DNA of 64,000 nucleotides, taken from an uncultured Endomicrobiia bacterium. GTDB taxonomy: Bacteria; Elusimicrobiota; Endomicrobiia; DTEH01. Made by a program: the position numbers and the translations under genes. Shown here piece by piece: positions 1-64,000 of the stretch; the stretch's first letter is position 1; the number at the start of each line of letters is the position of its first letter. The stretch spans positions 54,754 to 118,753 of the forward strand of contig CALDDQ010000010.1 of assembly GCA_937936785.1 (NCBI GenBank), in the 5' to 3' direction. Below the pieces are notes generated by a model. That model saw nothing but the letters and a program-made list of their open reading frames with translations. It did not search any database and was not told the origin of the DNA.

Positions 1-233
1 TTTATATCTTTGTTAGGTGTAAAATGGTCTAATACAATTGCAACTTTTGTCCTATCAAAAACTTTTGGTCTCTTATCTTCACCAAAAATTTTATAAAACT
101 GTTTTATTGCTAACGGTGAGGTAACATCGTTACTTAAGGCAAAATCTACCTTTGCTAACACAAACTCGCCTGCTTCTACAAAATTTTTTTTACAATGTCT
201 TGCAATAATTTTTTGTGTAATTGTTTGGTTCAT
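1..233 (-). CDS. leuC: 3-isopropylmalate dehydratase large subunit, N-terminal part (truncated by window edge)
   Basis: Minus-strand frame from ATG at 233 translates [51 protein letters not shown], typical LeuC N-terminus; next to leuA. Confidence 0.85.
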
Positions 234-315
234 AACTGATTATTTTACAAATGTTAAAAAGTATGACAACTAAAAAATAAATATTTATTAGTTTGTTTTT
301 ATTTTGTCATATTTT

Positions 316-1896
316 TTACAAATGTATTTTTACTCCTTTGTACATTTTTTTGTTTAAAATAAAATTATTAAGTGCGCAAACATAAGCTTTTATACTGGCT
401 TCAACTACATCAGTAGAAATCCCGCGTCCAGTAAATGTTGTTTTATTATATTCTAACTTTACCACCACTTCACCTTGTGCATCTTTACCTGAAGAAATTG
501 CTTTCAATGAATAATCTACAAGTTTTGGTGTAACACAAATGTTTAACATTTCACAAATAATTTTATCAATAGCTTTATACGCAGCATCAATAGGACCATC
601 ACCAAAATCTGCCTGACGAAAACATTTTGTCTTTTGACCATGCTTAATCTCTAATTCTATTGTTGCAGTAGGTAAAATTCCACTACCTGAACTTATGTGA
701 AAATATTTCAACTCTAACTTGCCTTCACTTTTTCCTACTTCTTCGTTTACTAAAGCAAAAATGTCTTCATCAAACACATACTTTTTTTTATCACACAACT
801 GTTTAAACTTATAAAATATTTTGTTACTTATTTTTTTGTCTAATGAATATCCCAACTGTTTTAACCTTTTATCTAATGCATGCCGACCAGAATGTTTCCC
901 TAAAACAAGTTCATTTGATGGAACACCAACATCTTTAGCAGACATAATTTCGTATGTTTGTCTTTTTTTCAATACTCCATCTTGGTGTATCCCAGATTCG
1001 TGCTTAAACGCATTTGCACCAACAATGGCTTTGTTTGGTTGAACCACTATTCCTGTTAAGTTTGAAACTAACTTGCTTGTAGGATAAATTTCTTTTGTAT
1101 TAATATCTGTATAAAATTTATCAAAATAATCTTTTCTGGTCTTTAATATCATAACAACTTCTTCCAAAGAAGCATTACCTGCACGTTCTCCAATACCATT
1201 AATCGTGCACTCAACCTGTCTTGCACCGTTTAATATTGCTGAAATAGAATTTGCTACTGCTAACCCCAAGTCGTTATGACAATGTGTTGATAAAATACAT
1301 TTGTCAATGTTGGGCACACGGTTAACTAATTCTTTAAATAAACTACCATATTCTTGTGGCAAAGTATAACCTACAGTTTCTGGAATATTAATTGTAGTTG
1401 CACCAGCTTTTATTGCTTCTTCTACGATTTTACACAAAAAATCTATTTCACTACGACCAGCATCCTCACACGAAAATTCTATGTTAGAAGTAAACCTTTT
1501 TGCATATTTTACTGCATTAACAGCTGTTGCAATAACATCTTCTTTTGACATTTTTAATTTATACTTGATATGAATATTACTTGTAGCAATAAAAGTATGT
1601 ATCCTTGCCAAATCACGTTTTTTTAACGGTTTTAATGATTCAATGCAAGCATCTATATCTTCTCTTCTTGCACGAGCCAAACCTGCAACTTGACAGTTGG
1701 TTATATTTTTTGCTATCATAAAAACTGCTTCTTTATCACCAGGACTTGCAATAGGAAACCCTGCTTCTATTATGTCTACTCCTAACCGTTCCAACTGAAA
1801 CGCAATATCTAATTTTTGTTTTGAAGTTAAACTTGCACCAGGAGATTGTTCTCCATCCCTTAATGTGGTATCAAAAATAAATATTTTTTTGTTCAT
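316..1896 (-). CDS. leuA: 2-isopropylmalate synthase
   Basis: FDTTLRDGEQSPGASLT start, HCHNDLGLAVANS, C-terminal LeuA regulatory-like domain. Confidence 0.96.
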   Translation of the reverse strand: MNKKIFIFDTTLRDGEQSPGASLTSKQKLDIAFQLERLGVDIIEAGFPIASPGDKEAVFMIAKNITNCQVAGLARARREDIDACIESLKPLKKRDLARIHTFIATSNIHIKYKLKMSKEDVIATAVNAVKYAKRFTSNIEFSCEDAGRSEIDFLCKIVEEAIKAGATTINIPETVGYTLPQEYGSLFKELVNRVPNIDKCILSTHCHNDLGLAVANSISAILNGARQVECTINGIGERAGNASLEEVVMILKTRKDYFDKFYTDINTKEIYPTSKLVSNLTGIVVQPNKAIVGANAFKHESGIHQDGVLKKRQTYEIMSAKDVGVPSNELVLGKHSGRHALDKRLKQLGYSLDKKISNKIFYKFKQLCDKKKYVFDEDIFALVNEEVGKSEGKLELKYFHISSGSGILPTATIELEIKHGQKTKCFRQADFGDGPIDAAYKAIDKIICEMLNICVTPKLVDYSLKAISSGKDAQGEVVVKLEYNKTTFTGRGISTDVVEASIKAYVCALNNFILNKKMYKGVKIHL

Positions 1897-1913
1897 AAAA
1901 TTTTTTCTCTTTA

Positions 1914-2681
1914 TTAACTTTGTTTTGTTACAGCTTTTATAAGTTTTATTTTATACATTCTAACAAGGTAATCTACAAGACCAGAAATTACATAAATACC
2001 AAAAACTAAAAATATAGTACTTTCTGGATAAGCAAATATTAACAAAACTGAACTAATAATTATTGTAAACATTTTCAATGTAACCTTTTTATTAAACCGT
2101 AACCGTGAAAAACTTAAATACCGTAGTTTTGTTATCATTAATAACGATATTATAATAATAATTCCTGGCAAAAATTTTAATACAATTGGCACTACAACAA
2201 AAACAATGTTTTTACGGACATAATCTAACCCTAAAGCTGATAATAACAAACTTATTGAAACGATTGCACCAGCAGCAGCAGTTGTAGGTAAACCTTCAAA
2301 AAACAAGTTTTTATTCAACTGTTCTTTTATCACAAAAACATTATATCTAACTAATCTTATACTTCCAAATAATACATAAATAAATGCAATTACAATTCCT
2401 GGCATATTGTAATTATTTAAAACCTGTTTATATAATAAAACCATAGGAGCAACACAAAATGATACCATATCAGCTAACGAATCAAACTCTGTCCCAAAAA
2501 AATCTTGTTTTTTAGCCAACCTTGCCACTGATCCATCTAATCCATCAAACAATATTGCAACAATTATAACCCAACCCGCTAACTCAAAGTTGTTCTTTAT
2601 GGTCATTATTATAGAAAAAAATCCACAAAACATATTTCCGGCAGTAAATATTGATGGTATTAAATATAAAAAATTTCCCAT
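1914..2681 (-). CDS. pssA: CDP-diacylglycerol--serine O-phosphatidyltransferase
   Basis: CDP-alcohol phosphatidyltransferase motif DGLDGSVARL...GTEFDSLADMVSF; multi-TM. Confidence 0.93.
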   Translation of the reverse strand: MGNFLYLIPSIFTAGNMFCGFFSIIMTIKNNFELAGWVIIVAILFDGLDGSVARLAKKQDFFGTEFDSLADMVSFCVAPMVLLYKQVLNNYNMPGIVIAFIYVLFGSIRLVRYNVFVIKEQLNKNLFFEGLPTTAAAGAIVSISLLLSALGLDYVRKNIVFVVVPIVLKFLPGIIIIISLLMITKLRYLSFSRLRFNKKVTLKMFTIIISSVLLIFAYPESTIFLVFGIYVISGLVDYLVRMYKIKLIKAVTKQS

Positions 2682-2690
2682 AAATCATTT

Positions 2691-3353
2691 TTATTTCAAC
2701 AAAGCAATCTTTGTAATTCCAGCAAAAACAGTTTGTTTTTTTTCTACTAAAACCAATACTTTGTCTTTTGGTAAAGTTAAGTTAACCTGAGAACCTAAAA
2801 GTATGTATCCAATTTTTTGTCCTTGTTTTATTTCTTCTCCTATTTTAACAAGAGACACTATTCTTCTTGCAACCAATCCCGCTATTTGTAAAACTTTTAT
2901 TTCAAGTCCATTATTTGATTTTATTACAATCAGATTTTGTTCATTTAAATAATCTGTATTTTTATTTCCTGCAGGATAAAATTTTCCCTTTTTATAAAAA
3001 ACTTCTTTAACAAAACCTGCCACAGGACTACGTTGAACATGAACATTAAACACGTTCATAAAAATTTTTATACAAAATTCGTTTCCAGAATCAGTAATTT
3101 CAATAATTTTTCCATCTGCAGGAGAGTATATCACATTTGTGTCTGCAACTATCATTCTTACAGGATCACGAAAAAAATATATCACCACCAATAATAATAT
3201 AAATAATACTAAACTAAAATATCTGAAAATTTCATAATGCAAACCAAATAAAAAACTAATCAAAAATAATAATCCAAAAAATATAATTACAACAATCCCT
3301 TTTTTTAAAATAAAACCTTCTTCGGTTTCATTTCTCACACTTTTACCTATCAA
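2691..3353 (-). CDS. psd: phosphatidylserine decarboxylase
   Basis: FFRDPVR, SPADGKI, FMNVFNVHVQRSP and a C-terminal LLGSQVNL self-cleavage-like GS site; next to pssA. Confidence 0.92.
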   Translation of the reverse strand: MIGKSVRNETEEGFILKKGIVVIIFFGLLFLISFLFGLHYEIFRYFSLVLFILLLVVIYFFRDPVRMIVADTNVIYSPADGKIIEITDSGNEFCIKIFMNVFNVHVQRSPVAGFVKEVFYKKGKFYPAGNKNTDYLNEQNLIVIKSNNGLEIKVLQIAGLVARRIVSLVKIGEEIKQGQKIGYILLGSQVNLTLPKDKVLVLVEKKQTVFAGITKIALLK

Positions 3354-3393
3354 ATAATTACTTATTTACAACAAAATTTCTCTACTAAAAAAT

Positions 3394-4398
3394 CTATTTT
3401 TTTAACCATGGCATCATTGAACGTAACTTTGAACCAACTTTTTCAATTGTATGATTATCTAAATCTTTCCTCTTTTGGTTAAACACAGGTCTTCCAACTT
3501 GGTTTTCTAATAACCATTCTTTTGCAAATTCGCCAGAAACAATTTCGTTTAAAACTTTCTTCATTTCTTTTTTTGTTTCATCATTAATAATTCTCGGACC
3601 AATTGCATACTCACCATATTCTGCCGTGTCAGAAATGGAATAATTCATATAACCAATACCTTTTTCGTAAATTAAATCTATTATAAGTTTCATCTCGTGT
3701 AAACATTCAAAATAAGCAATCTCTGGCTGATACCCAGATTCAACCAAAGTTTCAAAACCTTTCTTTATAAGTTCTACTAACCCACCACACAGAACTACTT
3801 GCTCCCCAAACAAATCTGTCTCTGTTTCTTCTGAAAATGTTGTTTCAATAACCCCAGCTCGTGTCCCACCAGCAGCTTTTGCATATGACAACGAATATTC
3901 TAATGCTTTTTTAGAATAATTTTGATGAACAGCCACTAACATAGGAACACCTTTGCCTTCCTCATACATTCTCCTTACTAAATGTCCTGGACCTTTTGGT
4001 GCAACCATAACAACATCTATATCTTCCGGAGGAATAATTTGTGAGAATCTTATATTAAACCCATGAGAAAAACCTAATATTGCACCTTTCTTAATATTAT
4101 GTTTTATCTCTTTCTCCCAAACAATTTTTTGTGTCTGGTCTGGAACTAACATTTGTATCCAGTCAGATTTTTTAGTTGCTTCTGATGCGCAGAACAAATC
4201 TTTCCCCGGTTTAAATCCATGTTCAACTGCAAGATTATAATTTGGCGTTCCTTCCAACTCTGCAACTAAAACTTCTATCCCGGAATCTCTTAAATTTAGT
4301 GCATGAGCATGACCTTGTGAACCATAACCTACTATTGCAACCGTCTTACCTTTTAACAAATTTATATCTGCATCTTGGTCATAATACATTTTTACCAT
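3394..4398 (-). CDS. ilvC: ketol-acid reductoisomerase (class I)
   Basis: [44 protein letters not shown]. Confidence 0.97.
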
Positions 4399-4402
4399 AG
4401 AT

Positions 4403-4768
4403 TTATTCCTCCTTTGGAATATTTTCTTTTACCGAAGAATCTTTGTATTTAATTATTAACTCAACTTTATTTGCTACAACTTCAATTGTTTTGTGTTTTC
4501 TACCTTCTGAATCTTCCCATTGCCTGTTAACAAGTTTTCCTTCAACTTTTACAGCAGAACCTTTTTGTAATGCAGTGGAACATTCTAAACCTAATTCTGA
4601 CCACACAACTATTGGTAAAAAAAGTGTTTCCTTCTCTCCTCTGTTATACATATTTACTGCTAAATTAAACCTGCATATTGGCACAGATTTTTGTGTATAT
4701 CTTAAAACAGGATTTTCTGTAAGCCTACCGGAGAGAATTACCTTGTTTTCATCACTAATGTCTTTCAT
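4403..4768 (-). CDS. ssb: single-stranded DNA-binding protein
   Basis: OB-fold SSB pattern ([30 protein letters not shown]); adjacent to rpsF. Confidence 0.88.
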
Positions 4769-5152
4769 TTATACAGCAGTTGGTTCTGTTTTGTTAACAT
4801 CAGAAGACCCTTCATTTTCATCATCTTTGATAGAAACTTTCTTCTTACGTTTTGATTGTTGTTTTTCAACTTTTATAACACTGTTTCTTATAATATCATC
4901 ATTTGCAGTAACATATTTTCTAAAATCTGTTACAAAATCAGATTCTACATTTGTCTTAATGAAATGGTAAATACCGGTATTGAATTTGTTTATTCTGTAA
5001 GCCAATTTTTTATTATCCCAATGGTCTTCTTCCAAAATTTCTCCATTGTAGTTTGAAATCATATTTTTAATTTTTTTTAAATGTGACTGAACTTTTTCTT
5101 CTAAAATGTTTGGTGCAAAAATTGTTATAACTTCATAAATATTTTTTTTCAC
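4769..5152 (-). CDS. rpsF: 30S ribosomal protein S6
   Basis: NIYEVITIFAPN...DHWDNKKLAYRINKFNTGIYHFI; typical rpsF-ssb order. Confidence 0.9.
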   Translation of the reverse strand: MKKNIYEVITIFAPNILEEKVQSHLKKIKNMISNYNGEILEEDHWDNKKLAYRINKFNTGIYHFIKTNVESDFVTDFRKYVTANDDIIRNSVIKVEKQQSKRKKKVSIKDDENEGSSDVNKTEPTAV

Positions 5153-5306
5153 TATCTCCTCCTAAAAGTATCTTGTACTACTTTCTGTTATTTGTTATAT
5201 ACAATTTAAACCTAATTGTCAAGAATCTTAAGCATATATCTAAACTTGAATTTGCATATGAAAAAATGTATATAAACACTAAAATTTTATCCATTTAAGT
5301 AAATAT

Positions 5307-6575
5307 ATGATTGATATAACTTTGTTTAGAGAAAAAAAAGATTGGTTGATAAAAACTTTATCTAATAGAAACATTTCACAAAAAGTTATTGAAGAAATTA
5401 TTGATTTTGACACTAAAAAACGTCAAATACAAACAGAAATTGATTCTTTGCGTAATCAAAGAAAGATTTTGTCATTACAAATTGGTCAACTTAAAAAACA
5501 AAATCTAGATTCAAAAGAAATAAGTTCTGAACTTGAAAATAACAAGATTTATTTATCTGAAAAGGAAACTTTATTGTCTTCAATTGAAACTAAACTTTTA
5601 GATTTATTGTTAACCATACCTAACATACCAGATGTCTCTACTCATATAGGAAGTTCTGAAAAAGATAATATTGTAGTAGAACAAATAGGCAAAATTCCAG
5701 AATATAAATTCTCACCAAAACCACACTGGGAATTTGGCGAAAAACTTGGTATATTAGATTTTTCCTTAGCATCAAAAATTTCCGGTTCACGATTTGTTGC
5801 TTTAAAAAAATTTGGTTGTAGATTAGAACATGCATTGATACAATTTATGTTATCTGAACATATCAAAAATGGTTATGAAGAAATCTGGTTGCCATATCTG
5901 GTCAATAAAGAAACTATCACCGCTACAGGACAATTACCAAAGTTTGCAGAAGAAATTTACAAAATTGATTCTGAAGATTACTATTTAATACCAACAGCAG
6001 AAGTTTCTGTTACAAATATTTTCCGAGACGAAACTTTGTCCGAAGAAGATTTGCCTAAAAAATTTGTTTCTTATTCAGCATGTTTTAGAAAAGAATCCGG
6101 TTCTTATGGTAAAGACACCAAAGGTCTTATTCGTAATCATCAATTTAATAAAATTGAACTTGTAAAATTTGTTTTGCCAGAGAAATCTAATCTTGAATTA
6201 GATACGTTAACTAAAGATGCATCAAACATTTTAAAAAAGCTAGGATTAACTCATAGAGTTGTATCTTTATGTACAGCAGATTTAGGTTTTTCTTCTGCAA
6301 AAACATATGATTTAGAAGTTTGGATGCCTGGAGAAAATAGATGGAGAGAAATTTCTTCCTGTTCAAACTGTACCGATTTTCAAGCAAGACGGCTTAATAC
6401 AAAAATTAAGTATAAATCTGGACAAAAAAAGTTTGTCCACACATTAAACGGTTCTGGGGTTGCAATAGGACGTACAGTTGCATGTATACTTGAAACTTAT
6501 CAACAAGAAGATGGGTCTTTAAGAATTCCTGAAGTATTAAAACCTTTTTTAGGAATACAAAAATATCCAGAATAA
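5307..6575 (+). CDS. serS: serine--tRNA ligase
   Basis: N-terminal coiled coil, class II motifs (FRKESGSYGKDTKGLIRNHQFNKIEL; NGSGVAIGRTVACILETYQ). Confidence 0.97.
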   Translation: MIDITLFREKKDWLIKTLSNRNISQKVIEEIIDFDTKKRQIQTEIDSLRNQRKILSLQIGQLKKQNLDSKEISSELENNKIYLSEKETLLSSIETKLLDLLLTIPNIPDVSTHIGSSEKDNIVVEQIGKIPEYKFSPKPHWEFGEKLGILDFSLASKISGSRFVALKKFGCRLEHALIQFMLSEHIKNGYEEIWLPYLVNKETITATGQLPKFAEEIYKIDSEDYYLIPTAEVSVTNIFRDETLSEEDLPKKFVSYSACFRKESGSYGKDTKGLIRNHQFNKIELVKFVLPEKSNLELDTLTKDASNILKKLGLTHRVVSLCTADLGFSSAKTYDLEVWMPGENRWREISSCSNCTDFQARRLNTKIKYKSGQKKFVHTLNGSGVAIGRTVACILETYQQEDGSLRIPEVLKPFLGIQKYPE

Positions 6576-6605
6576 TATAAACTACTAATTTTGATTATAT
6601 TAAGT

Positions 6606-8252
6606 TTAACTTTTACTTTCTTCAAAAGAAGTATTCTCGTTATTGTCTGCTAAAGTTATTTCTTTTTCTTGATCCTGTTTTTCTACAATTTTTCCTGAAA
6701 CTGATTTTAAAAACTTTTCAACTTCAGGATCTATAACTTTTTTTGATTTTAAAGGTATCGTTTTTAACTCTTGTTTATTTTCTTCTTGCTGTTGTTCTGC
6801 TAAAACAATTTTTTGTGTTTGAGTTTTCACTGTAAATTCTACTTTAATGATTTTATTAAATGTTTTTTTCAGATATTCTTCTAAAATTGTTAAATATTTT
6901 TTTGCTGTTGTTTGCATAAATCTATTTGGTAAAAAAATTTTTATAACATTGCCCTCTAATACCGTTTCTGCATTTGCTAAAAAAGAGTATATCAACGGTT
7001 GTTCTAATCTTAATACTTCCACAATTTTGTCCCAATCAATAATATCACTTGATGATTTATCAAAAGTATTAATTTTTTGTGTTGAGGAAGTGAAAGAAAT
7101 TATTTCTTGTGACAAAACATTTTTTTCATTCGATGAAATTTTTTCTATTATATCTACAATTTGTTCTAACTCAACATATTGTTTTGTAAGTTTTATACTG
7201 TATAACTCAAATACTATTTTAGGGAACTCTGTCCTTTTAATATCTTCTAGTAAATTTAATAAAAGTTGAATGTTTGCAACAATTTTTGTTATAGAAAATT
7301 TGTCAACATATTTTTTTGTATCTACAAAACTGGTTGGTGCATCTATATTTAATAAAGCAAACATTATTCCTCTGAAACTTTCTATTAAATCTTTACTAAA
7401 TTGTACAAAATCTGTTCCTAATTCATATAATTTGTCAACATATGAAATAACTTCTTTAATTTCACCCGAAATAATTCTGTCTAAATATTGTTCTATCAGT
7501 TCTTGTGGTGTGTAGCCTAACATATTTTTTATAATTTTACTATTAACAGTTCCTTCTTCTATAAAAGATAACACTTGATCTAACAAACTTAAAGAATCTC
7601 TAACAGAACCACCAGAATTTTGGGCAATTAAACGTAACGAATCGTCATCAATTTTTATATTTTGTGTTTCTTTTGATACAATATATTTTAACCTTTGAAA
7701 AATTATTTCTGTGTTAACAGGTCTAAACTGAAAAACTTGGCATCGTGAAACTATTGTCAACGGTAAAGCACGAAATTCTGTCGTTGCAAGAATAAAAATT
7801 ACATACGGTGGTGGTTCTTCTAATGTTTTTAAAAAAGCATTAAACGCTTGTTCTGTGATCTGATGCGCTTCGTCAATAATATAAATTTTATATTTAGAAT
7901 TTACAGGTGCAAATTTTACATTTTCTCTTAAAGTCCTAATTTCTTCTATTCCACGATTAGATGCCGCATCTATTTCAATAACATCAACACTACTGCCTTT
8001 TGTTATCTCTGCACAACTTATGCATTTCCCACAAGGTTCGTTATCAGAGGTAAGATATTGACAGTTTAAAGCTTTTGCTAAAATTCTTGCTGTAGAAGTT
8101 TTTCCTGTACCACGTGTCCCTGAAAAAATGTATGCATGCCAGGATTTGTTAGACCTTATAGCATTTTTTAATACTGTAACTATGTGTTCTTGCCCAATAA
8201 TCTCAGAAAAATTTTGTGGTCTATATTTTCTCGCTAAAACTAAATAACTCAT
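6606..8252 (-). CDS. dnaX: DNA polymerase III subunit gamma/tau
   Basis: SYLVLARKYRPQNFSEIIGQEHIVTVLKNAI, Walker A GTRGTGKTSTARI, zinc-module cysteines, IDEAHQ. Confidence 0.96.
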   Translation of the reverse strand: MSYLVLARKYRPQNFSEIIGQEHIVTVLKNAIRSNKSWHAYIFSGTRGTGKTSTARILAKALNCQYLTSDNEPCGKCISCAEITKGSSVDVIEIDAASNRGIEEIRTLRENVKFAPVNSKYKIYIIDEAHQITEQAFNAFLKTLEEPPPYVIFILATTEFRALPLTIVSRCQVFQFRPVNTEIIFQRLKYIVSKETQNIKIDDDSLRLIAQNSGGSVRDSLSLLDQVLSFIEEGTVNSKIIKNMLGYTPQELIEQYLDRIISGEIKEVISYVDKLYELGTDFVQFSKDLIESFRGIMFALLNIDAPTSFVDTKKYVDKFSITKIVANIQLLLNLLEDIKRTEFPKIVFELYSIKLTKQYVELEQIVDIIEKISSNEKNVLSQEIISFTSSTQKINTFDKSSSDIIDWDKIVEVLRLEQPLIYSFLANAETVLEGNVIKIFLPNRFMQTTAKKYLTILEEYLKKTFNKIIKVEFTVKTQTQKIVLAEQQQEENKQELKTIPLKSKKVIDPEVEKFLKSVSGKIVEKQDQEKEITLADNNENTSFEESKS

Positions 8253-8258
8253 AATTTG

Positions 8259-8966
8259 CTAAAAAAATTTATCTTTTATATTTTTTATTCTATTATATAT
8301 GTTATCTGACTCATAAATTGATCTTCCTATGACAACATAATCTGCACCATTTTTTATAACTTCATCTAAACTTAAAGTTCTCTTTTGATCAAAAGAAATA
8401 TTTTTTTCAATACTAACACCTGGAACTAAAGTTAAAAAATTTTTTCCAAATTGAGATTTTATTTTTTTTACCTCTTTTGCAGAACACACAACACCATCTA
8501 AACCTGCCACTTTAGCATATTTAGTTAATAAAAAAACTTGGTCTTTAACAAAATTTTTTTTAAACCCAAGCTCTTTAATGTCAGTATCATTTAAACTTGT
8601 TAAAATTGTAACACCAAATATTATTGGACGATCCTTTATGTGTTTAATTGACATTACTACTTCTTGTAACATTTGTTTACCACCCAAAATATGTACTGTC
8701 ATTGCAAAAATTTTGTATTTTTTAGATATTTCTACTACAGCCTTTGATACTACAGAAGGTATATCATTAAATTTTAAATCCAAAACAACTTCTCCAGAAC
8801 ATTTTGTTATATAATCTATAATCTTAGGATTAGTATCAAATAATAAATGCCCAACCTTAAACATTTTTAGCCCGTTTTCTAAACAAACATTCACTATTTT
8901 TTTTGCTTTATCAAATTCAACATCTAATGCTACTACAATTTTTTGGTTAGTCATAAAAATTCTCAA
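8259..8966 (-). CDS. pyrF: orotidine 5'-phosphate decarboxylase
   Basis: VALDVEFDKA, VVLDLKFNDIPSVV, VPGVS, GADYVVIGRSIY. Confidence 0.93.
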   Translation of the reverse strand: MRIFMTNQKIVVALDVEFDKAKKIVNVCLENGLKMFKVGHLLFDTNPKIIDYITKCSGEVVLDLKFNDIPSVVSKAVVEISKKYKIFAMTVHILGGKQMLQEVVMSIKHIKDRPIIFGVTILTSLNDTDIKELGFKKNFVKDQVFLLTKYAKVAGLDGVVCSAKEVKKIKSQFGKNFLTLVPGVSIEKNISFDQKRTLSLDEVIKNGADYVVIGRSIYESDNIYNRIKNIKDKFF

Positions 8967-9095
8967 AAAAATTTATATTGTTTATTTTATTATACTTTTT
9001 TTTATAAATCAACAAAAAAAACAAAAAATAAACTTGTCTAAATTATTGAAAAAATTATTAGAAAATTATATTTTGTAACTGATCAATCTAATAAT

Positions 9096-9620
9096 ATGTC
9101 TACAAAAAAATTAATCATATTACAAAGAAAAGCAAAAAAATCTTCAAGATATTATTTTATTGCAAAAAATCGCAGTGGACCTCTTACAAAGAAAAATCAT
9201 ATTAAACTAATCACTTGGGCAATAAAATGTGTTAAACATACACTATTCAAACTCAACATAAAAATTAATCTAAAATTAAAATATGTTTTATATACTGCAA
9301 CAAAATGGAAAATAGGAAAAACATCAACATCAAAAGCTATGAATGCATCTTTAATAGCCCATAAAGTTGCAAGACAAACAAAAAATTTAGTATATAAATC
9401 TATTGCACGAGCAATAGGACAAACTGTCGCCACTGCACACTTTGCTGATCATTCTCTCGGTGCTACTTTTTACTTACTTAAAGCAATTAAGTTAAATAAT
9501 AAAAATTTAGAAAATGAAAAAAAGTGGCAAACAAAAACTTTACAAGCACTATTGCCATTTTATATGGCGAAAATAGCAAAAACAACTTGGAAAAAGAAAA
9601 AATTTGATAAAAGGATATAA
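9096..9620 (+). CDS. Imm-5-like putative immunity-type protein
   Basis: Alpha-helical pattern with ...ARQTKNLVYKSIARAIGQTVATAHFADHSLGATFYLLKA...KWQTKTLQALLPFY resembling the Imm-5-like domain. Confidence 0.6.
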   Translation: MSTKKLIILQRKAKKSSRYYFIAKNRSGPLTKKNHIKLITWAIKCVKHTLFKLNIKINLKLKYVLYTATKWKIGKTSTSKAMNASLIAHKVARQTKNLVYKSIARAIGQTVATAHFADHSLGATFYLLKAIKLNNKNLENEKKWQTKTLQALLPFYMAKIAKTTWKKKKFDKRI

Positions 9621-10020
9621 CATGAATTCAATTTTAGAACTAAAAATTTATTACGAAGATACTGATGCTGGTGGAATAGTATATTATGCCAATTACCTGC
9701 GATATTTTGAACGTGCAAGAACAGAATTTTTAGAACAAAGAGGACTTAAAATAAGCGAACTTGCTAAAAAAGGCATAATATTCGTAGTAGTAGATGTTGC
9801 CACAAAATTTCATTCTCCAGCACAACTTGGCGATGTTTTGCAAATAGAAACTATTCTTTCTGAACTAAAAAAAGTTAGTATGGTTTTTGACTACACGATA
9901 AAACGAAAATCAGATTTAAAAGTTTTAGTAACTGGAAAAACTAAAATTGCAGTTATTTCACCAGAAAGAAAAGTTATTAAATTACCTGAAGAAATTTTTA
10001 ATAAATTAACTTTATCCTAA
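9604..10020 (+). CDS. ybgC: YbgC/FadM-family acyl-CoA thioesterase (hotdog fold)
   Basis: YYEDTDAGGIVYYANYLRYFERARTEFL. Confidence 0.93.
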   Translation: MIKGYNMNSILELKIYYEDTDAGGIVYYANYLRYFERARTEFLEQRGLKISELAKKGIIFVVVDVATKFHSPAQLGDVLQIETILSELKKVSMVFDYTIKRKSDLKVLVTGKTKIAVISPERKVIKLPEEIFNKLTLS

Positions 10021-10030
10021 TAAGTCATTT

Positions 10031-10126
10031 TTAGAAATTTGCCATTGAACCTAACCAAAACATAAATCCAACTGCAATTAAATGTAAAACCCACCAAAAG
10101 GGTTTGTATAACATAAATTTGTTCAT
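10031..10126 (-). CDS. 31-aa predicted membrane microprotein (hypothetical)
   Basis: Not in the supplied ORF track; manual translation of complement(10031..10126) gives MNKFMLYKPFWWVLHLIAVGFMFWLGSMANF, similar to the C-terminal segment of the adjacent upstream ORF. Confidence 0.45.
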   Translation of the reverse strand: MNKFMLYKPFWWVLHLIAVGFMFWLGSMANF

Positions 10127-10139
10127 TACTTTTTTATTC

Positions 10140-10634
10140 CTATTTAATCAAAATATTCCCTAAAACATATACCACCGACATCGCAAATAAATGTATCCAC
10201 CAAAAACCCATGTTTGGATATCTAAAAAACTTACCTTTATATTTTGCATTCAAATCGTTTGTTCTATATAAATCAAATAAACTTTTACCAAAAACAAACT
10301 TTGCCCACAAAATTAAAATATCTGCTAAAGTAGTATTCAATACTAATGTGCTAAAAGTTATTTTACCTGAAAAATTAGATATAGAATAATGGGTCATCAT
10401 AATCGTTCCTATAATAACAGTCATACCGTTTAAAAGATAAGCGTAATGCACTGTTCTTTTTAAAATAAATAAAAATGGTATTATAAAAACACTTAAAAGT
10501 CCAGAAATATAAGGTATATAATTAACCCTATCCACACTTACCGGATGAATTCTCATATGCAAAAACCATCCTCCAATTGCAATAAACACTAACCCCATAG
10601 TTAATGAAATTTTAATATAATCTCTTTGTATCAT
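10140..10634 (-). CDS. hypothetical multi-TM protein
   Basis: Several hydrophobic segments; overlaps the 3' end of metF by 4 nt, suggesting co-transcription. Confidence 0.7.
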   Translation of the reverse strand: MIQRDYIKISLTMGLVFIAIGGWFLHMRIHPVSVDRVNYIPYISGLLSVFIIPFLFILKRTVHYAYLLNGMTVIIGTIMMTHYSISNFSGKITFSTLVLNTTLADILILWAKFVFGKSLFDLYRTNDLNAKYKGKFFRYPNMGFWWIHLFAMSVVYVLGNILIK

Positions 10635-11506
10635 AAAACTTTTCTTATTTCAGACAATTTAGATTCATAATATATTCTTTTATTTTGTTCCACCTTGTTC
10701 ATAGCATACAAATGTATTGCTTTTACACCATTTTTTATTAAATCATTGATTTGTTCAGAAGTATATTTTATTGTCTCTTCACAAACTTCACTATTCTTAG
10801 AACAACTTGATATTACACTAAGTTTAAATTTCTCCGGTATCTCTACTTTGCATAAAGTTGCCATTTTCTCTAAGTTAGAAATTGCAGTTGCTGTCATTAC
10901 ACCTGCAATAAGAGGAACTTTTATACCAATTTTTGTTATATTATCCCTAAATTTATAAAAATGTCTGTTATCTAAAAACAATTGTGTTGTTATAAAATCT
11001 GCTCCGGCATCCACTTTCTCTTTCAAATATTTTATGTCTGTATCAAAAGATATTGATTGAGGATGTTTTTCTGGATATCCTGCAACACCAACACAAAAAT
11101 CCCAACCATTTTTTATAAAATAAACCAAATCTGATGCATAACGAAAATCTTTTAGCGGTTGTAAATCGTTTTCAGGAAGATCGCCTCTAAGTGCCATAAT
11201 ATTTTTTATACCTTTGGATTTTAATTCATCTAAAATTTTTGAAATTGAATCTTTTGTTGCTCCTACACAGGTTAAATGTGCAACTGCGGGTATCTTAAAA
11301 AAATTTTCTATTTTATCTGCAATTTCTACTGTTCGATCTCGTGTACTACCTCCTGCTCCATAGGTAACACTTATAAAATCCGGATTCAACAACTTTAACT
11401 GTTCTATTATTGGAAAAATAGAATCTAAACTTTTTTTCTTTGATGGAGGAAAAATTTCTAATGAAAAAACAAATTTTTTTTTATTAAGTATATCTATGAC
11501 TTTCAT
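10631..11506 (-). CDS. metF: methylenetetrahydrofolate reductase
   Basis: FVFSLEIFPPSKKKS, SVTYGAGGSTRDRT, GVAGYPEKHP, FITTQLF; ORF-track start at 11551 is probably too far upstream (MKVIDILNKKKFVFSLEIFPP begins at 11506). Confidence 0.92.
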   Translation of the reverse strand: MKVIDILNKKKFVFSLEIFPPSKKKSLDSIFPIIEQLKLLNPDFISVTYGAGGSTRDRTVEIADKIENFFKIPAVAHLTCVGATKDSISKILDELKSKGIKNIMALRGDLPENDLQPLKDFRYASDLVYFIKNGWDFCVGVAGYPEKHPQSISFDTDIKYLKEKVDAGADFITTQLFLDNRHFYKFRDNITKIGIKVPLIAGVMTATAISNLEKMATLCKVEIPEKFKLSVISSCSKNSEVCEETIKYTSEQINDLIKNGVKAIHLYAMNKVEQNKRIYYESKLSEIRKVL

Positions 11507-11510
11507 AAAC

Positions 11511-12308
11511 TCAAAAATTCTTTTTCTTATATGCAGATAAATAATTTTCACAATAAATTTGTCGATTTAACAACATTTCTGCAGTAACCATTTCGTTAAC
11601 AAGTTCTTGATCGTTTACATCCATAATAACACTGTCTAACCCACGAGAAATTGCCATTGAAAGAAAAGTTCTGTTTATTATTGAACGGTTTGAACATTTT
11701 TGCGAAACGTTACTCAAACCTAAAATTGTTCTACAGGGAGGATTGGTTAATATCTTTATTTGTGAAATAGTTTCCAAAACTTCATAACATTGATCTTGTG
11801 CTACATTTAATGGCAAAATTATAGAATCAATAAAAATTTCTTCTGGTAAAATATTGTTTTCTTGAAACTTGTTCATTAAAAAAGCTGCAAGTTCAACCCG
11901 TTCTAAAGAAGTTTTTGGAACACCTTTTTGTGTCATTGTAAGACCGATTATTTTTGAATTATATTTTTTTGCTAAATCTACATATCTATCAACTTCTTTT
12001 TCTTCTGCAACAACAGAATTTATTATACCTTTAGAAACACCAGCCATAGATATCCCTTTTTCCATAACATCGTATTTTGTAGTATCAATTGCAAGAGTTA
12101 TATCAGATATTTTTCTTACTGTTGTTACTATCCATTCCATAGCTTCGATTGGATCTGTTACAGACGGACCAACACTTATATCTAAAGCATCTGCCCCAGA
12201 TTCAATTTGTTTTAACACTAAATCTTTTATAAAACTCTCATTTTTTGTTTGAATTGCTTCTCTAACATCTTTAAACATTCCATTAATACGTTCGCCTATT
12301 AAATACAT
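11511..12308 (-). CDS. AcsE-like methyltetrahydrofolate:corrinoid methyltransferase (pterin-binding domain)
   Basis: IGERINGMFKDVREAI, GADALDISVGP, LAIDTTKYDVMEKG, TILGLSNVSQ; pterin-binding TIM barrel of the AcsE/MeTr type. Confidence 0.82.
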   Translation of the reverse strand: MYLIGERINGMFKDVREAIQTKNESFIKDLVLKQIESGADALDISVGPSVTDPIEAMEWIVTTVRKISDITLAIDTTKYDVMEKGISMAGVSKGIINSVVAEEKEVDRYVDLAKKYNSKIIGLTMTQKGVPKTSLERVELAAFLMNKFQENNILPEEIFIDSIILPLNVAQDQCYEVLETISQIKILTNPPCRTILGLSNVSQKCSNRSIINRTFLSMAISRGLDSVIMDVNDQELVNEMVTAEMLLNRQIYCENYLSAYKKKNF

Positions 12309-12669
12309 TTTTTTGTCCTTAATAATTTTTTGTTAGTAATATAATTAAAAAATTGTTTTTTCAATATATAGCAAAACAATGCCCTTATGTTTACTTTATA
12401 GAAAATCTGCTAATGTCTTTATAATAATTTTTAATATTATAAATAATCCTTTTAAGCATTTTTCAATTTCTTTCTTAGTAATCTGGTTAGACTTTTTTAT
12501 TGTATCAATACCAGAAATTATTACAAAAACAGAAAACATTTTTTGGTAAAAAATTTTTCCATTATGTAAAAAAACTTTTTTTAATTCTTAGATACATTAG
12601 ATACAAAAAATATACCAGCAGGACAAACGACAACAACTATTACATCATAAAATTTTTTTTCATAGATTA

Positions 12670-13089
12670 TTATTCTTCACTATAATCTTTAATTTTAGCA
12701 CGAAAAAATTTTTTTTCAGATATTAAATGTTTAATTTTTAACATCTTTTCTTTTGCACGTTTTGACCTTTTACGTTTCTGACGACGAATTTTTTCTATTA
12801 ATTGTTGTTTTTTGCTAAGTTTGCCTAAAATTTGTGATTCTATTTTGTCAACCAAACTTCTGCGTGCTAAAAATCTGTTTATTGACTGGCTACGTTCTTG
12901 CTGACATTTTACCTCTATTCCTGTTGGTAAATGTTTCAAATACACACAGGTTGCTACTTTGTTAACATTTTGCCCTCCTTTGCCTGATGAATGAATAAAT
13001 TTTTCTATAATATCGCTTTCTTTGATATTATACTTTTGCATCTGTTGTTCTAACTCTTTCTGTTTTTCTATGCTTACACCGAAAAACAT
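12670..13089 (-). CDS. ArfB-like / release-factor-like peptidyl-tRNA hydrolase (GGQ domain, basic tail)
   Basis: [27 protein letters not shown] with GGQ; no stop-codon recognition domain; strongly basic C-terminus. Confidence 0.85.
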
Positions 13090-13178
13090 TTTTTTACCTC
13101 ATAAAATTTTTTTCAAAAACTTGAAAAATTTTTAATATTTAAAGATATTATATTTTTATCATTATATCAACATTTTTG

Positions 13179-13207
13179 TTGACTTATACACACTTTTTTT
13201 ATATGCT
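13179..13207 (+). promoter_or_regulatory. possible sigma70-type promoter (TTGACT-17-TATGCT) upstream of the YchF-like gene
   Basis: TTGACT at 13179..13184, 17-nt spacer, TATGCT at 13202..13207 in the intergenic region before the 13284 ORF. Confidence 0.4.
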
Positions 13208-13283
13208 TTATATAATTACAGATTCACAATTTGGTAAGGTTAGTTTTTTTATAATATATAATTAGGAAGGATTTATACATAAA

Positions 13284-14324
13284 ATGAAAATTGGAATTTT
13301 AGGATTAGAATTTAGCGGGAAAAAAAGTTTATTTTCTTTACTTACAGGTATTAAAAATATAAATTATTCTCAACAAAAAGATTTAATAGGTGTAGTTGAT
13401 GTCCCTGATGAGCGTGTAAATTTTTTAGCACAGAAATATAATTCTGAAAAAAAAACGTTTACTAAAATTGAGTTTTATCTTTTACCTTCAATTAAAAAAA
13501 ATTCTCAAGAAAACAAAAAGTTGATTGATGAAATTAAAGAAGTAGATATGATAGCAATTTTATTACGCCAGTTTTCAAATCCGGAAGTGTTTCATCCATT
13601 AGAAAAAGTTGATTATAAAAATGATTATGATATAATAAAAAATGAACTAATTTTTGCAGACCTGTTTTTAATTGAAACAAGAATTGACCGTATTGAAAAA
13701 CAGATTGTCCGTAACAAAACTGAACAAATAGTTAAAGAAAAAAATGTTTTATTAAAATTAAAAGAAGCCCTTGAGAAAGGAATTTTTTTAAGTAAAGAAA
13801 ATCTTGATAAAGACGCAATAAAAATAATACAAAACTTAAACTTTATAACTATAAAACCTATCTTTGCAATAATCAATTGTGATGAAGACAAACTGTCTCA
13901 AAAATTTTGTCTCCCAGACAATGTTAACTGTTTAAACATTTCCGTAAAAATTGAACAAGAAATTCAAGAGTTGTCTGAAACAGAAAAACAGGAATTTTTA
14001 GTTTCCTTAAATTTAACTGAATCTTCATTAAACAGATTAATAAAATTTGCTTATAACTTTGGCAATTTAATTTCATTTTTAACTGCTGGCGAAAAAGAAA
14101 CACGGTCTTGGACTATTAAAAAAGGTACTAATGCACAAAATGCTGCTGGAACAATACATTCTGATATTGAAAGAGGATTTATACGTGCAGAAGTTATTCA
14201 TTTTGATGATTTTAAAAAAGCAGGGTCTGAATCTGAAGCAAAAAAGTTAGGTTTTTATAGGTTGGAAGGTAAAGAATATATCGTTAAAGATGGCGATATA
14301 ATTTTTTTTAGGTTCAACGTTTAA
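13284..14324 (+). CDS. YchF-like (DUF933/TGS C-terminal) P-loop protein, divergent
   Basis: C-terminus TAGEKETRSWTIKKGTNAQNAAGTIHSDIERGFIRAEVI is YchF-like; N-terminal P-loop GLEFSGKKS is divergent. Confidence 0.85.
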   Translation: MKIGILGLEFSGKKSLFSLLTGIKNINYSQQKDLIGVVDVPDERVNFLAQKYNSEKKTFTKIEFYLLPSIKKNSQENKKLIDEIKEVDMIAILLRQFSNPEVFHPLEKVDYKNDYDIIKNELIFADLFLIETRIDRIEKQIVRNKTEQIVKEKNVLLKLKEALEKGIFLSKENLDKDAIKIIQNLNFITIKPIFAIINCDEDKLSQKFCLPDNVNCLNISVKIEQEIQELSETEKQEFLVSLNLTESSLNRLIKFAYNFGNLISFLTAGEKETRSWTIKKGTNAQNAAGTIHSDIERGFIRAEVIHFDDFKKAGSESEAKKLGFYRLEGKEYIVKDGDIIFFRFNV

Positions 14325-14334
14325 TGAACTTTCT

Positions 14335-15378
14335 ATGATTGAACTTTTTAATAAAACAAATTTTTTAATCACAATATATTTTTTAATTGGTGGCGTTGTT
14401 ATAGGTATTTTGTTAGAAAAAATTGTTTTAACTAAACTTAAACTATGGACAAAAAAAACTTCTTGGAAAGGTGATGATATAATTTTAGATTCTTTAAGAG
14501 GAACAACATTTATTTTGTGTATTGTAGTTAGTATACATTTGTTAGTAAATTTTTTAAAAATTGATTTACGGTTGTATGGATTGTTAAATAGAATTTTATT
14601 CATTGTAACAGTATTGGCGATATCTGTTGTTTCAATAAAAATTTCTATAGGTTTTATTGATATATATGCTAAACAAGTTGGTGGTGTAATTCTTTCCACT
14701 TCAATTTTTACAAATTTAACCAAAGGTATAATTTTGACTTTAGGAGGATTAATAGTTTTACAAACTTTGGGTGTGTCAATAACTCCTGTGCTGACAGCAC
14801 TTGGAGTTGGTGGATTAGCTGTTGCGTTAGCATTACAACCTACTCTGGCAAATTTATTTTCTGGGTTACATATCATCATTTCAAAACAAATTAGAATTGG
14901 CGATTATATAAAACTTCATTCCGGAGAAGAAGGTTTTGTTATTGATATTAATTGGAAAAATACTATTATAAAATCTTTACCAAACAATTTAATTATCATA
15001 CCAAACTCTAATCTTGCATCTGCAATTGTAACAAACTTTAACCTTCCTGAATCTGAAATTTCAGTTTTAGTCCAGGTCGGTGTAAGTTATAGTAGTGACC
15101 TGGAAAAAGTTGAAAAAGTTACAATTGAAGTGGCACAAGATGTCTTAAAAACTGTTACTGGTGGAGTAGCAACTTTTGAACCATTTATACGTTACCATAC
15201 ATTTTCTGATTTTAGCATAAATTTTTCTGTAATTTTACGTGCACAACAGTTTGTAGACCAGTATATTATTAAACATGAATTTATAAAAAAACTTCATAAA
15301 CGATACAAACAAGAAAATATTGAAATTCCATTCCCAATAAGAACTATTTATACAAAACATTACCCAGAGGAAAAATAG
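14335..15378 (+). CDS. small-conductance mechanosensitive channel (MscS family)
   Basis: Multi-TM plus ALGVGGLAVALALQPTLANLFSGLHIIISKQIRIGDYI, MscS signature. Confidence 0.94.
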   Translation: MIELFNKTNFLITIYFLIGGVVIGILLEKIVLTKLKLWTKKTSWKGDDIILDSLRGTTFILCIVVSIHLLVNFLKIDLRLYGLLNRILFIVTVLAISVVSIKISIGFIDIYAKQVGGVILSTSIFTNLTKGIILTLGGLIVLQTLGVSITPVLTALGVGGLAVALALQPTLANLFSGLHIIISKQIRIGDYIKLHSGEEGFVIDINWKNTIIKSLPNNLIIIPNSNLASAIVTNFNLPESEISVLVQVGVSYSSDLEKVEKVTIEVAQDVLKTVTGGVATFEPFIRYHTFSDFSINFSVILRAQQFVDQYIIKHEFIKKLHKRYKQENIEIPFPIRTIYTKHYPEEK

Positions 15379-17579
15379 TGCGTTTAATAATTGTTTCTAA
15401 CAGATTACCTTTTACAATAAAAAAATTAAAAAACAAAATTGAATTTAAAGAAAGTTCTGGCGGATTAACCACAGGAATAAGTTCTTATTTAGAATCGCTA
15501 AAAAGTTCCTCTTTCATACAAAAGGAACATCTATGGATAGGCTGGTGTGGAACTACTATTGAAAACAATTTAGAATCTTCTGTAAGGTCAAAATCTTTAA
15601 ATCATTACAATGCTTTGCCAGTATTTTTAGACCAAAATATAATGGAAAAATTTTATACTGGATTTTGTAATAAAACTATCTGGCCACTATTTCATTGTTT
15701 TGCTTTGTATACTCATTATGATAAAGATTTTTGGGATTCTTACAAACAGGTCAACGAAATATTTTGTGAAAATATTATTAAAATATTAAAACCAACTGAT
15801 ATTGTCTGGATTCATGATTATCATCTAATGTTACTACCAAAACTTATCCGAGAAAAAATACCACAAGCACAAATTGGATTTTTTTTGCACATACCATTTC
15901 CCCCTCATGAAATATTTTGTTTATTGCCAAAAACTTGGCGCACAGAAATTTTAGAAGGATTACTTGGTGCTGATCTGGCAGGATTTCATACCAACGATTA
16001 TACACAAAACTTTTTCAAATGTGTTCTTAGAATTTTAGGATTGGAACAAAACCTTGGTACAATAGTTTTAAATGACAGAATATTTAGAGCAGACACTTTC
16101 CCTATGGGAATACATTTTAATAAATTTTTTGAATCTGCTATTCTTCCACAGACAATAAAAGAAAAAAAACTTTTTGCCCAAATATTAAAAAACGTAAAAA
16201 CTATTCTTTCTGTTGATAGATTAGATTATACAAAAGGAATATTAAACCGTCTTGAAGGATTTGAGCTATTTTTAGAAAAAAATGTTCAGTGGCATAAAAA
16301 AGTAACTTTTTTATTAATGGTTATTCCTTCTAGAATCGGAGTAGACAACTATCAACGAATGAAAACAAAAATAGATGAATCTGTTGGAAAGATTAATGGA
16401 CGATTTGGTACTATAGACTGGACACCTGTAGTATATCAGTATAAACACTTACCTTTTCATACTCTTGTTGCACTATACAATATGTGCGATGTAGGATTAA
16501 TCACACCACTAAGAGATGGTATGAACCTCGTTGCAAAAGAATTTCTTGCATCAAAAACTGATAAAACTGGTGTTTTAATATTAAGCGAAATGGCTGGAGC
16601 AGCAAAAGAATTAGGTGAAGCAATAATAATTAACCCTAATCATAAAGAAGAAATTGCAAGTTCGATTAAAGATGCTTTGGAAATGCCATACCAAGAACAA
16701 CAACAACGTAACGAAATTATGCAAAAACGATTGCAATCTTATGATGTTATACATTGGGTAGAAGATTTTATTACCGAATTAAACGATGTGAATAAAACCA
16801 AAACAAATTATAATACAAAAATTTTATCAATAACAGAAAAAAATAATTTACTAAAAAATTTTAAAACAGCAACTAACAAAATAATATTCTTAGACTATGA
16901 TGGGACTTTAGTGCCATTTTTTAATCAACCAGAAAAAACTTTGCCTGATACTGAAGTGTTTCAGATTTTAAGTACTTTATCTAAAAGTTTGTCTACTAAT
17001 GTAGTTATAATCAGTGGTAGAAACAAAATTACTTTACAAAACTGGTTTAAAATTCCAAATATTTCTTTAGTTGCTGAACATGGGGCCTGGATTAAAGAAT
17101 CAAATAAAGATTGGAAACTAATAAAACCAATAAATTCTGATTTCAAATCAAAGTTAATTCCTATATTAAAAAGTTTCTCAGACAAAATACCGGGTTCTTT
17201 TGTGGAAGAAAAAGAATTTTCTATTGTTTGGCATTACAGAAATTCAGATACAGAACTTGCTTCAACAAGAGCTAAAGAATTATTAGATGATCTTATTTTT
17301 CTTACTGCAAACATGGATTTACAGGTCTTACAAGGAAATAAAGTTATTGAAATTCGTAATTTTGGCATTAACAAAGGTATCGCTGTAAATTATTTTATTT
17401 CAAAAAATAATTTTGATTTTATTTTAGCAATAGGAGACGATTGGACTGATGAAGATATTTTTAAATCTCTACCACCAAATGCTTATTCAATAAAAGTAGG
17501 TTTGTCTCCTTCGTATGCAAAATTTAATTTGGAAGATTATAAAGAAGTTCGAAAACTTTTATTTGAACTGTTAAAATAA
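15378..17579 (+). CDS. bifunctional alpha,alpha-trehalose-phosphate synthase / trehalose-phosphatase
   Basis: OtsA GT20 domain (SNRLPF...SSGGLTTG, WIHDYHLMLLPKLIREK, PLRDGMNLVAKEF) fused to OtsB HAD domain (FLDYDGTLVPFF); GTG start overlaps mscS stop. Confidence 0.95.
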   Translation: MRLIIVSNRLPFTIKKLKNKIEFKESSGGLTTGISSYLESLKSSSFIQKEHLWIGWCGTTIENNLESSVRSKSLNHYNALPVFLDQNIMEKFYTGFCNKTIWPLFHCFALYTHYDKDFWDSYKQVNEIFCENIIKILKPTDIVWIHDYHLMLLPKLIREKIPQAQIGFFLHIPFPPHEIFCLLPKTWRTEILEGLLGADLAGFHTNDYTQNFFKCVLRILGLEQNLGTIVLNDRIFRADTFPMGIHFNKFFESAILPQTIKEKKLFAQILKNVKTILSVDRLDYTKGILNRLEGFELFLEKNVQWHKKVTFLLMVIPSRIGVDNYQRMKTKIDESVGKINGRFGTIDWTPVVYQYKHLPFHTLVALYNMCDVGLITPLRDGMNLVAKEFLASKTDKTGVLILSEMAGAAKELGEAIIINPNHKEEIASSIKDALEMPYQEQQQRNEIMQKRLQSYDVIHWVEDFITELNDVNKTKTNYNTKILSITEKNNLLKNFKTATNKIIFLDYDGTLVPFFNQPEKTLPDTEVFQILSTLSKSLSTNVVIISGRNKITLQNWFKIPNISLVAEHGAWIKESNKDWKLIKPINSDFKSKLIPILKSFSDKIPGSFVEEKEFSIVWHYRNSDTELASTRAKELLDDLIFLTANMDLQVLQGNKVIEIRNFGINKGIAVNYFISKNNFDFILAIGDDWTDEDIFKSLPPNAYSIKVGLSPSYAKFNLEDYKEVRKLLFELLK

Positions 17580-17597
17580 TAAAAATTTTATTCCATA

Positions 17598-18575
17598 CTA
17601 AAAATTTATTTTTGACACTATTGTCTTATACTCTTCTAAAATTTCTATTATTTTATCTTTATTTATTTCTGTTTGCAATTTTTGTTTTATAACACAACAA
17701 TTTTTCATACCTTTTAAATACCACGAAATATGTTTTCTCATTTCTTTTACAGCACGAATTTCTCCAAAATATTTTATTGCACGAGATAATTGGTTAATAA
17801 ACATATCAATTCGCTCTATATTTGTTGGAAAACAAACTTCACGATTATTTAATAAATCTAACGACTGTTTAAATATCCATGGATTACCCAATGCACCTCT
17901 GGCTATCATTACTCCATCACAACCAGTTTCTTCAAACATTTTTTTAACACTCTCTGCATTAAATAAATCTCCATTACCTATCACAGGTATCTTAACATTT
18001 TGTTTAACTTTTTTTATTATTTCCCAATCAGCTTTGCCTTTATACATCTGATCTCTTGTTCTGCCATGCACAACAACTGCATCAGCACCAGCATCTTCAA
18101 GTATTTTTGCAAACTCTACTGCATTAACGCTATTTTCATTCCATCCTTTACGAAATTTCACAGTAATGGGTTTTTGAGAAACCTTTTTCATTTCACTAAT
18201 TATTTTATACGCTAACTTTGGTGTTTTCATTAATGCTGCACCATTTCCTGTATGAACAATTTTTTTCACTGGACAACCCATATTTACATCAATAAGACAA
18301 ATGTTGTCATCTGAATTGAACATTTTCACAACTTCTACCATCACATCAGGTTCGTTACCATATATCTGAACACCGACAGGTTTTTCTTCAGGTTCTATCT
18401 GTAAAAAATTTTTAGTTTTTTTGTTATCATACAATAACCCTTTTGCTCTGATCATCTCCGTAAAAACAAGCCCACAACCTAAATTTTTACACAAAATACG
18501 AAATGTAATATCAGTAATTCCTGCCATAGGAGCTAAAAATATGTTGTTGTCAAAATTTAATCTTCCAATTTTCAT
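17598..18575 (-). CDS. dusB: tRNA-dihydrouridine synthase (DusB-type)
   Basis: LAPMAGITDITFRILCKNLGCGLVFTEMI, DVNMGCPVKKI, VHGRTRDQMYKGKADW. Confidence 0.94.
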   Translation of the reverse strand: MKIGRLNFDNNIFLAPMAGITDITFRILCKNLGCGLVFTEMIRAKGLLYDNKKTKNFLQIEPEEKPVGVQIYGNEPDVMVEVVKMFNSDDNICLIDVNMGCPVKKIVHTGNGAALMKTPKLAYKIISEMKKVSQKPITVKFRKGWNENSVNAVEFAKILEDAGADAVVVHGRTRDQMYKGKADWEIIKKVKQNVKIPVIGNGDLFNAESVKKMFEETGCDGVMIARGALGNPWIFKQSLDLLNNREVCFPTNIERIDMFINQLSRAIKYFGEIRAVKEMRKHISWYLKGMKNCCVIKQKLQTEINKDKIIEILEEYKTIVSKINF

Positions 18576-18680
18576 CTTGTATAATAAATAATTTTTATTA
18601 AAAAATTTTTCAATACAAGTAGAAATTAATTTATATTTTTTGTATTACTTTTAGAAATTAAAAAAAGGAGAATAAAATCT

Positions 18681-18878
18681 ATGATAAAAAATGTAGGAAC
18701 AACGGACAGAATAATACGTATAATTGTTGCTGTTATAGGAATAGTTTTTGCTGCTTTGTACAATAATTTAATTGTTGGAATTGTTAGTATTATAATTTTG
18801 TTAACAGGTTTAATTGGATTTTGTGGTTTATACACAATACTTGGAATAAACACCTGTAAAACAAATATTAAAAAGTAA
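18681..18878 (+). CDS. DUF2892-type small membrane protein
   Basis: MIKNVGTTDRIIRIIVAVIGI...LTGLIGFCGLYTILGINTC; good SD (aaaggag) upstream. Confidence 0.88.
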   Translation: MIKNVGTTDRIIRIIVAVIGIVFAALYNNLIVGIVSIIILLTGLIGFCGLYTILGINTCKTNIKK

Positions 18879-18954
18879 AATCAAAGTTTAATAGGAATTT
18901 AAATTAGTGTTTTTATAACAGTTTCAAAAATTTTTTATTAAAGGAGATTAAACA

Positions 18955-19188
18955 ATGGCATTTGATTCTAGTTTGGACAAAAAGTTATATTCACAATCTT
19001 TTGATACTGATGAAGGAAAAATTACAGTTGCAATTTTCTCTTATAATAATGGTCCTAAAAAATTACAAATTTCAAGAGAAATCCTTGGTCCTGATGGTGA
19101 ACTAAAATTTGCAAAACTTGGTAGACTAACAAAAAAAGAAGTTATTTCATTGTTACCAATCCTACAGGATGCTTTAACAAATCTGTAA
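18955..19188 (+). CDS. small conserved protein, PC4-like pattern (hypothetical)
   Basis: DEGKITVAIFSYNNGPKKLQISREILGPDGELKFAKLGRLTKKEV resembles the PC4/YdbC beta-sheet-helix pattern; SD aaaggag upstream. Confidence 0.6.
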   Translation: MAFDSSLDKKLYSQSFDTDEGKITVAIFSYNNGPKKLQISREILGPDGELKFAKLGRLTKKEVISLLPILQDALTNL

Positions 19189-19423
19189 TATTTTGTTATT
19201 TTATTTATTGCTATTGTTTTTTGTTATATAAAACATTACATTTTTAGTTATTTATAAAACCTGTAAAATTAAGAAATGTTAATAAAACAAATAAAAAATA
19301 TTAAAACAACATTAACTATTGAAAGAATAAAAAAAATATTTTAGATTATGCACAAATGTATTCTGTAAGTTTCTTATAGACAAGATTATTAGGTTAAAAC
19401 ACCGTTTTCTTGTTATTTTTTAT

Positions 19424-19507
19424 GCCGGTGTGGCGGAATGGCAGACGCGGTAGACTCAAAATCTACTGTCCCCAGCGGATATGTGGGTTCAACTCCCTCC
19501 ACCGGCA
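19424..19507 (+). tRNA. tRNA-Leu (anticodon CAA)
   Basis: Acceptor GCCGGTG/CACCGGC, discriminator A, anticodon stem gtaga-ctCAAaa-tctac, long variable arm, T loop GTTCAACTC. Confidence 0.93.
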
Positions 19508-19531
19508 AAATTTGTTTTTTTAGATGTCTTC

Positions 19532-20242
19532 TTATTTGATAAACTCTTTCAAATTCCCAAATTTATAATTGTTTTTAATTGCATATTCAATGAAGATTTT
19601 TAATGATTCTACTGTTTTTTTACGATTCTGTCCTCCATCATGAAATAAATAGATTCCACCTGGTTGTAAATTCTTACAGTATTTATCAGCCATCTCTGCT
19701 GATGTAATATTTTGCCAATCAAAACCAAAACACCAGTTTATCACAGTTAAATTATATTTCTTTAAATATTCATCCATCCATGACCTATAATAACCATATG
19801 GCATTCTTAAATATCTCGGTTTAATACCTATGCTATCGTAAACTTCTTTTATTGACTGTTCTATCTGAAAAATCAATTCTTGCTTAACTTCGTTTAAACT
19901 TTGTTTTTTTTGTAACTGATAAAAATTTTTGTGTTCATAACAATGAATTCCAATTTCATGCCCTTGAGAATAAATTTGTTTTAACAAATCTTTTCTGTAT
20001 TTAACCAATTCGCCTAAAACAAAAAAAGTTGATTTTATATTATGTTTATTTAAAATTTCTAAAACTTCTTTTGTCCATGGACCTGGACCATCGTCAAATG
20101 TTAAAAAAACTATTTTTTCTTGTGTTGGAATCCTTGTAACAAAATATTGTGAGTATTCCTGGTTAGAAAAAAGTATCGTTTTAAAAAATAGTATCAGAAA
20201 ATTTATTGTAATTTTGTATGCAATATTTCTATTAGAAATCAT
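19532..20242 (-). CDS. polysaccharide deacetylase (NodB homology domain)
   Basis: VFLTFDDGPGPWTKEVLEILNKHNIKSTFFVLG, HEIGIHCYEH, LRMPYGYYRS. Confidence 0.94.
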   Translation of the reverse strand: MISNRNIAYKITINFLILFFKTILFSNQEYSQYFVTRIPTQEKIVFLTFDDGPGPWTKEVLEILNKHNIKSTFFVLGELVKYRKDLLKQIYSQGHEIGIHCYEHKNFYQLQKKQSLNEVKQELIFQIEQSIKEVYDSIGIKPRYLRMPYGYYRSWMDEYLKKYNLTVINWCFGFDWQNITSAEMADKYCKNLQPGGIYLFHDGGQNRKKTVESLKIFIEYAIKNNYKFGNLKEFIK

Positions 20243-20252
20243 AATTTTACTT

Positions 20253-21887
20253 TTAAAATTCTAAACTAAATTTCCTATATCCATAATATAACATAGTACC
20301 TAAATATAATATGTTTATTAAAAAAAACCCTATGCTGTGAAAAAATATTGTTTTAAACAATACCGTTTGTCCTAAACTATATTGTCTAACAGGATAATAT
20401 GATGATGCTAATATTAAAATTATATACCCTAAAGATAATATTATAAACATCAAACCACCGAACGAAGTTTCTATTTGAACAATATCGTTAAATTCTTTTT
20501 TAGGTAATAAAATTCCCAAACAATAACCTGTTATTGTTAAAACAAACACAGATATTGTAATTATAAAAAATCCAAATAACCACATAACAAAATTTAATCC
20601 TAAAACAATATTTGATAACAATAAAACAATCCAGGCAAGTACTAATAATATAGGTAAAAATAAAAATATTTTTGAACAAAATATTTTATAAACTTTTATT
20701 GGAGCAGATTTTAATATCCACAAAGTTCTATATTCTATACTATGCTGGACAAAAACAAACCTTAATAACATCGCAGAAATAATAAACATTATACTACCAA
20801 AGTTAAAAAAAGATACCAACACTTTTACATATTGATAATTAATAGGAACTTTTGATATACTGAATATGTATATAATAATTAATGCTATAATAATAACCAT
20901 TTGTGTCCATTGAACAGGTTCTCGTAACAACAATTTTAAATCTTTCATAATTACTGCTTTAACCTGAGAATTAAAAATTTTTTTTTGATCAATTATTATT
21001 TTTTTTCTTTTTTTAAATCCTTTATTTAAAAATAAACCATAATAAAATAATTTTTTTGATGTTTTTAACAATATAAAAATACTCATAGTTGAAAATAAAA
21101 ATAATTTTATAAAATTAATATATATTAAATCATATTTTTTACTAACAACACCTCTAATTATTTCTGTTAACCACCAAGAAGGAGACCATCTTGCAACTGG
21201 TTTCGACATAAAATCTAAATATTGAACAATTTCTTGAAAACGATCAGGGTTTAAAAGTTTTTCTGGTTCTGTAAATCTAAACACTGAATAACTTATTGTA
21301 ACTAATAAAATAAATAATACAACTGTAACATCTTTTACCTTCTTAGAAGGAATTAAATACGAAAGTATTATTGAAATAAAAACTCCAATAGAAATAGATA
21401 TCAACATTTTTAATAACATTGCCAAATAAACTGTAATAAATTCAACAAATGTAATATTTTTAACATATGCAAATGCAATCAAAAATGGTGTTAATAACAG
21501 TAAAAGCATCCATGTAGATTTTATATATGTTGAAATATATTTTATAAAAAATATTTTATTTAACTTTATTGGAAATGAAATTAAAAATTCTTTGTCTTCA
21601 CAACCATATATTGTAGAAAAAGAATTTATCAGTGAAGAAAATATCGTCATTACAAAAGATGTTAACATTGTTAGTGCAATTAATCTTAACATAAATATTG
21701 TACCTATTATTGGTATAGAAAAAATATATATTATTGCATAGTATGATATTATATAAGCTCCTATTAAAAAAAATATCCCAATAAAAGAAATAAAAACAAA
21801 CCTAACTTTTTCTTCTTTTGTAGAAAATTTTAAATTGTTTAAAAACATTATAAAATTAAGTTTTATTATTTCCCAAATCATATACAA
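20253..21887 (-). CDS. ABC transporter permease (ABC-2-like)
   Basis: Large multi-TM protein overlapping the adjacent ABC ATPase gene by 32 nt. Confidence 0.78.
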   Translation of the reverse strand: MYMIWEIIKLNFIMFLNNLKFSTKEEKVRFVFISFIGIFFLIGAYIISYYAIIYIFSIPIIGTIFMLRLIALTMLTSFVMTIFSSLINSFSTIYGCEDKEFLISFPIKLNKIFFIKYISTYIKSTWMLLLLLTPFLIAFAYVKNITFVEFITVYLAMLLKMLISISIGVFISIILSYLIPSKKVKDVTVVLFILLVTISYSVFRFTEPEKLLNPDRFQEIVQYLDFMSKPVARWSPSWWLTEIIRGVVSKKYDLIYINFIKLFLFSTMSIFILLKTSKKLFYYGLFLNKGFKKRKKIIIDQKKIFNSQVKAVIMKDLKLLLREPVQWTQMVIIIALIIIYIFSISKVPINYQYVKVLVSFFNFGSIMFIISAMLLRFVFVQHSIEYRTLWILKSAPIKVYKIFCSKIFLFLPILLVLAWIVLLLSNIVLGLNFVMWLFGFFIITISVFVLTITGYCLGILLPKKEFNDIVQIETSFGGLMFIILSLGYIILILASSYYPVRQYSLGQTVLFKTIFFHSIGFFLINILYLGTMLYYGYRKFSLEF

Positions 21888-22623
21888 TTTTATTTTTTGT
21901 AATATGTAAATATATTTTTTCCAACGAACTATCCGAAGATAAATTGTTATTTTGGATTAAATCCTGTTTTGTTCCACAAGCAATTATTTCTCCATTAGTA
22001 ATTATTGCTATTCTATTTGCTATAGATTCTGCTAAATCTAACAAATGTGTACACAAAATTACTGTTTTTCCTTGTTTAGATATTTCTTTAATATAACTTT
22101 TTAAAAAGTTAATACTTTTAGGATCTAACCCTATTAGCGGTTCGTCTAAAATATATATTTCTGGATTACGCAAAAGTATTGACATTAATAACAATTTTTG
22201 TTTCATTCCTTTAGAATAAGAATCTATTATTTGATCAATTACTTCTACCAATTCAAATTGTTCTAAATAATAAACAAACATTTTTTCTTCAAACTTTGTC
22301 TTATAAATAGATTCCACAAAACTTAAAAACTCACGACCTGTTAATCTGTTATAAACATACGGTTCATCAGGCAAATATCCTATCATTTTTTTTATTTCCA
22401 AATTTTCAGGTGACATATGCATAGATAAAATACTTACACTTCCAATGTCAGGTTTTAAAATACCAGATAATATTTTTACAGTTGTAGTCTTTCCTGCACC
22501 ATTAGGTCCTAAAAACACAAATACTTCTGCATAAAATATTTTTAAATTTATATTTTTTAACACTTCTTTTTTATCATATTTTTTAAAAACATTATAAATC
22601 TCAATTATTGGTTTGTTATTCAT
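21856..22623 (-). CDS. ABC transporter ATP-binding protein
   Basis: Walker A GPNGAGKTTTVKIL, SYSKGMKQKLLL signature, YILDEPLIGLDP Walker B. Confidence 0.95.
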   Translation of the reverse strand: MNNKPIIEIYNVFKKYDKKEVLKNINLKIFYAEVFVFLGPNGAGKTTTVKILSGILKPDIGSVSILSMHMSPENLEIKKMIGYLPDEPYVYNRLTGREFLSFVESIYKTKFEEKMFVYYLEQFELVEVIDQIIDSYSKGMKQKLLLMSILLRNPEIYILDEPLIGLDPKSINFLKSYIKEISKQGKTVILCTHLLDLAESIANRIAIITNGEIIACGTKQDLIQNNNLSSDSSLEKIYLHITKNKIVYDLGNNKT

Positions 22624-22646
22624 TTATTCATTTTTGACAAAAGGAT

Positions 22647-23240
22647 TTATATTAGTATTGTTAATACACCTGCAGATATTATTGGTAAGATAAAATTATC
22701 ATCAACAGGTAAAGGGACAAACTCTATCGCACTGGCAACCAACGAGCCAACCAATGCTATATTCCACGGAAAATAAATTATTCCACAAAAAAATGATATA
22801 ATAAAAAATGATATACTTCCTTCTACACTTTTTCCCCGAGAACCAACTTTTATCCTACCAAAAAGAACTCCCATAATAGCAGCTATACTATCACCAAAAA
22901 CAAGATATAATAAACTAACCGTTACAACTGATTTGTTATCAGAAAATAGTAGTATGGTTAAAAAAGCTCCTGACAACGTCCAAATTAATGTTGAAACATT
23001 TTCTCGTTCTTTTTCTCTATATGTTCCTTCAAACAAAGACAAAAATAATCTGTTTACAGAAGGATATAGTAATCTTAATGTTTCTAATATAAGATCTAAA
23101 ATTACTAATGTAGCTGAAGCAGTCAATGCAACTCTGTATGGAATAAGATTATATATAACAGGATAAAGGATTGTTGCAAAATGCAAACTTTTTCGTTTAA
23201 ACTCCTGCGTTACTTTAATTGATAAATTTTTTTCCATCAT
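22647..23240 (-). CDS. diacylglycerol/polyprenol kinase-like membrane protein (SEC59/DGK1/VTE5 family)
   Basis: EFKRKSLHFATILYPVI; LVFGDSIAAIMGVLFGRIKVGSRGKSVEGSISFFI. Confidence 0.82.
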   Translation of the reverse strand: MMEKNLSIKVTQEFKRKSLHFATILYPVIYNLIPYRVALTASATLVILDLILETLRLLYPSVNRLFLSLFEGTYREKERENVSTLIWTLSGAFLTILLFSDNKSVVTVSLLYLVFGDSIAAIMGVLFGRIKVGSRGKSVEGSISFFIISFFCGIIYFPWNIALVGSLVASAIEFVPLPVDDNFILPIISAGVLTILI

Positions 23241-23940
23241 AAATACTCTCTATAAAATATTTTATTGTTTTAGTTAAAAAAATTAACGTATTTTTATATG
23301 AAATTTTAGTCTCAAAGTAAATCTTACTCATCACTTCTGCAAAAGTTATATTAACAGGTAACAAAAATAAAATTATACAAATTAACATTACCAGATTAAT
23401 TATAAAAATCACTACTAATGAAAACATCAAACCTGAAATATTAAAATCAGATTGTCCAACAGATATTGTATATGCAGTTAAAACTATGTGAAACATTACT
23501 GTTATCCCTAATAAAAAAATAAATATCTCTATTTTTAAATTTACACTTAAAACATATTTTATTATTCCCCACAAAATTACTAAAAATATTGAATATACTG
23601 GAACAAAATATGGCGATAATGCAATAAATGTATTAACTCTATTTACAGTTACAGCACCAGAATTTTTTTTTAATTTTACTTTACTAACTTTTGCTCCACA
23701 AATCCATGCACTTATCATATGGACAAATTCATGTCCAATAACATATATTCTTATAGGATTATAAAAACAAAAATGTATTATTAAATAAAAAATTAATCCA
23801 CTTAAAAATATTACCACAAATCTATCTGAAAACTCTAATTTTTGTATTATGAAAATGAATACTTTAAGAAAACCATAACAAAATGGTAACAATATTATAC
23901 CATAAAAAAATTTAAATAATTTACTATTTAACATCTTCAT
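23215..23940 (-). CDS. M50-like membrane metallopeptidase family protein
   Basis: HEFVH (HExxH) within a TM segment: IRIYVIGHEFVHMISAWICGAKVSKVKL; multi-TM. Confidence 0.65.
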   Translation of the reverse strand: MKMLNSKLFKFFYGIILLPFCYGFLKVFIFIIQKLEFSDRFVVIFLSGLIFYLIIHFCFYNPIRIYVIGHEFVHMISAWICGAKVSKVKLKKNSGAVTVNRVNTFIALSPYFVPVYSIFLVILWGIIKYVLSVNLKIEIFIFLLGITVMFHIVLTAYTISVGQSDFNISGLMFSLVVIFIINLVMLICIILFLLPVNITFAEVMSKIYFETKISYKNTLIFLTKTIKYFIESIYDGKKFIN

Positions 23941-25711
23941 TATAAAGGACGACCCTGTTTCTTCCCATCATTTTTGCTAAATATAACATTTGGTCAGCTT
24001 TATTTATTAAATCTTCTGTAGTATCTTTTTCATAAAATTCTTTTGCACCAACACTTATTGTTATCTGTATTTTTTTATCCAACGCAGTAAACTCTGCAGT
24101 TTCAACATTATTTCTTATTCTGTCAGCTATTTTTTCTGCCCAAAAACGATCCGCTTCAAGCAATATTATTGCAAACTCTTCTCCACCATAACGACATACT
24201 ATATCAGTATCTCTTACCGAAGATAATAAAATCTTGGCAACTTTTTTTAATATCTTATCTCCTACAATATGACCATAAGTATCATTAACCTTTTTAAAAT
24301 AATCTATATCCAACATTAACAAAGAAAATATTGTCCCATACCTTTTAGCACGACGCACTTCTTGTTCTAATCGTGTAATAAAATATCTGTGAATATACAA
24401 TTTAGTTAAACCATCTGTTATAGCAAGTTCATATAACTGAATATTATGCAAAGCTAAAGAAATATGACTGGTCAAATTTTGTAACAAAGATAACGAATAG
24501 TTATTAAATTTTTTAAGTTTTGTTTTTTGTTCTATTAACACAAATCCCAAAAATTTTTCTCTAGCAACCAAAGGTAAAAATAACATATCTTTATCCAGTT
24601 CAATGTTCGGTAATAAAAAATTTATAGTATTACCACTAAATATTTTTGATTGTGGAATTTCATGTTCTTTTAATTTTAAATACTGTAAAATAAATTCTTG
24701 ATTAATAAATATTTTGTCTAAAGTTTTGTTTAATGAATTATTTTTTAATATAAACTCTTTTTCTTCATCATCATAAATAAATACGAATACTTTGTCTACA
24801 TCAACTAATCCTTTTATAAACTCTGGTATACTATTTATCAATTTTGTGCTATCTAAAAATTCAGAAATGTCTAAAGTAATTCTGTGTAATAAATATAAAT
24901 CATTAATTGATTTTTCTAATTTCAAATTTATTTCTTTAAACTCTTTTTCTAAATTCTCTTGTTTTACAATTTTTGCACCCATGCCCATCTCAGGACATAC
25001 TGTTAAAAAATCACACCAAACACAGCTATTATTTGGTTTGGGAACAAAATTGTCATCTAAACGAATTTGTTTTATTATGTTTATTATATTTTTTTGTACT
25101 AATTCTAAATGTTGTGGTGTTTTTATAGTAGTAATTTTTTGATTATATTGCAGATATATTTGAGAAACTTTTTTAGGGAAAAGTTTTAATTTTGTCCAAC
25201 AAGCGTATGCTGATATTCCTGATTGTAAATCTTGGTCAAACTCTTCCTGAGTAGGGACTGAACCACTAGTCTTATAATCAACAATTTCAACTCCACCTTC
25301 AATTTCGTCTATACGATCAATTTTTCCAATAATATAAAAATCATCAATACGTACACGAAAATATTCATTAATATATCTTGGAATTATATTCAAACTCTGT
25401 CCTTGGGTAAAGTTTTTTAACCATGTAATAGCTCTGTGTTTATAGTCTGTTTCCTCTTCATTAGTAGAATATCCTATAGAAATCCAATTTTTGTTCAACA
25501 AATTTATTATTGTAGTATAATTTCTTTTTTGTTCTTCAAGAATAAAAAACTCTGATAATACTTTGTGAAGAGTTTCACTTAAAGAAATCGTGGCATTTTG
25601 TTTTTTATATAACTGTCCTAATTTATCTATATAGTATAATTTGAATTTTAACGGACATAAAATATATGTACTAATACTTTGTGAATCAAAATATTTAGAT
25701 ATTTCATTCAT
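23924..25711 (-). CDS. PD-(D/E)XK nuclease (AddB/Cas4/RecB-like) - GAF - GGDEF fusion protein
   Basis: IGKIDRID...VEIVDYKTSG, Q..SAYA, C19 + CVWCDFLTVC (CxxCx5C) then GAF-like region then GGDEF domain (RYGGEEFAII) with upstream RxxD I-site. Confidence 0.9.
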   Translation of the reverse strand: MNEISKYFDSQSISTYILCPLKFKLYYIDKLGQLYKKQNATISLSETLHKVLSEFFILEEQKRNYTTIINLLNKNWISIGYSTNEEETDYKHRAITWLKNFTQGQSLNIIPRYINEYFRVRIDDFYIIGKIDRIDEIEGGVEIVDYKTSGSVPTQEEFDQDLQSGISAYACWTKLKLFPKKVSQIYLQYNQKITTIKTPQHLELVQKNIINIIKQIRLDDNFVPKPNNSCVWCDFLTVCPEMGMGAKIVKQENLEKEFKEINLKLEKSINDLYLLHRITLDISEFLDSTKLINSIPEFIKGLVDVDKVFVFIYDDEEKEFILKNNSLNKTLDKIFINQEFILQYLKLKEHEIPQSKIFSGNTINFLLPNIELDKDMLFLPLVAREKFLGFVLIEQKTKLKKFNNYSLSLLQNLTSHISLALHNIQLYELAITDGLTKLYIHRYFITRLEQEVRRAKRYGTIFSLLMLDIDYFKKVNDTYGHIVGDKILKKVAKILLSSVRDTDIVCRYGGEEFAIILLEADRFWAEKIADRIRNNVETAEFTALDKKIQITISVGAKEFYEKDTTEDLINKADQMLYLAKMMGRNRVVLYNEDVK

Positions 25712-27075
25712 TAACGTTTTAGAAATATTCCTTTAGGGTTCTTTAGTAATAATTTATTATTGTCAAAAACTAATTTTCCTTTAAATATTATTTTTTCAAT
25801 ATTATATTCATACTTCATATTTTCATACGGTGAATAATCAGATATAGTATGTGCATCACAGTTTCTAAAAAAATACTCTTTCGTTTTTTTTATAATTAAA
25901 ACATCTGCATCACTTTGAAACTTTACAAAATCACCTTTTTTAGGATATAAACCAAATATTTTTGCTGGGTTAGAAGTTAGAAGTTCTACCAACTTCTTTA
26001 CATAAATTTTTCTTTTAATCCCTTCGGACAAAACACTTCTTAACAAAATTGATGTTCCTGGTAGACCCATAGGAATTTTTGTAAAATTATTTCTATTTTT
26101 AAACTTATCTCTTTTTGAAAATACACAATTGTCTGTAGCAATAACATCTATAAAATTATTATTAATACTTTCCCATAGAAATTTTCTATCTTTAAACGAT
26201 TTTATTGCAGGACAACAAGTGTATAAATAATTATTATTTTTTTTAAACACGTTATCTGTAAAAGTTAAATATTGTGGACAAGTTTCTGCATATAATTTAA
26301 ATTTTTTATTTTTTTTCTTCTTCCATAATATAATTTCTTTCATAGCATCTTTGCTACTAGTATGAACAATATAAATAGCAGTATTAAATTTTTTTGCATA
26401 TAAAATAAACCGTTTTACTGCAGAGTGTTCGGCTGTGGATGGTCGTGATAATGGAAAATATTTAATATCTAATTTTTTTTTAGATTCTAATTTTTTTATT
26501 ATTGGTTCAATAATATCACTATCTTCACAATGTGCTTCTAAAATAACATCTTTATATTTTTGTAGTTCTTCAAGTATTCTATATAATTTATTATTATCTA
26601 TATACCAACTTTCAGTCTTAGGTAGAAATATCTTAAAACTTTTTATCCCAGAATTTATTATATATTTTAACTGTTTTGGTGTTTCTTTATTAAAATCTAC
26701 TATTTGAGAATGAAAAGTATAATCAACAAAACTTTTTCTTGCTTCTTGCAATTTACGTTTTAATGCTTGAATCATATTTTCTTTTTTTTCTGGTATAACA
26801 TAATCTATAACAGTAGTAATACCATTACATAATGCTGTTTTACTTCCTAAAATAAAATTTTCTAACGTTTTACTCCCATATCCTTTTAGCCCAAAATGAA
26901 CATGAGCATCAATTATACCTGGAATAACTATTTTATTTTTTGCGTCTATGACTTTATGTTTTTTAGGAAAGATTTTTTTTTTGACAGAAACAATTTTGTT
27001 GTTTATAATCTCTATATCATAATTACCAAAGTAGCTTTTTGAAATAACAAATCCATCCTTTATTAACAATTTCAT
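25711..27075 (-). CDS. dihydropyrimidinase/hydantoinase-like cyclic amidohydrolase
   Basis: IDAHVHFG (HxH), SFKIFLPK, LEAHCED, IYIVHTSS, VIATDN metal-site motifs. Confidence 0.83.
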   Translation of the reverse strand: MKLLIKDGFVISKSYFGNYDIEIINNKIVSVKKKIFPKKHKVIDAKNKIVIPGIIDAHVHFGLKGYGSKTLENFILGSKTALCNGITTVIDYVIPEKKENMIQALKRKLQEARKSFVDYTFHSQIVDFNKETPKQLKYIINSGIKSFKIFLPKTESWYIDNNKLYRILEELQKYKDVILEAHCEDSDIIEPIIKKLESKKKLDIKYFPLSRPSTAEHSAVKRFILYAKKFNTAIYIVHTSSKDAMKEIILWKKKKNKKFKLYAETCPQYLTFTDNVFKKNNNYLYTCCPAIKSFKDRKFLWESINNNFIDVIATDNCVFSKRDKFKNRNNFTKIPMGLPGTSILLRSVLSEGIKRKIYVKKLVELLTSNPAKIFGLYPKKGDFVKFQSDADVLIIKKTKEYFFRNCDAHTISDYSPYENMKYEYNIEKIIFKGKLVFDNNKLLLKNPKGIFLKR

Positions 27076-27082
27076 CTAAAAA

Positions 27083-27439
27083 TTATTTTTTTGTAATAAC
27101 TTTTTTAAGTATATTTTTTTTATAGACAAGTGTTTTAGGACAAATTTTTTCTTTTTCATTCAAATATGCAAAAGACATAATTATTATCTCATCACCAACT
27201 TCGCCTAACCGTGCAGCACCACCTTGCAAACTTACAATTTTTGAACCACGTTTGCCTTCTATGACATAAGTTTCAAACCTTTCTCCATTAGAAACATTTA
27301 CAACAAGTACTGTTTCAAACGGCAATATATTCGCTTTTTCAATAAAATCTAAATCTAATTTTATGCTACCACTATACTTCAAGTTTTTTTCCGTAACACA
27401 TAATCCTTGTATTTTTGATTTTAAAATTTTTACAAACAT
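27083..27439 (-). CDS. panD: aspartate 1-decarboxylase
   Basis: LKSKIQGLCVTEKNLKYSGSIKLD (GS self-cleavage site), GERFETYVIEGKRGS. Confidence 0.93.
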   Translation of the reverse strand: MFVKILKSKIQGLCVTEKNLKYSGSIKLDLDFIEKANILPFETVLVVNVSNGERFETYVIEGKRGSKIVSLQGGAARLGEVGDEIIIMSFAYLNEKEKICPKTLVYKKNILKKVITKK

Positions 27440-27463
27440 ACCATTTTACCTTTTTATAAAATT

Positions 27464-27928
27464 TTATTCTACCATATAATCTTCAATTTTATATCCTTTA
27501 GATTCCAACTCTTTTTTCCACAACTGTTTTACAGGTTCTATTTTTTCTTTTGATAACTTTATCCATTTTGTCTCTGGAGGCGAGAACAATTCTATTGCTG
27601 TCTTGTACCATACATAAGCATATTTTAACGAACTCTCATTTTGTTCTTGTGTTATCTTAAAATCTAACAACTCCAACTTTAAATCATATTCTTTTTTGTC
27701 AATTTTATTTTTTAACAGTAAAAGATCAAGTTGTTTTTTTTCTTTATTATATTTTTCTAAAAAAAACTGTTGTTTTTTTTGTGGATTTTTATACCAGTCA
27801 AAATATTTTTCTGCTTCTAAATATGCACTTCGTGCACGGAAAAAAATGTCTATATAAATTGTTGCATAAAACAACAATATTCCTACTAAAACTAAAAAAA
27901 CTGTTCTTTTGAAATTGTTTAATTTCAT
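27464..27928 (-). CDS. hypothetical protein with N-terminal TM segment and charged coiled region
   Basis: ORF overlaps the receiver-domain gene upstream by 4 nt; N-terminal hydrophobic helix. Confidence 0.65.
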   Translation of the reverse strand: MKLNNFKRTVFLVLVGILLFYATIYIDIFFRARSAYLEAEKYFDWYKNPQKKQQFFLEKYNKEKKQLDLLLLKNKIDKKEYDLKLELLDFKITQEQNESSLKYAYVWYKTAIELFSPPETKWIKLSKEKIEPVKQLWKKELESKGYKIEDYMVE

Positions 27929-28392
27929 CCTTCAAAATTTTTTTTAAATTCAGAACTTTTTTCTTCTGCAATTTTTTCATATTTTGGTTTAGTATTTAGT
28001 AATTTGTGTATGTGCATAACTAAAATATCTGGTTGGACAGGTTTTAACAAAAATTCTTTTACATTAGATTCAAACAAAAACATTCGTTTAAATTCTTGAT
28101 CACGAGTATGTCCCGTTATTACAACTATAGGAATTTTTTTTAATTCAAATGATATCTGAAGACTTTTTACTAATTCATAACCTGACTTTCTTGGTAACAT
28201 AGCATCTAAAATTATTAAATCCGGTTTTTTAATCTTAATTTTCTCTAATGCATTAACTCCATCATATGCAATTTCAACATTGAACCCCTCATTACTTATA
28301 TACATTTTCAAAAATTCAATCACAGAATCGTCATCATCAACTATCAAAATATGCTTTGAAGATGTTTCTTCTTTATTCTGCATTTCTAACAT
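27925..28392 (-). CDS. stand-alone response regulator receiver protein (CheY-like)
   Basis: HILIVDDDDSVIEFL, DLIILDAMLPRKSGYEL, VITGHT, FLLKPV. Confidence 0.93.
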   Translation of the reverse strand: MLEMQNKEETSSKHILIVDDDDSVIEFLKMYISNEGFNVEIAYDGVNALEKIKIKKPDLIILDAMLPRKSGYELVKSLQISFELKKIPIVVITGHTRDQEFKRMFLFESNVKEFLLKPVQPDILVMHIHKLLNTKPKYEKIAEEKSSEFKKNFEG

Positions 28393-28442
28393 AAAACTAA
28401 ATCTCCTATGTTTTCTTTTCTACTAATGTATATAAAATTTTT

Positions 28443-31400
28443 TTATCTTTTTCTATACCATTCTTGCAAAGATGTCGCGTTAAAATTTATTCTTGGCTCA
28501 TTTTTAACATACCGTCTTAATTCTCTAATAGAATCTATAAAACAATTTGCTGCTTCTAAAGTTGTTATTATAGGAATATTATTTAATATTGAAGCACGCC
28601 TAATAAAAAATCCGTCACTAAAAGATTTTCCACGACCTGTTGGGGTATTTATCACCAGATCTATTTTGCCATTTTTAATAAAGTCTGCCACATTTGGACT
28701 TCCTTCTCCTATCTTCTTTACTTCATAACTTTTAATCCCATTTTGTTTAAAAAACCTTGCAGTGCCGGGTGTAGCAATAATTTTAAATCCCAGATTGATC
28801 AATTCTCTTACAACTTTTAACCCGTTATTCTTTTCTCTTTTGTTTAAACTTACTAAAATATTTCCTTTTAACGGAATTGGAGAATTAGCAGCAAACTGCG
28901 TTTTCGCATATGCAATAGGAAATGTCTTATCAATACCCATCACTTCGCCTGTAGAACGCATCTCCGGAGACAATACAGGATCTACATTGTTAAATTTTGA
29001 AAATGGTAATACAACCTCTTTTACCGTATAATATCGTTTTCTTTTAAAATTTTCTGTCCTAAAATTAATTTCTTTTTTAAAATCCTTAATTTTTTTTCCT
29101 AAAATAATTTCTGTCGCAATTTGAGCTAAAGGTAAATTAATACTCTTTGAAACATATGGAACAGTTCGTGAAGCACGAGGATTAACTTCTAAAATATAAA
29201 TTATACCATCTTTAATCGCTAACTGCAAATTTATCAAACCACAAACATTCAATGCTTTTGATAATAAAGTTGTATACTTTTTTATAATTTGTATCTGTTC
29301 TATGGTCAATGTCACTGGTGGCATAACACACGCGCTGTCACCTGAATGTATACCTGCTGCTTCAATATGTTCCATAATGCCTGCAACAAAAACTTCTTCT
29401 CCATCACAAATAGCGTCTACATCAACTTCTTTTGCATTTTCTAAAAATCTATCAATTAAAACAGCTGTTTTTGTTTTTTTATCAGAAATAGAATAAAATG
29501 TTTTAGTTAAATATTCTTCTAACATCATATCATCATATATTATTTCCATTGCACGCCCACCTAAAACATATGACGGTCTAATTATAACCGGATAACCTAT
29601 TTTTTTCACAATATTAACCGCTTCATCTAAAGTTTCTGCTTTTCCATGTTCTGGATATGGCAAAGACAATTTTTTTAACATTTTTGCAAATAATTCTCTA
29701 TCTTCTGCTATAGCAATAGATTCTGGTTGTGTGCCTAAAATTTTTATTCCAGCAGACTTTAATTGTGTTGCTATGTTTAAAGGAGTTTGTCCACCAAATT
29801 GTAATATTAAACCTAATAATTTACCATTGTTACTATTAGATTCTTTCAAATACACATTATAAACATCTTCTAATGTTATTGGTTCAAAATATAATTTATC
29901 TGAAATATCATAATCTGTAGAAACTGTTTCCGGATTACAGTTTAACATTATAGATTTAAACCCTAATTTTTTAATTGCTAAAACAGCATGAACACAACAA
30001 TAATCAAATTCTATTCCTTGTCCAATCCTGTTGGGTCCAGAACCTAATACTATAACTTTATTTTTTGGTTTGGATTTTATATTATATTGTAAATTTAAAT
30101 TATAATTTTCATCAAAACAATATTTTTTTTCACTCATGTCTAAAACACTATCTACTCCATCATATGTAGAATAAAAATACGGTGTAGTAGCATCAAACTC
30201 TGCTGCACAAGTGTCTACTACATTATATTTTGGAAATAAAAATTTTTCTTTTCTTAAATCACGAATATCTTTCTCTGTTTTTCCTATCAGATATCCTATT
30301 TGATAATCTGAAAAACCTTGTTTTTTAACCTTTTTTATTAATTCAACAATTTTTTCTTTCTTACGCCAATTTTTTTTATTTTTTATTATTTCTATCTCAG
30401 TATCACAAATTTCTTTTATTTGTGAAATAAACCATGGATCAATGTTAGTGAACTTAAATATTTCTTCCACAGACATACCTAATTGTATTGCATATTTTAT
30501 ATTAAAAATTCTATCACAATTTGGCAACCTTAATTTGTACTTAACTTGTTCAATATAAGATTTTTTTTCGTTCATTGATAATTTACTTAATCTTTCAACC
30601 AATTTTGTTTGTCCAAGACCATCTCCACCTAAACCATATCTACCAAGTTCTAATCCACGAACTGCTTTCTGTAATGATTCTTTAAAATTTCTTCCAATAG
30701 CCATTACCTCACCAATAGATTTCATCTGAGAACCTAATATTTGATATGTATCATCTTTTTTGTTTTTGTCAAATATAGGTTGAAATTTTTCAAATGCAAA
30801 TCGCGGAATTTTTACTACTACATAATCTATAGTAGGTTCAAAACAAACCGATGTTTTTTTGGTAATATCATTTGTTATTTCGTCTAATGTATATCCAACA
30901 GACAACAATGCCGCAATTTTTGCAATTGGAAATCCGGTAGCTTTTGAAGCTAATGCTGATGAACGAGATACTCGTGGATTCATCTCTATAACAACCATTC
31001 TGCCTGTATTAGGATTTACTGCAAACTGAACATTTGACCCACCAGTTTCAACACCTATCGCGCGAATACATTTAAATGATGCATCTCGCATTTTTTGATA
31101 CTCTTTGTCAGTTAATGTTTGTGCAGGAGCAACTGTTATAGAATCACCAGTGTGAACACCCATAGGATCAAAATTTTCAATAGAACATATTACTACACAA
31201 TTATCATTTTTATCTCTCATCACTTCCATTTCATACTCTTTCCAACCGGATAAATATTCCTCAATCAAAATTTCAGATATCATACTAGCCTTTAGTGCAT
31301 CCTGTGCCGCAGAAAAAAAATCTTTTTTGTCAAAAACTATTTTTGATCCTGAACCACCTAATGTAAATGAAGGACGAATTATTAATGGAAAACCTATTTT

Positions 31401-31880
31401 TTGTGCAATTTTTTCTGCTTGAGCAGTAGTGTATGCAAAACCGCTCTTGGGAAGTTCTAACCCTATTTTTTGCATAGTTTTTTTAAACAATTTTCTATCT
31501 TCAGCTTTTTTTATTGCATCAATTTTTGCACCAATAAGTTCTACATTATATTTTTTTAATATAGATGCATTATCAAGTTTTACTGCGAGATTTAATGCTG
31601 TTTGTCCACCTAGTGTTGGTAAAATACATTCAGGACGTTCTTTGGCAATAATTCGTTCTAAAACTTCCACTGTTAATGGTTCTATATATGTAGCATCTGC
31701 AAGTTCTGGATCTGTCATAATTGTTGCTGGGTTAGAATTTACTAAAACTATTTTATAACCTTCTTTACGCAAAATTTTTACCGCTTGAGTACCAGAATAA
31801 TCAAATTCACACGCCTGGCCTATAACAATAGGACCTGAACCTATTATTAAAATTTTTTTAATATCTTTTCTTTTAGGCAT
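28443..31880 (-). CDS. carB: carbamoyl-phosphate synthase large subunit
   Basis: Two ATP-grasp halves ([40 protein letters not shown]) and MGS-like C-terminus. Confidence 0.97.
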
Positions 31881-31935
31881 AGTTAAATTTTTTGTTTAAA
31901 AAATATTTCAGCCTATTTTACAAAAAAATAATAAA

Positions 31936-33156
31936 TTATTTTTTTGCAATATGAAATTTTTCTTTATACTTATATCTATACATAAAACTTAAAAATTGGT
32001 CAAACAAATATCTGCTATCATTAGGGCCAGGAGCAGATTCCGGATGATATTGAACAGAAAAAATTGGCAACTTTGTGTGTTTTAATCCTTCACATGATCC
32101 ATCATTAAGATTTAAATGTGTAATTTCTACTTCATTGTTTCCATCAAGAAAATATTTATTGTCTACCATTGTATATTTTACAACAAAATTATGATTTTGT
32201 GAAGTTATTTCTATTTTGTTAGTTTGCAAATTTTTTACCGGATGATTTGTTCCATGATGCCCAAACTTCAACTTATATGTCTTACCACCAAACGCTATTG
32301 CTAACATTTGATGTCCAAGACAAATACCAAAAATTGGTATAAGATCTTTTGTTTTTTGTTCATAATCAATAATCTGTTTAACTGTTTTAAAAACATATGA
32401 AACCATTTGAGGATCACCGGGACCATTAGACAAAATAATACCATCAGGTTTATAACTTAAAATTTTTTCACTTCTAGTTTCTGCTGGAACAACAATAATT
32501 TCACATTTATGTTCTCGTAATAAACGTAATATATTATACTTACAACCACAGTCTATTATTACAACTTTAAACTCAGTTTTTTTAGGATATCTATGAAAAA
32601 CATTTTCTTTAAACTTGCAATCTTTCTTCAACTTAGAAAACGGATTATAAGTTTTTACACAAGAAACTGTTTTTACAAGATCTAACTCTCTAATCTTAGG
32701 ATATTTGATAACTTTTTTTATCAAATTTTTTATTTCTGAATAATCCTTTATCAAAGTTATCATTCCTGTCATAGAACCATTGTCTCTAATATATCTTGTC
32801 AATGAACGTGTATCAACATTTTCAATACCAACAATTTTATTTTTTATAAAAACGTTTTCCAAAGTATTCCTGGCACGCCAATTTGAATAATTTTTACTAT
32901 ACTCTCCAATAACAAAACCTTCAATAAAAATATGTTCTGACTCCATATCCTCAAAATTTATACCATAATTACCAATATGTGGGTATGTCATCACAACAAT
33001 CTGTCCTTTATACGATGGGTCGGTTATAACTTCTTCATAGCCTACTAATGAAGTGTTAAACACTACTTCACCAAAGGTATCTTTTACAAAACCAAAAAGA
33101 TTGCCTTTAAATATTACACCTGTTTCTAAAACAAGCACACCGTTATTTTTTGACAT
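31936..33156 (-). CDS. carA: carbamoyl-phosphate synthase small subunit
   Basis: GFVKDTFGEVVFNTSLVGYEEVITDPSYKGQIV; GATase triad GICLGHQ, HPESAPGP. Confidence 0.96.
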   Translation of the reverse strand: MSKNNGVLVLETGVIFKGNLFGFVKDTFGEVVFNTSLVGYEEVITDPSYKGQIVVMTYPHIGNYGINFEDMESEHIFIEGFVIGEYSKNYSNWRARNTLENVFIKNKIVGIENVDTRSLTRYIRDNGSMTGMITLIKDYSEIKNLIKKVIKYPKIRELDLVKTVSCVKTYNPFSKLKKDCKFKENVFHRYPKKTEFKVVIIDCGCKYNILRLLREHKCEIIVVPAETRSEKILSYKPDGIILSNGPGDPQMVSYVFKTVKQIIDYEQKTKDLIPIFGICLGHQMLAIAFGGKTYKLKFGHHGTNHPVKNLQTNKIEITSQNHNFVVKYTMVDNKYFLDGNNEVEITHLNLNDGSCEGLKHTKLPIFSVQYHPESAPGPNDSRYLFDQFLSFMYRYKYKEKFHIAKK

Positions 33157-33205
33157 TTTTTATATACTTTTATTGTAAGATTTTACTACTTTATTTAAAA
33201 AAATT

Positions 33206-33829
33206 TTAAAAATTAAATCCTAACAACTTTTTAACTTTGTCCCGGAAAGGTATTAGTTCTATCGGTTTTGGTAAATAATCATCTGCTCCTGAAGAAAATA
33301 TCTTTGCCTTGTATTCTGGAGAATCATATCCCGTCACAGCAAAAATTTTTATATGTTTCAATTTTGGATTTCCTTTTATACTTGCACAAACTTTAAATCC
33401 ATCAATACCAGGTAGTAACAAATCTAAAATAATTAAATCTGGCATATATTCTCCAACAACCATTCCTGCTGAAAATCCGTCAAAAACAGAGTTTACCTCC
33501 ACCTGACTAAAAGGTTTTAACACATCTTTCACAAAATCGTGCACTTCAGGTTCATCATCAATAACTAAAACTTTATAAACCAAAATCTTTTCAATATTTT
33601 CTTTTACTTCTTTTATTGAATGTCCTTGGTCTAACATCTCTCTGATACGTTTTAATCGCAAAACACATTCTTGTTGATTATATAATCTAAACCCACCTTC
33701 CATATAGTCTGATGCACGTAAAAGTTCCAAATCGGTATAATATTTTATGGTAGAAATTGGTAAACCACACTTTTCTGCTAATTCACCAATTTTTAATAAT
33801 CCTAGTTCTAACCGTTTTTGTTTGTCCAT
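33206..33829 (-). CDS. MerR-type HTH fused to response regulator receiver domain
   Basis: KIGELAEKCGLPISTIKYYTDLELL...GGFRLYNQQ (MerR) then KVLVIDDEPEV...LIILDLLLPGIDGF...DDYLPKP (REC). Confidence 0.92.
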   Translation of the reverse strand: MDKQKRLELGLLKIGELAEKCGLPISTIKYYTDLELLRASDYMEGGFRLYNQQECVLRLKRIREMLDQGHSIKEVKENIEKILVYKVLVIDDEPEVHDFVKDVLKPFSQVEVNSVFDGFSAGMVVGEYMPDLIILDLLLPGIDGFKVCASIKGNPKLKHIKIFAVTGYDSPEYKAKIFSSGADDYLPKPIELIPFRDKVKKLLGFNF

Positions 33830-33842
33830 AAAAGTATATTTT

Positions 33843-33944
33843 TTAATCTTTCTTTTTTGAAAATATTTTTATGAAACAAAATAAAAGTAATCCCAAAATA
33901 AATGTCCAGCTAAATGTCATAAATATAATTGATTCTATGTTCAT
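33843..33944 (-). CDS. 33-aa single-TM ORF (hypothetical)
   Basis: Manual translation MNIESIIFMTFSWTFILGLLLFCFIKIFSKKKD; single TM plus basic tail; no clear SD. Confidence 0.3.
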   Translation of the reverse strand: MNIESIIFMTFSWTFILGLLLFCFIKIFSKKKD

Positions 33945-33956
33945 TTTATATAATTA

Positions 33957-35240
33957 CTAAATTTTCTTTACCAACTCAAAGAATGTTTTTAAAATATCAA
34001 CATAACAAACCCCACTTTCACGCGTACGCAACTCAGCTGCTCGAGGATGACCTCCGCCAGTAATCTCATTTGGATGACCAAATTCTTTTACCAACGTTTG
34101 CGCAGTATCATTTGCTAACTTGCCCAAATGTATCTTGTCAGTATTACCACGAAAAGAAATATGTACTGAACCATTTTTTTCTATATTAAACATAATAATG
34201 GCAGCTTCTTTACCTTTTGCATATTCATAAAGTTTTACTGAACCAACCATTGGCATCAATCTTACCTGTTTACCAAAAAAAAGATATAGTTCAACATCAT
34301 TAATCTTTTTTCCTAAAACTGTATTTTGGTCAAATAAATTTTCTGTACTTTTTATATCATCTAAAAAATACTCGTAAATTAAACTAACTTTTTCTTTGTC
34401 ATTTAACAAATTTATAAACTCATCAATAGTTGAAAACTTTTCTATTTTTAATTTGTTCATAAAAATATTAAAACAAAATTCTGGCTGATATATATCTTTT
34501 AACTTAATACTTCTATCGTTATAAAAATACTGAAATCCACCTCCTGTAATTGCAAAAAAAAGTTGTGCAAGATGGTTTAACAAATTACTTTTTTGTCTTG
34601 AGGTAATTTCAAATATTGTTGAACTTAAATTTTCTTCAGGTACAACCAAAAATTCAAATTTTGGTATAATCTTATATTCATAAAAAGGTTTCACAAACTC
34701 TGGTATAATGTTATTTAACGGATCAATTGCCCAGTCAGATTTTAATCCTATCAATGTTATAAAATCTTCTTCCTCTTTTGAAGATTCAAATAAATTAAAT
34801 AATATATTCAATAACAAACTACCTGAACATTGAGTATATTTTTCTATTGAAGGATTGAACACCAAAAGATTTTCAAAATTATTTCCTATCACAGGATGAT
34901 GATCAATAATTACTATATTTTTAACAATTTCAACATAGTTTTTGTAATATTCTATAGTTCCTTTGTCTAAAATAAATATTGCTGAAGGATAGTAATATTT
35001 GTTTATCGCATCTTTAACTTCTTGTTCTGAAAGTTCATACTTTGTTGGAAATAAGATTTTATTTTCAATACCAAGTTTGTCAGTTAAACGTTTAAATACA
35101 GATGCAGAAGTTACTCCGTCAGGATCGTCATGAGAGAATGTTATAATTTTCTTTCCTTTCAAACTTTTTAGCAAATTCACTATTTTTTCTAAATGTGAAA
35201 AATTACTTTTTTGTTTTTCAACAAACTCGTTATAGTTCAT
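33957..35240 (-). CDS. DHH-family phosphoesterase
   Basis: IITFSHDDPDGVTSASVF, IVIIDHHPVIG, C-terminal DHHA1-like TGGGHPRAAELR. Confidence 0.87.
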   Translation of the reverse strand: MNYNEFVEKQKSNFSHLEKIVNLLKSLKGKKIITFSHDDPDGVTSASVFKRLTDKLGIENKILFPTKYELSEQEVKDAINKYYYPSAIFILDKGTIEYYKNYVEIVKNIVIIDHHPVIGNNFENLLVFNPSIEKYTQCSGSLLLNILFNLFESSKEEEDFITLIGLKSDWAIDPLNNIIPEFVKPFYEYKIIPKFEFLVVPEENLSSTIFEITSRQKSNLLNHLAQLFFAITGGGFQYFYNDRSIKLKDIYQPEFCFNIFMNKLKIEKFSTIDEFINLLNDKEKVSLIYEYFLDDIKSTENLFDQNTVLGKKINDVELYLFFGKQVRLMPMVGSVKLYEYAKGKEAAIIMFNIEKNGSVHISFRGNTDKIHLGKLANDTAQTLVKEFGHPNEITGGGHPRAAELRTRESGVCYVDILKTFFELVKKI

Positions 35241-35287
35241 TGTTTCTTATCCTTTTCCATAAATTTTATTCTACTAAAAATTAAACT

Positions 35288-37513
35288 TTAACCAACTACG
35301 GGTTGTAAATCTAAAATTACAAGTTTATACCCATCTTTAGCAATTTCATCTTGTTCAAATTGTCCCACTACATTAAAATATACAAAGTTTTTTATTATAT
35401 CTCCAATATCTGGTATATCCCAACAAACACTTTCTATCACAGATTCAGAATTTTGCAATACCAACTTTGCATACTTTTTGCCCAAACCTAAATATTTCCA
35501 GCTTGTAATCTTTACATCTTTTAATAAAAACATTGGATACGGATTTTCAGGACCACAAGGTTCTAACAAATCAAGTTCTTTTACTAAACTTAAACTTAAT
35601 TCTTTAGTAGAAAGTTCTGTGTCAATTACTAATGTAGGACTTACCATTACAATTTCTTTTTGTAACTTTTTAATTTCTGTTCTAAAAAATTCGATTTTAT
35701 TTTTTTGTATTGTGAGTCCACAAGCATGTTCATGTCCGCCAAATTTTATAAATAAACTTTCTAACCTTTTCAAAGTTTCATAAATATTTATTCCTTTGGG
35801 TGACCGGGCAGCTCCTGTGGCAGAATCTTCTTCTGCTATTAACAAAATTACTGGACGACCAAATTCTTTCATTATATGATTAGCAACAACACCGGTAACT
35901 CCATGTTCAACATTTTCTGCCACAACTACAAGTATCAAATCATTTTCCAGGTCGCATTGTTGTTCAATTAAATCATAAAATTTGTTAAGATTAGTTTCTT
36001 GTAAACTTTTTCTTGCATTGTTTATGTTTAATAATTTGTTAAAAAATTCTTTTGCATTGGAAATATTCTCTGATAACAAAAATTCTACTGCAATCTCAGC
36101 TTTTTGCATACGACCGGCCGCATTTAAGGTCGGAATAACATACCATGAAATACTTTCTGAATCTAAGAATGATGTTTTTCTTTTTAAATGTTCCATCAAA
36201 ATCTGACATGCAGGTTTGCGTGAACGACAAAATGTTTCTAAACCTTTTTTTACAATAATTCTGTTATCTTCAACTAAAGGCATTATATCAGATATCGTCC
36301 CTAAAGCAACAATATCAAGATTATCTTCTATAAAAAACCTTATTTTATTATTCTTGAAATAATATAAATAATTAAACAGTTCTATAGTTGCAGAAACATC
36401 GTTTAATGCACGGTGTGACGGTTGATTATTAAACATAAACTCCAATGACATAGATTTTAAAGAATGTGATTTAAAGGGAAAATATTGTCTTGAAATTGCT
36501 AATGTATCTATAACTTCATTTTTTAACACAGGAAATCCATGTGCACTTAATGCATTATTTATAAATGGTAAGTCAAAATCTGCATTGTGGACTATTATTA
36601 TAGAATCTTTAACAAAATTAATAAACTTAGGCAAAACATCCTTTATTGAAGGATGTCCAATAACCATTTCGTTACTAATTCCATGTATTTTGACAACATT
36701 TTCCGGAATTAAATTCTGTGGTTTTACAAGTGTTTGAAAAGTTTCGTATGGGAAAAAATTTTTTATTTTTGCTGCTGCAATTTCACATATTTCATCTTCC
36801 GTAGGTATCAATCCTGTAGTTTCAATGTCAATTACTGTATATTCCTTGTTATAAATGTTTTCATCATAAGAAATCATTAACCCCCAAACAAGTTTTAACA
36901 CTACACCTACCCCAGCAAGATCCCTAAAACCTAAATATTCTTTTAAATATGGATTTATTACCGGAATATTTAATTCTTTCCTTAAACTATAAATTTCTTC
37001 TGGTACCTCGTGATGATCAGTAACAACAATATCAATACCAAGATCTCTAATGTGCCTAATCTCATTTATAGCAGAAATACCACAATCAACTGTTATTATT
37101 AAATTTATTTTGTCTTTATACTTATCTATAGTTTCAATGTTTAATCCATAACCTTCTGTCTGTGGTATATACCATGAAACTTTTGCGCCTAAATCTTTTA
37201 ATGTCTTATATAAAAGTGTTACAGAAGTTATTCCATCAGCATCTCTGTCACCCCAAATTAAAATATTACTCCGGTTGTCAATATGTTTCTTTATTGTCTC
37301 TATAGCAAAAACCATATCAGAAAATAAAAAAGGATTATTTAAATAAATTACGTCAGAAGTTATAAAACGTTTAACCCTTTCCTCATCAGAAAATCCTCTG
37401 TTTATCAATATCTTTGCAAGTATAGTAGAAATGTTAAACTTATTTGATAACTCTTCTACAACAGTTTTTTCTGGTTCAGGTTTTGTCTCCCATTTGTATA
37501 ATAATCTTGTCAT
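35288..37513 (-). CDS. recJ: single-stranded-DNA-specific exonuclease RecJ with embedded DnaQ-like DEDDh exonuclease domain
   Basis: RecJ motifs GDRDADGITS, ITVDCGIS, VVTDHHEVPE, DLAGVGVVLKL, then DIETTG...HNADFD...HRALND (DEDDh), then DIVALGTISDIMPLVEDNRIIVKKGL and FGGHEHACGLTI. Confidence 0.93.
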   Translation of the reverse strand: MTRLLYKWETKPEPEKTVVEELSNKFNISTILAKILINRGFSDEERVKRFITSDVIYLNNPFLFSDMVFAIETIKKHIDNRSNILIWGDRDADGITSVTLLYKTLKDLGAKVSWYIPQTEGYGLNIETIDKYKDKINLIITVDCGISAINEIRHIRDLGIDIVVTDHHEVPEEIYSLRKELNIPVINPYLKEYLGFRDLAGVGVVLKLVWGLMISYDENIYNKEYTVIDIETTGLIPTEDEICEIAAAKIKNFFPYETFQTLVKPQNLIPENVVKIHGISNEMVIGHPSIKDVLPKFINFVKDSIIIVHNADFDLPFINNALSAHGFPVLKNEVIDTLAISRQYFPFKSHSLKSMSLEFMFNNQPSHRALNDVSATIELFNYLYYFKNNKIRFFIEDNLDIVALGTISDIMPLVEDNRIIVKKGLETFCRSRKPACQILMEHLKRKTSFLDSESISWYVIPTLNAAGRMQKAEIAVEFLLSENISNAKEFFNKLLNINNARKSLQETNLNKFYDLIEQQCDLENDLILVVVAENVEHGVTGVVANHIMKEFGRPVILLIAEEDSATGAARSPKGINIYETLKRLESLFIKFGGHEHACGLTIQKNKIEFFRTEIKKLQKEIVMVSPTLVIDTELSTKELSLSLVKELDLLEPCGPENPYPMFLLKDVKITSWKYLGLGKKYAKLVLQNSESVIESVCWDIPDIGDIIKNFVYFNVVGQFEQDEIAKDGYKLVILDLQPVVG

Positions 37514-38820
37514 TTAATTTCCTGATAAACTAATTTGTGATTGTTTGTTTTTTTAATTTTTGTAATTTTGTAAACTTTCTCCAAACTTTTTTTTATTTGA
37601 AAAAATTTTTCTTTGTCGTTAAAATATATATACATTATTGGTTCTTTTTCATAAACTTTATCTGATACTTTTTTGACAAATTGTATACCAACGGAATAAT
37701 CAATTTTAGACGATACATTTTCTCTTCCAGCACCTAACTGCGAAATAAGATTTCCTATAAGTTTTGTATCTATATAGTTTACATATCCATCTTGTAATGA
37801 AAATATTGGTTTAACAAATTTTGCCCACGGTAAATGTTTTTTTGGATCTTCTATAACCCTAACATCACCATTTTGAAATTTTATCATCTGCTTAAACTTT
37901 TCCAAAGCTTTACCTGTAACAATTTTATGTTCTAAAATTTTGTATCCTTCTAAACTATTTTTTACAACACCTGATAATAACAACATTTTTGTCCCTAAAA
38001 AATAAATCAGTTCCATGATATCTTTTGGTCCTTCGTTTTTCAATATTTTTATTGCTTGAAATATTTCTAACGAATTACCTGCATATTCTCCTAAAGGTTG
38101 GTTCATGTCTGAAATTGCTGCTATAATCTTTTTTCCACAATTTTTGCCAATATCTACCATAGTTTGTGCTAACATTTTTGCATCTGAAAATTTTTCCATA
38201 AACGCACCATTACCTGTCTTCACATCCAAAACTAAAGCGTCTGTTCCTTCAGCAAGTTTTTTGCTCATTATTGATGCTGCAATTAAAGGTATGGAATCTA
38301 CCGTTGCAGTTGCATCTCGTAATGCATAAATTTTTCTGTCTGCAGGGACAATTTTGTCCGATTGACTTATTATTGCCACACCAATATTGTTTAATTGTGT
38401 AATAAATTTTTCTTCAGTTAAATTTACATTAAAACCGTTAATAGATTCTAATTTGTCCAAAGTTCCACCTGTATGTCCAAGAGAACGTCCTGATATCATA
38501 GGAACAACAACACCACAACTTGCAACCAATGGTGCTAAAGACAATGATACTCCATCACCAACACCTCCTGTAGAATGTTTGTCTACCTTAGGGGATTTAA
38601 TAGAGGATAAATCATATTTTTTACCTGAATTTGTCATTGACTCTGTCAAAAAAACAACTTCTTGTTTTGTCATTCCATTTAAAAATATCGCCATTAAAAA
38701 TGCTGATACTTGATAATCAGGTATTTTATTTTTTACATAAGAATTTATTACAAAATCAATTTCTTCTTTACTTAAAAATTCTTTATTACGTTTTTTGTAT
38801 ATTATATCATACATTCTCAT
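37510..38820 (-). CDS. thymidine/pyrimidine-nucleoside phosphorylase
   Basis: DKHSTGGVGDGVSLSLAPLVASCGVVVPMISGRSLGHTGGTLDKLE; LVLDVKTGNGAFM. Confidence 0.94.
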   Translation of the reverse strand: MRMYDIIYKKRNKEFLSKEEIDFVINSYVKNKIPDYQVSAFLMAIFLNGMTKQEVVFLTESMTNSGKKYDLSSIKSPKVDKHSTGGVGDGVSLSLAPLVASCGVVVPMISGRSLGHTGGTLDKLESINGFNVNLTEEKFITQLNNIGVAIISQSDKIVPADRKIYALRDATATVDSIPLIAASIMSKKLAEGTDALVLDVKTGNGAFMEKFSDAKMLAQTMVDIGKNCGKKIIAAISDMNQPLGEYAGNSLEIFQAIKILKNEGPKDIMELIYFLGTKMLLLSGVVKNSLEGYKILEHKIVTGKALEKFKQMIKFQNGDVRVIEDPKKHLPWAKFVKPIFSLQDGYVNYIDTKLIGNLISQLGAGRENVSSKIDYSVGIQFVKKVSDKVYEKEPIMYIYFNDKEKFFQIKKSLEKVYKITKIKKTNNHKLVYQEIK

Positions 38821-38884
38821 ATTTTTTATCTTTTTTGTTCAAAAGATTTCAAAATATAGTTATAAAAAGTTTATCTTATTACAT

Positions 38885-39715
38885 CTACAGTTTTTTAATT
38901 ATTTCTTTTACCAATAAATTAAGTTTTGATGCAACTTTTTTGGCATTTTCTAAAACTTCTTCATGAGTAAGCACTGTCTTTGAAATACCAGCTGCAAGAT
39001 TAGATACATAACTTATCCCTAAAACCTTTATCCCGCTTTGATTTGCAACAATAGATTCTGGTACAACAGACATACCCACAACATCTGCTCCTAACTTTTT
39101 AAATGCTTGGACCTCTGCTGGTGTTTCATATGACGGACCGCAACTTGCATTGTAAATACCTTCATAAACTTTTATTTTAAACTTATTAGCAACTTTTTTT
39201 GCTAACTGTCTTAATTGTTTAGAATAAACTTCAGACATATCAGGAAATCTTACCCCAAACTCTTCATTATGTGGACCTATCAGAGGATTATCTTTAATAT
39301 TGTTTATGTGATCTTTTATTAAAACAATATCTCCCGGTTTAAGTGGCAATCGTCCACGAATACCACCAACTGCAGAAGTTAAAATCAAATTTTTTATACC
39401 TAATTTTTTCATAATACGAATTGGTATTGTAACTTCTTGCAAACTATATCCTTCGTAAAAATGTATCCTGCCTTGCATAATTACTACTTTTTTGTTTTCT
39501 AAAATTCCAAAAATAAAATTACCTTTATGTCCAGCAACAGTAGATTTTGGCATTCCTGGCACTTCATTGTAAGAAATTATAACCTTTTCATTTACATCAT
39601 TAATTATATCACCTAACCCAGAACCTAACACAACACCAACTTCTGCACTAAAAATTTTTTTCTTTTTGTTCAACCAACAAACTGCATCGTTTATTTGTTC
39701 AAAAACTGTTTTCAT
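38885..39715 (-). CDS. purine-nucleoside phosphorylase
   Basis: GVVLGSGLGD, MQGRIHFYEGY, LTSAVGGIRGRLPLKPGDIVLIKDHIN, GPSYETPAEVQA. Confidence 0.94.
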   Translation of the reverse strand: MKTVFEQINDAVCWLNKKKKIFSAEVGVVLGSGLGDIINDVNEKVIISYNEVPGMPKSTVAGHKGNFIFGILENKKVVIMQGRIHFYEGYSLQEVTIPIRIMKKLGIKNLILTSAVGGIRGRLPLKPGDIVLIKDHINNIKDNPLIGPHNEEFGVRFPDMSEVYSKQLRQLAKKVANKFKIKVYEGIYNASCGPSYETPAEVQAFKKLGADVVGMSVVPESIVANQSGIKVLGISYVSNLAAGISKTVLTHEEVLENAKKVASKLNLLVKEIIKKL

Positions 39716-39764
39716 AAACTTTTTAAAAATTTTGAAAAAAATTAAAAATAAAATTTTATCTCTT

Positions 39765-40973
39765 CTATGACAAAATTTCTTTTGTTAAACTTGTCCCTTG
39801 AACAATTTTTTTTATTTCAAAAAGGTCGTCAATGGTTTTTGCAATACAATTAAAACCTTTAATAATACCCATATGCTTGCCAGATTGAAACTTTTTATTT
39901 TTTGAATACATCATCAGTGGCACATATTCTCTTGTATGATCTGTATGTTCTAAGAATCCAGGATCGTTTCCATGATCAGAAGTTATAATTAATAAATCTG
40001 TTTCTTGCATTTGAGAAATTATTCGCACAAGTTGGTTATCAAAATATTTTAACCCTTCATAATATGACTTTATATCTCTACGATGTCCCCATAACATATC
40101 AAAATCTACCAAATTAGTAAAAATCAAAGTTTTTGAACCAGTATAAGTTTTCATAGATTCAATTGTTTTTTCAATTCCATCCTCATTATTTTTTGTATGA
40201 ATTGCTTCTGTCAACCCTTGCCCTGCAAAAATATCTTCAATTTTCCCTATGCCCAAAACAATACCATTGTTTTCTTTCACATAGTCAAGAATAGTTTTTG
40301 ATATAGGTTTAATACTAAAATCTTTTCTATTTGCAGTGCGTTTAAAAGTTTCTTTATTGTTACCGATAAACGGTCTTGCAATTACTCTACCTATATTATG
40401 TTGTTCAAACTCGCCTTTTCCTAACATTTCTCTTGCAATTTCACAATACTTATATAATTTTTCTACTGGAATTATTGTTTCATTAGCAGCAACCTGAAAC
40501 ACACTATCTGCAGAAGTGTACACTATTGGAAAACCAGTTTTTAAATGTTCTTCTCCTAAAAGTCTTAATATCTCTGTCCCTGAACAAGGAAAATTACCTA
40601 ACGTTTTGGTGCCGATACGTTTTTCATATTCTTCAATTAAATCTTTTGGAAAACCATTAGGATATGTAGGAAAGGGTCTTGTAAGTATTATACCTGACAT
40701 CTCCCAATGACCTGTAGTTGTATCTTTCCCTTTAGATAACTCAAGAAGTTTTGCATAACTACCTACAATTTCTATGTTTTTATCTTTATATTTTTTGTCT
40801 TCTATAAATTTATATAACCCAAGTCGTGCCATGTTTGGTAAGTTGAAATCAGAAATAGTTTTTACTATATGATTTAATGTGTCAGCACCTTTGTCTTTAT
40901 ACTCTTGAGCATCTGGTAACTCTCCAACACCAAATCCGTCCAAAATAACTAATATTATTCTTTCTATTAACAT
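39765..40973 (-). CDS. deoB: phosphopentomutase
   Basis: ILDGFGVGELPDAQEYKDKGADTLNHI, GKDTTTGHWEMSG, SDHGNDP. Confidence 0.95.
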   Translation of the reverse strand: MLIERIILVILDGFGVGELPDAQEYKDKGADTLNHIVKTISDFNLPNMARLGLYKFIEDKKYKDKNIEIVGSYAKLLELSKGKDTTTGHWEMSGIILTRPFPTYPNGFPKDLIEEYEKRIGTKTLGNFPCSGTEILRLLGEEHLKTGFPIVYTSADSVFQVAANETIIPVEKLYKYCEIAREMLGKGEFEQHNIGRVIARPFIGNNKETFKRTANRKDFSIKPISKTILDYVKENNGIVLGIGKIEDIFAGQGLTEAIHTKNNEDGIEKTIESMKTYTGSKTLIFTNLVDFDMLWGHRRDIKSYYEGLKYFDNQLVRIISQMQETDLLIITSDHGNDPGFLEHTDHTREYVPLMMYSKNKKFQSGKHMGIIKGFNCIAKTIDDLFEIKKIVQGTSLTKEILS

Positions 40974-41155
40974 ATCTGTCCTCCATTATAAAACAAAAAC
41001 TTTTTATGTTAATTCATATGTTTTTACACTTATAGAGTTTTATAAAATAAAAATCTTATCTTCAACTAAAGGTAAAAAAAACATACTCTCTAAAAATCTA
41101 ACAAAAATAAAATATTGACAAAAAAATATAAATTTTATTTATTAAATGGTTTATC

Positions 41156-42715
41156 ATGACTAACAAAAATAATTTGTTTAAAAATTTATTCTATTTTTTA
41201 GTACTGTTTTGTTCATTCACAATTTTTTATTTTACAAAAAATTTATTATTAACTTTACTTTTTATTATCTTACCTATAGCTTTTCATTTGTATTATGATT
41301 ATAAACTAAAAAAACTATTTTATTATGAAAAAATATATAAAACTCTCGCTTATATGCCAAAATATCACGAACTAAAACCATTGCTTGATTTTGTTGTTCA
41401 CTCGGTATCCGATATTTTATCTGCAGAAAGATCTAGTTTGTTCCTTATAAATAAAGAAACAAAACTTTTATGGACAGTTGTTGCCGAAAATCTTGAAATT
41501 AAAGAAATTTCAGTACCTATCGGCGAAGGAATTGTTGGACATGTTGCACAAACAGGAACTTTGGTTTGTATAAATTCTGATCCTTATAAAGATAAAAGAT
41601 TCTTACCTCTAATTGATCAAAAAACTGGTTATAGAACAAAAAATTTAATTTGTGCTCCGGTATTTGATTCTAAAAAGAAAATTATTGCTGTAATTGAAGT
41701 TTTAAACAAAAAATGTAAACCCGGATTTTCTAAAAAAGATGAAGATATTTTAAAAATTTTCTGTACAGAAATTGGGAATACATTAACAAATGTTTATTTG
41801 TACGAATCTTATCAACAACTTTTGGAAAGTTTATTTAAAGCATTTGCTACAGCAGTTGATGCTAGAGATCCAGTTACAAGAGGTCATTCTATCCGAACAA
41901 TGAAATATGCATTTAACATTGCTACGGCATTAAATCTTTCATCTAATGAAATAAAAATAATCGAATACGCATCTTTACTGCATGATGTTGGAAAAATTGG
42001 TATTCCAGATAATATATTGTTAAAATCAGAAAAATTTACTAAGGAAGAATATGATGTTATGAAAACGCATGTTTTAATGACTAAAGAAATTTTATCAAAA
42101 ATTTCTTTCCCGGAAGAATATCGTGATGTTCCTCTTATTGCATCATTACACCACGAATTTTTAAATGGTTCCGGGTATCCTTTTGGTTTAAAAAGTAATG
42201 AAATTCCTCTTCTTGCAAAAATTGTTTGTGTTGCAGATATATATGATGCTTTGATAAGTTATGATAGACCTTATAAACCTCAAGTAACACAACAAGATGC
42301 TTTAAAAGTTTTGTCCTATATGGCTGACGAAGGAAAACTTGATAAAGATATAGTTAACCTTTTTATCGAAAAAAAATTATATCAAATTGAACGTAGAGAA
42401 TTTGTTCGTGTTGATAAAGAATTTGCATTTTCTTGGCGAAAACTTGGTCCTGATGATATAAAATCTGTTTTACCAATAATTGCAAAAACTAAAAATATTT
42501 CTGCAGGAGGGCTTAGGTTTTTAACAAATGAAAACCTGGAAACAAACACATTTGTTGAAGTTGAATTATATTTACCAAATCATACAATCGAAACTTTAGC
42601 AAAAGTTGTTCATTGTAAAACTTTATCAGAAAATGACACAAAAGAAATCGGCATAATGTTTATTAATCTTCCAAAAGATACTGAAGTTAGGTTAACCCAA
42701 TATTTTAATAACTAA
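41156..42715 (+). CDS. membrane-anchored GAF - HD-GYP - PilZ protein (predicted c-di-GMP phosphodiesterase)
   Basis: N-terminal TMs; GAF-like; HDVGKIGIPD...HHEFLNGSGYPFGL (HD-GYP); C-terminal RREFVR and NISAGG PilZ motifs. Confidence 0.92.
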   Translation: MTNKNNLFKNLFYFLVLFCSFTIFYFTKNLLLTLLFIILPIAFHLYYDYKLKKLFYYEKIYKTLAYMPKYHELKPLLDFVVHSVSDILSAERSSLFLINKETKLLWTVVAENLEIKEISVPIGEGIVGHVAQTGTLVCINSDPYKDKRFLPLIDQKTGYRTKNLICAPVFDSKKKIIAVIEVLNKKCKPGFSKKDEDILKIFCTEIGNTLTNVYLYESYQQLLESLFKAFATAVDARDPVTRGHSIRTMKYAFNIATALNLSSNEIKIIEYASLLHDVGKIGIPDNILLKSEKFTKEEYDVMKTHVLMTKEILSKISFPEEYRDVPLIASLHHEFLNGSGYPFGLKSNEIPLLAKIVCVADIYDALISYDRPYKPQVTQQDALKVLSYMADEGKLDKDIVNLFIEKKLYQIERREFVRVDKEFAFSWRKLGPDDIKSVLPIIAKTKNISAGGLRFLTNENLETNTFVEVELYLPNHTIETLAKVVHCKTLSENDTKEIGIMFINLPKDTEVRLTQYFNN

Positions 42716-42783
42716 ATCAAATTTCAAATATCAAACTCTTCAAAAAAATTCTTTTAACATATTTATTATTCAGTATCAGTTTT

Positions 42784-43824
42784 TTATCTTACTTTTATTG
42801 CGACAAAAGTTATCATAACAACTGACAATAATAATGTTACTACATAAAAAAATAGTACAACTTCTCTTTGAGTCCATCCTGAAGATAATAATAAATGATG
42901 AATATGTTCTTTATCTGCAGTTCCTATCCCTACTCCTTTTTTTATTCTTCTAATAATTGAAACTATAACATCTACAAATGGTATACCTACAACAAATATT
43001 GGAACTACAAACGATATTACAGCACCGGTTTTTAATACTCCTACTGTAGTTATACATCCTATTATAAAACCTAACCACAAAGCGCCAGTGTCGCCCATAT
43101 AAAGTTTTGCCGGAAAAAAGTTGTACACCAAAAATCCTCCTGCAACACCTATCAAAATACAAGATAAAATTGCAGATAAAGTCATTTGTTGTGATATAAC
43201 ACCACTTTGACGTTGTAATAATGATATTGCAAAAAAAGTTATTCCCGAAATTAAAATTATCCCTGCAGCAAGACCGTCTACTCCGTCTGCTAAATTTACC
43301 ATGTTCATAAAACTACATAACCATAAAATTGTAACTATCTGACTAACAATTCTTGGTAATGAAACAAATTCTGATTTAAAAGGAATATTAAATCCTAAAA
43401 TCCTAACACCAAAATCCATCGCACAATATGCTACTATTACCTGAAATAAAAATTTTGTAATCGGATTTAAACCTTTCTTATCATCAATTGTTCCTACTAT
43501 AATAACAAGTATTGAAGCAAAAAAAATTCCTAAAAGTTGTTTTGATAAAATTATTGTTTCTTTTACTTCATCCCATTGAAGTATATATCTGTAAGAAAAA
43601 AGTTCTCTTATCTGCGGAAAAATTTTTATTAACAAAAACAATGTTAAAAAAAAACTTAAAAACATTCCAAACCCGCCCCAGCGAGTAAGTTTCCTAAAAT
43701 TTATTTTTCTTTTTGACGGTTTATCATAAATACCAAACTTTTTACCAAACCAATTCGTTGCCGGTACAAAAAGTGTTGTAAAAATAAACGAAACTATAAC
43801 TGAAAAAAAATATATACTTACCAT
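42784..43824 (-). CDS. MraY/WecA-family undecaprenyl-phosphate sugar-1-phosphate transferase
   Basis: [57 protein letters not shown]. Confidence 0.92.
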
Positions 43825-45065
43825 TTTAATGTTGGATATAATGAAAATTTGTCAAGTAGTTCTTTTACTTTTCCTTTTATATATGAAACAACTTTTTTTT
43901 CTCCTTTGGAACTTATAAGTTTGTCAATATAATCAGCTATCTTTATCATTTCTTGTTCTCTCATACCACGAGTTGTTATTGCAGGTGTTCCTATCCTTAT
44001 TCCTGAAGTTATTGCTGGCGGTTGAGGATCATACGGAATCGAATTTTTATTCACAGTAATATTTGCAGATTCTAAAATTGTTTTTACTTGTTCACCAGTC
44101 ATTTTTTGTGATCTCAAATCTACTAGAAACATATGACAATCTGTCCCACCAGAAACTATTTTGTAACCTTTTTTAGCCAAACTATCCGCTAAAGTTCTCG
44201 CATTAGAAATTACCTGAGCTTGGTATAATTGAAAACTTTTACTCATAGATTCTTTTAACGCAACAGCTTTGGCTGATATTGTATGCATCATCGGACCACC
44301 TTGAATACCAGGAAACATCATTTTATCAATCAACGGCGCATATTTTTTCTTTGATAAAATTATTGCGCCACGTGGACCACGCATAGTTTTGTGTGTAGTA
44401 AAAGTTACAAAATCTGCATATGGAACTGGAGAAGGATAAAGTCCTGCTGCAACTAAACCTGCATAATGGGCTATGTCTGCTAAAAAATATGCGTTAATCT
44501 CATCACAAATTTCTCTAAATTTGTCCCAATGAATTATTCTTGAATATGAAGATGAACCTGCTACTATAAGTTTTGGTCTGTACTTTTTTGCAAGATTACG
44601 TAATTCAGTATAATTTATCAATTGAGTATTTTTTGTTACATTGATAGGTATTACTTTGTAATATTTTCCTGAAAAACTCATTGGATGCCCATGAGACAAA
44701 TGTCCACCGTGTGAAAGATGCATTCCCATAATTGTATCGCCAGGATTTAGCACTGAGAAATATACTGCCATATTCGCCTGTGTGCCAGAATGAGGTTGAA
44801 CATTTGCATGTTCTGCATGAAATAATAATTTCGCTCTTTCTATTGCAATAGATTCTACTACATCAACATTTTGGCATCCTCCATAATATCGTTTGCCAGG
44901 ATACCCTTCCGCATATTTGTTCCCCATAACAGATCCTTGTGCTTCCATAACCGCTATAGAAGGAAAATTTTCTGATGCAATCATCTCTAAAGAATTTCTT
45001 TGTCTTTCAAGTTCCTGTTTAATTGCTTCATAAATTTCAACATCTATTTTTTTAAGTTGTAACAT
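43818..45065 (-). CDS. glyA: serine hydroxymethyltransferase
   Basis: [42 protein letters not shown]. Confidence 0.97.
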
Positions 45066-45540
45066 TTGTTATATCTCCTTTTTGGAACAATTTTTTTATA
45101 ATTATCTCTAAACAAATTTTTATTTCTTCAGCCGTTTGAATGTATACTATATCACTTTGTCCTATAGGGTCATAAATTTCCGGTTGAGAAAAAAAACCAG
45201 CATATTCTTTTAATAAAAAAGTTTTTGAACTATATTTTTTAAATTTATCTTGGATAAAATTTATATGTCCTCTGTCCATAACAAAAATTATGTCTGACTG
45301 ACAAATAATTTCTTCCGAAATTCTAGTTGGAACATGATTTTTAATATCCTTTTTATCTATTTTGTATAACAAAAATACTTTTTTTAAAACTTTTGGTATT
45401 TTAAAATATGGTTCTGCAATTGTTCCACAAGAGTTTATTACAACATCTTCTTTAGCATAACTTGAAACTAATTTTTTAAAATATCCTTCTGCAAAAACAC
45501 TTCTAAACACATTACCAGAACATATAAAAGTTATTTTCAT
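45052..45540 (-). CDS. low-molecular-weight protein tyrosine phosphatase family
   Basis: [19 protein letters not shown] (CX5R) and [12 protein letters not shown]. Confidence 0.86.
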
Positions 45541-46751
45541 GTTTTATATTTTGAATTTATATCAACATATTTTTTTGAAAGATCGGTCGTATAAAAGATA
45601 TATTCTTTACAAGCATTATTTTTTTTAACATCTATAGTTATTTCATAATATTTTTTTAACATTTCTTTTCTTACTAAATCATCAGATATAAAATTATTTA
45701 CTCCATTTTTTACAACTTTATACTTGCCAATATAAATATCCAATTTTTTCAGTTCTATCTTCGCTTCACTACGACCACAAGCAGAAAGTATTCTTCCCCA
45801 GTTTGGATCAGCACCGTTTATAGCAGTTTTTACAAGTAATGATGAAGATATTGTTTTTACAATTTTTTCTGCATTAAAAATATCTGAATTTTTTACTATA
45901 AGTTTTACTACTCTGTTAACACCCTCTCCATCAAATAATAATTTTTTCACTATTTCTTTTGAAATCTTGTTTATTGAAAATTTAAACTTATCAAAATCTT
46001 TACCGAAACAATCTATTTTTCTATTTTCTACAGAACCATTCGCACAAAAAAATATTGTATCGTTTGGTGACATATCTGAATCTATTGAAAACGAATTAAA
46101 CTCTGGCAAAATACTTTCTACCATAATTTTATCCATAAGATTTTTAGAAATGTTTACATCCGATAAAAAAAATACTAACATTGTTGCATGCGGTTTTGAT
46201 AATTTAAGTTTTGGTCCTATCATCCCAGCACCTTTTGCAAAACATACTGTTGTAACTTTTTTACCATTTAATGATATTCTATCAGAAAAAATTTTGGGTT
46301 TAGTATCTGTAGTCATAATAGCTTCTGCAAAGTTTAAATACTCTTTTGTTTTTGTTTTAACTTTCTCTGAAAGTTTATCTATTCCAGAAAAACATTTTTG
46401 TTTTGGCAATTCAACACCTATAACACCTGTTGACGCTATTAACACTTGTTCTTTAAGTATTCCTAATTTTTTTGACAAATAACTACAAATCTCTTTTGTG
46501 ATTTTATACCCATTGGGTCCGGAAGCTGTGTTTGCACAACCAGAATTTGCAATTATTGATTTAATAATTTTATTCTTTCTCAAATGTTCTTCTGAAACAA
46601 TAATAGAATCTGTTCTTAACAAATTTGTAGTAAATGCAGCTGAACATATAAACCCTTTCGGGCAATATATCAACCCTAAATCTTTTTTTCCTTTTTTTAT
46701 ACCACAATTTATTCCTGAGATTAAAAAATCTTCTGGTAAATTAATTTTCAT
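45537..46751 (-). CDS. argJ: bifunctional glutamate N-acetyltransferase / amino-acid N-acetyltransferase
   Basis: ArgJ pattern: IIANSGCANTASG, LIASTGVIGVELP, MTTDTKPK, GADPNWGRI. Confidence 0.95.
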   Translation of the reverse strand: MKINLPEDFLISGINCGIKKGKKDLGLIYCPKGFICSAAFTTNLLRTDSIIVSEEHLRKNKIIKSIIANSGCANTASGPNGYKITKEICSYLSKKLGILKEQVLIASTGVIGVELPKQKCFSGIDKLSEKVKTKTKEYLNFAEAIMTTDTKPKIFSDRISLNGKKVTTVCFAKGAGMIGPKLKLSKPHATMLVFFLSDVNISKNLMDKIMVESILPEFNSFSIDSDMSPNDTIFFCANGSVENRKIDCFGKDFDKFKFSINKISKEIVKKLLFDGEGVNRVVKLIVKNSDIFNAEKIVKTISSSLLVKTAINGADPNWGRILSACGRSEAKIELKKLDIYIGKYKVVKNGVNNFISDDLVRKEMLKKYYEITIDVKKNNACKEYIFYTTDLSKKYVDINSKYKT

Positions 46752-47797
46752 TTTAATCCTTCTTCTTCATCAATGTTAAACATAATGTTCATATTTTGCA
46801 CTGCTTGACCTGCTGCACCTTTGATTAAATTATCTATTGCAACAAAAATTTTTATCCAGTGTGGAAAGTTCTGTTGTTTACCAAAACCTATCTCACAAAA
46901 GTTTGTTCCTAACACATTTTTTGTCTTAGGCAAAATTCTATCTTCTAATATTTTAATAAAAGGATCTTTAGAATAAAACTTTTTATATATTTTAACTAAA
47001 TTTTCTATTTTTACATCTTTTTCTATAGTTTTTATATAAATATCGCTTAACATACCTTGATATTGTGGTACTACATGCGGAGTAAAAAATATTTTTTCTT
47101 TCTTTTTTGATAACAGAGAAAGTTGTTCTTCTATTTCTGGGATATGCCTATGTTCTCCATTAACATTGTACGAATATGTATTGTTTCCACCAGAATTTTC
47201 ATATTCTTCAACTAACTTTTTTCCTCCACCCGAATATCCACTTTTTGAATCAACTATTATCGTTTTAATAATTTTTATGATAGGAGCTAAACCTAAAATT
47301 ATAGTAGTAGGATAACACCCAGGATTAGAAATAAAGTTTGACATTTTTATTTTTTCTCTGTTAATTTCCGGCAACCCATATACAAACTTATCTAATATAC
47401 TTGGAAAAATATGTTCTTCTTTATAAAACTTTTTGTACAAATTAACATTTTTTATTCTAAAATCTCCACTTAAATCTATAATTTTGGGACATTTTAATTT
47501 ATTTTGGCAGGAAAAATTGTGTATTTCCTTCACAAATTTCATTGAAATACAATGTGATAAACATAAAAATATAACATCACTGTTAATACAACATTGTTCA
47601 TAAGTTTTCTCACAAAAAATATCTAATACTTGTTTATTAGATTTTATCCCTAAAGAAGATACAAGTTTCCCTTTATTACTGTGAGAAGCAAAAATTTGTA
47701 CTTGTGCATATCTATGTATGCTTAAAATTTTCCACAGTTCTTTTCCTGTAATACTTGTTATACCTATAATTCCAATTTTAACTTTTTTATTTTTCAT
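46748..47797 (-). CDS. argC: N-acetyl-gamma-glutamyl-phosphate reductase
   Basis: GITSITGKEL, SNPGCYPTTIILGL, PHVVPQYQGMLSDIY; adjacent to argJ. Confidence 0.95.
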   Translation of the reverse strand: MKNKKVKIGIIGITSITGKELWKILSIHRYAQVQIFASHSNKGKLVSSLGIKSNKQVLDIFCEKTYEQCCINSDVIFLCLSHCISMKFVKEIHNFSCQNKLKCPKIIDLSGDFRIKNVNLYKKFYKEEHIFPSILDKFVYGLPEINREKIKMSNFISNPGCYPTTIILGLAPIIKIIKTIIVDSKSGYSGGGKKLVEEYENSGGNNTYSYNVNGEHRHIPEIEEQLSLLSKKKEKIFFTPHVVPQYQGMLSDIYIKTIEKDVKIENLVKIYKKFYSKDPFIKILEDRILPKTKNVLGTNFCEIGFGKQQNFPHWIKIFVAIDNLIKGAAGQAVQNMNIMFNIDEEEGLK

Positions 47798-48491
47798 CTA
47801 TGTACAATACTACCACTATTTCTCCTTTAATAATTTGTGTTTTTAATCTTTCTTTAACATCACACAATTCCCCACGGAAATATTCTTCATACACCTTAGT
47901 AAGTTCTCGGACAATTGTACAAAAAACTTTTTTTTCTGAAAGAATATTATTTAAAACTTCAATTGTTTTAATCAATCTATTTGGAGATTCATAAAAAACT
48001 ATTGTTGTACCTTCTAAAACAAAACTGTTAATAATTTTTTCAATTTTTCCAATTTTCTTTGAAAGGAAACCTAAAAAAACTATTTTGTTTAAAGGAAACC
48101 CTGAAACTATTGCCGCACTCACAAACGCCGTAGCTCCTGGTATCGGAACAACTTTTATCCCGTTTTCTAAACAAGATTTTATTATCAAATAACCTGGATC
48201 TGAGATTCCAGGTGTACCTCCATCAGATACTAAAGCAACATTTTTATCTTGTTTTATCAATGGTAAAATTTCTTCCACACGACGATGTTCAATATAATTA
48301 TAATAACTTTTTAGTGGTGTTGTTATTTTATATTTTTGACATAAAATTTTTGTTCTACGAGTATCTTCACACAAAATCAAATCTACTTCTGACAACACTC
48401 TTATTGCACGAAATGTTATATCTTCCAAATTACCTATCGGTGTTGCAACTACATAAAGAACACCTTGTTGCATAAAATTTTTATCCCACAA
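47787..48491 (-). CDS. rsmI: 16S rRNA (cytidine1402-2'-O)-methyltransferase
   Basis: LYVVATPIGNLEDITFRAIRVL, CEDTRRTKILC, VSDGGTPGISDPGY. Confidence 0.96.
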   Translation of the reverse strand: MWDKNFMQQGVLYVVATPIGNLEDITFRAIRVLSEVDLILCEDTRRTKILCQKYKITTPLKSYYNYIEHRRVEEILPLIKQDKNVALVSDGGTPGISDPGYLIIKSCLENGIKVVPIPGATAFVSAAIVSGFPLNKIVFLGFLSKKIGKIEKIINSFVLEGTTIVFYESPNRLIKTIEVLNNILSEKKVFCTIVRELTKVYEEYFRGELCDVKERLKTQIIKGEIVVVLYIDEK

Positions 48492-49344
48492 TTTCTAACG
48501 AAAAATCTACATCTTTTGGTGAATGAGTGATTCTTCCTATAGAGACATAGTCTATGTCTAAATTTAATAACTTCTTTATTTTACTTTCATCAATTTTACC
48601 AGAAACTTCTATCAAAGTCTTAGGTAGTTTCTCACGAATTAATGTAACTGCTTTTTTTAATTGGTCATAACTCATATTATCTAACATTATTACATCAGGT
48701 TTCATTTTTAATGCCAGTTTAAGTTCTCTGTTGTTTGTGCATTCTATCTCAATATTTGTAGTATAATCTAACCTATTTTTCATCTGAACCAAAATTTCTT
48801 CCACAGGAAGTTTTTTGTGCATACAAACTAATAAATGATTGTCTTTAATTAAAACCATATCATCTAATCCATCTCTATGATTTTTTCCACCACCACATAC
48901 TACTGCATATCTTTCCAAATATCTTAACCCGGGATGAGTCTTGCGAGTGTCATAAATATCAAACTTACCTCTTGATAAGTCAACATATTTTTTAGTTGAA
49001 GTAGCAATACCGCTTAAATGTTGTAAGAAATTTAATGCTACACGTTCTCCTGTAAGTACTGCACGGGCAGAACCTTCTACTATTGCTACAACTGTATTAG
49101 GTTTAACTTTATCTCCATCAGAAACTTTTGCCCGCCACTTACATTTTTTGTCCAACTGTTTAAAAACTTCTTTTACAATAGGTAGTCCACAAATAATACC
49201 TTCTTCTCTTGAAACAATTTTTGCAACAACTTTTACCGTAGGCGGAATAACATTTTCAGTAGTAATATCTCCTTCCCCAATATCTTCTGCAAGAGAATTT
49301 TTTATAACTGACAAAACTTTTTTTTGTTCAAGTTTTATTTTCAT
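48481..49344 (-). CDS. nadC: nicotinate-nucleotide pyrophosphorylase (carboxylating)
   Basis: EDIGEGDITTENVIP, ERVALNFLQHLSGIAT, YDTRKTHPGLRYLERYAV, GGGKNHRDGLDDMVLIKDNH. Confidence 0.96.
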   Translation of the reverse strand: MKIKLEQKKVLSVIKNSLAEDIGEGDITTENVIPPTVKVVAKIVSREEGIICGLPIVKEVFKQLDKKCKWRAKVSDGDKVKPNTVVAIVEGSARAVLTGERVALNFLQHLSGIATSTKKYVDLSRGKFDIYDTRKTHPGLRYLERYAVVCGGGKNHRDGLDDMVLIKDNHLLVCMHKKLPVEEILVQMKNRLDYTTNIEIECTNNRELKLALKMKPDVIMLDNMSYDQLKKAVTLIREKLPKTLIEVSGKIDESKIKKLLNLDIDYVSIGRITHSPKDVDFSLEIVG

Positions 49345-49347
49345 TTA

Positions 49348-51360
49348 CTAAATTTTCTCCTTGTGGTTTTTTCTATTTTTTAGTACCATTTCGTTAAGGA
49401 TTTTTAGTTTATCTCTATATATAATTGCAGTTTCAAAATCAAGTAATTCTGCCGCTTTCTTCATCTGTGTCTCTAACATATTTTTTATAATATTTACATT
49501 ATTTTTTGTAACAATTTCTTTTGAAAAATCTTTTATTTCAACAAGATGCTTATTTTTTGCTTTTAATTGAAATTCTTCTATATCTTTAACTGCTTTTATG
49601 ATTGTCCTCGGGACAATATTATGTTTTTTGTTATATTCTAACTGAATCTTTCGTCTTCTAGACATTTCTGCTACAGCAGACAGTATAGAACTTGTTTTTT
49701 TATTTGCATACAAGATAATTTTTCCATCAATATTTCGTGCTGCGCGACCTGAAATTTGTATTATTGTAGTTTCGTTTCGTAAAAAACCTTCCTTATCAGC
49801 ATCTAAAATTGCTACTAAAGAAACTTCTGGCAAATCCAATCCTTCCCGTAATAAATTTACACCAACTAAACAATCAAACTCTCCTGCACGCAAATCTTTT
49901 ATTATAGCAATCCTACTTAGTGCATCAATGTCAGAATGAATATATTTTACACGAAACTTTTGTGATTGCAAATATTCACACAAATCTTCTGCAGTACGTT
50001 TTGTTAAAGTGCTTATTAAAACACGTTGTTTTTTGGCAATTACCTTTCTTGCTTCTTCAATGATATCTTTTACTTGTTTTGTTGCAGGTTTTATTATAAC
50101 TTCAGGATCTACCAAACCTGTGGGACGAATTATTTGTTCTACTACATTATTATTTGATCGTTCTATTTCCCATTGAGATGGTGTTGCTGAAACATATACT
50201 GTTTGATCTATTAAATCCAAAAATTCATCAAATTTTAAAGGTCTGTTGTCAAGAGCAGAAGGTAACCTAAAACCATAATCTATCAACGTCTGTTTGCGCG
50301 ATTTATCTCCTTCATACATACCTTTTATCTGTGGAATCGTTACATGAGATTCATCAATTATACATAAAAAATTTTTTGGAAAATAATCTATTAAACATTG
50401 TGGTCTTGAACCTGCAGGACGACCTGAAAAATGTCTTGAATAATTTTCTATCCCATGACAAAATCCTGTTTCTTGAAGTAATTCTAAATCATTATTTGTT
50501 CTTTGTTCTAACCTTTGAGCTTCTAAAATTTTTCCACAAGAACGAAGTTCTGCTAATCTTAAACTCAATTCTTCTTTTATACTTTTTATTGCATAATCAA
50601 ATTTTTCCATTGAAGTAACAAAATGACTTGCCGGATAAATGTAAGTTTTTTTATATTTAACAATAATTTCGTTAGTTAACGGTTTATGTTCATTAATTTC
50701 TACAATTTTATTTTCACAAAATTTTATCCTTATAAAAGTCTCCAAATATGATGGCCAAACGTCTATTACATCTCCATAAACACGAAATTTGTTTCTTGAA
50801 AAATCTATGTTGTTACGTTCATATCGTATCTTTACCAAATCTTTTGTAAGATGTTCCATTGTCATATTTCTTCCAACTTCTAAAAATATCCCCATGTTTT
50901 GAAAATCTTCCGGCGAACCAATGTTATATATACAAGAAACAGATGCTACTACAATAACATCTTCTCTTGATAATAAACTTGAGGTAGCTTTTAACCTTAA
51001 TCTGTCAATATGTTCATTTATTGAAGCATCTTTTTCTATATAAGTATCTGAAGAAGGGATATAAGCTTCCGGTTGATAATAATCATAGTAAGAAATAAAA
51101 TATTCCACTGCATTGTTCGGAAAAAATTCTTTAAATTCAGAATATAACTGTGCAGCTAAAGTTTTGTTATGTGAAATTATCAGTGTAGGTCTGTTAATGT
51201 TTGCAATAACATTTGCTATTGTAAAAGTTTTCCCAGAACCAGTCACTCCAAGTAAAGTTTGATCTTTTACACCAGACAAAATTTTTTCAGTAAGAATTTT
51301 TATTGCTTTTTTTTGGTCTGTAGCTGGTAAAAAAGGTTGGTATATTTTAAATTTATTCAT
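49348..51360 (-). CDS. uvrB: excinuclease ABC subunit B
   Basis: TLLGVTGSGKTFTIANVI, YYDYYQPEAYIPSSDTYIEKDASINEHIDRLR, GLDLPEVSLVAILDADKEGFLR. Confidence 0.97.
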   Translation of the reverse strand: MNKFKIYQPFLPATDQKKAIKILTEKILSGVKDQTLLGVTGSGKTFTIANVIANINRPTLIISHNKTLAAQLYSEFKEFFPNNAVEYFISYYDYYQPEAYIPSSDTYIEKDASINEHIDRLRLKATSSLLSREDVIVVASVSCIYNIGSPEDFQNMGIFLEVGRNMTMEHLTKDLVKIRYERNNIDFSRNKFRVYGDVIDVWPSYLETFIRIKFCENKIVEINEHKPLTNEIIVKYKKTYIYPASHFVTSMEKFDYAIKSIKEELSLRLAELRSCGKILEAQRLEQRTNNDLELLQETGFCHGIENYSRHFSGRPAGSRPQCLIDYFPKNFLCIIDESHVTIPQIKGMYEGDKSRKQTLIDYGFRLPSALDNRPLKFDEFLDLIDQTVYVSATPSQWEIERSNNNVVEQIIRPTGLVDPEVIIKPATKQVKDIIEEARKVIAKKQRVLISTLTKRTAEDLCEYLQSQKFRVKYIHSDIDALSRIAIIKDLRAGEFDCLVGVNLLREGLDLPEVSLVAILDADKEGFLRNETTIIQISGRAARNIDGKIILYANKKTSSILSAVAEMSRRRKIQLEYNKKHNIVPRTIIKAVKDIEEFQLKAKNKHLVEIKDFSKEIVTKNNVNIIKNMLETQMKKAAELLDFETAIIYRDKLKILNEMVLKNRKNHKEKI

Positions 51361-52105
51361 CTAAAATTTTTTTACTATCAAATATCGTGTCTAAGTATGG
51401 AATCATTTCTTGGTCAGTTAAATTACTTATTATTGGAGTTATGGAAATATACCCATTTTTTATCGCATAAACATCACTATTTTTGTCTACAACGTTATTT
51501 TTTATCAATCCACTCTTTAGCCAGTAATATGGTATACCGAAAGGATCCTTTTTTGTATGAACTATATTTGCATATCTTCTTTTACCTAAAGTAGTAATTT
51601 TTATACCTTTAAATTTATTTTCTGGAAAATTAATATTTAGTAACCCTTTAATTTTTTTTTCATAAACTTGTTCTACAATTGTTTTGACAACTTTTGCAAC
51701 TTTAGAATAATCTCCTTCTTTAACTAACGAAACTGCAATACCTGTCGCACCTAAAAACATTGCTTCCCTGGCTGCCGCAACAGTACCAGAATATATAACA
51801 TCCTGCCCAAGATTTGCTCCCTGGTTTATTCCTGAAATTACAACATCTGTCTTTTGTTTATGAAACTCTATAAATCCTAACCGCACACAATCTGCTGGAG
51901 TACCTGAAACAAGGTATATTTTTTTTCCATGTGCAACCACCTGCCGTACACGAACTGGAAATAACAAACTTAAAGAATGACTTGATGCAGACATTTCTCG
52001 TTCTGGAACAATAACTAAAATTTTTCCCAAAGATGAAAGTTCTTTTACTAACGGCAACAAACCTAAACCAAAAATACCATCATCGTTTGTAATAATTATT
52101 TTCAT
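51353..52105 (-). CDS. surE: 5'/3'-nucleotidase SurE
   Basis: IIITNDDGIFGLGLLPL, SGTPADCVRLG, VISGINQGANLGQDVIYSGTVAAAREA. Confidence 0.96.
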   Translation of the reverse strand: MKIIITNDDGIFGLGLLPLVKELSSLGKILVIVPEREMSASSHSLSLLFPVRVRQVVAHGKKIYLVSGTPADCVRLGFIEFHKQKTDVVISGINQGANLGQDVIYSGTVAAAREAMFLGATGIAVSLVKEGDYSKVAKVVKTIVEQVYEKKIKGLLNINFPENKFKGIKITTLGKRRYANIVHTKKDPFGIPYYWLKSGLIKNNVVDKNSDVYAIKNGYISITPIISNLTDQEMIPYLDTIFDSKKILDE

Positions 52106-52144
52106 AATTTTCTAGTTATACAATTTATACTTCAAAATCATTTT

Positions 52145-53695
52145 TTATTTTGCAAAATCTTCCACCCGAGTTTCTCTTATTGCAACAATTTTAATCTGTC
52201 CTGGATATTCCAATTCTTTTTCAATCTTTTTTGAAATATCTCTGGTAATAACGGTAAGTTGAGCATCGTTAATCTCAGTAGGTTCTACCATTACTCTTAA
52301 TTCTCTACCAGCATAAATTGCATATGCATTTTGTACACCTCGAAATGATTTCGCAATTTTTTCTACTTTTTCAATTCGTTTTATATATTGTTCAACAGAA
52401 TCTCTCCTTGCTCCTGGACGAGAAGCAGAGATCGCATCTGCTGCTGCCAATATAAAAGCTTCTACGCTTGCTGGTTGAGTAACACCTTCATGGTGGGATA
52501 AAATTGCATTTAACATTTTTTCAGATTCTCCATATTTTTTTGCGATCTCGGCTGAAAGTTCGTGATGCATTCCTTCAACTTCATGACTAATAGCTTTACC
52601 TATATCATGCAAAATCCCGGCTCTTTTACAAAAATTTATATCTGCTCCAATCTCAGCAGCAATACTTCCTGCAATAATTGCAACTTCTTTTGTATGTTGT
52701 AATTGATTCTGACCATAGGAAGTTCTAAATTTTAATTTACCTAAAAGTTTTAATATCTCAGAATTTAGTCCAACTACACCTATTTCTAATGCTGTATCTT
52801 CACCAATTTTTTTTATATAATCCTCAAACTCTGATTTAGTTTTATTAATAACCTCTTCAATACGTGCTGGATGTATCCTACTATCTTGTATCAATTTTTC
52901 CATAGCAATTTTTGCTATCTCACGTCTTACTGGATCAAAAGATGATATTATTAAATTCTCAGGAGTATCGTCTATAATTATGTCTACCCCGGTTAACTGT
53001 TCAAATGTTCTAACATTTCTTCCTTCACGACCAATAATTCTACCTTTTAACTCATCCGGGATAGTTACAATAGTTGTTGTATTGTCTGTTGCAACTTCTG
53101 ATGCTACACGTTGCATTGCAATTACTAAAGTATCTTTTGCTTTTTTCTCTACTGTTTCTTTAAACTCATCTTCTTGTTTTTTAAGTTTGACTGCATATTC
53201 TTGTTTTACTTCTTCTTCTAAACTTTGTAACAAAATTTTTTTTGCTTCTTCCTGTGTTAACCCTGAAATTTTTTCTAGAATTTGTCTTTGTTTTTCTTGT
53301 TGTTGGTGCAACAATTTTCGTTCTTCTTCAATTTTTAACAATTCATTTTTTAAACTACGTTCACGATCATATACTTCTTTTTCTTTTCTATCTAAAATCT
53401 CATACTTTTTATCTAAATTTTCTTCCTTATACCTATTCCTTTTTTCCCATGCAGATAATTCTTGTCTTTGTTCTCTTGTACTTCTTTCAAACTCTGCACG
53501 TTCTTTTTCTATCAACTGTTTTATTTCTTGTTTTGATTTTTGGATCTGTTCATCAGCAGATTTTTTTGCTTCCTGAATAATTTTTTGTGCTTGTGCTTCC
53601 GCAGAATTTATTGATGATCTTCCTTGAATATAACGAACAAAATAGCCTATTATGATACCTGTTATTATTGCAACTAAAATTAACACTAAGTTCAT
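52145..53695 (-). CDS. rny: ribonuclease Y
   Basis: N-terminal TM plus long coiled coil, KH domain [17 protein letters not shown] domain [17 protein letters not shown]. Confidence 0.96.
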
Positions 53696-54282
53696 TTCTT
53701 TTCTCCTCTTTTTATAATTCTTTTTTCTGTTATTACATAATCTAATTTTTTGTCATAAATATCGTTCGGCACATTAGCAAGTAATTGTTTTTCATAACAA
53801 ACTCCAACTGAACAACTTTTTGTGCTGCTCAAATATTTATCGTAATATCCACAACCAAAACCTATTCTAAAACATCTTTTATCAAAAACTATACCTGGAA
53901 CAAATATTATATCTAATAACCTTTCATTTTTTAAAACCTTGGTTTTTTTAGGTTCAAGAATGCCAAATTTGTTTTTATAAAATGTCTTTTTACTAACATT
54001 TCTACCAGCATATTTTATAATTAGTTTCTTATTCTTAAAATCTACAACAGGAAAATAAAACTTCTTACCTGTAGATTTTTGTATTAAGCTTAATATATTA
54101 ACCTCATTTCTATGTGGATAATATAACAAAACATTTTTTGCTTTAACAAAATTATAAAATTTTAATATATTATCTACTATCTGTTTACTTTTACTACAAA
54201 CATAATCTTTTGCAAAACCATCTCTTAAACACAAATATTTTTTTCTTAAACTTATTTTTTTTTGTTCAATATTTCTTGCCAT
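53692..54282 (-). CDS. 5-formyltetrahydrofolate cyclo-ligase family
   Basis: [30 protein letters not shown]. Confidence 0.9.
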
Positions 54283-55562
54283 TTCTCTAACCGTTGTTTA
54301 ATTTCTTTTTCAAATCCAATCTCTTTTGGAAAATAAAATCTTTTATGTTGTGGCAAATATTCTTGTTCAACAAAACCATCCATAAAATCATGTGGATACA
54401 AATATCCATTGCCATGCCCTAACGTTTTAGCATCACGACTACCATCTTTTAAGTGTTCTGAAACTTCTCTAACATTACCTTCTTTGACTTCTTTTTCTGC
54501 ATTAAAAATTGCCATATATGAAGCATTAGATTTCGGTGCACAGGATAAATATGTGACTATCTGAGACAAAATAATTTTTGCTTCTGGCATACCAACAAAT
54601 TCTATTGCGGTTAAACCTGATGTTGCTAATATTAAAGCAGTTGGATCTGCATTACCAATATCTTCACTAGCTAAAATTATTAATCTCCTCAATATAAATC
54701 TTGGATCTTCACCTGAACTCAACATTTTTGCCATCCAATAAAGTGCCGCATCAGGATCGCTCCCACGAACAGATTTTATAAATGCCGAGATTGTGTCATA
54801 ATGTGCATCAGAAGATTTATCATATTTTAGTGAGACTTTAGGAAAACACTGTTTAATAATTTCTAAAGTAATATTTTTATTATTTGTTGACAATAAGTAT
54901 GTTGTTACAACTTCTAACAAATTTATTGCTTTTCGTGCATCGCCATCAGAATATTTTAAAATATATTCCATAGCGTCATCTTCAATATTTAAATTGTATT
55001 TACCAAAACCTTTTTCTTTATCTGCTAAAATCTTTGTTATTATAGTTTTTATATTTTCCAAAGACAATTTTTTAAATTCTATAACCACAGACCTCGAAAT
55101 TAATGCTTGGTTCACATAATAATATGGATTTTCTGTTGTTATCCCGAATAAAACTATATTCCCATTTTCAACTTCTGGTAATAAAACATCTTGCTGATAC
55201 CTGTTAAAATGATGAATTTCATCCAAAACAATAATTATTCTTTTATTAAAAATTGTTCTATAATGTCTGACTTCTTTAATTATTTCTTTAAGTTCGGGCA
55301 CACCTATGAGTGTAGAGTTATATTCTAAAACTTTTGATTTTGTCTTTTTGGAAATAAGTTTTGTTATAGAAGTTTTCCCTGTTCCTGAAGGACCGAATAG
55401 TATCACAGAAAACAGTTTGTCTTGTTCTATTAAAGTTCTAAATATTTTTCCATTAGAAATTATATGTTCTTGACCAACAAAATCAGAAAAATCTTCTGGA
55501 AGAAATTTTAAAGCTAACGGTTTTTCAAGTATTAAATTTTTTGTTTCATCAAAAAAGTTCAT
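54252..55562 (-). CDS. rarA: replication-associated recombination protein A (MgsA/RarA AAA+ ATPase)
   Basis: PLALKFLPEDFSDFVGQEHII, FGPSGTGKTSITKL, IIVLDEIHHFNRYQQDVLLP, GSDPDAALYWMAKMLSSGEDPRFI. Confidence 0.95.
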   Translation of the reverse strand: MNFFDETKNLILEKPLALKFLPEDFSDFVGQEHIISNGKIFRTLIEQDKLFSVILFGPSGTGKTSITKLISKKTKSKVLEYNSTLIGVPELKEIIKEVRHYRTIFNKRIIIVLDEIHHFNRYQQDVLLPEVENGNIVLFGITTENPYYYVNQALISRSVVIEFKKLSLENIKTIITKILADKEKGFGKYNLNIEDDAMEYILKYSDGDARKAINLLEVVTTYLLSTNNKNITLEIIKQCFPKVSLKYDKSSDAHYDTISAFIKSVRGSDPDAALYWMAKMLSSGEDPRFILRRLIILASEDIGNADPTALILATSGLTAIEFVGMPEAKIILSQIVTYLSCAPKSNASYMAIFNAEKEVKEGNVREVSEHLKDGSRDAKTLGHGNGYLYPHDFMDGFVEQEYLPQHKRFYFPKEIGFEKEIKQRLEKWQEILNKKK

Positions 55563-55641
55563 AGTAAATAAAATATTCTTAGGAAGTTTAAAGTTGTAGT
55601 TAATAAAGAAAAGTTATTTTAATGGCAAAAAATATGACTGT

Positions 55642-55944
55642 TTATTTCGTAGGTAACACTGCGTCAATCTGTTCTACAAGATTTTCAATCACATTCTCTA
55701 ATCGAACAATTTTTTCCTCTAACTTTTGTTCAATATCTACCTGTCCAGCAGCAATTTCTAACGCTGTAAGGGCATAACTCTGTATAGTATCTGGATTGTT
55801 TGCTTTTATTGATTTATATTTTTCGTTAACATTGTTTGCAATAAGTTCATAATACATCTCCAATCCAGGTTTTACTTTCATTGGAATTGTTATGTTACCA
55901 ATTTTTACATCAATAGTTTCTATATTTTCTTTGTTAGTTGCCAT
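55642..55944 (-). CDS. zapA: cell division protein ZapA-like
   Basis: IDVKIGNITIPMKVKPGLEMYYELIANNVNEKYKSIKAN...ALTALEIAAGQ, ZapA pattern. Confidence 0.75.
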   Translation of the reverse strand: MATNKENIETIDVKIGNITIPMKVKPGLEMYYELIANNVNEKYKSIKANNPDTIQSYALTALEIAAGQVDIEQKLEEKIVRLENVIENLVEQIDAVLPTK

Positions 55945-55964
55945 TTTTAACTTTTCCTACAAAT

Positions 55965-56240
55965 TTAAACTACCTGCGAAATTCGTTTAACTAATTGTTT
56001 AATCTTTAGTTTTACAATATCAGTTTTTGACTGTAAAGAACTATAACCTTTTAACAACCCCTGTAAACGTTTGTTCTCCTCCTCTAATAATTTTGTATCT
56101 GATTCTAATCTTTTGTTCTCTGCAGTTAAAAATTCTATGTGCTTTATACTTTCCTGAACTTTGGATTCTAAGATTGACACTTGTTTTTCTAAATTATCAA
56201 CCTTTGCTATTAAACCAAAAGATTTTTTTATTTCTAACAT
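55965..56240 (-). CDS. small coiled-coil protein (possible division-associated, ZapB-like in style)
   Basis: Almost entirely heptad-like: LEKQVSILESKVQESIKHIEFLTAENKRLESDTKLLEEENKRLQGLL; adjacent to zapA. Confidence 0.6.
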   Translation of the reverse strand: MLEIKKSFGLIAKVDNLEKQVSILESKVQESIKHIEFLTAENKRLESDTKLLEEENKRLQGLLKGYSSLQSKTDIVKLKIKQLVKRISQVV

Positions 56241-56447
56241 TCTTTTTAACTATAAAAAAAATAAAACTAATTCAAGCGTTACATAAAAATATATATCATA
56301 TCTGAACTTAACAAAAAATTTAGATTACAAATATTTATTATTACCAAAAAATATTGATAAAAAATATTTTATTTAATATTGAGATATCACTTAAGATGTA
56401 AAAAAATTTACAGAACTAGTTCAATAAAAAATTTTTGCAAATATTTT

Positions 56448-57365
56448 ATGAAAAAATTTGATTGTAGTTGTATCGGAAGAATATGTATTGATCATATTGC
56501 TTTAGTAAAAACTTTTCCAAAAAAAAATTCTAAAGTTCCAATTTTAAATTATAAAACTGAGATCGGAGGCCAAAGTGCAATATCAGCAATTGCATTGTCA
56601 AGGTTAGGACTAAAAGTTAATATTTTAAGTGTTGTTGGCAATGACGATAATGGTAGATTAGCGTTAAAAATTTTACAAAAAGAAAATGTTTATACTAAAA
56701 ATGTTATAAAAACTAAAAAAACACCTTTGGCTTTCATATGGACAGAAAAAACTTCTGCAAAAAGAACTATTTTATACCAAAAATTAAACACTAAAATTTT
56801 GTTCCATAAGAAAACTGTTATTTATACAATAAAAAATTCTGATTTTGTTTTAGTTGATCACCAGGGAATAAAATATACTATACCTTTTTTAAAACATTTT
56901 AAAAAATACAACACAAAAATAATTTTTGATGCAGAACGGTTAAACAATGATGTAATTAAATTTTTACCTTATATTGATTATCTCATTTGTAGTGAAGATT
57001 TTATTTTAGAATACAAAAAACATTTTAAATTAAAAACTGTTTCTGATACAATAAAAAAATTATTTTTTTATGGCCCAAAAATTGTTTGTGGCACGTTTGG
57101 CGAAAAAGGTAGTTTAGCTGTGTTTCAAAACAAATTTTATTTTTCCAAATCCATAAAAGTTCAGGCAATAGATACCACTGGTGCAGGAGATGTTTTTCAT
57201 TCCGGGTTTATTTTCGGACTTGTACAAAAATGGGACATAAAAAATATACTAAAATTTGCAAATTTTGTTGCAGGAAAATCTTGTACTAGTTTAGGTGGTG
57301 TAGAAAAAATTCCTTACTTTAGACATCTACCAAAATCATACAAAAAATTATGCAGAAAAAATTAA
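56448..57365 (+). CDS. PfkB-family carbohydrate kinase
   Basis: IGGQSAISAIALSRLGLKVNILSVVGNDDNGR; DTTGAGDVFHSGFIFGL; ORF-track start at 56379 likely upstream of the true start (MKKFDCSCIGRICIDH at 56448). Confidence 0.9.
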   Translation: MKKFDCSCIGRICIDHIALVKTFPKKNSKVPILNYKTEIGGQSAISAIALSRLGLKVNILSVVGNDDNGRLALKILQKENVYTKNVIKTKKTPLAFIWTEKTSAKRTILYQKLNTKILFHKKTVIYTIKNSDFVLVDHQGIKYTIPFLKHFKKYNTKIIFDAERLNNDVIKFLPYIDYLICSEDFILEYKKHFKLKTVSDTIKKLFFYGPKIVCGTFGEKGSLAVFQNKFYFSKSIKVQAIDTTGAGDVFHSGFIFGLVQKWDIKNILKFANFVAGKSCTSLGGVEKIPYFRHLPKSYKKLCRKN

Positions 57366-58741
57366 AGTTTTTATTAATTAATCCACCAATATATGATTTC
57401 AGCGCATATGATACCTGGGCAAAACCGCTCGGGTTACTTTATATTTCCAACATACTAAAAAGTTTTGGACATCAAACAATACTTATAGACTGTATGGACA
57501 GAAATTTACAAAATGTTGTAACAAAAAATCTTGATGGTACAGGAAAGTTTTTTTATGAAATAGTAGAAAAACCAAAAGTTTTAAAAAATATTCCATTATA
57601 TTTTAAGCGTTACGGATCATCAAAAGATTATATAAGGAAACAAATTTTTTTACACAAAGATGCTGATTATGTTTTAATTACTTCTATAATGACTTATTGG
57701 TATTTAGGGGTAAAAGAAATAGTTTCTTTAATAAACGAAACTGTTCCAAAAACAAAAATTATTCTCGGTGGAATTTTGCCTATATTACTGTCTAAATTTG
57801 TTAAAAATATGTTTAAATATGAAAATATATATTTTTATTCGTCATCAACATTGAGCAATTTTTTAGATTTTGTCTTAGGGAAAAATCTTCAACATAAAAA
57901 GTTTGATGAATTTATGAATTATCCAGAACCAGATTTCAGTTTTTATCAACACGCACCTTATGTCGTTTTACGAACTTCGTATGGATGTTTTTATAATTGC
58001 GATTACTGTTCATGTTCAAGTATTATCGATAAGTATAAAACTAAAGAAGAAACACAGATTGTTACTGAAATTGTGTCTCTTTATCAAAAAACTAAAACAC
58101 AAAATTTTGTTTTTTATGACGATGCATTGTTTGATTTAAGCACAGAACGTTTTAAAAAAATTTTTTTAAAACTATCCGAACTTAAATTACCAATAAAATT
58201 TTATACACCAAATGGTATTAACCCAAAGTTTATAAACAAAAAAGTTGCACAACTAATGTTTGACTTAAATTTTATAGATCCGAGATTAAGTCTGGAAACT
58301 GTTAACGACAACATACACCACATAATTGATAAAAAAATTGATTTAAGAAGTTTTGAATCTGGACTAAACAACTTAATTTTAGCTGGGTTTAAACCTTATC
58401 AAATTTCAGTATATATTTTAGCAGGATTACCACAGGAAAAAATTGATGATGTATATAATAACATTAACTTTTTATCAAAATATGGAGTAAAAATAAGACT
58501 TTGTGAACTCTCGGTTGTTCCAAAGAGTAAAATATTTTATGACTATGGTCTTGATGATAATGTTGATCCTTTATTATATAACAATACAATCTTTTTATTT
58601 AACGGCATACCGGGAAAAATAAAACCATGGTGTAATTATGAACAAATTCAAAAATTAAAATTATACGTTAAATCAATAAATAATAAAAACAAGGAACAAT
58701 TATGTTCGACACACACGCACACTTGTTTGACAAAAAACTAA
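57350..58741 (+). CDS. radical SAM protein with N-terminal B12-binding-like domain
   Basis: FLLINPPIYDFSAYDTWAKPLGLLYISNILKSFGH; YGCFYNCDYCSC (CxxxCxxC). Confidence 0.88.
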   Translation: MQKKLKFLLINPPIYDFSAYDTWAKPLGLLYISNILKSFGHQTILIDCMDRNLQNVVTKNLDGTGKFFYEIVEKPKVLKNIPLYFKRYGSSKDYIRKQIFLHKDADYVLITSIMTYWYLGVKEIVSLINETVPKTKIILGGILPILLSKFVKNMFKYENIYFYSSSTLSNFLDFVLGKNLQHKKFDEFMNYPEPDFSFYQHAPYVVLRTSYGCFYNCDYCSCSSIIDKYKTKEETQIVTEIVSLYQKTKTQNFVFYDDALFDLSTERFKKIFLKLSELKLPIKFYTPNGINPKFINKKVAQLMFDLNFIDPRLSLETVNDNIHHIIDKKIDLRSFESGLNNLILAGFKPYQISVYILAGLPQEKIDDVYNNINFLSKYGVKIRLCELSVVPKSKIFYDYGLDDNVDPLLYNNTIFLFNGIPGKIKPWCNYEQIQKLKLYVKSINNKNKEQLCSTHTHTCLTKN

Positions 58742-59460
58742 TCTTTAGATTAGATACTATATTGTCAGAATTAAAAACATTAAATTATACTGGTATCGTT
58801 TGTATTTTAGAAACTGAACAAGAAACTGATTTGTTTTTGGAGTTTTATAACAAATTTTCTTTTCTATATTGTTCCATTGGTATACATCCACATAATGCAG
58901 ACAAATTTAATTTAAAAAATTTACATAATTTATTTAAAAAACTTTATCCCACAAACCGTTTAGTTGCTATAGGAGAAATAGGTTTAGATTTTTATTACAA
59001 TTTCTCAAATAAAAATTCACAACTTGATTGTTTTAAAAACCAAATACTTTTTGCAAAAGAAGTTTATAAACCCGTAATAATTCATTCAAGACAAAGTAAT
59101 TCTTTAGTAATAGACCTGCTTAAAAAATATGATATTAATCAAGGTGTATTTCATTGTTTTAGTGGAGATGTTAAAGAAATGCGCGAAATTGTTAGTTTAG
59201 GGTTAAAAATTGGTATAACAGGAATTATAACTTTCCCAAATGCTGAAATTTTAAGAAATGTAGTAATATCTGCTATGGAAAAAAGTTTGGTTGTAGAAAC
59301 AGATTGTCCTTATTTATCGCCAATACCTTTTCGCGGAAAAATTAACTCTCCATTAAATTTAAAATATATTATATCCAAAATTGCCCAAGTTAAAAATTGT
59401 GATTTTGCAAAGTTAGAAACTATATTAGATGAAAATTCAAAAAAATTATTTAACTTATAA
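58702..59460 (+). CDS. TatD-family metal-dependent hydrolase
   Basis: MFDTHAHLFDKK, SIGIHPHNADKF, AIGEIGLDFYYNFS, VIIHSRQ, FHCFSGD, VETDCPYLSP. Confidence 0.95.
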   Translation: MFDTHAHLFDKKLIFRLDTILSELKTLNYTGIVCILETEQETDLFLEFYNKFSFLYCSIGIHPHNADKFNLKNLHNLFKKLYPTNRLVAIGEIGLDFYYNFSNKNSQLDCFKNQILFAKEVYKPVIIHSRQSNSLVIDLLKKYDINQGVFHCFSGDVKEMREIVSLGLKIGITGIITFPNAEILRNVVISAMEKSLVVETDCPYLSPIPFRGKINSPLNLKYIISKIAQVKNCDFAKLETILDENSKKLFNL

Positions 59461-59475
59461 ATGGAGGTCATAAGT

Positions 59476-59670
59476 ATGACAAAATGCCAAAATTTTAAAA
59501 ATAACTTAAAACTTTGTAATTGTACATATGAACCTTGTTCAAGGAAAGGAATCTGTTGTGAATGTATTTCCTATCACAGACAGCAAAACGAACTTCCTGC
59601 GTGTTATTTTTCACAAAAGGACGAAAAAATCTATAATCGTACGATAAGTTTTTTTAAAACAAAAAATTAG
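59476..59670 (+). CDS. Cys-rich small protein (DUF6485-like)
   Basis: [43 protein letters not shown]; start set to ATG at 59476 after GGAGG SD (ORF track began at 59461). Confidence 0.8.
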
Positions 59671-59683
59671 TTTTTAACTTTTG

Positions 59684-60787
59684 CTATATAATAGTTTCTT
59701 CAGTGTCAATATCAAACAGATGTAATTTGTCCAAATTAACTACAATTTCTATAATTTGGTTAGGTTTTGCTGTATTATGAGGATCAGCACGGAGAACAAA
59801 ATTGTTTTTTCCACTACTTAAATGTAGATATATTTCAGAACCCATAGGTTCTATTAAATCAACTGTTAAAGTTATAACAGACCCTTCTTTTACTGTTCCT
59901 GAATAAAAAAGTTTATCATACATATTCTCTGGTCTTATACCAAGAATAACTTTTTTACCAACATATTTTTCTAATCGTGGCTTAAAACTTTCTGGCAACT
60001 TTAGTTTAAAAGTTCCTTCATCAACTAAAATGTCGTTATTGTCTTTCTCAACCATAACATTAACAAAATTCATCGGTGGAGAACCAATAAACCCAGCAAC
60101 AAACTTGTTCTTTGGAGTATCATATAATTTCATAGGAGAATCGATTTGTTGAATAATACCATCTTTCATTACACAAATTTTATCACCCATAGTCATTCCT
60201 TCAACTTGGTCATGGGTAACATAAATAATTGTTGTTTGAAGTTTTTCATGAATTTTTTTTAGTTCTGCACGCATCTGAACTCGTAATTTTGCATCAAGAT
60301 TTGATAACGGTTCATCAAATAAAAACACTTTAGGTTTTCTTACAATAGCACGCCCTACAGCAACTCGTTGTCTTTGTCCTCCAGAAAGCTCTTTTGGATA
60401 TCTGTCAAGTAGATGTTCTATACTTAAAATCTGTGATGCTTCTCTAACTCGTTGTTCAATTTCAAATTTAGAATACCCACGAATTTTTAGTCCAAAAGCC
60501 ATGTTGTCATAAACTTTCATATGTGGATAAAGAGCATAATTCTGAAATACCATTGCAATATCTCTATCTTTTGGCAAAACATTGTTTATAACTTTTCCAT
60601 CAATATAAATTTTACCACTGGTAATTTCTTCCAACCCGGCTATCATTCTTAACGTAGTTGTCTTACCACACCCAGATGGACCTACTAAAATTGCGAACTC
60701 TTTATCTTTCACTTCCAAATTTATATTTTTAACAATTGTATGTTCACCAAATTTTTTTACTACATTTTCAAGTATTACTTCTGCCAT
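59684..60787 (-). CDS. sugar-type ABC transporter ATP-binding protein (UgpC/MalK/MsmX family)
   Basis: GPSGCGKTTTLRMIAGLEEITSGKI, LSGGQRQRVAVGRAIVRKPKVFLFDEPLSNLDAKLR, TOBE-type C-terminus. Confidence 0.94.
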   Translation of the reverse strand: MAEVILENVVKKFGEHTIVKNINLEVKDKEFAILVGPSGCGKTTTLRMIAGLEEITSGKIYIDGKVINNVLPKDRDIAMVFQNYALYPHMKVYDNMAFGLKIRGYSKFEIEQRVREASQILSIEHLLDRYPKELSGGQRQRVAVGRAIVRKPKVFLFDEPLSNLDAKLRVQMRAELKKIHEKLQTTIIYVTHDQVEGMTMGDKICVMKDGIIQQIDSPMKLYDTPKNKFVAGFIGSPPMNFVNVMVEKDNNDILVDEGTFKLKLPESFKPRLEKYVGKKVILGIRPENMYDKLFYSGTVKEGSVITLTVDLIEPMGSEIYLHLSSGKNNFVLRADPHNTAKPNQIIEIVVNLDKLHLFDIDTEETII

Positions 60788-60820
60788 AAAAATTTTCTCC
60801 TTGAACTATATATCTAAAAA

Positions 60821-60873
60821 ACAATAAAACACGGTGCTTATGGGACAAAGTTAGAACCCAAATTCAAAGCACC
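60821..60873 (-). terminator. possible intrinsic terminator/attenuator hairpin upstream of the UgpC-type gene
   Basis: Arms GGTGCTT (60833..60839) and AAGCACC (60867..60873), inner TGGG/CCCA pairing, followed on the minus strand by T-rich GTTTTATTGTTTTTT. Confidence 0.4.
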
Positions 60874-61041
60874 TTATCAATTTGACTAATATGAATTATA
60901 CAAACTAAAAATAAAAAAATCAAGATTAAAAATTAGAAAAATGAAGTTGATAAATTTATCATTTGGGAATTATCGTCGGAAGAAAATTTGTCAGGAGGGT
61001 ATAAACCATTACTGCACTAAAAATAATTCGTTGTAGGTCAA

Positions 61042-61071
61042 CCCCGTTAGATGTTTATTTATCTAACGGGG
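61042..61071. repeat. perfect 11-bp inverted repeat with 8-nt loop
   Basis: CCCCGTTAGAT-GTTTATTT-ATCTAACGGGG. Confidence 0.9.
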
Positions 61072-61080
61072 CAAGCCACC

Positions 61081-61143
61081 AAAAGCGGGCGGGCAAAAAT
61101 TCATTTCCCCCAGACCCCCTTTTCTTTTTGCCCGCACGCTTTG
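61081..61143. repeat. long imperfect inverted repeat (19-bp arms, C-rich loop)
   Basis: AAAAGCGGGCGGGCAAAAA ... TTTTTGCCCGCACGCTTTG enclosing TTCATTTCCCCCAGACCCCCTTTTC; arms pair except at two positions, one of them terminal. Confidence 0.85.
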
Positions 61144-61281
61144 ATAATCGTTTGAAAGCATATGTGTTCTTTTTATACACAAAATATCAAAACAGTGAAA
61201 ATGCTGGATTGGTTATATTTTTTTCTGGCACTATGAACAGGTCTAAAAAACTGATGCTTGAATTACTAACTCGGTAGGATT

Positions 61282-62199
61282 TTAGAAGATAAACCCAAGT
61301 GAAAAGATATGTGAGAAACCGATGTCACCATATGGAATGAAAGCATAATCAAATGTTAAACCTCTCCATTTTGTTCCAATTCCTGCTTGAAGTCCACTAA
61401 GACCACCTGTCTCCACAGCTGAATTATATCCCATTCGGAAAGCAAAGATTTGTCCTACCCACCGTTCAAAACCAATCGCAAAAGACATTTTTCCAGCAAG
61501 AGGTTGGTTAAGGTCGAGATTGAAATTAAGCATTTTCCCTAAAGGTGTGAGGCTAATACCGGCTTTAATATTTGTAGGAAGAGTATTTCCTTTTATTTCA
61601 GGTCCGATATTTTGGATCACAAAACCTGTTTTTATTATGTCCGAAGGAATATATTTAATCCCAAAATCACCCGCAAAACCTGATGTATTCATTTGAGCAA
61701 TCTGTTGATTTATAAATTTAGCACATAGTCCTGCAGCAAATCTTTTACTAAATTGCTTTCCCCATCCAACCAAAATCGCTGCTTCAACAGTATTAAACTT
61801 TTGTTCGGTCTCTACATATCTTCCGAGTGAATCCTCTTTAGTTTGTGGAATACTTCCTGAATATAGAGCAATCCCACCTATGCTGAATGTTCCTGCTTTT
61901 CTCATCGGCTCAGCATAAGAAATGAAATTGTAGTTTAGTCCTTCCAAATAGATAATATGGCTTACACTAATTTCCGTTCTTGCTAAGTATCCCAACCCAG
62001 CCGGGTTCCAATATACGCTATCAGAACTTTCTATATCGCCGACATAAGCCCCACCCATGCCTGATGCTCTGGCTGTTGGATATACCATAAGAAACTGTGC
62101 TGCCGTTGAGCCCGCTCCTTTACTATATATATGCTGATATAAAGTTAACAGCGAAATGCAAGAAATTACAACCGTTATCAAATTCCTTGTTGTTTTCAT
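61282..62199 (-). CDS. PorV/PorQ-family (UPF0164-like) outer-membrane beta-barrel protein
   Basis: Signal peptide then AAQFLMVYPTARASGMGGAYVGDIESSDSVYWNPAGLGYL, barrel-like repeats. Confidence 0.88.
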   Translation of the reverse strand: MKTTRNLITVVISCISLLTLYQHIYSKGAGSTAAQFLMVYPTARASGMGGAYVGDIESSDSVYWNPAGLGYLARTEISVSHIIYLEGLNYNFISYAEPMRKAGTFSIGGIALYSGSIPQTKEDSLGRYVETEQKFNTVEAAILVGWGKQFSKRFAAGLCAKFINQQIAQMNTSGFAGDFGIKYIPSDIIKTGFVIQNIGPEIKGNTLPTNIKAGISLTPLGKMLNFNLDLNQPLAGKMSFAIGFERWVGQIFAFRMGYNSAVETGGLSGLQAGIGTKWRGLTFDYAFIPYGDIGFSHIFSLGFIF

Positions 62200-64000
62200 T
62201 TGATTACTGCTATCTTCCCTGATCTTTTATGTCCTTCTGGATCAGATATAAAGTAGATATATATCCCGATTCCTATTTCCTCATTAGATTCGTTTTTTCC
62301 ATTCCATTCTACTTTACCCGAAATACCATCATTCTCTGTCGTTCCTGGATTTAAAGTTTTTACTAACCGGCCCGTAATATCAAAAATTTTTATAGTTGAA
62401 TTCTTTGTTAGCCCTTCAAATTTTACAGTTCCTCTCACTGATTTTGAGAAATCAACTGGATTAGGATACACAACAACATTCTCAAGAGTTGTTGCTAAAG
62501 TGCTTCCTATGGTATAAACAGAAAAGTGTTTAACTTCAGCTTTAACAACCTTCTTATTCTTATCCACGGTATTGACGCCACCATCAGCAACGACTTCCCA
62601 CTTGTTTGTGTTTTCATTCAAACATAACATTTTTAATTCGTCAACAGATATATCAGTGCCATCAACTATACCGTCGTTGTTATTATCAATATATGGTATT
62701 TCTATAGTAACGAAATCCGTAAAACTGCCATATTCGCTGCCATCAGATTTTAATGCATTCAGTGCTCTTACAATCGCTGATATAACTCGTCCTTTTGTAA
62801 TCTTTTTATTCGCTTGGTCAACTTTCTGTTTTTCTTCGTCATTCAAATCATCTAACAACCGTATAAAAACTTGTACATCTACAATGACAGCATTGGGTGG
62901 TATTGTAACTTTTGTATTCGGGTCTTCTGAAGCTACAATTGTTCCACCACTTCCTGCAGAGATTAAGACTGCTACATTGATATTTACTTGTGAATAAAGT
63001 GAACCAGCAGTTACTCTTATAGTATTAACTTCCGCCTGAGCTAAATTTTGTGTAAATGTAACCGTGGCTTTACCTTTACTGTCAGTAGTAGAAGTCGAAT
63101 TACTCAATGTTCCATTACCTTTTACTACTTCAAAAGTTACTAAACGGTTTGCTACCGGATTACCATAAATATCTGTAACAACTACAGTGACTAATGACGA
63201 TTGCCCTGATATAATAGACCCGGGATTTGCTGCAACATCCAAATTTGAAGCCACACCAGCACTTACTGAAACAACATCGCTTAAACCTGTTCTCCCGTTT
63301 CCGTCAATAACTTTTATCCTGATATCCTCCGCTTTTGTATAAGTTTGATAATTGACAGTGACCGTTCCATTTGCTAAATTAGCACTTGTTACGCCAAGCA
63401 CACCTGTGCCAATAAAAGATTCATTTCCTGCTAATACCGCTTGAATGGTTACATTCCCCGAGTAAGTAGGTAGTGTGTCACCGGTAATATTTTTTGCATT
63501 TATGGTGATGGTGAAATTTGTCCCTGCCACTACATTTAATGGAGCAGTAACTTCATAGTGGTCTAAGACAGACGACCTTATATTCACTCCATTTGAACTT
63601 GTAATATTACTCAATAACCCGGCACCATTTTCCGCACGAATTAAGAAATAATAAGTAGTCCCAATATTTAAATTCAAGGCGGATGCTGTAATACTCAAAA
63701 CATTTCCTGTATATGTCCAATTCCGGATATCTGTATTTGATGGAGTAGTCCCAATTGCATACCAATATCCCTTTATACCACTTTCTTCATCACCACCAGT
63801 ATTCCAGTTTGCAGACAATTCAATAGTAGAAAAAGTAGCATCAATATCGCTACCCGTGCCATCATTTACTAAAGATGGTGCATTAGGTGGAGTTAAATCA
63901 ATCTTAATTCCATCACTTACTGCTGAGTAATTTCCTACCAATCCTGCAGTATTTTTCGCCTTTACTTTAGCATAATATGTAAACCTGTCCTGGAGATTAG
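62196..64000 (-). CDS. large secreted FnIII/Ig-like protein with C-terminal T9SS-type sorting/FlgD-like domain (5' end beyond window)
   Basis: Frame stays open to 64000 (upstream residues NLQDRFTYYAKVKAKNTAGL, FnIII-like; the 63941 start is an internal TTG); invasin/Big_1-like repeat; C-term VVYPNPVDFSKS...IKIFDITGRLVKTL...GIYIYFI. Confidence 0.88.
   Translation of the reverse strand, partial: NLQDRFTYYAKVKAKNTAGLVGNYSAVSDGIKIDLTPPNAPSLVNDGTGSDIDATFSTIELSANWNTGGDEESGIKGYWYAIGTTPSNTDIRNWTYTGNVLSITASALNLNIGTTYYFLIRAENGAGLLSNITSSNGVNIRSSVLDHYEVTAPLNVVAGTNFTITINAKNITGDTLPTYSGNVTIQAVLAGNESFIGTGVLGVTSANLANGTVTVNYQTYTKAEDIRIKVIDGNGRTGLSDVVSVSAGVASNLDVAANPGSIISGQSSLVTVVVTDIYGNPVANRLVTFEVVKGNGTLSNSTSTTDSKGKATVTFTQNLAQAEVNTIRVTAGSLYSQVNINVAVLISAGSGGTIVASEDPNTKVTIPPNAVIVDVQVFIRLLDDLNDEEKQKVDQANKKITKGRVISAIVRALNALKSDGSEYGSFTDFVTIEIPYIDNNNDGIVDGTDISVDELKMLCLNENTNKWEVVADGGVNTVDKNKKVVKAEVKHFSVYTIGSTLATTLENVVVYPNPVDFSKSVRGTVKFEGLTKNSTIKIFDITGRLVKTLNPGTTENDGISGKVEWNGKNESNEEIGIGIYIYFISDPEGHKRSGKIAVIK

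Follow-up and report, generated by a model that had tools for sequence, protein, structure and literature searches.

The fusion gene and its domains

The window, meaning the whole 64,000-nucleotide stretch of DNA that we analyzed, is placed in Elusimicrobiota, class Endomicrobiia, by its named relatives. A run of genes on its minus strand contains an ORF in which a nuclease, a coiled-coil linker, a GAF domain, and a GGDEF domain are joined in one chain. The genes of this run are listed below.

27083..27439, minus strand: PanD (aspartate decarboxylase), same gene run (PF02261, E 5e-38)
25711..27075, minus strand: dihydropyrimidinase/dihydroorotase-like amidohydrolase (DHPase); its stop overlaps the start of the fusion gene
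23924..25711, minus strand: fusion protein, PD-(D/E)XK nuclease + coiled-coil linker + GAF + GGDEF, 595 aa, ATG start
23215..23940, minus strand: M50B-like membrane metalloprotease-like protein (HExxH); overlaps the fusion gene by 17 bp
22647..23240, minus strand: SEC59/dolichol-kinase-like membrane protein, named by eye, unmatched in Pfam and NCBIfam; follows the M50B-like gene in conserved order in most of the class
21856..22623, minus strand: ABC transporter ATPase, gene order conserved
20253..21887, minus strand: ABC-2-type permease (PF16949, E 3e-69), gene order conserved
19532..20242, minus strand: polysaccharide deacetylase (PdaB/NodB-like), gene order conserved

Within the fusion gene we located the following features, all on the minus strand.

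24986..25690, minus strand: PD-(D/E)XK (RecB/AddB/Cas4-type) nuclease domain, residues about 8-242 (Pfam, AF2, Foldseek)
25655..25657, minus strand: C19, first ligand of a predicted iron-sulfur staple, invariant in 12/12 fusions
25271..25318, minus strand: nuclease active-site core GKIDRID...VDYK (D132, D145, K147), invariant in 12/12 fusions
24995..25024, minus strand: C230-x2-C233-x5-C239, the other three ligands of the predicted staple, invariant in 12/12 fusions
24863..24961, minus strand: predicted 33-residue linker helix 251-283, nuclease to GAF (AF2 model)
24443..24844, minus strand: GAF-like domain, residues 290-423 (Pfam GAF_3, E 5.7e-8, above the curated cut-off), the least conserved domain
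24419..24502, minus strand: helix 404-431, GAF to GGDEF (AF2 model)
23954..24424, minus strand: GGDEF diguanylate cyclase domain, residues 430-586, with a GGEEF active site (Pfam PF00990, E 5.4e-46, above the curated cut-off)
24203..24214, minus strand: RxxD product-inhibition site (I-site), R500-D503, in 11/12 fusions, lost in G011

A preliminary description had proposed this ORF without giving a strand. The ORF is real, running from its ATG at 25711 down to 23924. The same description had read the N terminus as a PD-(D/E)XK fold with an AddB/Cas4-type staple of four cysteines, and both Pfam and Foldseek agree: residues 12-240 match PDDEXK_1 (PF12705) at E 4e-23, above the curated cut-off. 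The motifs cited for it, GKIDRID (D132), VDYKT (D145, K147), and C19 together with CVWCDFLTVC (C230-x2-C233-x5-C239), are present. A single N-terminal cysteine combined with Cx2Cx5C toward the C terminus of the domain is the pattern of the AddB/Cas4 iron-staple subfamily, of which a zinc-bound relative, 3L0A, is also described (PMC3466216). The Q-x6-Y motif that had been assigned was wrong. The RecB-type QxxxY motif is here Q163...S167, with the tyrosine replaced, and the complete motif is thus absent from the window protein. Across the 12 fusions we compared, Q163 itself is invariant and the last position is Y in eight and F in two (Y or F in 10/12), C in one, and S in the window protein. Since QxxxY varies within the PDDEXK_1 family, membership rests on the fold and the catalytic residues.

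The C-terminal assignments held as well. Pfam places GAF_3 where a GAF region had been suggested, and the GGDEF domain, described as intact and with an I-site, matches PF00990, keeps its metal- and guanine-binding residues, and carries RDTD (R500, D503) five residues before GGEEF. We also considered and rejected two narrower assignments. Membership in CRISPR Cas4 fails on score (TIGR00372 gave 28.5 bits where the cut-off is 65), and no cas genes lie beside the fusion; as a defense system, it drew only generic Cas4-type matches from PADLOC.

The AF2 model of the full-length protein has a mean pLDDT of 90.5 and a pTM of 0.53, which means that the single domains are confident and that their relative placement is not confidently predicted. 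In this model, helices 251-283 and 404-431 stand in series between the three domains, and the former starts about 11 residues past the last cluster cysteine. Modeled alone, the nuclease domain reaches a pLDDT of 94.1 and a pTM of 0.87. Because searches of PDB sequences with the nuclease gave no match (phmmer) or weak matches only (profile search), we turned to fold comparison. Foldseek matched the nuclease domain to AdnAB (E 1.5e-9), AddB (6e-6), Cas4-family ACE1, Dna2, Cas4, and Exo5, at about 10-18% identity to these solved structures. The best structural matches of the C-terminal part were the phytochrome-cyclase IsPadC, Dcsbis, and PleD; in the model, GAF, coil, and GGDEF are arranged in a way that resembles IsPadC and Dcsbis, which are sensor-gated cyclases.

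Distribution, origin, and gene neighborhood

We surveyed 341 Elusimicrobiota genomes, counting the genome of the window among the carriers. The full-length architecture occurs in 11 of them, spread over eight genera and five families, three in the window's class (f1, f4, f5) and two outside it (f28, f29). A twelfth fusion, from the Elusimicrobia bacterium CG08_44_26 MAG (L081), lies beyond this survey. With full-length homologues in 10 surveyed genomes besides that of the window, and with their catalytic residues invariant, chance is a poor account of the architecture. The 12 proteins come from two major branches of the phylum, and with so patchy a spread the fusion is dispensable in most of Elusimicrobiota. 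Standalone GAF-GGDEF relatives occur in the phylum too. In a tree of 71 Elusimicrobiota GAF-GGDEF sequences, the GGDEF halves of all 12 fusions form one supported clade (98), so the fusion probably arose once. The nuclease halves also group together (63/77, below support), inside a supported set (99/92) that includes four standalone nucleases of family f2 and G331. The simplest reading of these trees is a single fusion event followed by loss or transfer.

We found no fusion outside Elusimicrobiota in the checked ORFs on genome contigs of the best 80 of 245 nuclease relatives, and the only ORFs with a GGDEF motif there were fusions already in the set. Nor was there one at E 1e-95 in 334 Omnitrophota genomes, with a query whose positive control came from Elusimicrobiota, or among 80 viral loci, where the best matches covered the C-terminal part only. 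The open-licence papers searched contained nothing relevant on a GGDEF-nuclease fusion or on c-di-GMP in Elusimicrobiota, in agreement with the earlier remark that no well-characterized pathway is known to combine a nuclease fold with c-di-GMP synthesis in one chain. We know of no diguanylate cyclase whose input is a nuclease. Each half comes from a known family; we are aware of no earlier description, in those papers or otherwise, of their union, of how it is conserved, or of its link to a membrane protease gene.

The closest sequence relatives of the fusion nuclease are standalone Elusimicrobiota PD-(D/E)XK proteins, each about 250 aa long; the ones from f2 and G331 belong to the 99/92 clade. 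Unlike the fusion, they lack GAF-GGDEF and lie near a PHP gene, dnaX, or rsmD rather than before the M50B-like gene. The neighbor in f2 is a TIGR00375 PHP-type gene, whose product we take to be EndoQ-like, and in G331 a dnaX-like gene lies upstream; these contexts point to DNA work.

Other arrangements of this nuclease fold turned up as well. A two-unit PD-(D/E)XK protein of about 630 aa (L199 6224-8134, in the window's own genome, G000:C8; also L031 and L032) is encoded between a ComEC-like gene, which in L031 carries a staphylococcal-nuclease domain, and a metallo-beta-lactamase gene, and is possibly linked to DNA uptake. Its C-terminal unit is intact, and its N-terminal unit keeps the cysteines and is without the catalytic lysine, so this residue is readily lost where catalysis is dispensable. 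In Ozemobacter and Methylomirabilis, proteins of about 1300 aa (L116 5541-9521, L110 1894-5856, L134 7815-11681) have five tandem units, all with the cysteines, of which only the last keeps every catalytic residue, including Q. Elusimicrobiota nucleases of families f24-f26 (L178-L185) are extended at the C terminus by about 140 aa; a scan of one of them, L182, gave no Pfam match over the extension.

The fusion gene lies directly upstream of the M50B-like gene in 11/11 surveyed fusion genomes, with a gap of -32 to +88 bp and an overlap in 8/11. The M50B-like gene itself is found in 300 of the 341 genomes, nearly always as a single copy, and its HExxH is invariant in 11 homologues. PF13398 matches the G007 protein with 34.2 bits (E 2.8e-8; cut-off, 26) and the window protein with 13.4 bits (E 0.06). 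In the window's class, this gene stands first in an M50B-SEC59-like-ABC-ABC-deacetylase operon of envelope type. Upstream of the fusion are DHPase/PanD in f1 and panC plus a gene for a 187-aa membrane protein in f28/f29; in several f29 genomes, genes for ribosomal L21/L27 and obgE follow the fusion/M50B-like pair. In f29 genomes without the fusion, panC is the immediate neighbor of the M50B-like gene, with the gene for the 187-aa protein also absent from the locus. In two genomes of the family to which the window belongs, G001 and G004, the locus likewise has neither the fusion nor DHPase. (G004 has a cas1-cas2 pair, L234 2037-3323, some 3 kb upstream of its M50B-like operon.) The M50B-like operon of G049 starts with genes for two unfused GGDEF proteins of other clades, which supports a link between c-di-GMP and this operon. 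L081 is the exception, with YceG (MltG-like) upstream and PmbA/TldD downstream of the fusion. No repair, recombination, or defense genes adjoin the fusion in the neighborhoods we examined, and a role in defense or repair therefore gains no support from context.

We then considered the rest of the c-di-GMP circuit. PilZ, MshEN, and HD-GYP (HD_5) proteins are present in 13/13 genomes checked, 11 with the fusion and two without, and EAL proteins in none of these 13. The window itself encodes, at 41156-42715 on the plus strand, a membrane protein with GAF-like, HD_5 (HD-GYP-type), and PilZ domains, probably a c-di-GMP phosphodiesterase that carries a receptor domain of its own. Three other composite proteins of the window are worth recording: a RecJ in which a DnaQ-type exonuclease (RNase_T, residues 227-380) follows the DHH domain as an insertion (35288-37513, minus strand), a protein that joins a MerR DNA-binding domain to a response-regulator receiver domain (33206-33829, minus strand), and trehalose-6-phosphate synthase and phosphatase in one chain (15378-17579, plus strand).

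Conservation of the fused domains

Ten nuclease residues are invariant in 12/12 fusions: the four cysteines (C19, C230, C233, C239), H49, D132, E142, D145, K147, and Q163. The same is true of the metal and guanine residues of the GGDEF domain (D468, N476, D485, G509-F513). The earlier statement that both catalytic halves look intact thus extends to the whole set, and the fusion apparently combines a working DNA-cutting domain with a working c-di-GMP maker. Mean pairwise identity across the fusions is 44% for the nuclease, 30% for GAF, and 53% for GGDEF; GAF is the variable part. In G336/G338, the sole unsaturated pair, dN/dS is 0.070 for the nuclease, 0.078 for GGDEF, and 0.148 for the linker plus GAF. 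Because its residues are invariant, its dN/dS is low, and the lysine is lost in the contrasting ComEC-linked protein, it is very probable that the nuclease of the fusion is retained for its catalytic activity, or at the least to bind metal and DNA at the active site. A nucleic-acid sensor without catalysis, as the preliminary description had offered, is less likely, given catalytic residues kept in 12/12 fusions in a superfamily that loses the lysine elsewhere in the phylum.

The connection between the domains is less constant. The linker between nuclease and GAF differs in length by about 12 residues in f4, and a rigid relay from the nuclease is thus not conserved. Between G336 and G337, which belong to one genus, the linker-GAF-GGDEF DNA is 81-95% identical and the flanks on both sides mostly 71-85% or more, versus 61-67%, with saturated synonymous sites, in the nuclease segment. 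The apparently exchanged segment in G337 corresponds to L189 about 1620-2260; the flanks are unchanged. It looks like recombination swapped the nuclease domain alone, a single case in metagenome assemblies.

A possible DNA input to c-di-GMP signaling

Cyclic nucleotide messengers report the state of DNA in a few known cases, such as DisA with c-di-AMP and type III CRISPR with cyclic oligoadenylates. The explanation we put first, tentatively and at somewhat less than an even chance, is that the nuclease gates the diguanylate cyclase, which would make the fusion a c-di-GMP analogue of DisA; the protein may convey the state of DNA so as to control the cell envelope. The N-terminal iron-sulfur PD-(D/E)XK domain would bind and trim DNA ends or single strands, its presumed substrates, and its bound or idle state would be relayed via the linker helix and then GAF to the GGDEF dimer, where it would switch c-di-GMP synthesis. 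We infer, then, that a DNA-engaged nuclease controls the cyclase. The messenger would act on PilZ and PilB-type MshEN receptors, and the presumed local output would be the co-encoded M50B-like membrane protease, together with the envelope operon in the window's class. This proposal is consistent with the confident three-domain model and its two helices in series, with catalytic and cysteine residues invariant across two major branches, and with a nuclease dN/dS (0.07) close to that of GGDEF (0.08). It also agrees with the DNA-related context of the closest standalone nucleases, the resemblance of GAF-coil-GGDEF to IsPadC and Dcsbis and of the nuclease fold to AdnAB, ACE1/Cas4, AddB, and Dna2, and the clades formed by the GGDEF (98) and nuclease (63/77) halves. 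The receptors and HD-GYP proteins in all fusion genomes, the M50B-like gene next in 11/11, and the G049 GGDEF pair at the same operon fit the output side. Several observations count against it: the lack of a repair, recombination, or defense gene beside the fusion, the altered f4 linker and the pTM of 0.53, the QxxxS of the window protein, the patchy spread (11/341), and the fact that GAF could be the true input and the nuclease a passenger.

We judged three other functional explanations to be less likely; among them, redox sensing and control of the nuclease by c-di-GMP are serious competitors. The next in order, itself unlikely, makes the iron-sulfur cluster the sensor: oxidation, exposure to nitric oxide, or the iron state would loosen the staple that holds the N- and C-terminal portions of the nuclease domain together, the coil would signal to GGDEF, and DNA cutting would be secondary. 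All four cysteines are invariant, the last lies about 11 residues before the linker helix, and the domain depends on the cluster for its structural integrity in Cas4 and AddB (PMC3466216). However, redox sensing leaves the invariance of H49, D132, D145, K147, and Q163 in 12/12 fusions unexplained, and the same staple occurs in catalytic nucleases of this family that are not redox sensors. The divergence of GAF (30%, against 44% and 53%) is what one would expect of a ligand-binding part, and it speaks for a protein in which GAF senses a small ligand and controls GGDEF, with the nuclease a separate enzyme joined for co-expression. Standalone GAF-GGDEF relatives in the phylum and the unfused GGDEF pair heading the operon in G049 fit this as well, but the nuclease stays joined in one gene, one architecture, and one locus across distant families, and we rank this explanation third, as improbable. 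Domain order alone does not fix the direction of signaling, so c-di-GMP, or GTP/c-di-GMP at GGDEF and the I-site, might instead switch the nuclease and make DNA degradation follow the c-di-GMP state. Retention of the I-site in 11/12 fusions fits such control, yet G011 has lost RxxD though its active site is otherwise intact, the neighbors are envelope genes, and GAF-coil-GGDEF follows the usual input-to-output order of sensor-cyclases, in which the N-terminal domain is normally the input; this fourth explanation is doubtful. An assembly or annotation error is hardly credible. All the named genomes are metagenome assemblies, but 12 independent genomes carry the same full-length uninterrupted ORF, 11 of them with the same neighbor gene, which excludes the assembly chimera raised in the preliminary description.

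If the nuclease-gated coupling is true, c-di-GMP signaling gains a DNA input and is tied to a conserved membrane protease in a little-studied phylum. A broader claim, which we consider rather unlikely, would make this a new class of signaling: a c-di-GMP synthase would have a working iron-sulfur exonuclease as its input module, DNA that is free or broken (from genome damage, phage, or transformation) would be read during its degradation, and the messenger and a dedicated intramembrane protease would act on the envelope.

Each part of the fusion has counterparts among known systems. The iron-staple nucleases AddB, AdnAB, Cas4, ACE1, Dna2, and Exo5 share its fold, four-cysteine pattern, and catalytic residues; none of those compared here has GAF-GGDEF. 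The sensor-gated cyclases IsPadC (a phytochrome), Dcsbis (GAF-GGDEF), and PleD share the N-terminal input, the helix, and the C-terminal GGDEF with RxxD, but in the fusion the input is a nuclease plus GAF, not light, PAS, or a receiver. Cas10 also has a GGDEF-like cyclase fold, tied in type III CRISPR to nuclease function. However, the fusion protein gave only weak matches to Cas10 models, its GGDEF is a canonical diguanylate cyclase domain, and no type III genes are near. DisA, like the fusion, combines a DNA-binding domain and a cyclic-dinucleotide synthase in one chain, and branched DNA suppresses its c-di-AMP synthesis (PMC8583203). It differs in being a diadenylate cyclase of unrelated fold, with HhH rather than a nuclease and with neither a nuclease site nor an iron-sulfur cluster; domain searches of the fusion protein, in turn, found no DAC and no HhH. 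By analogy, then, DisA is the closest working counterpart of the proposed nuclease-gated cyclase rather than its relative, and the likeness is functional only.
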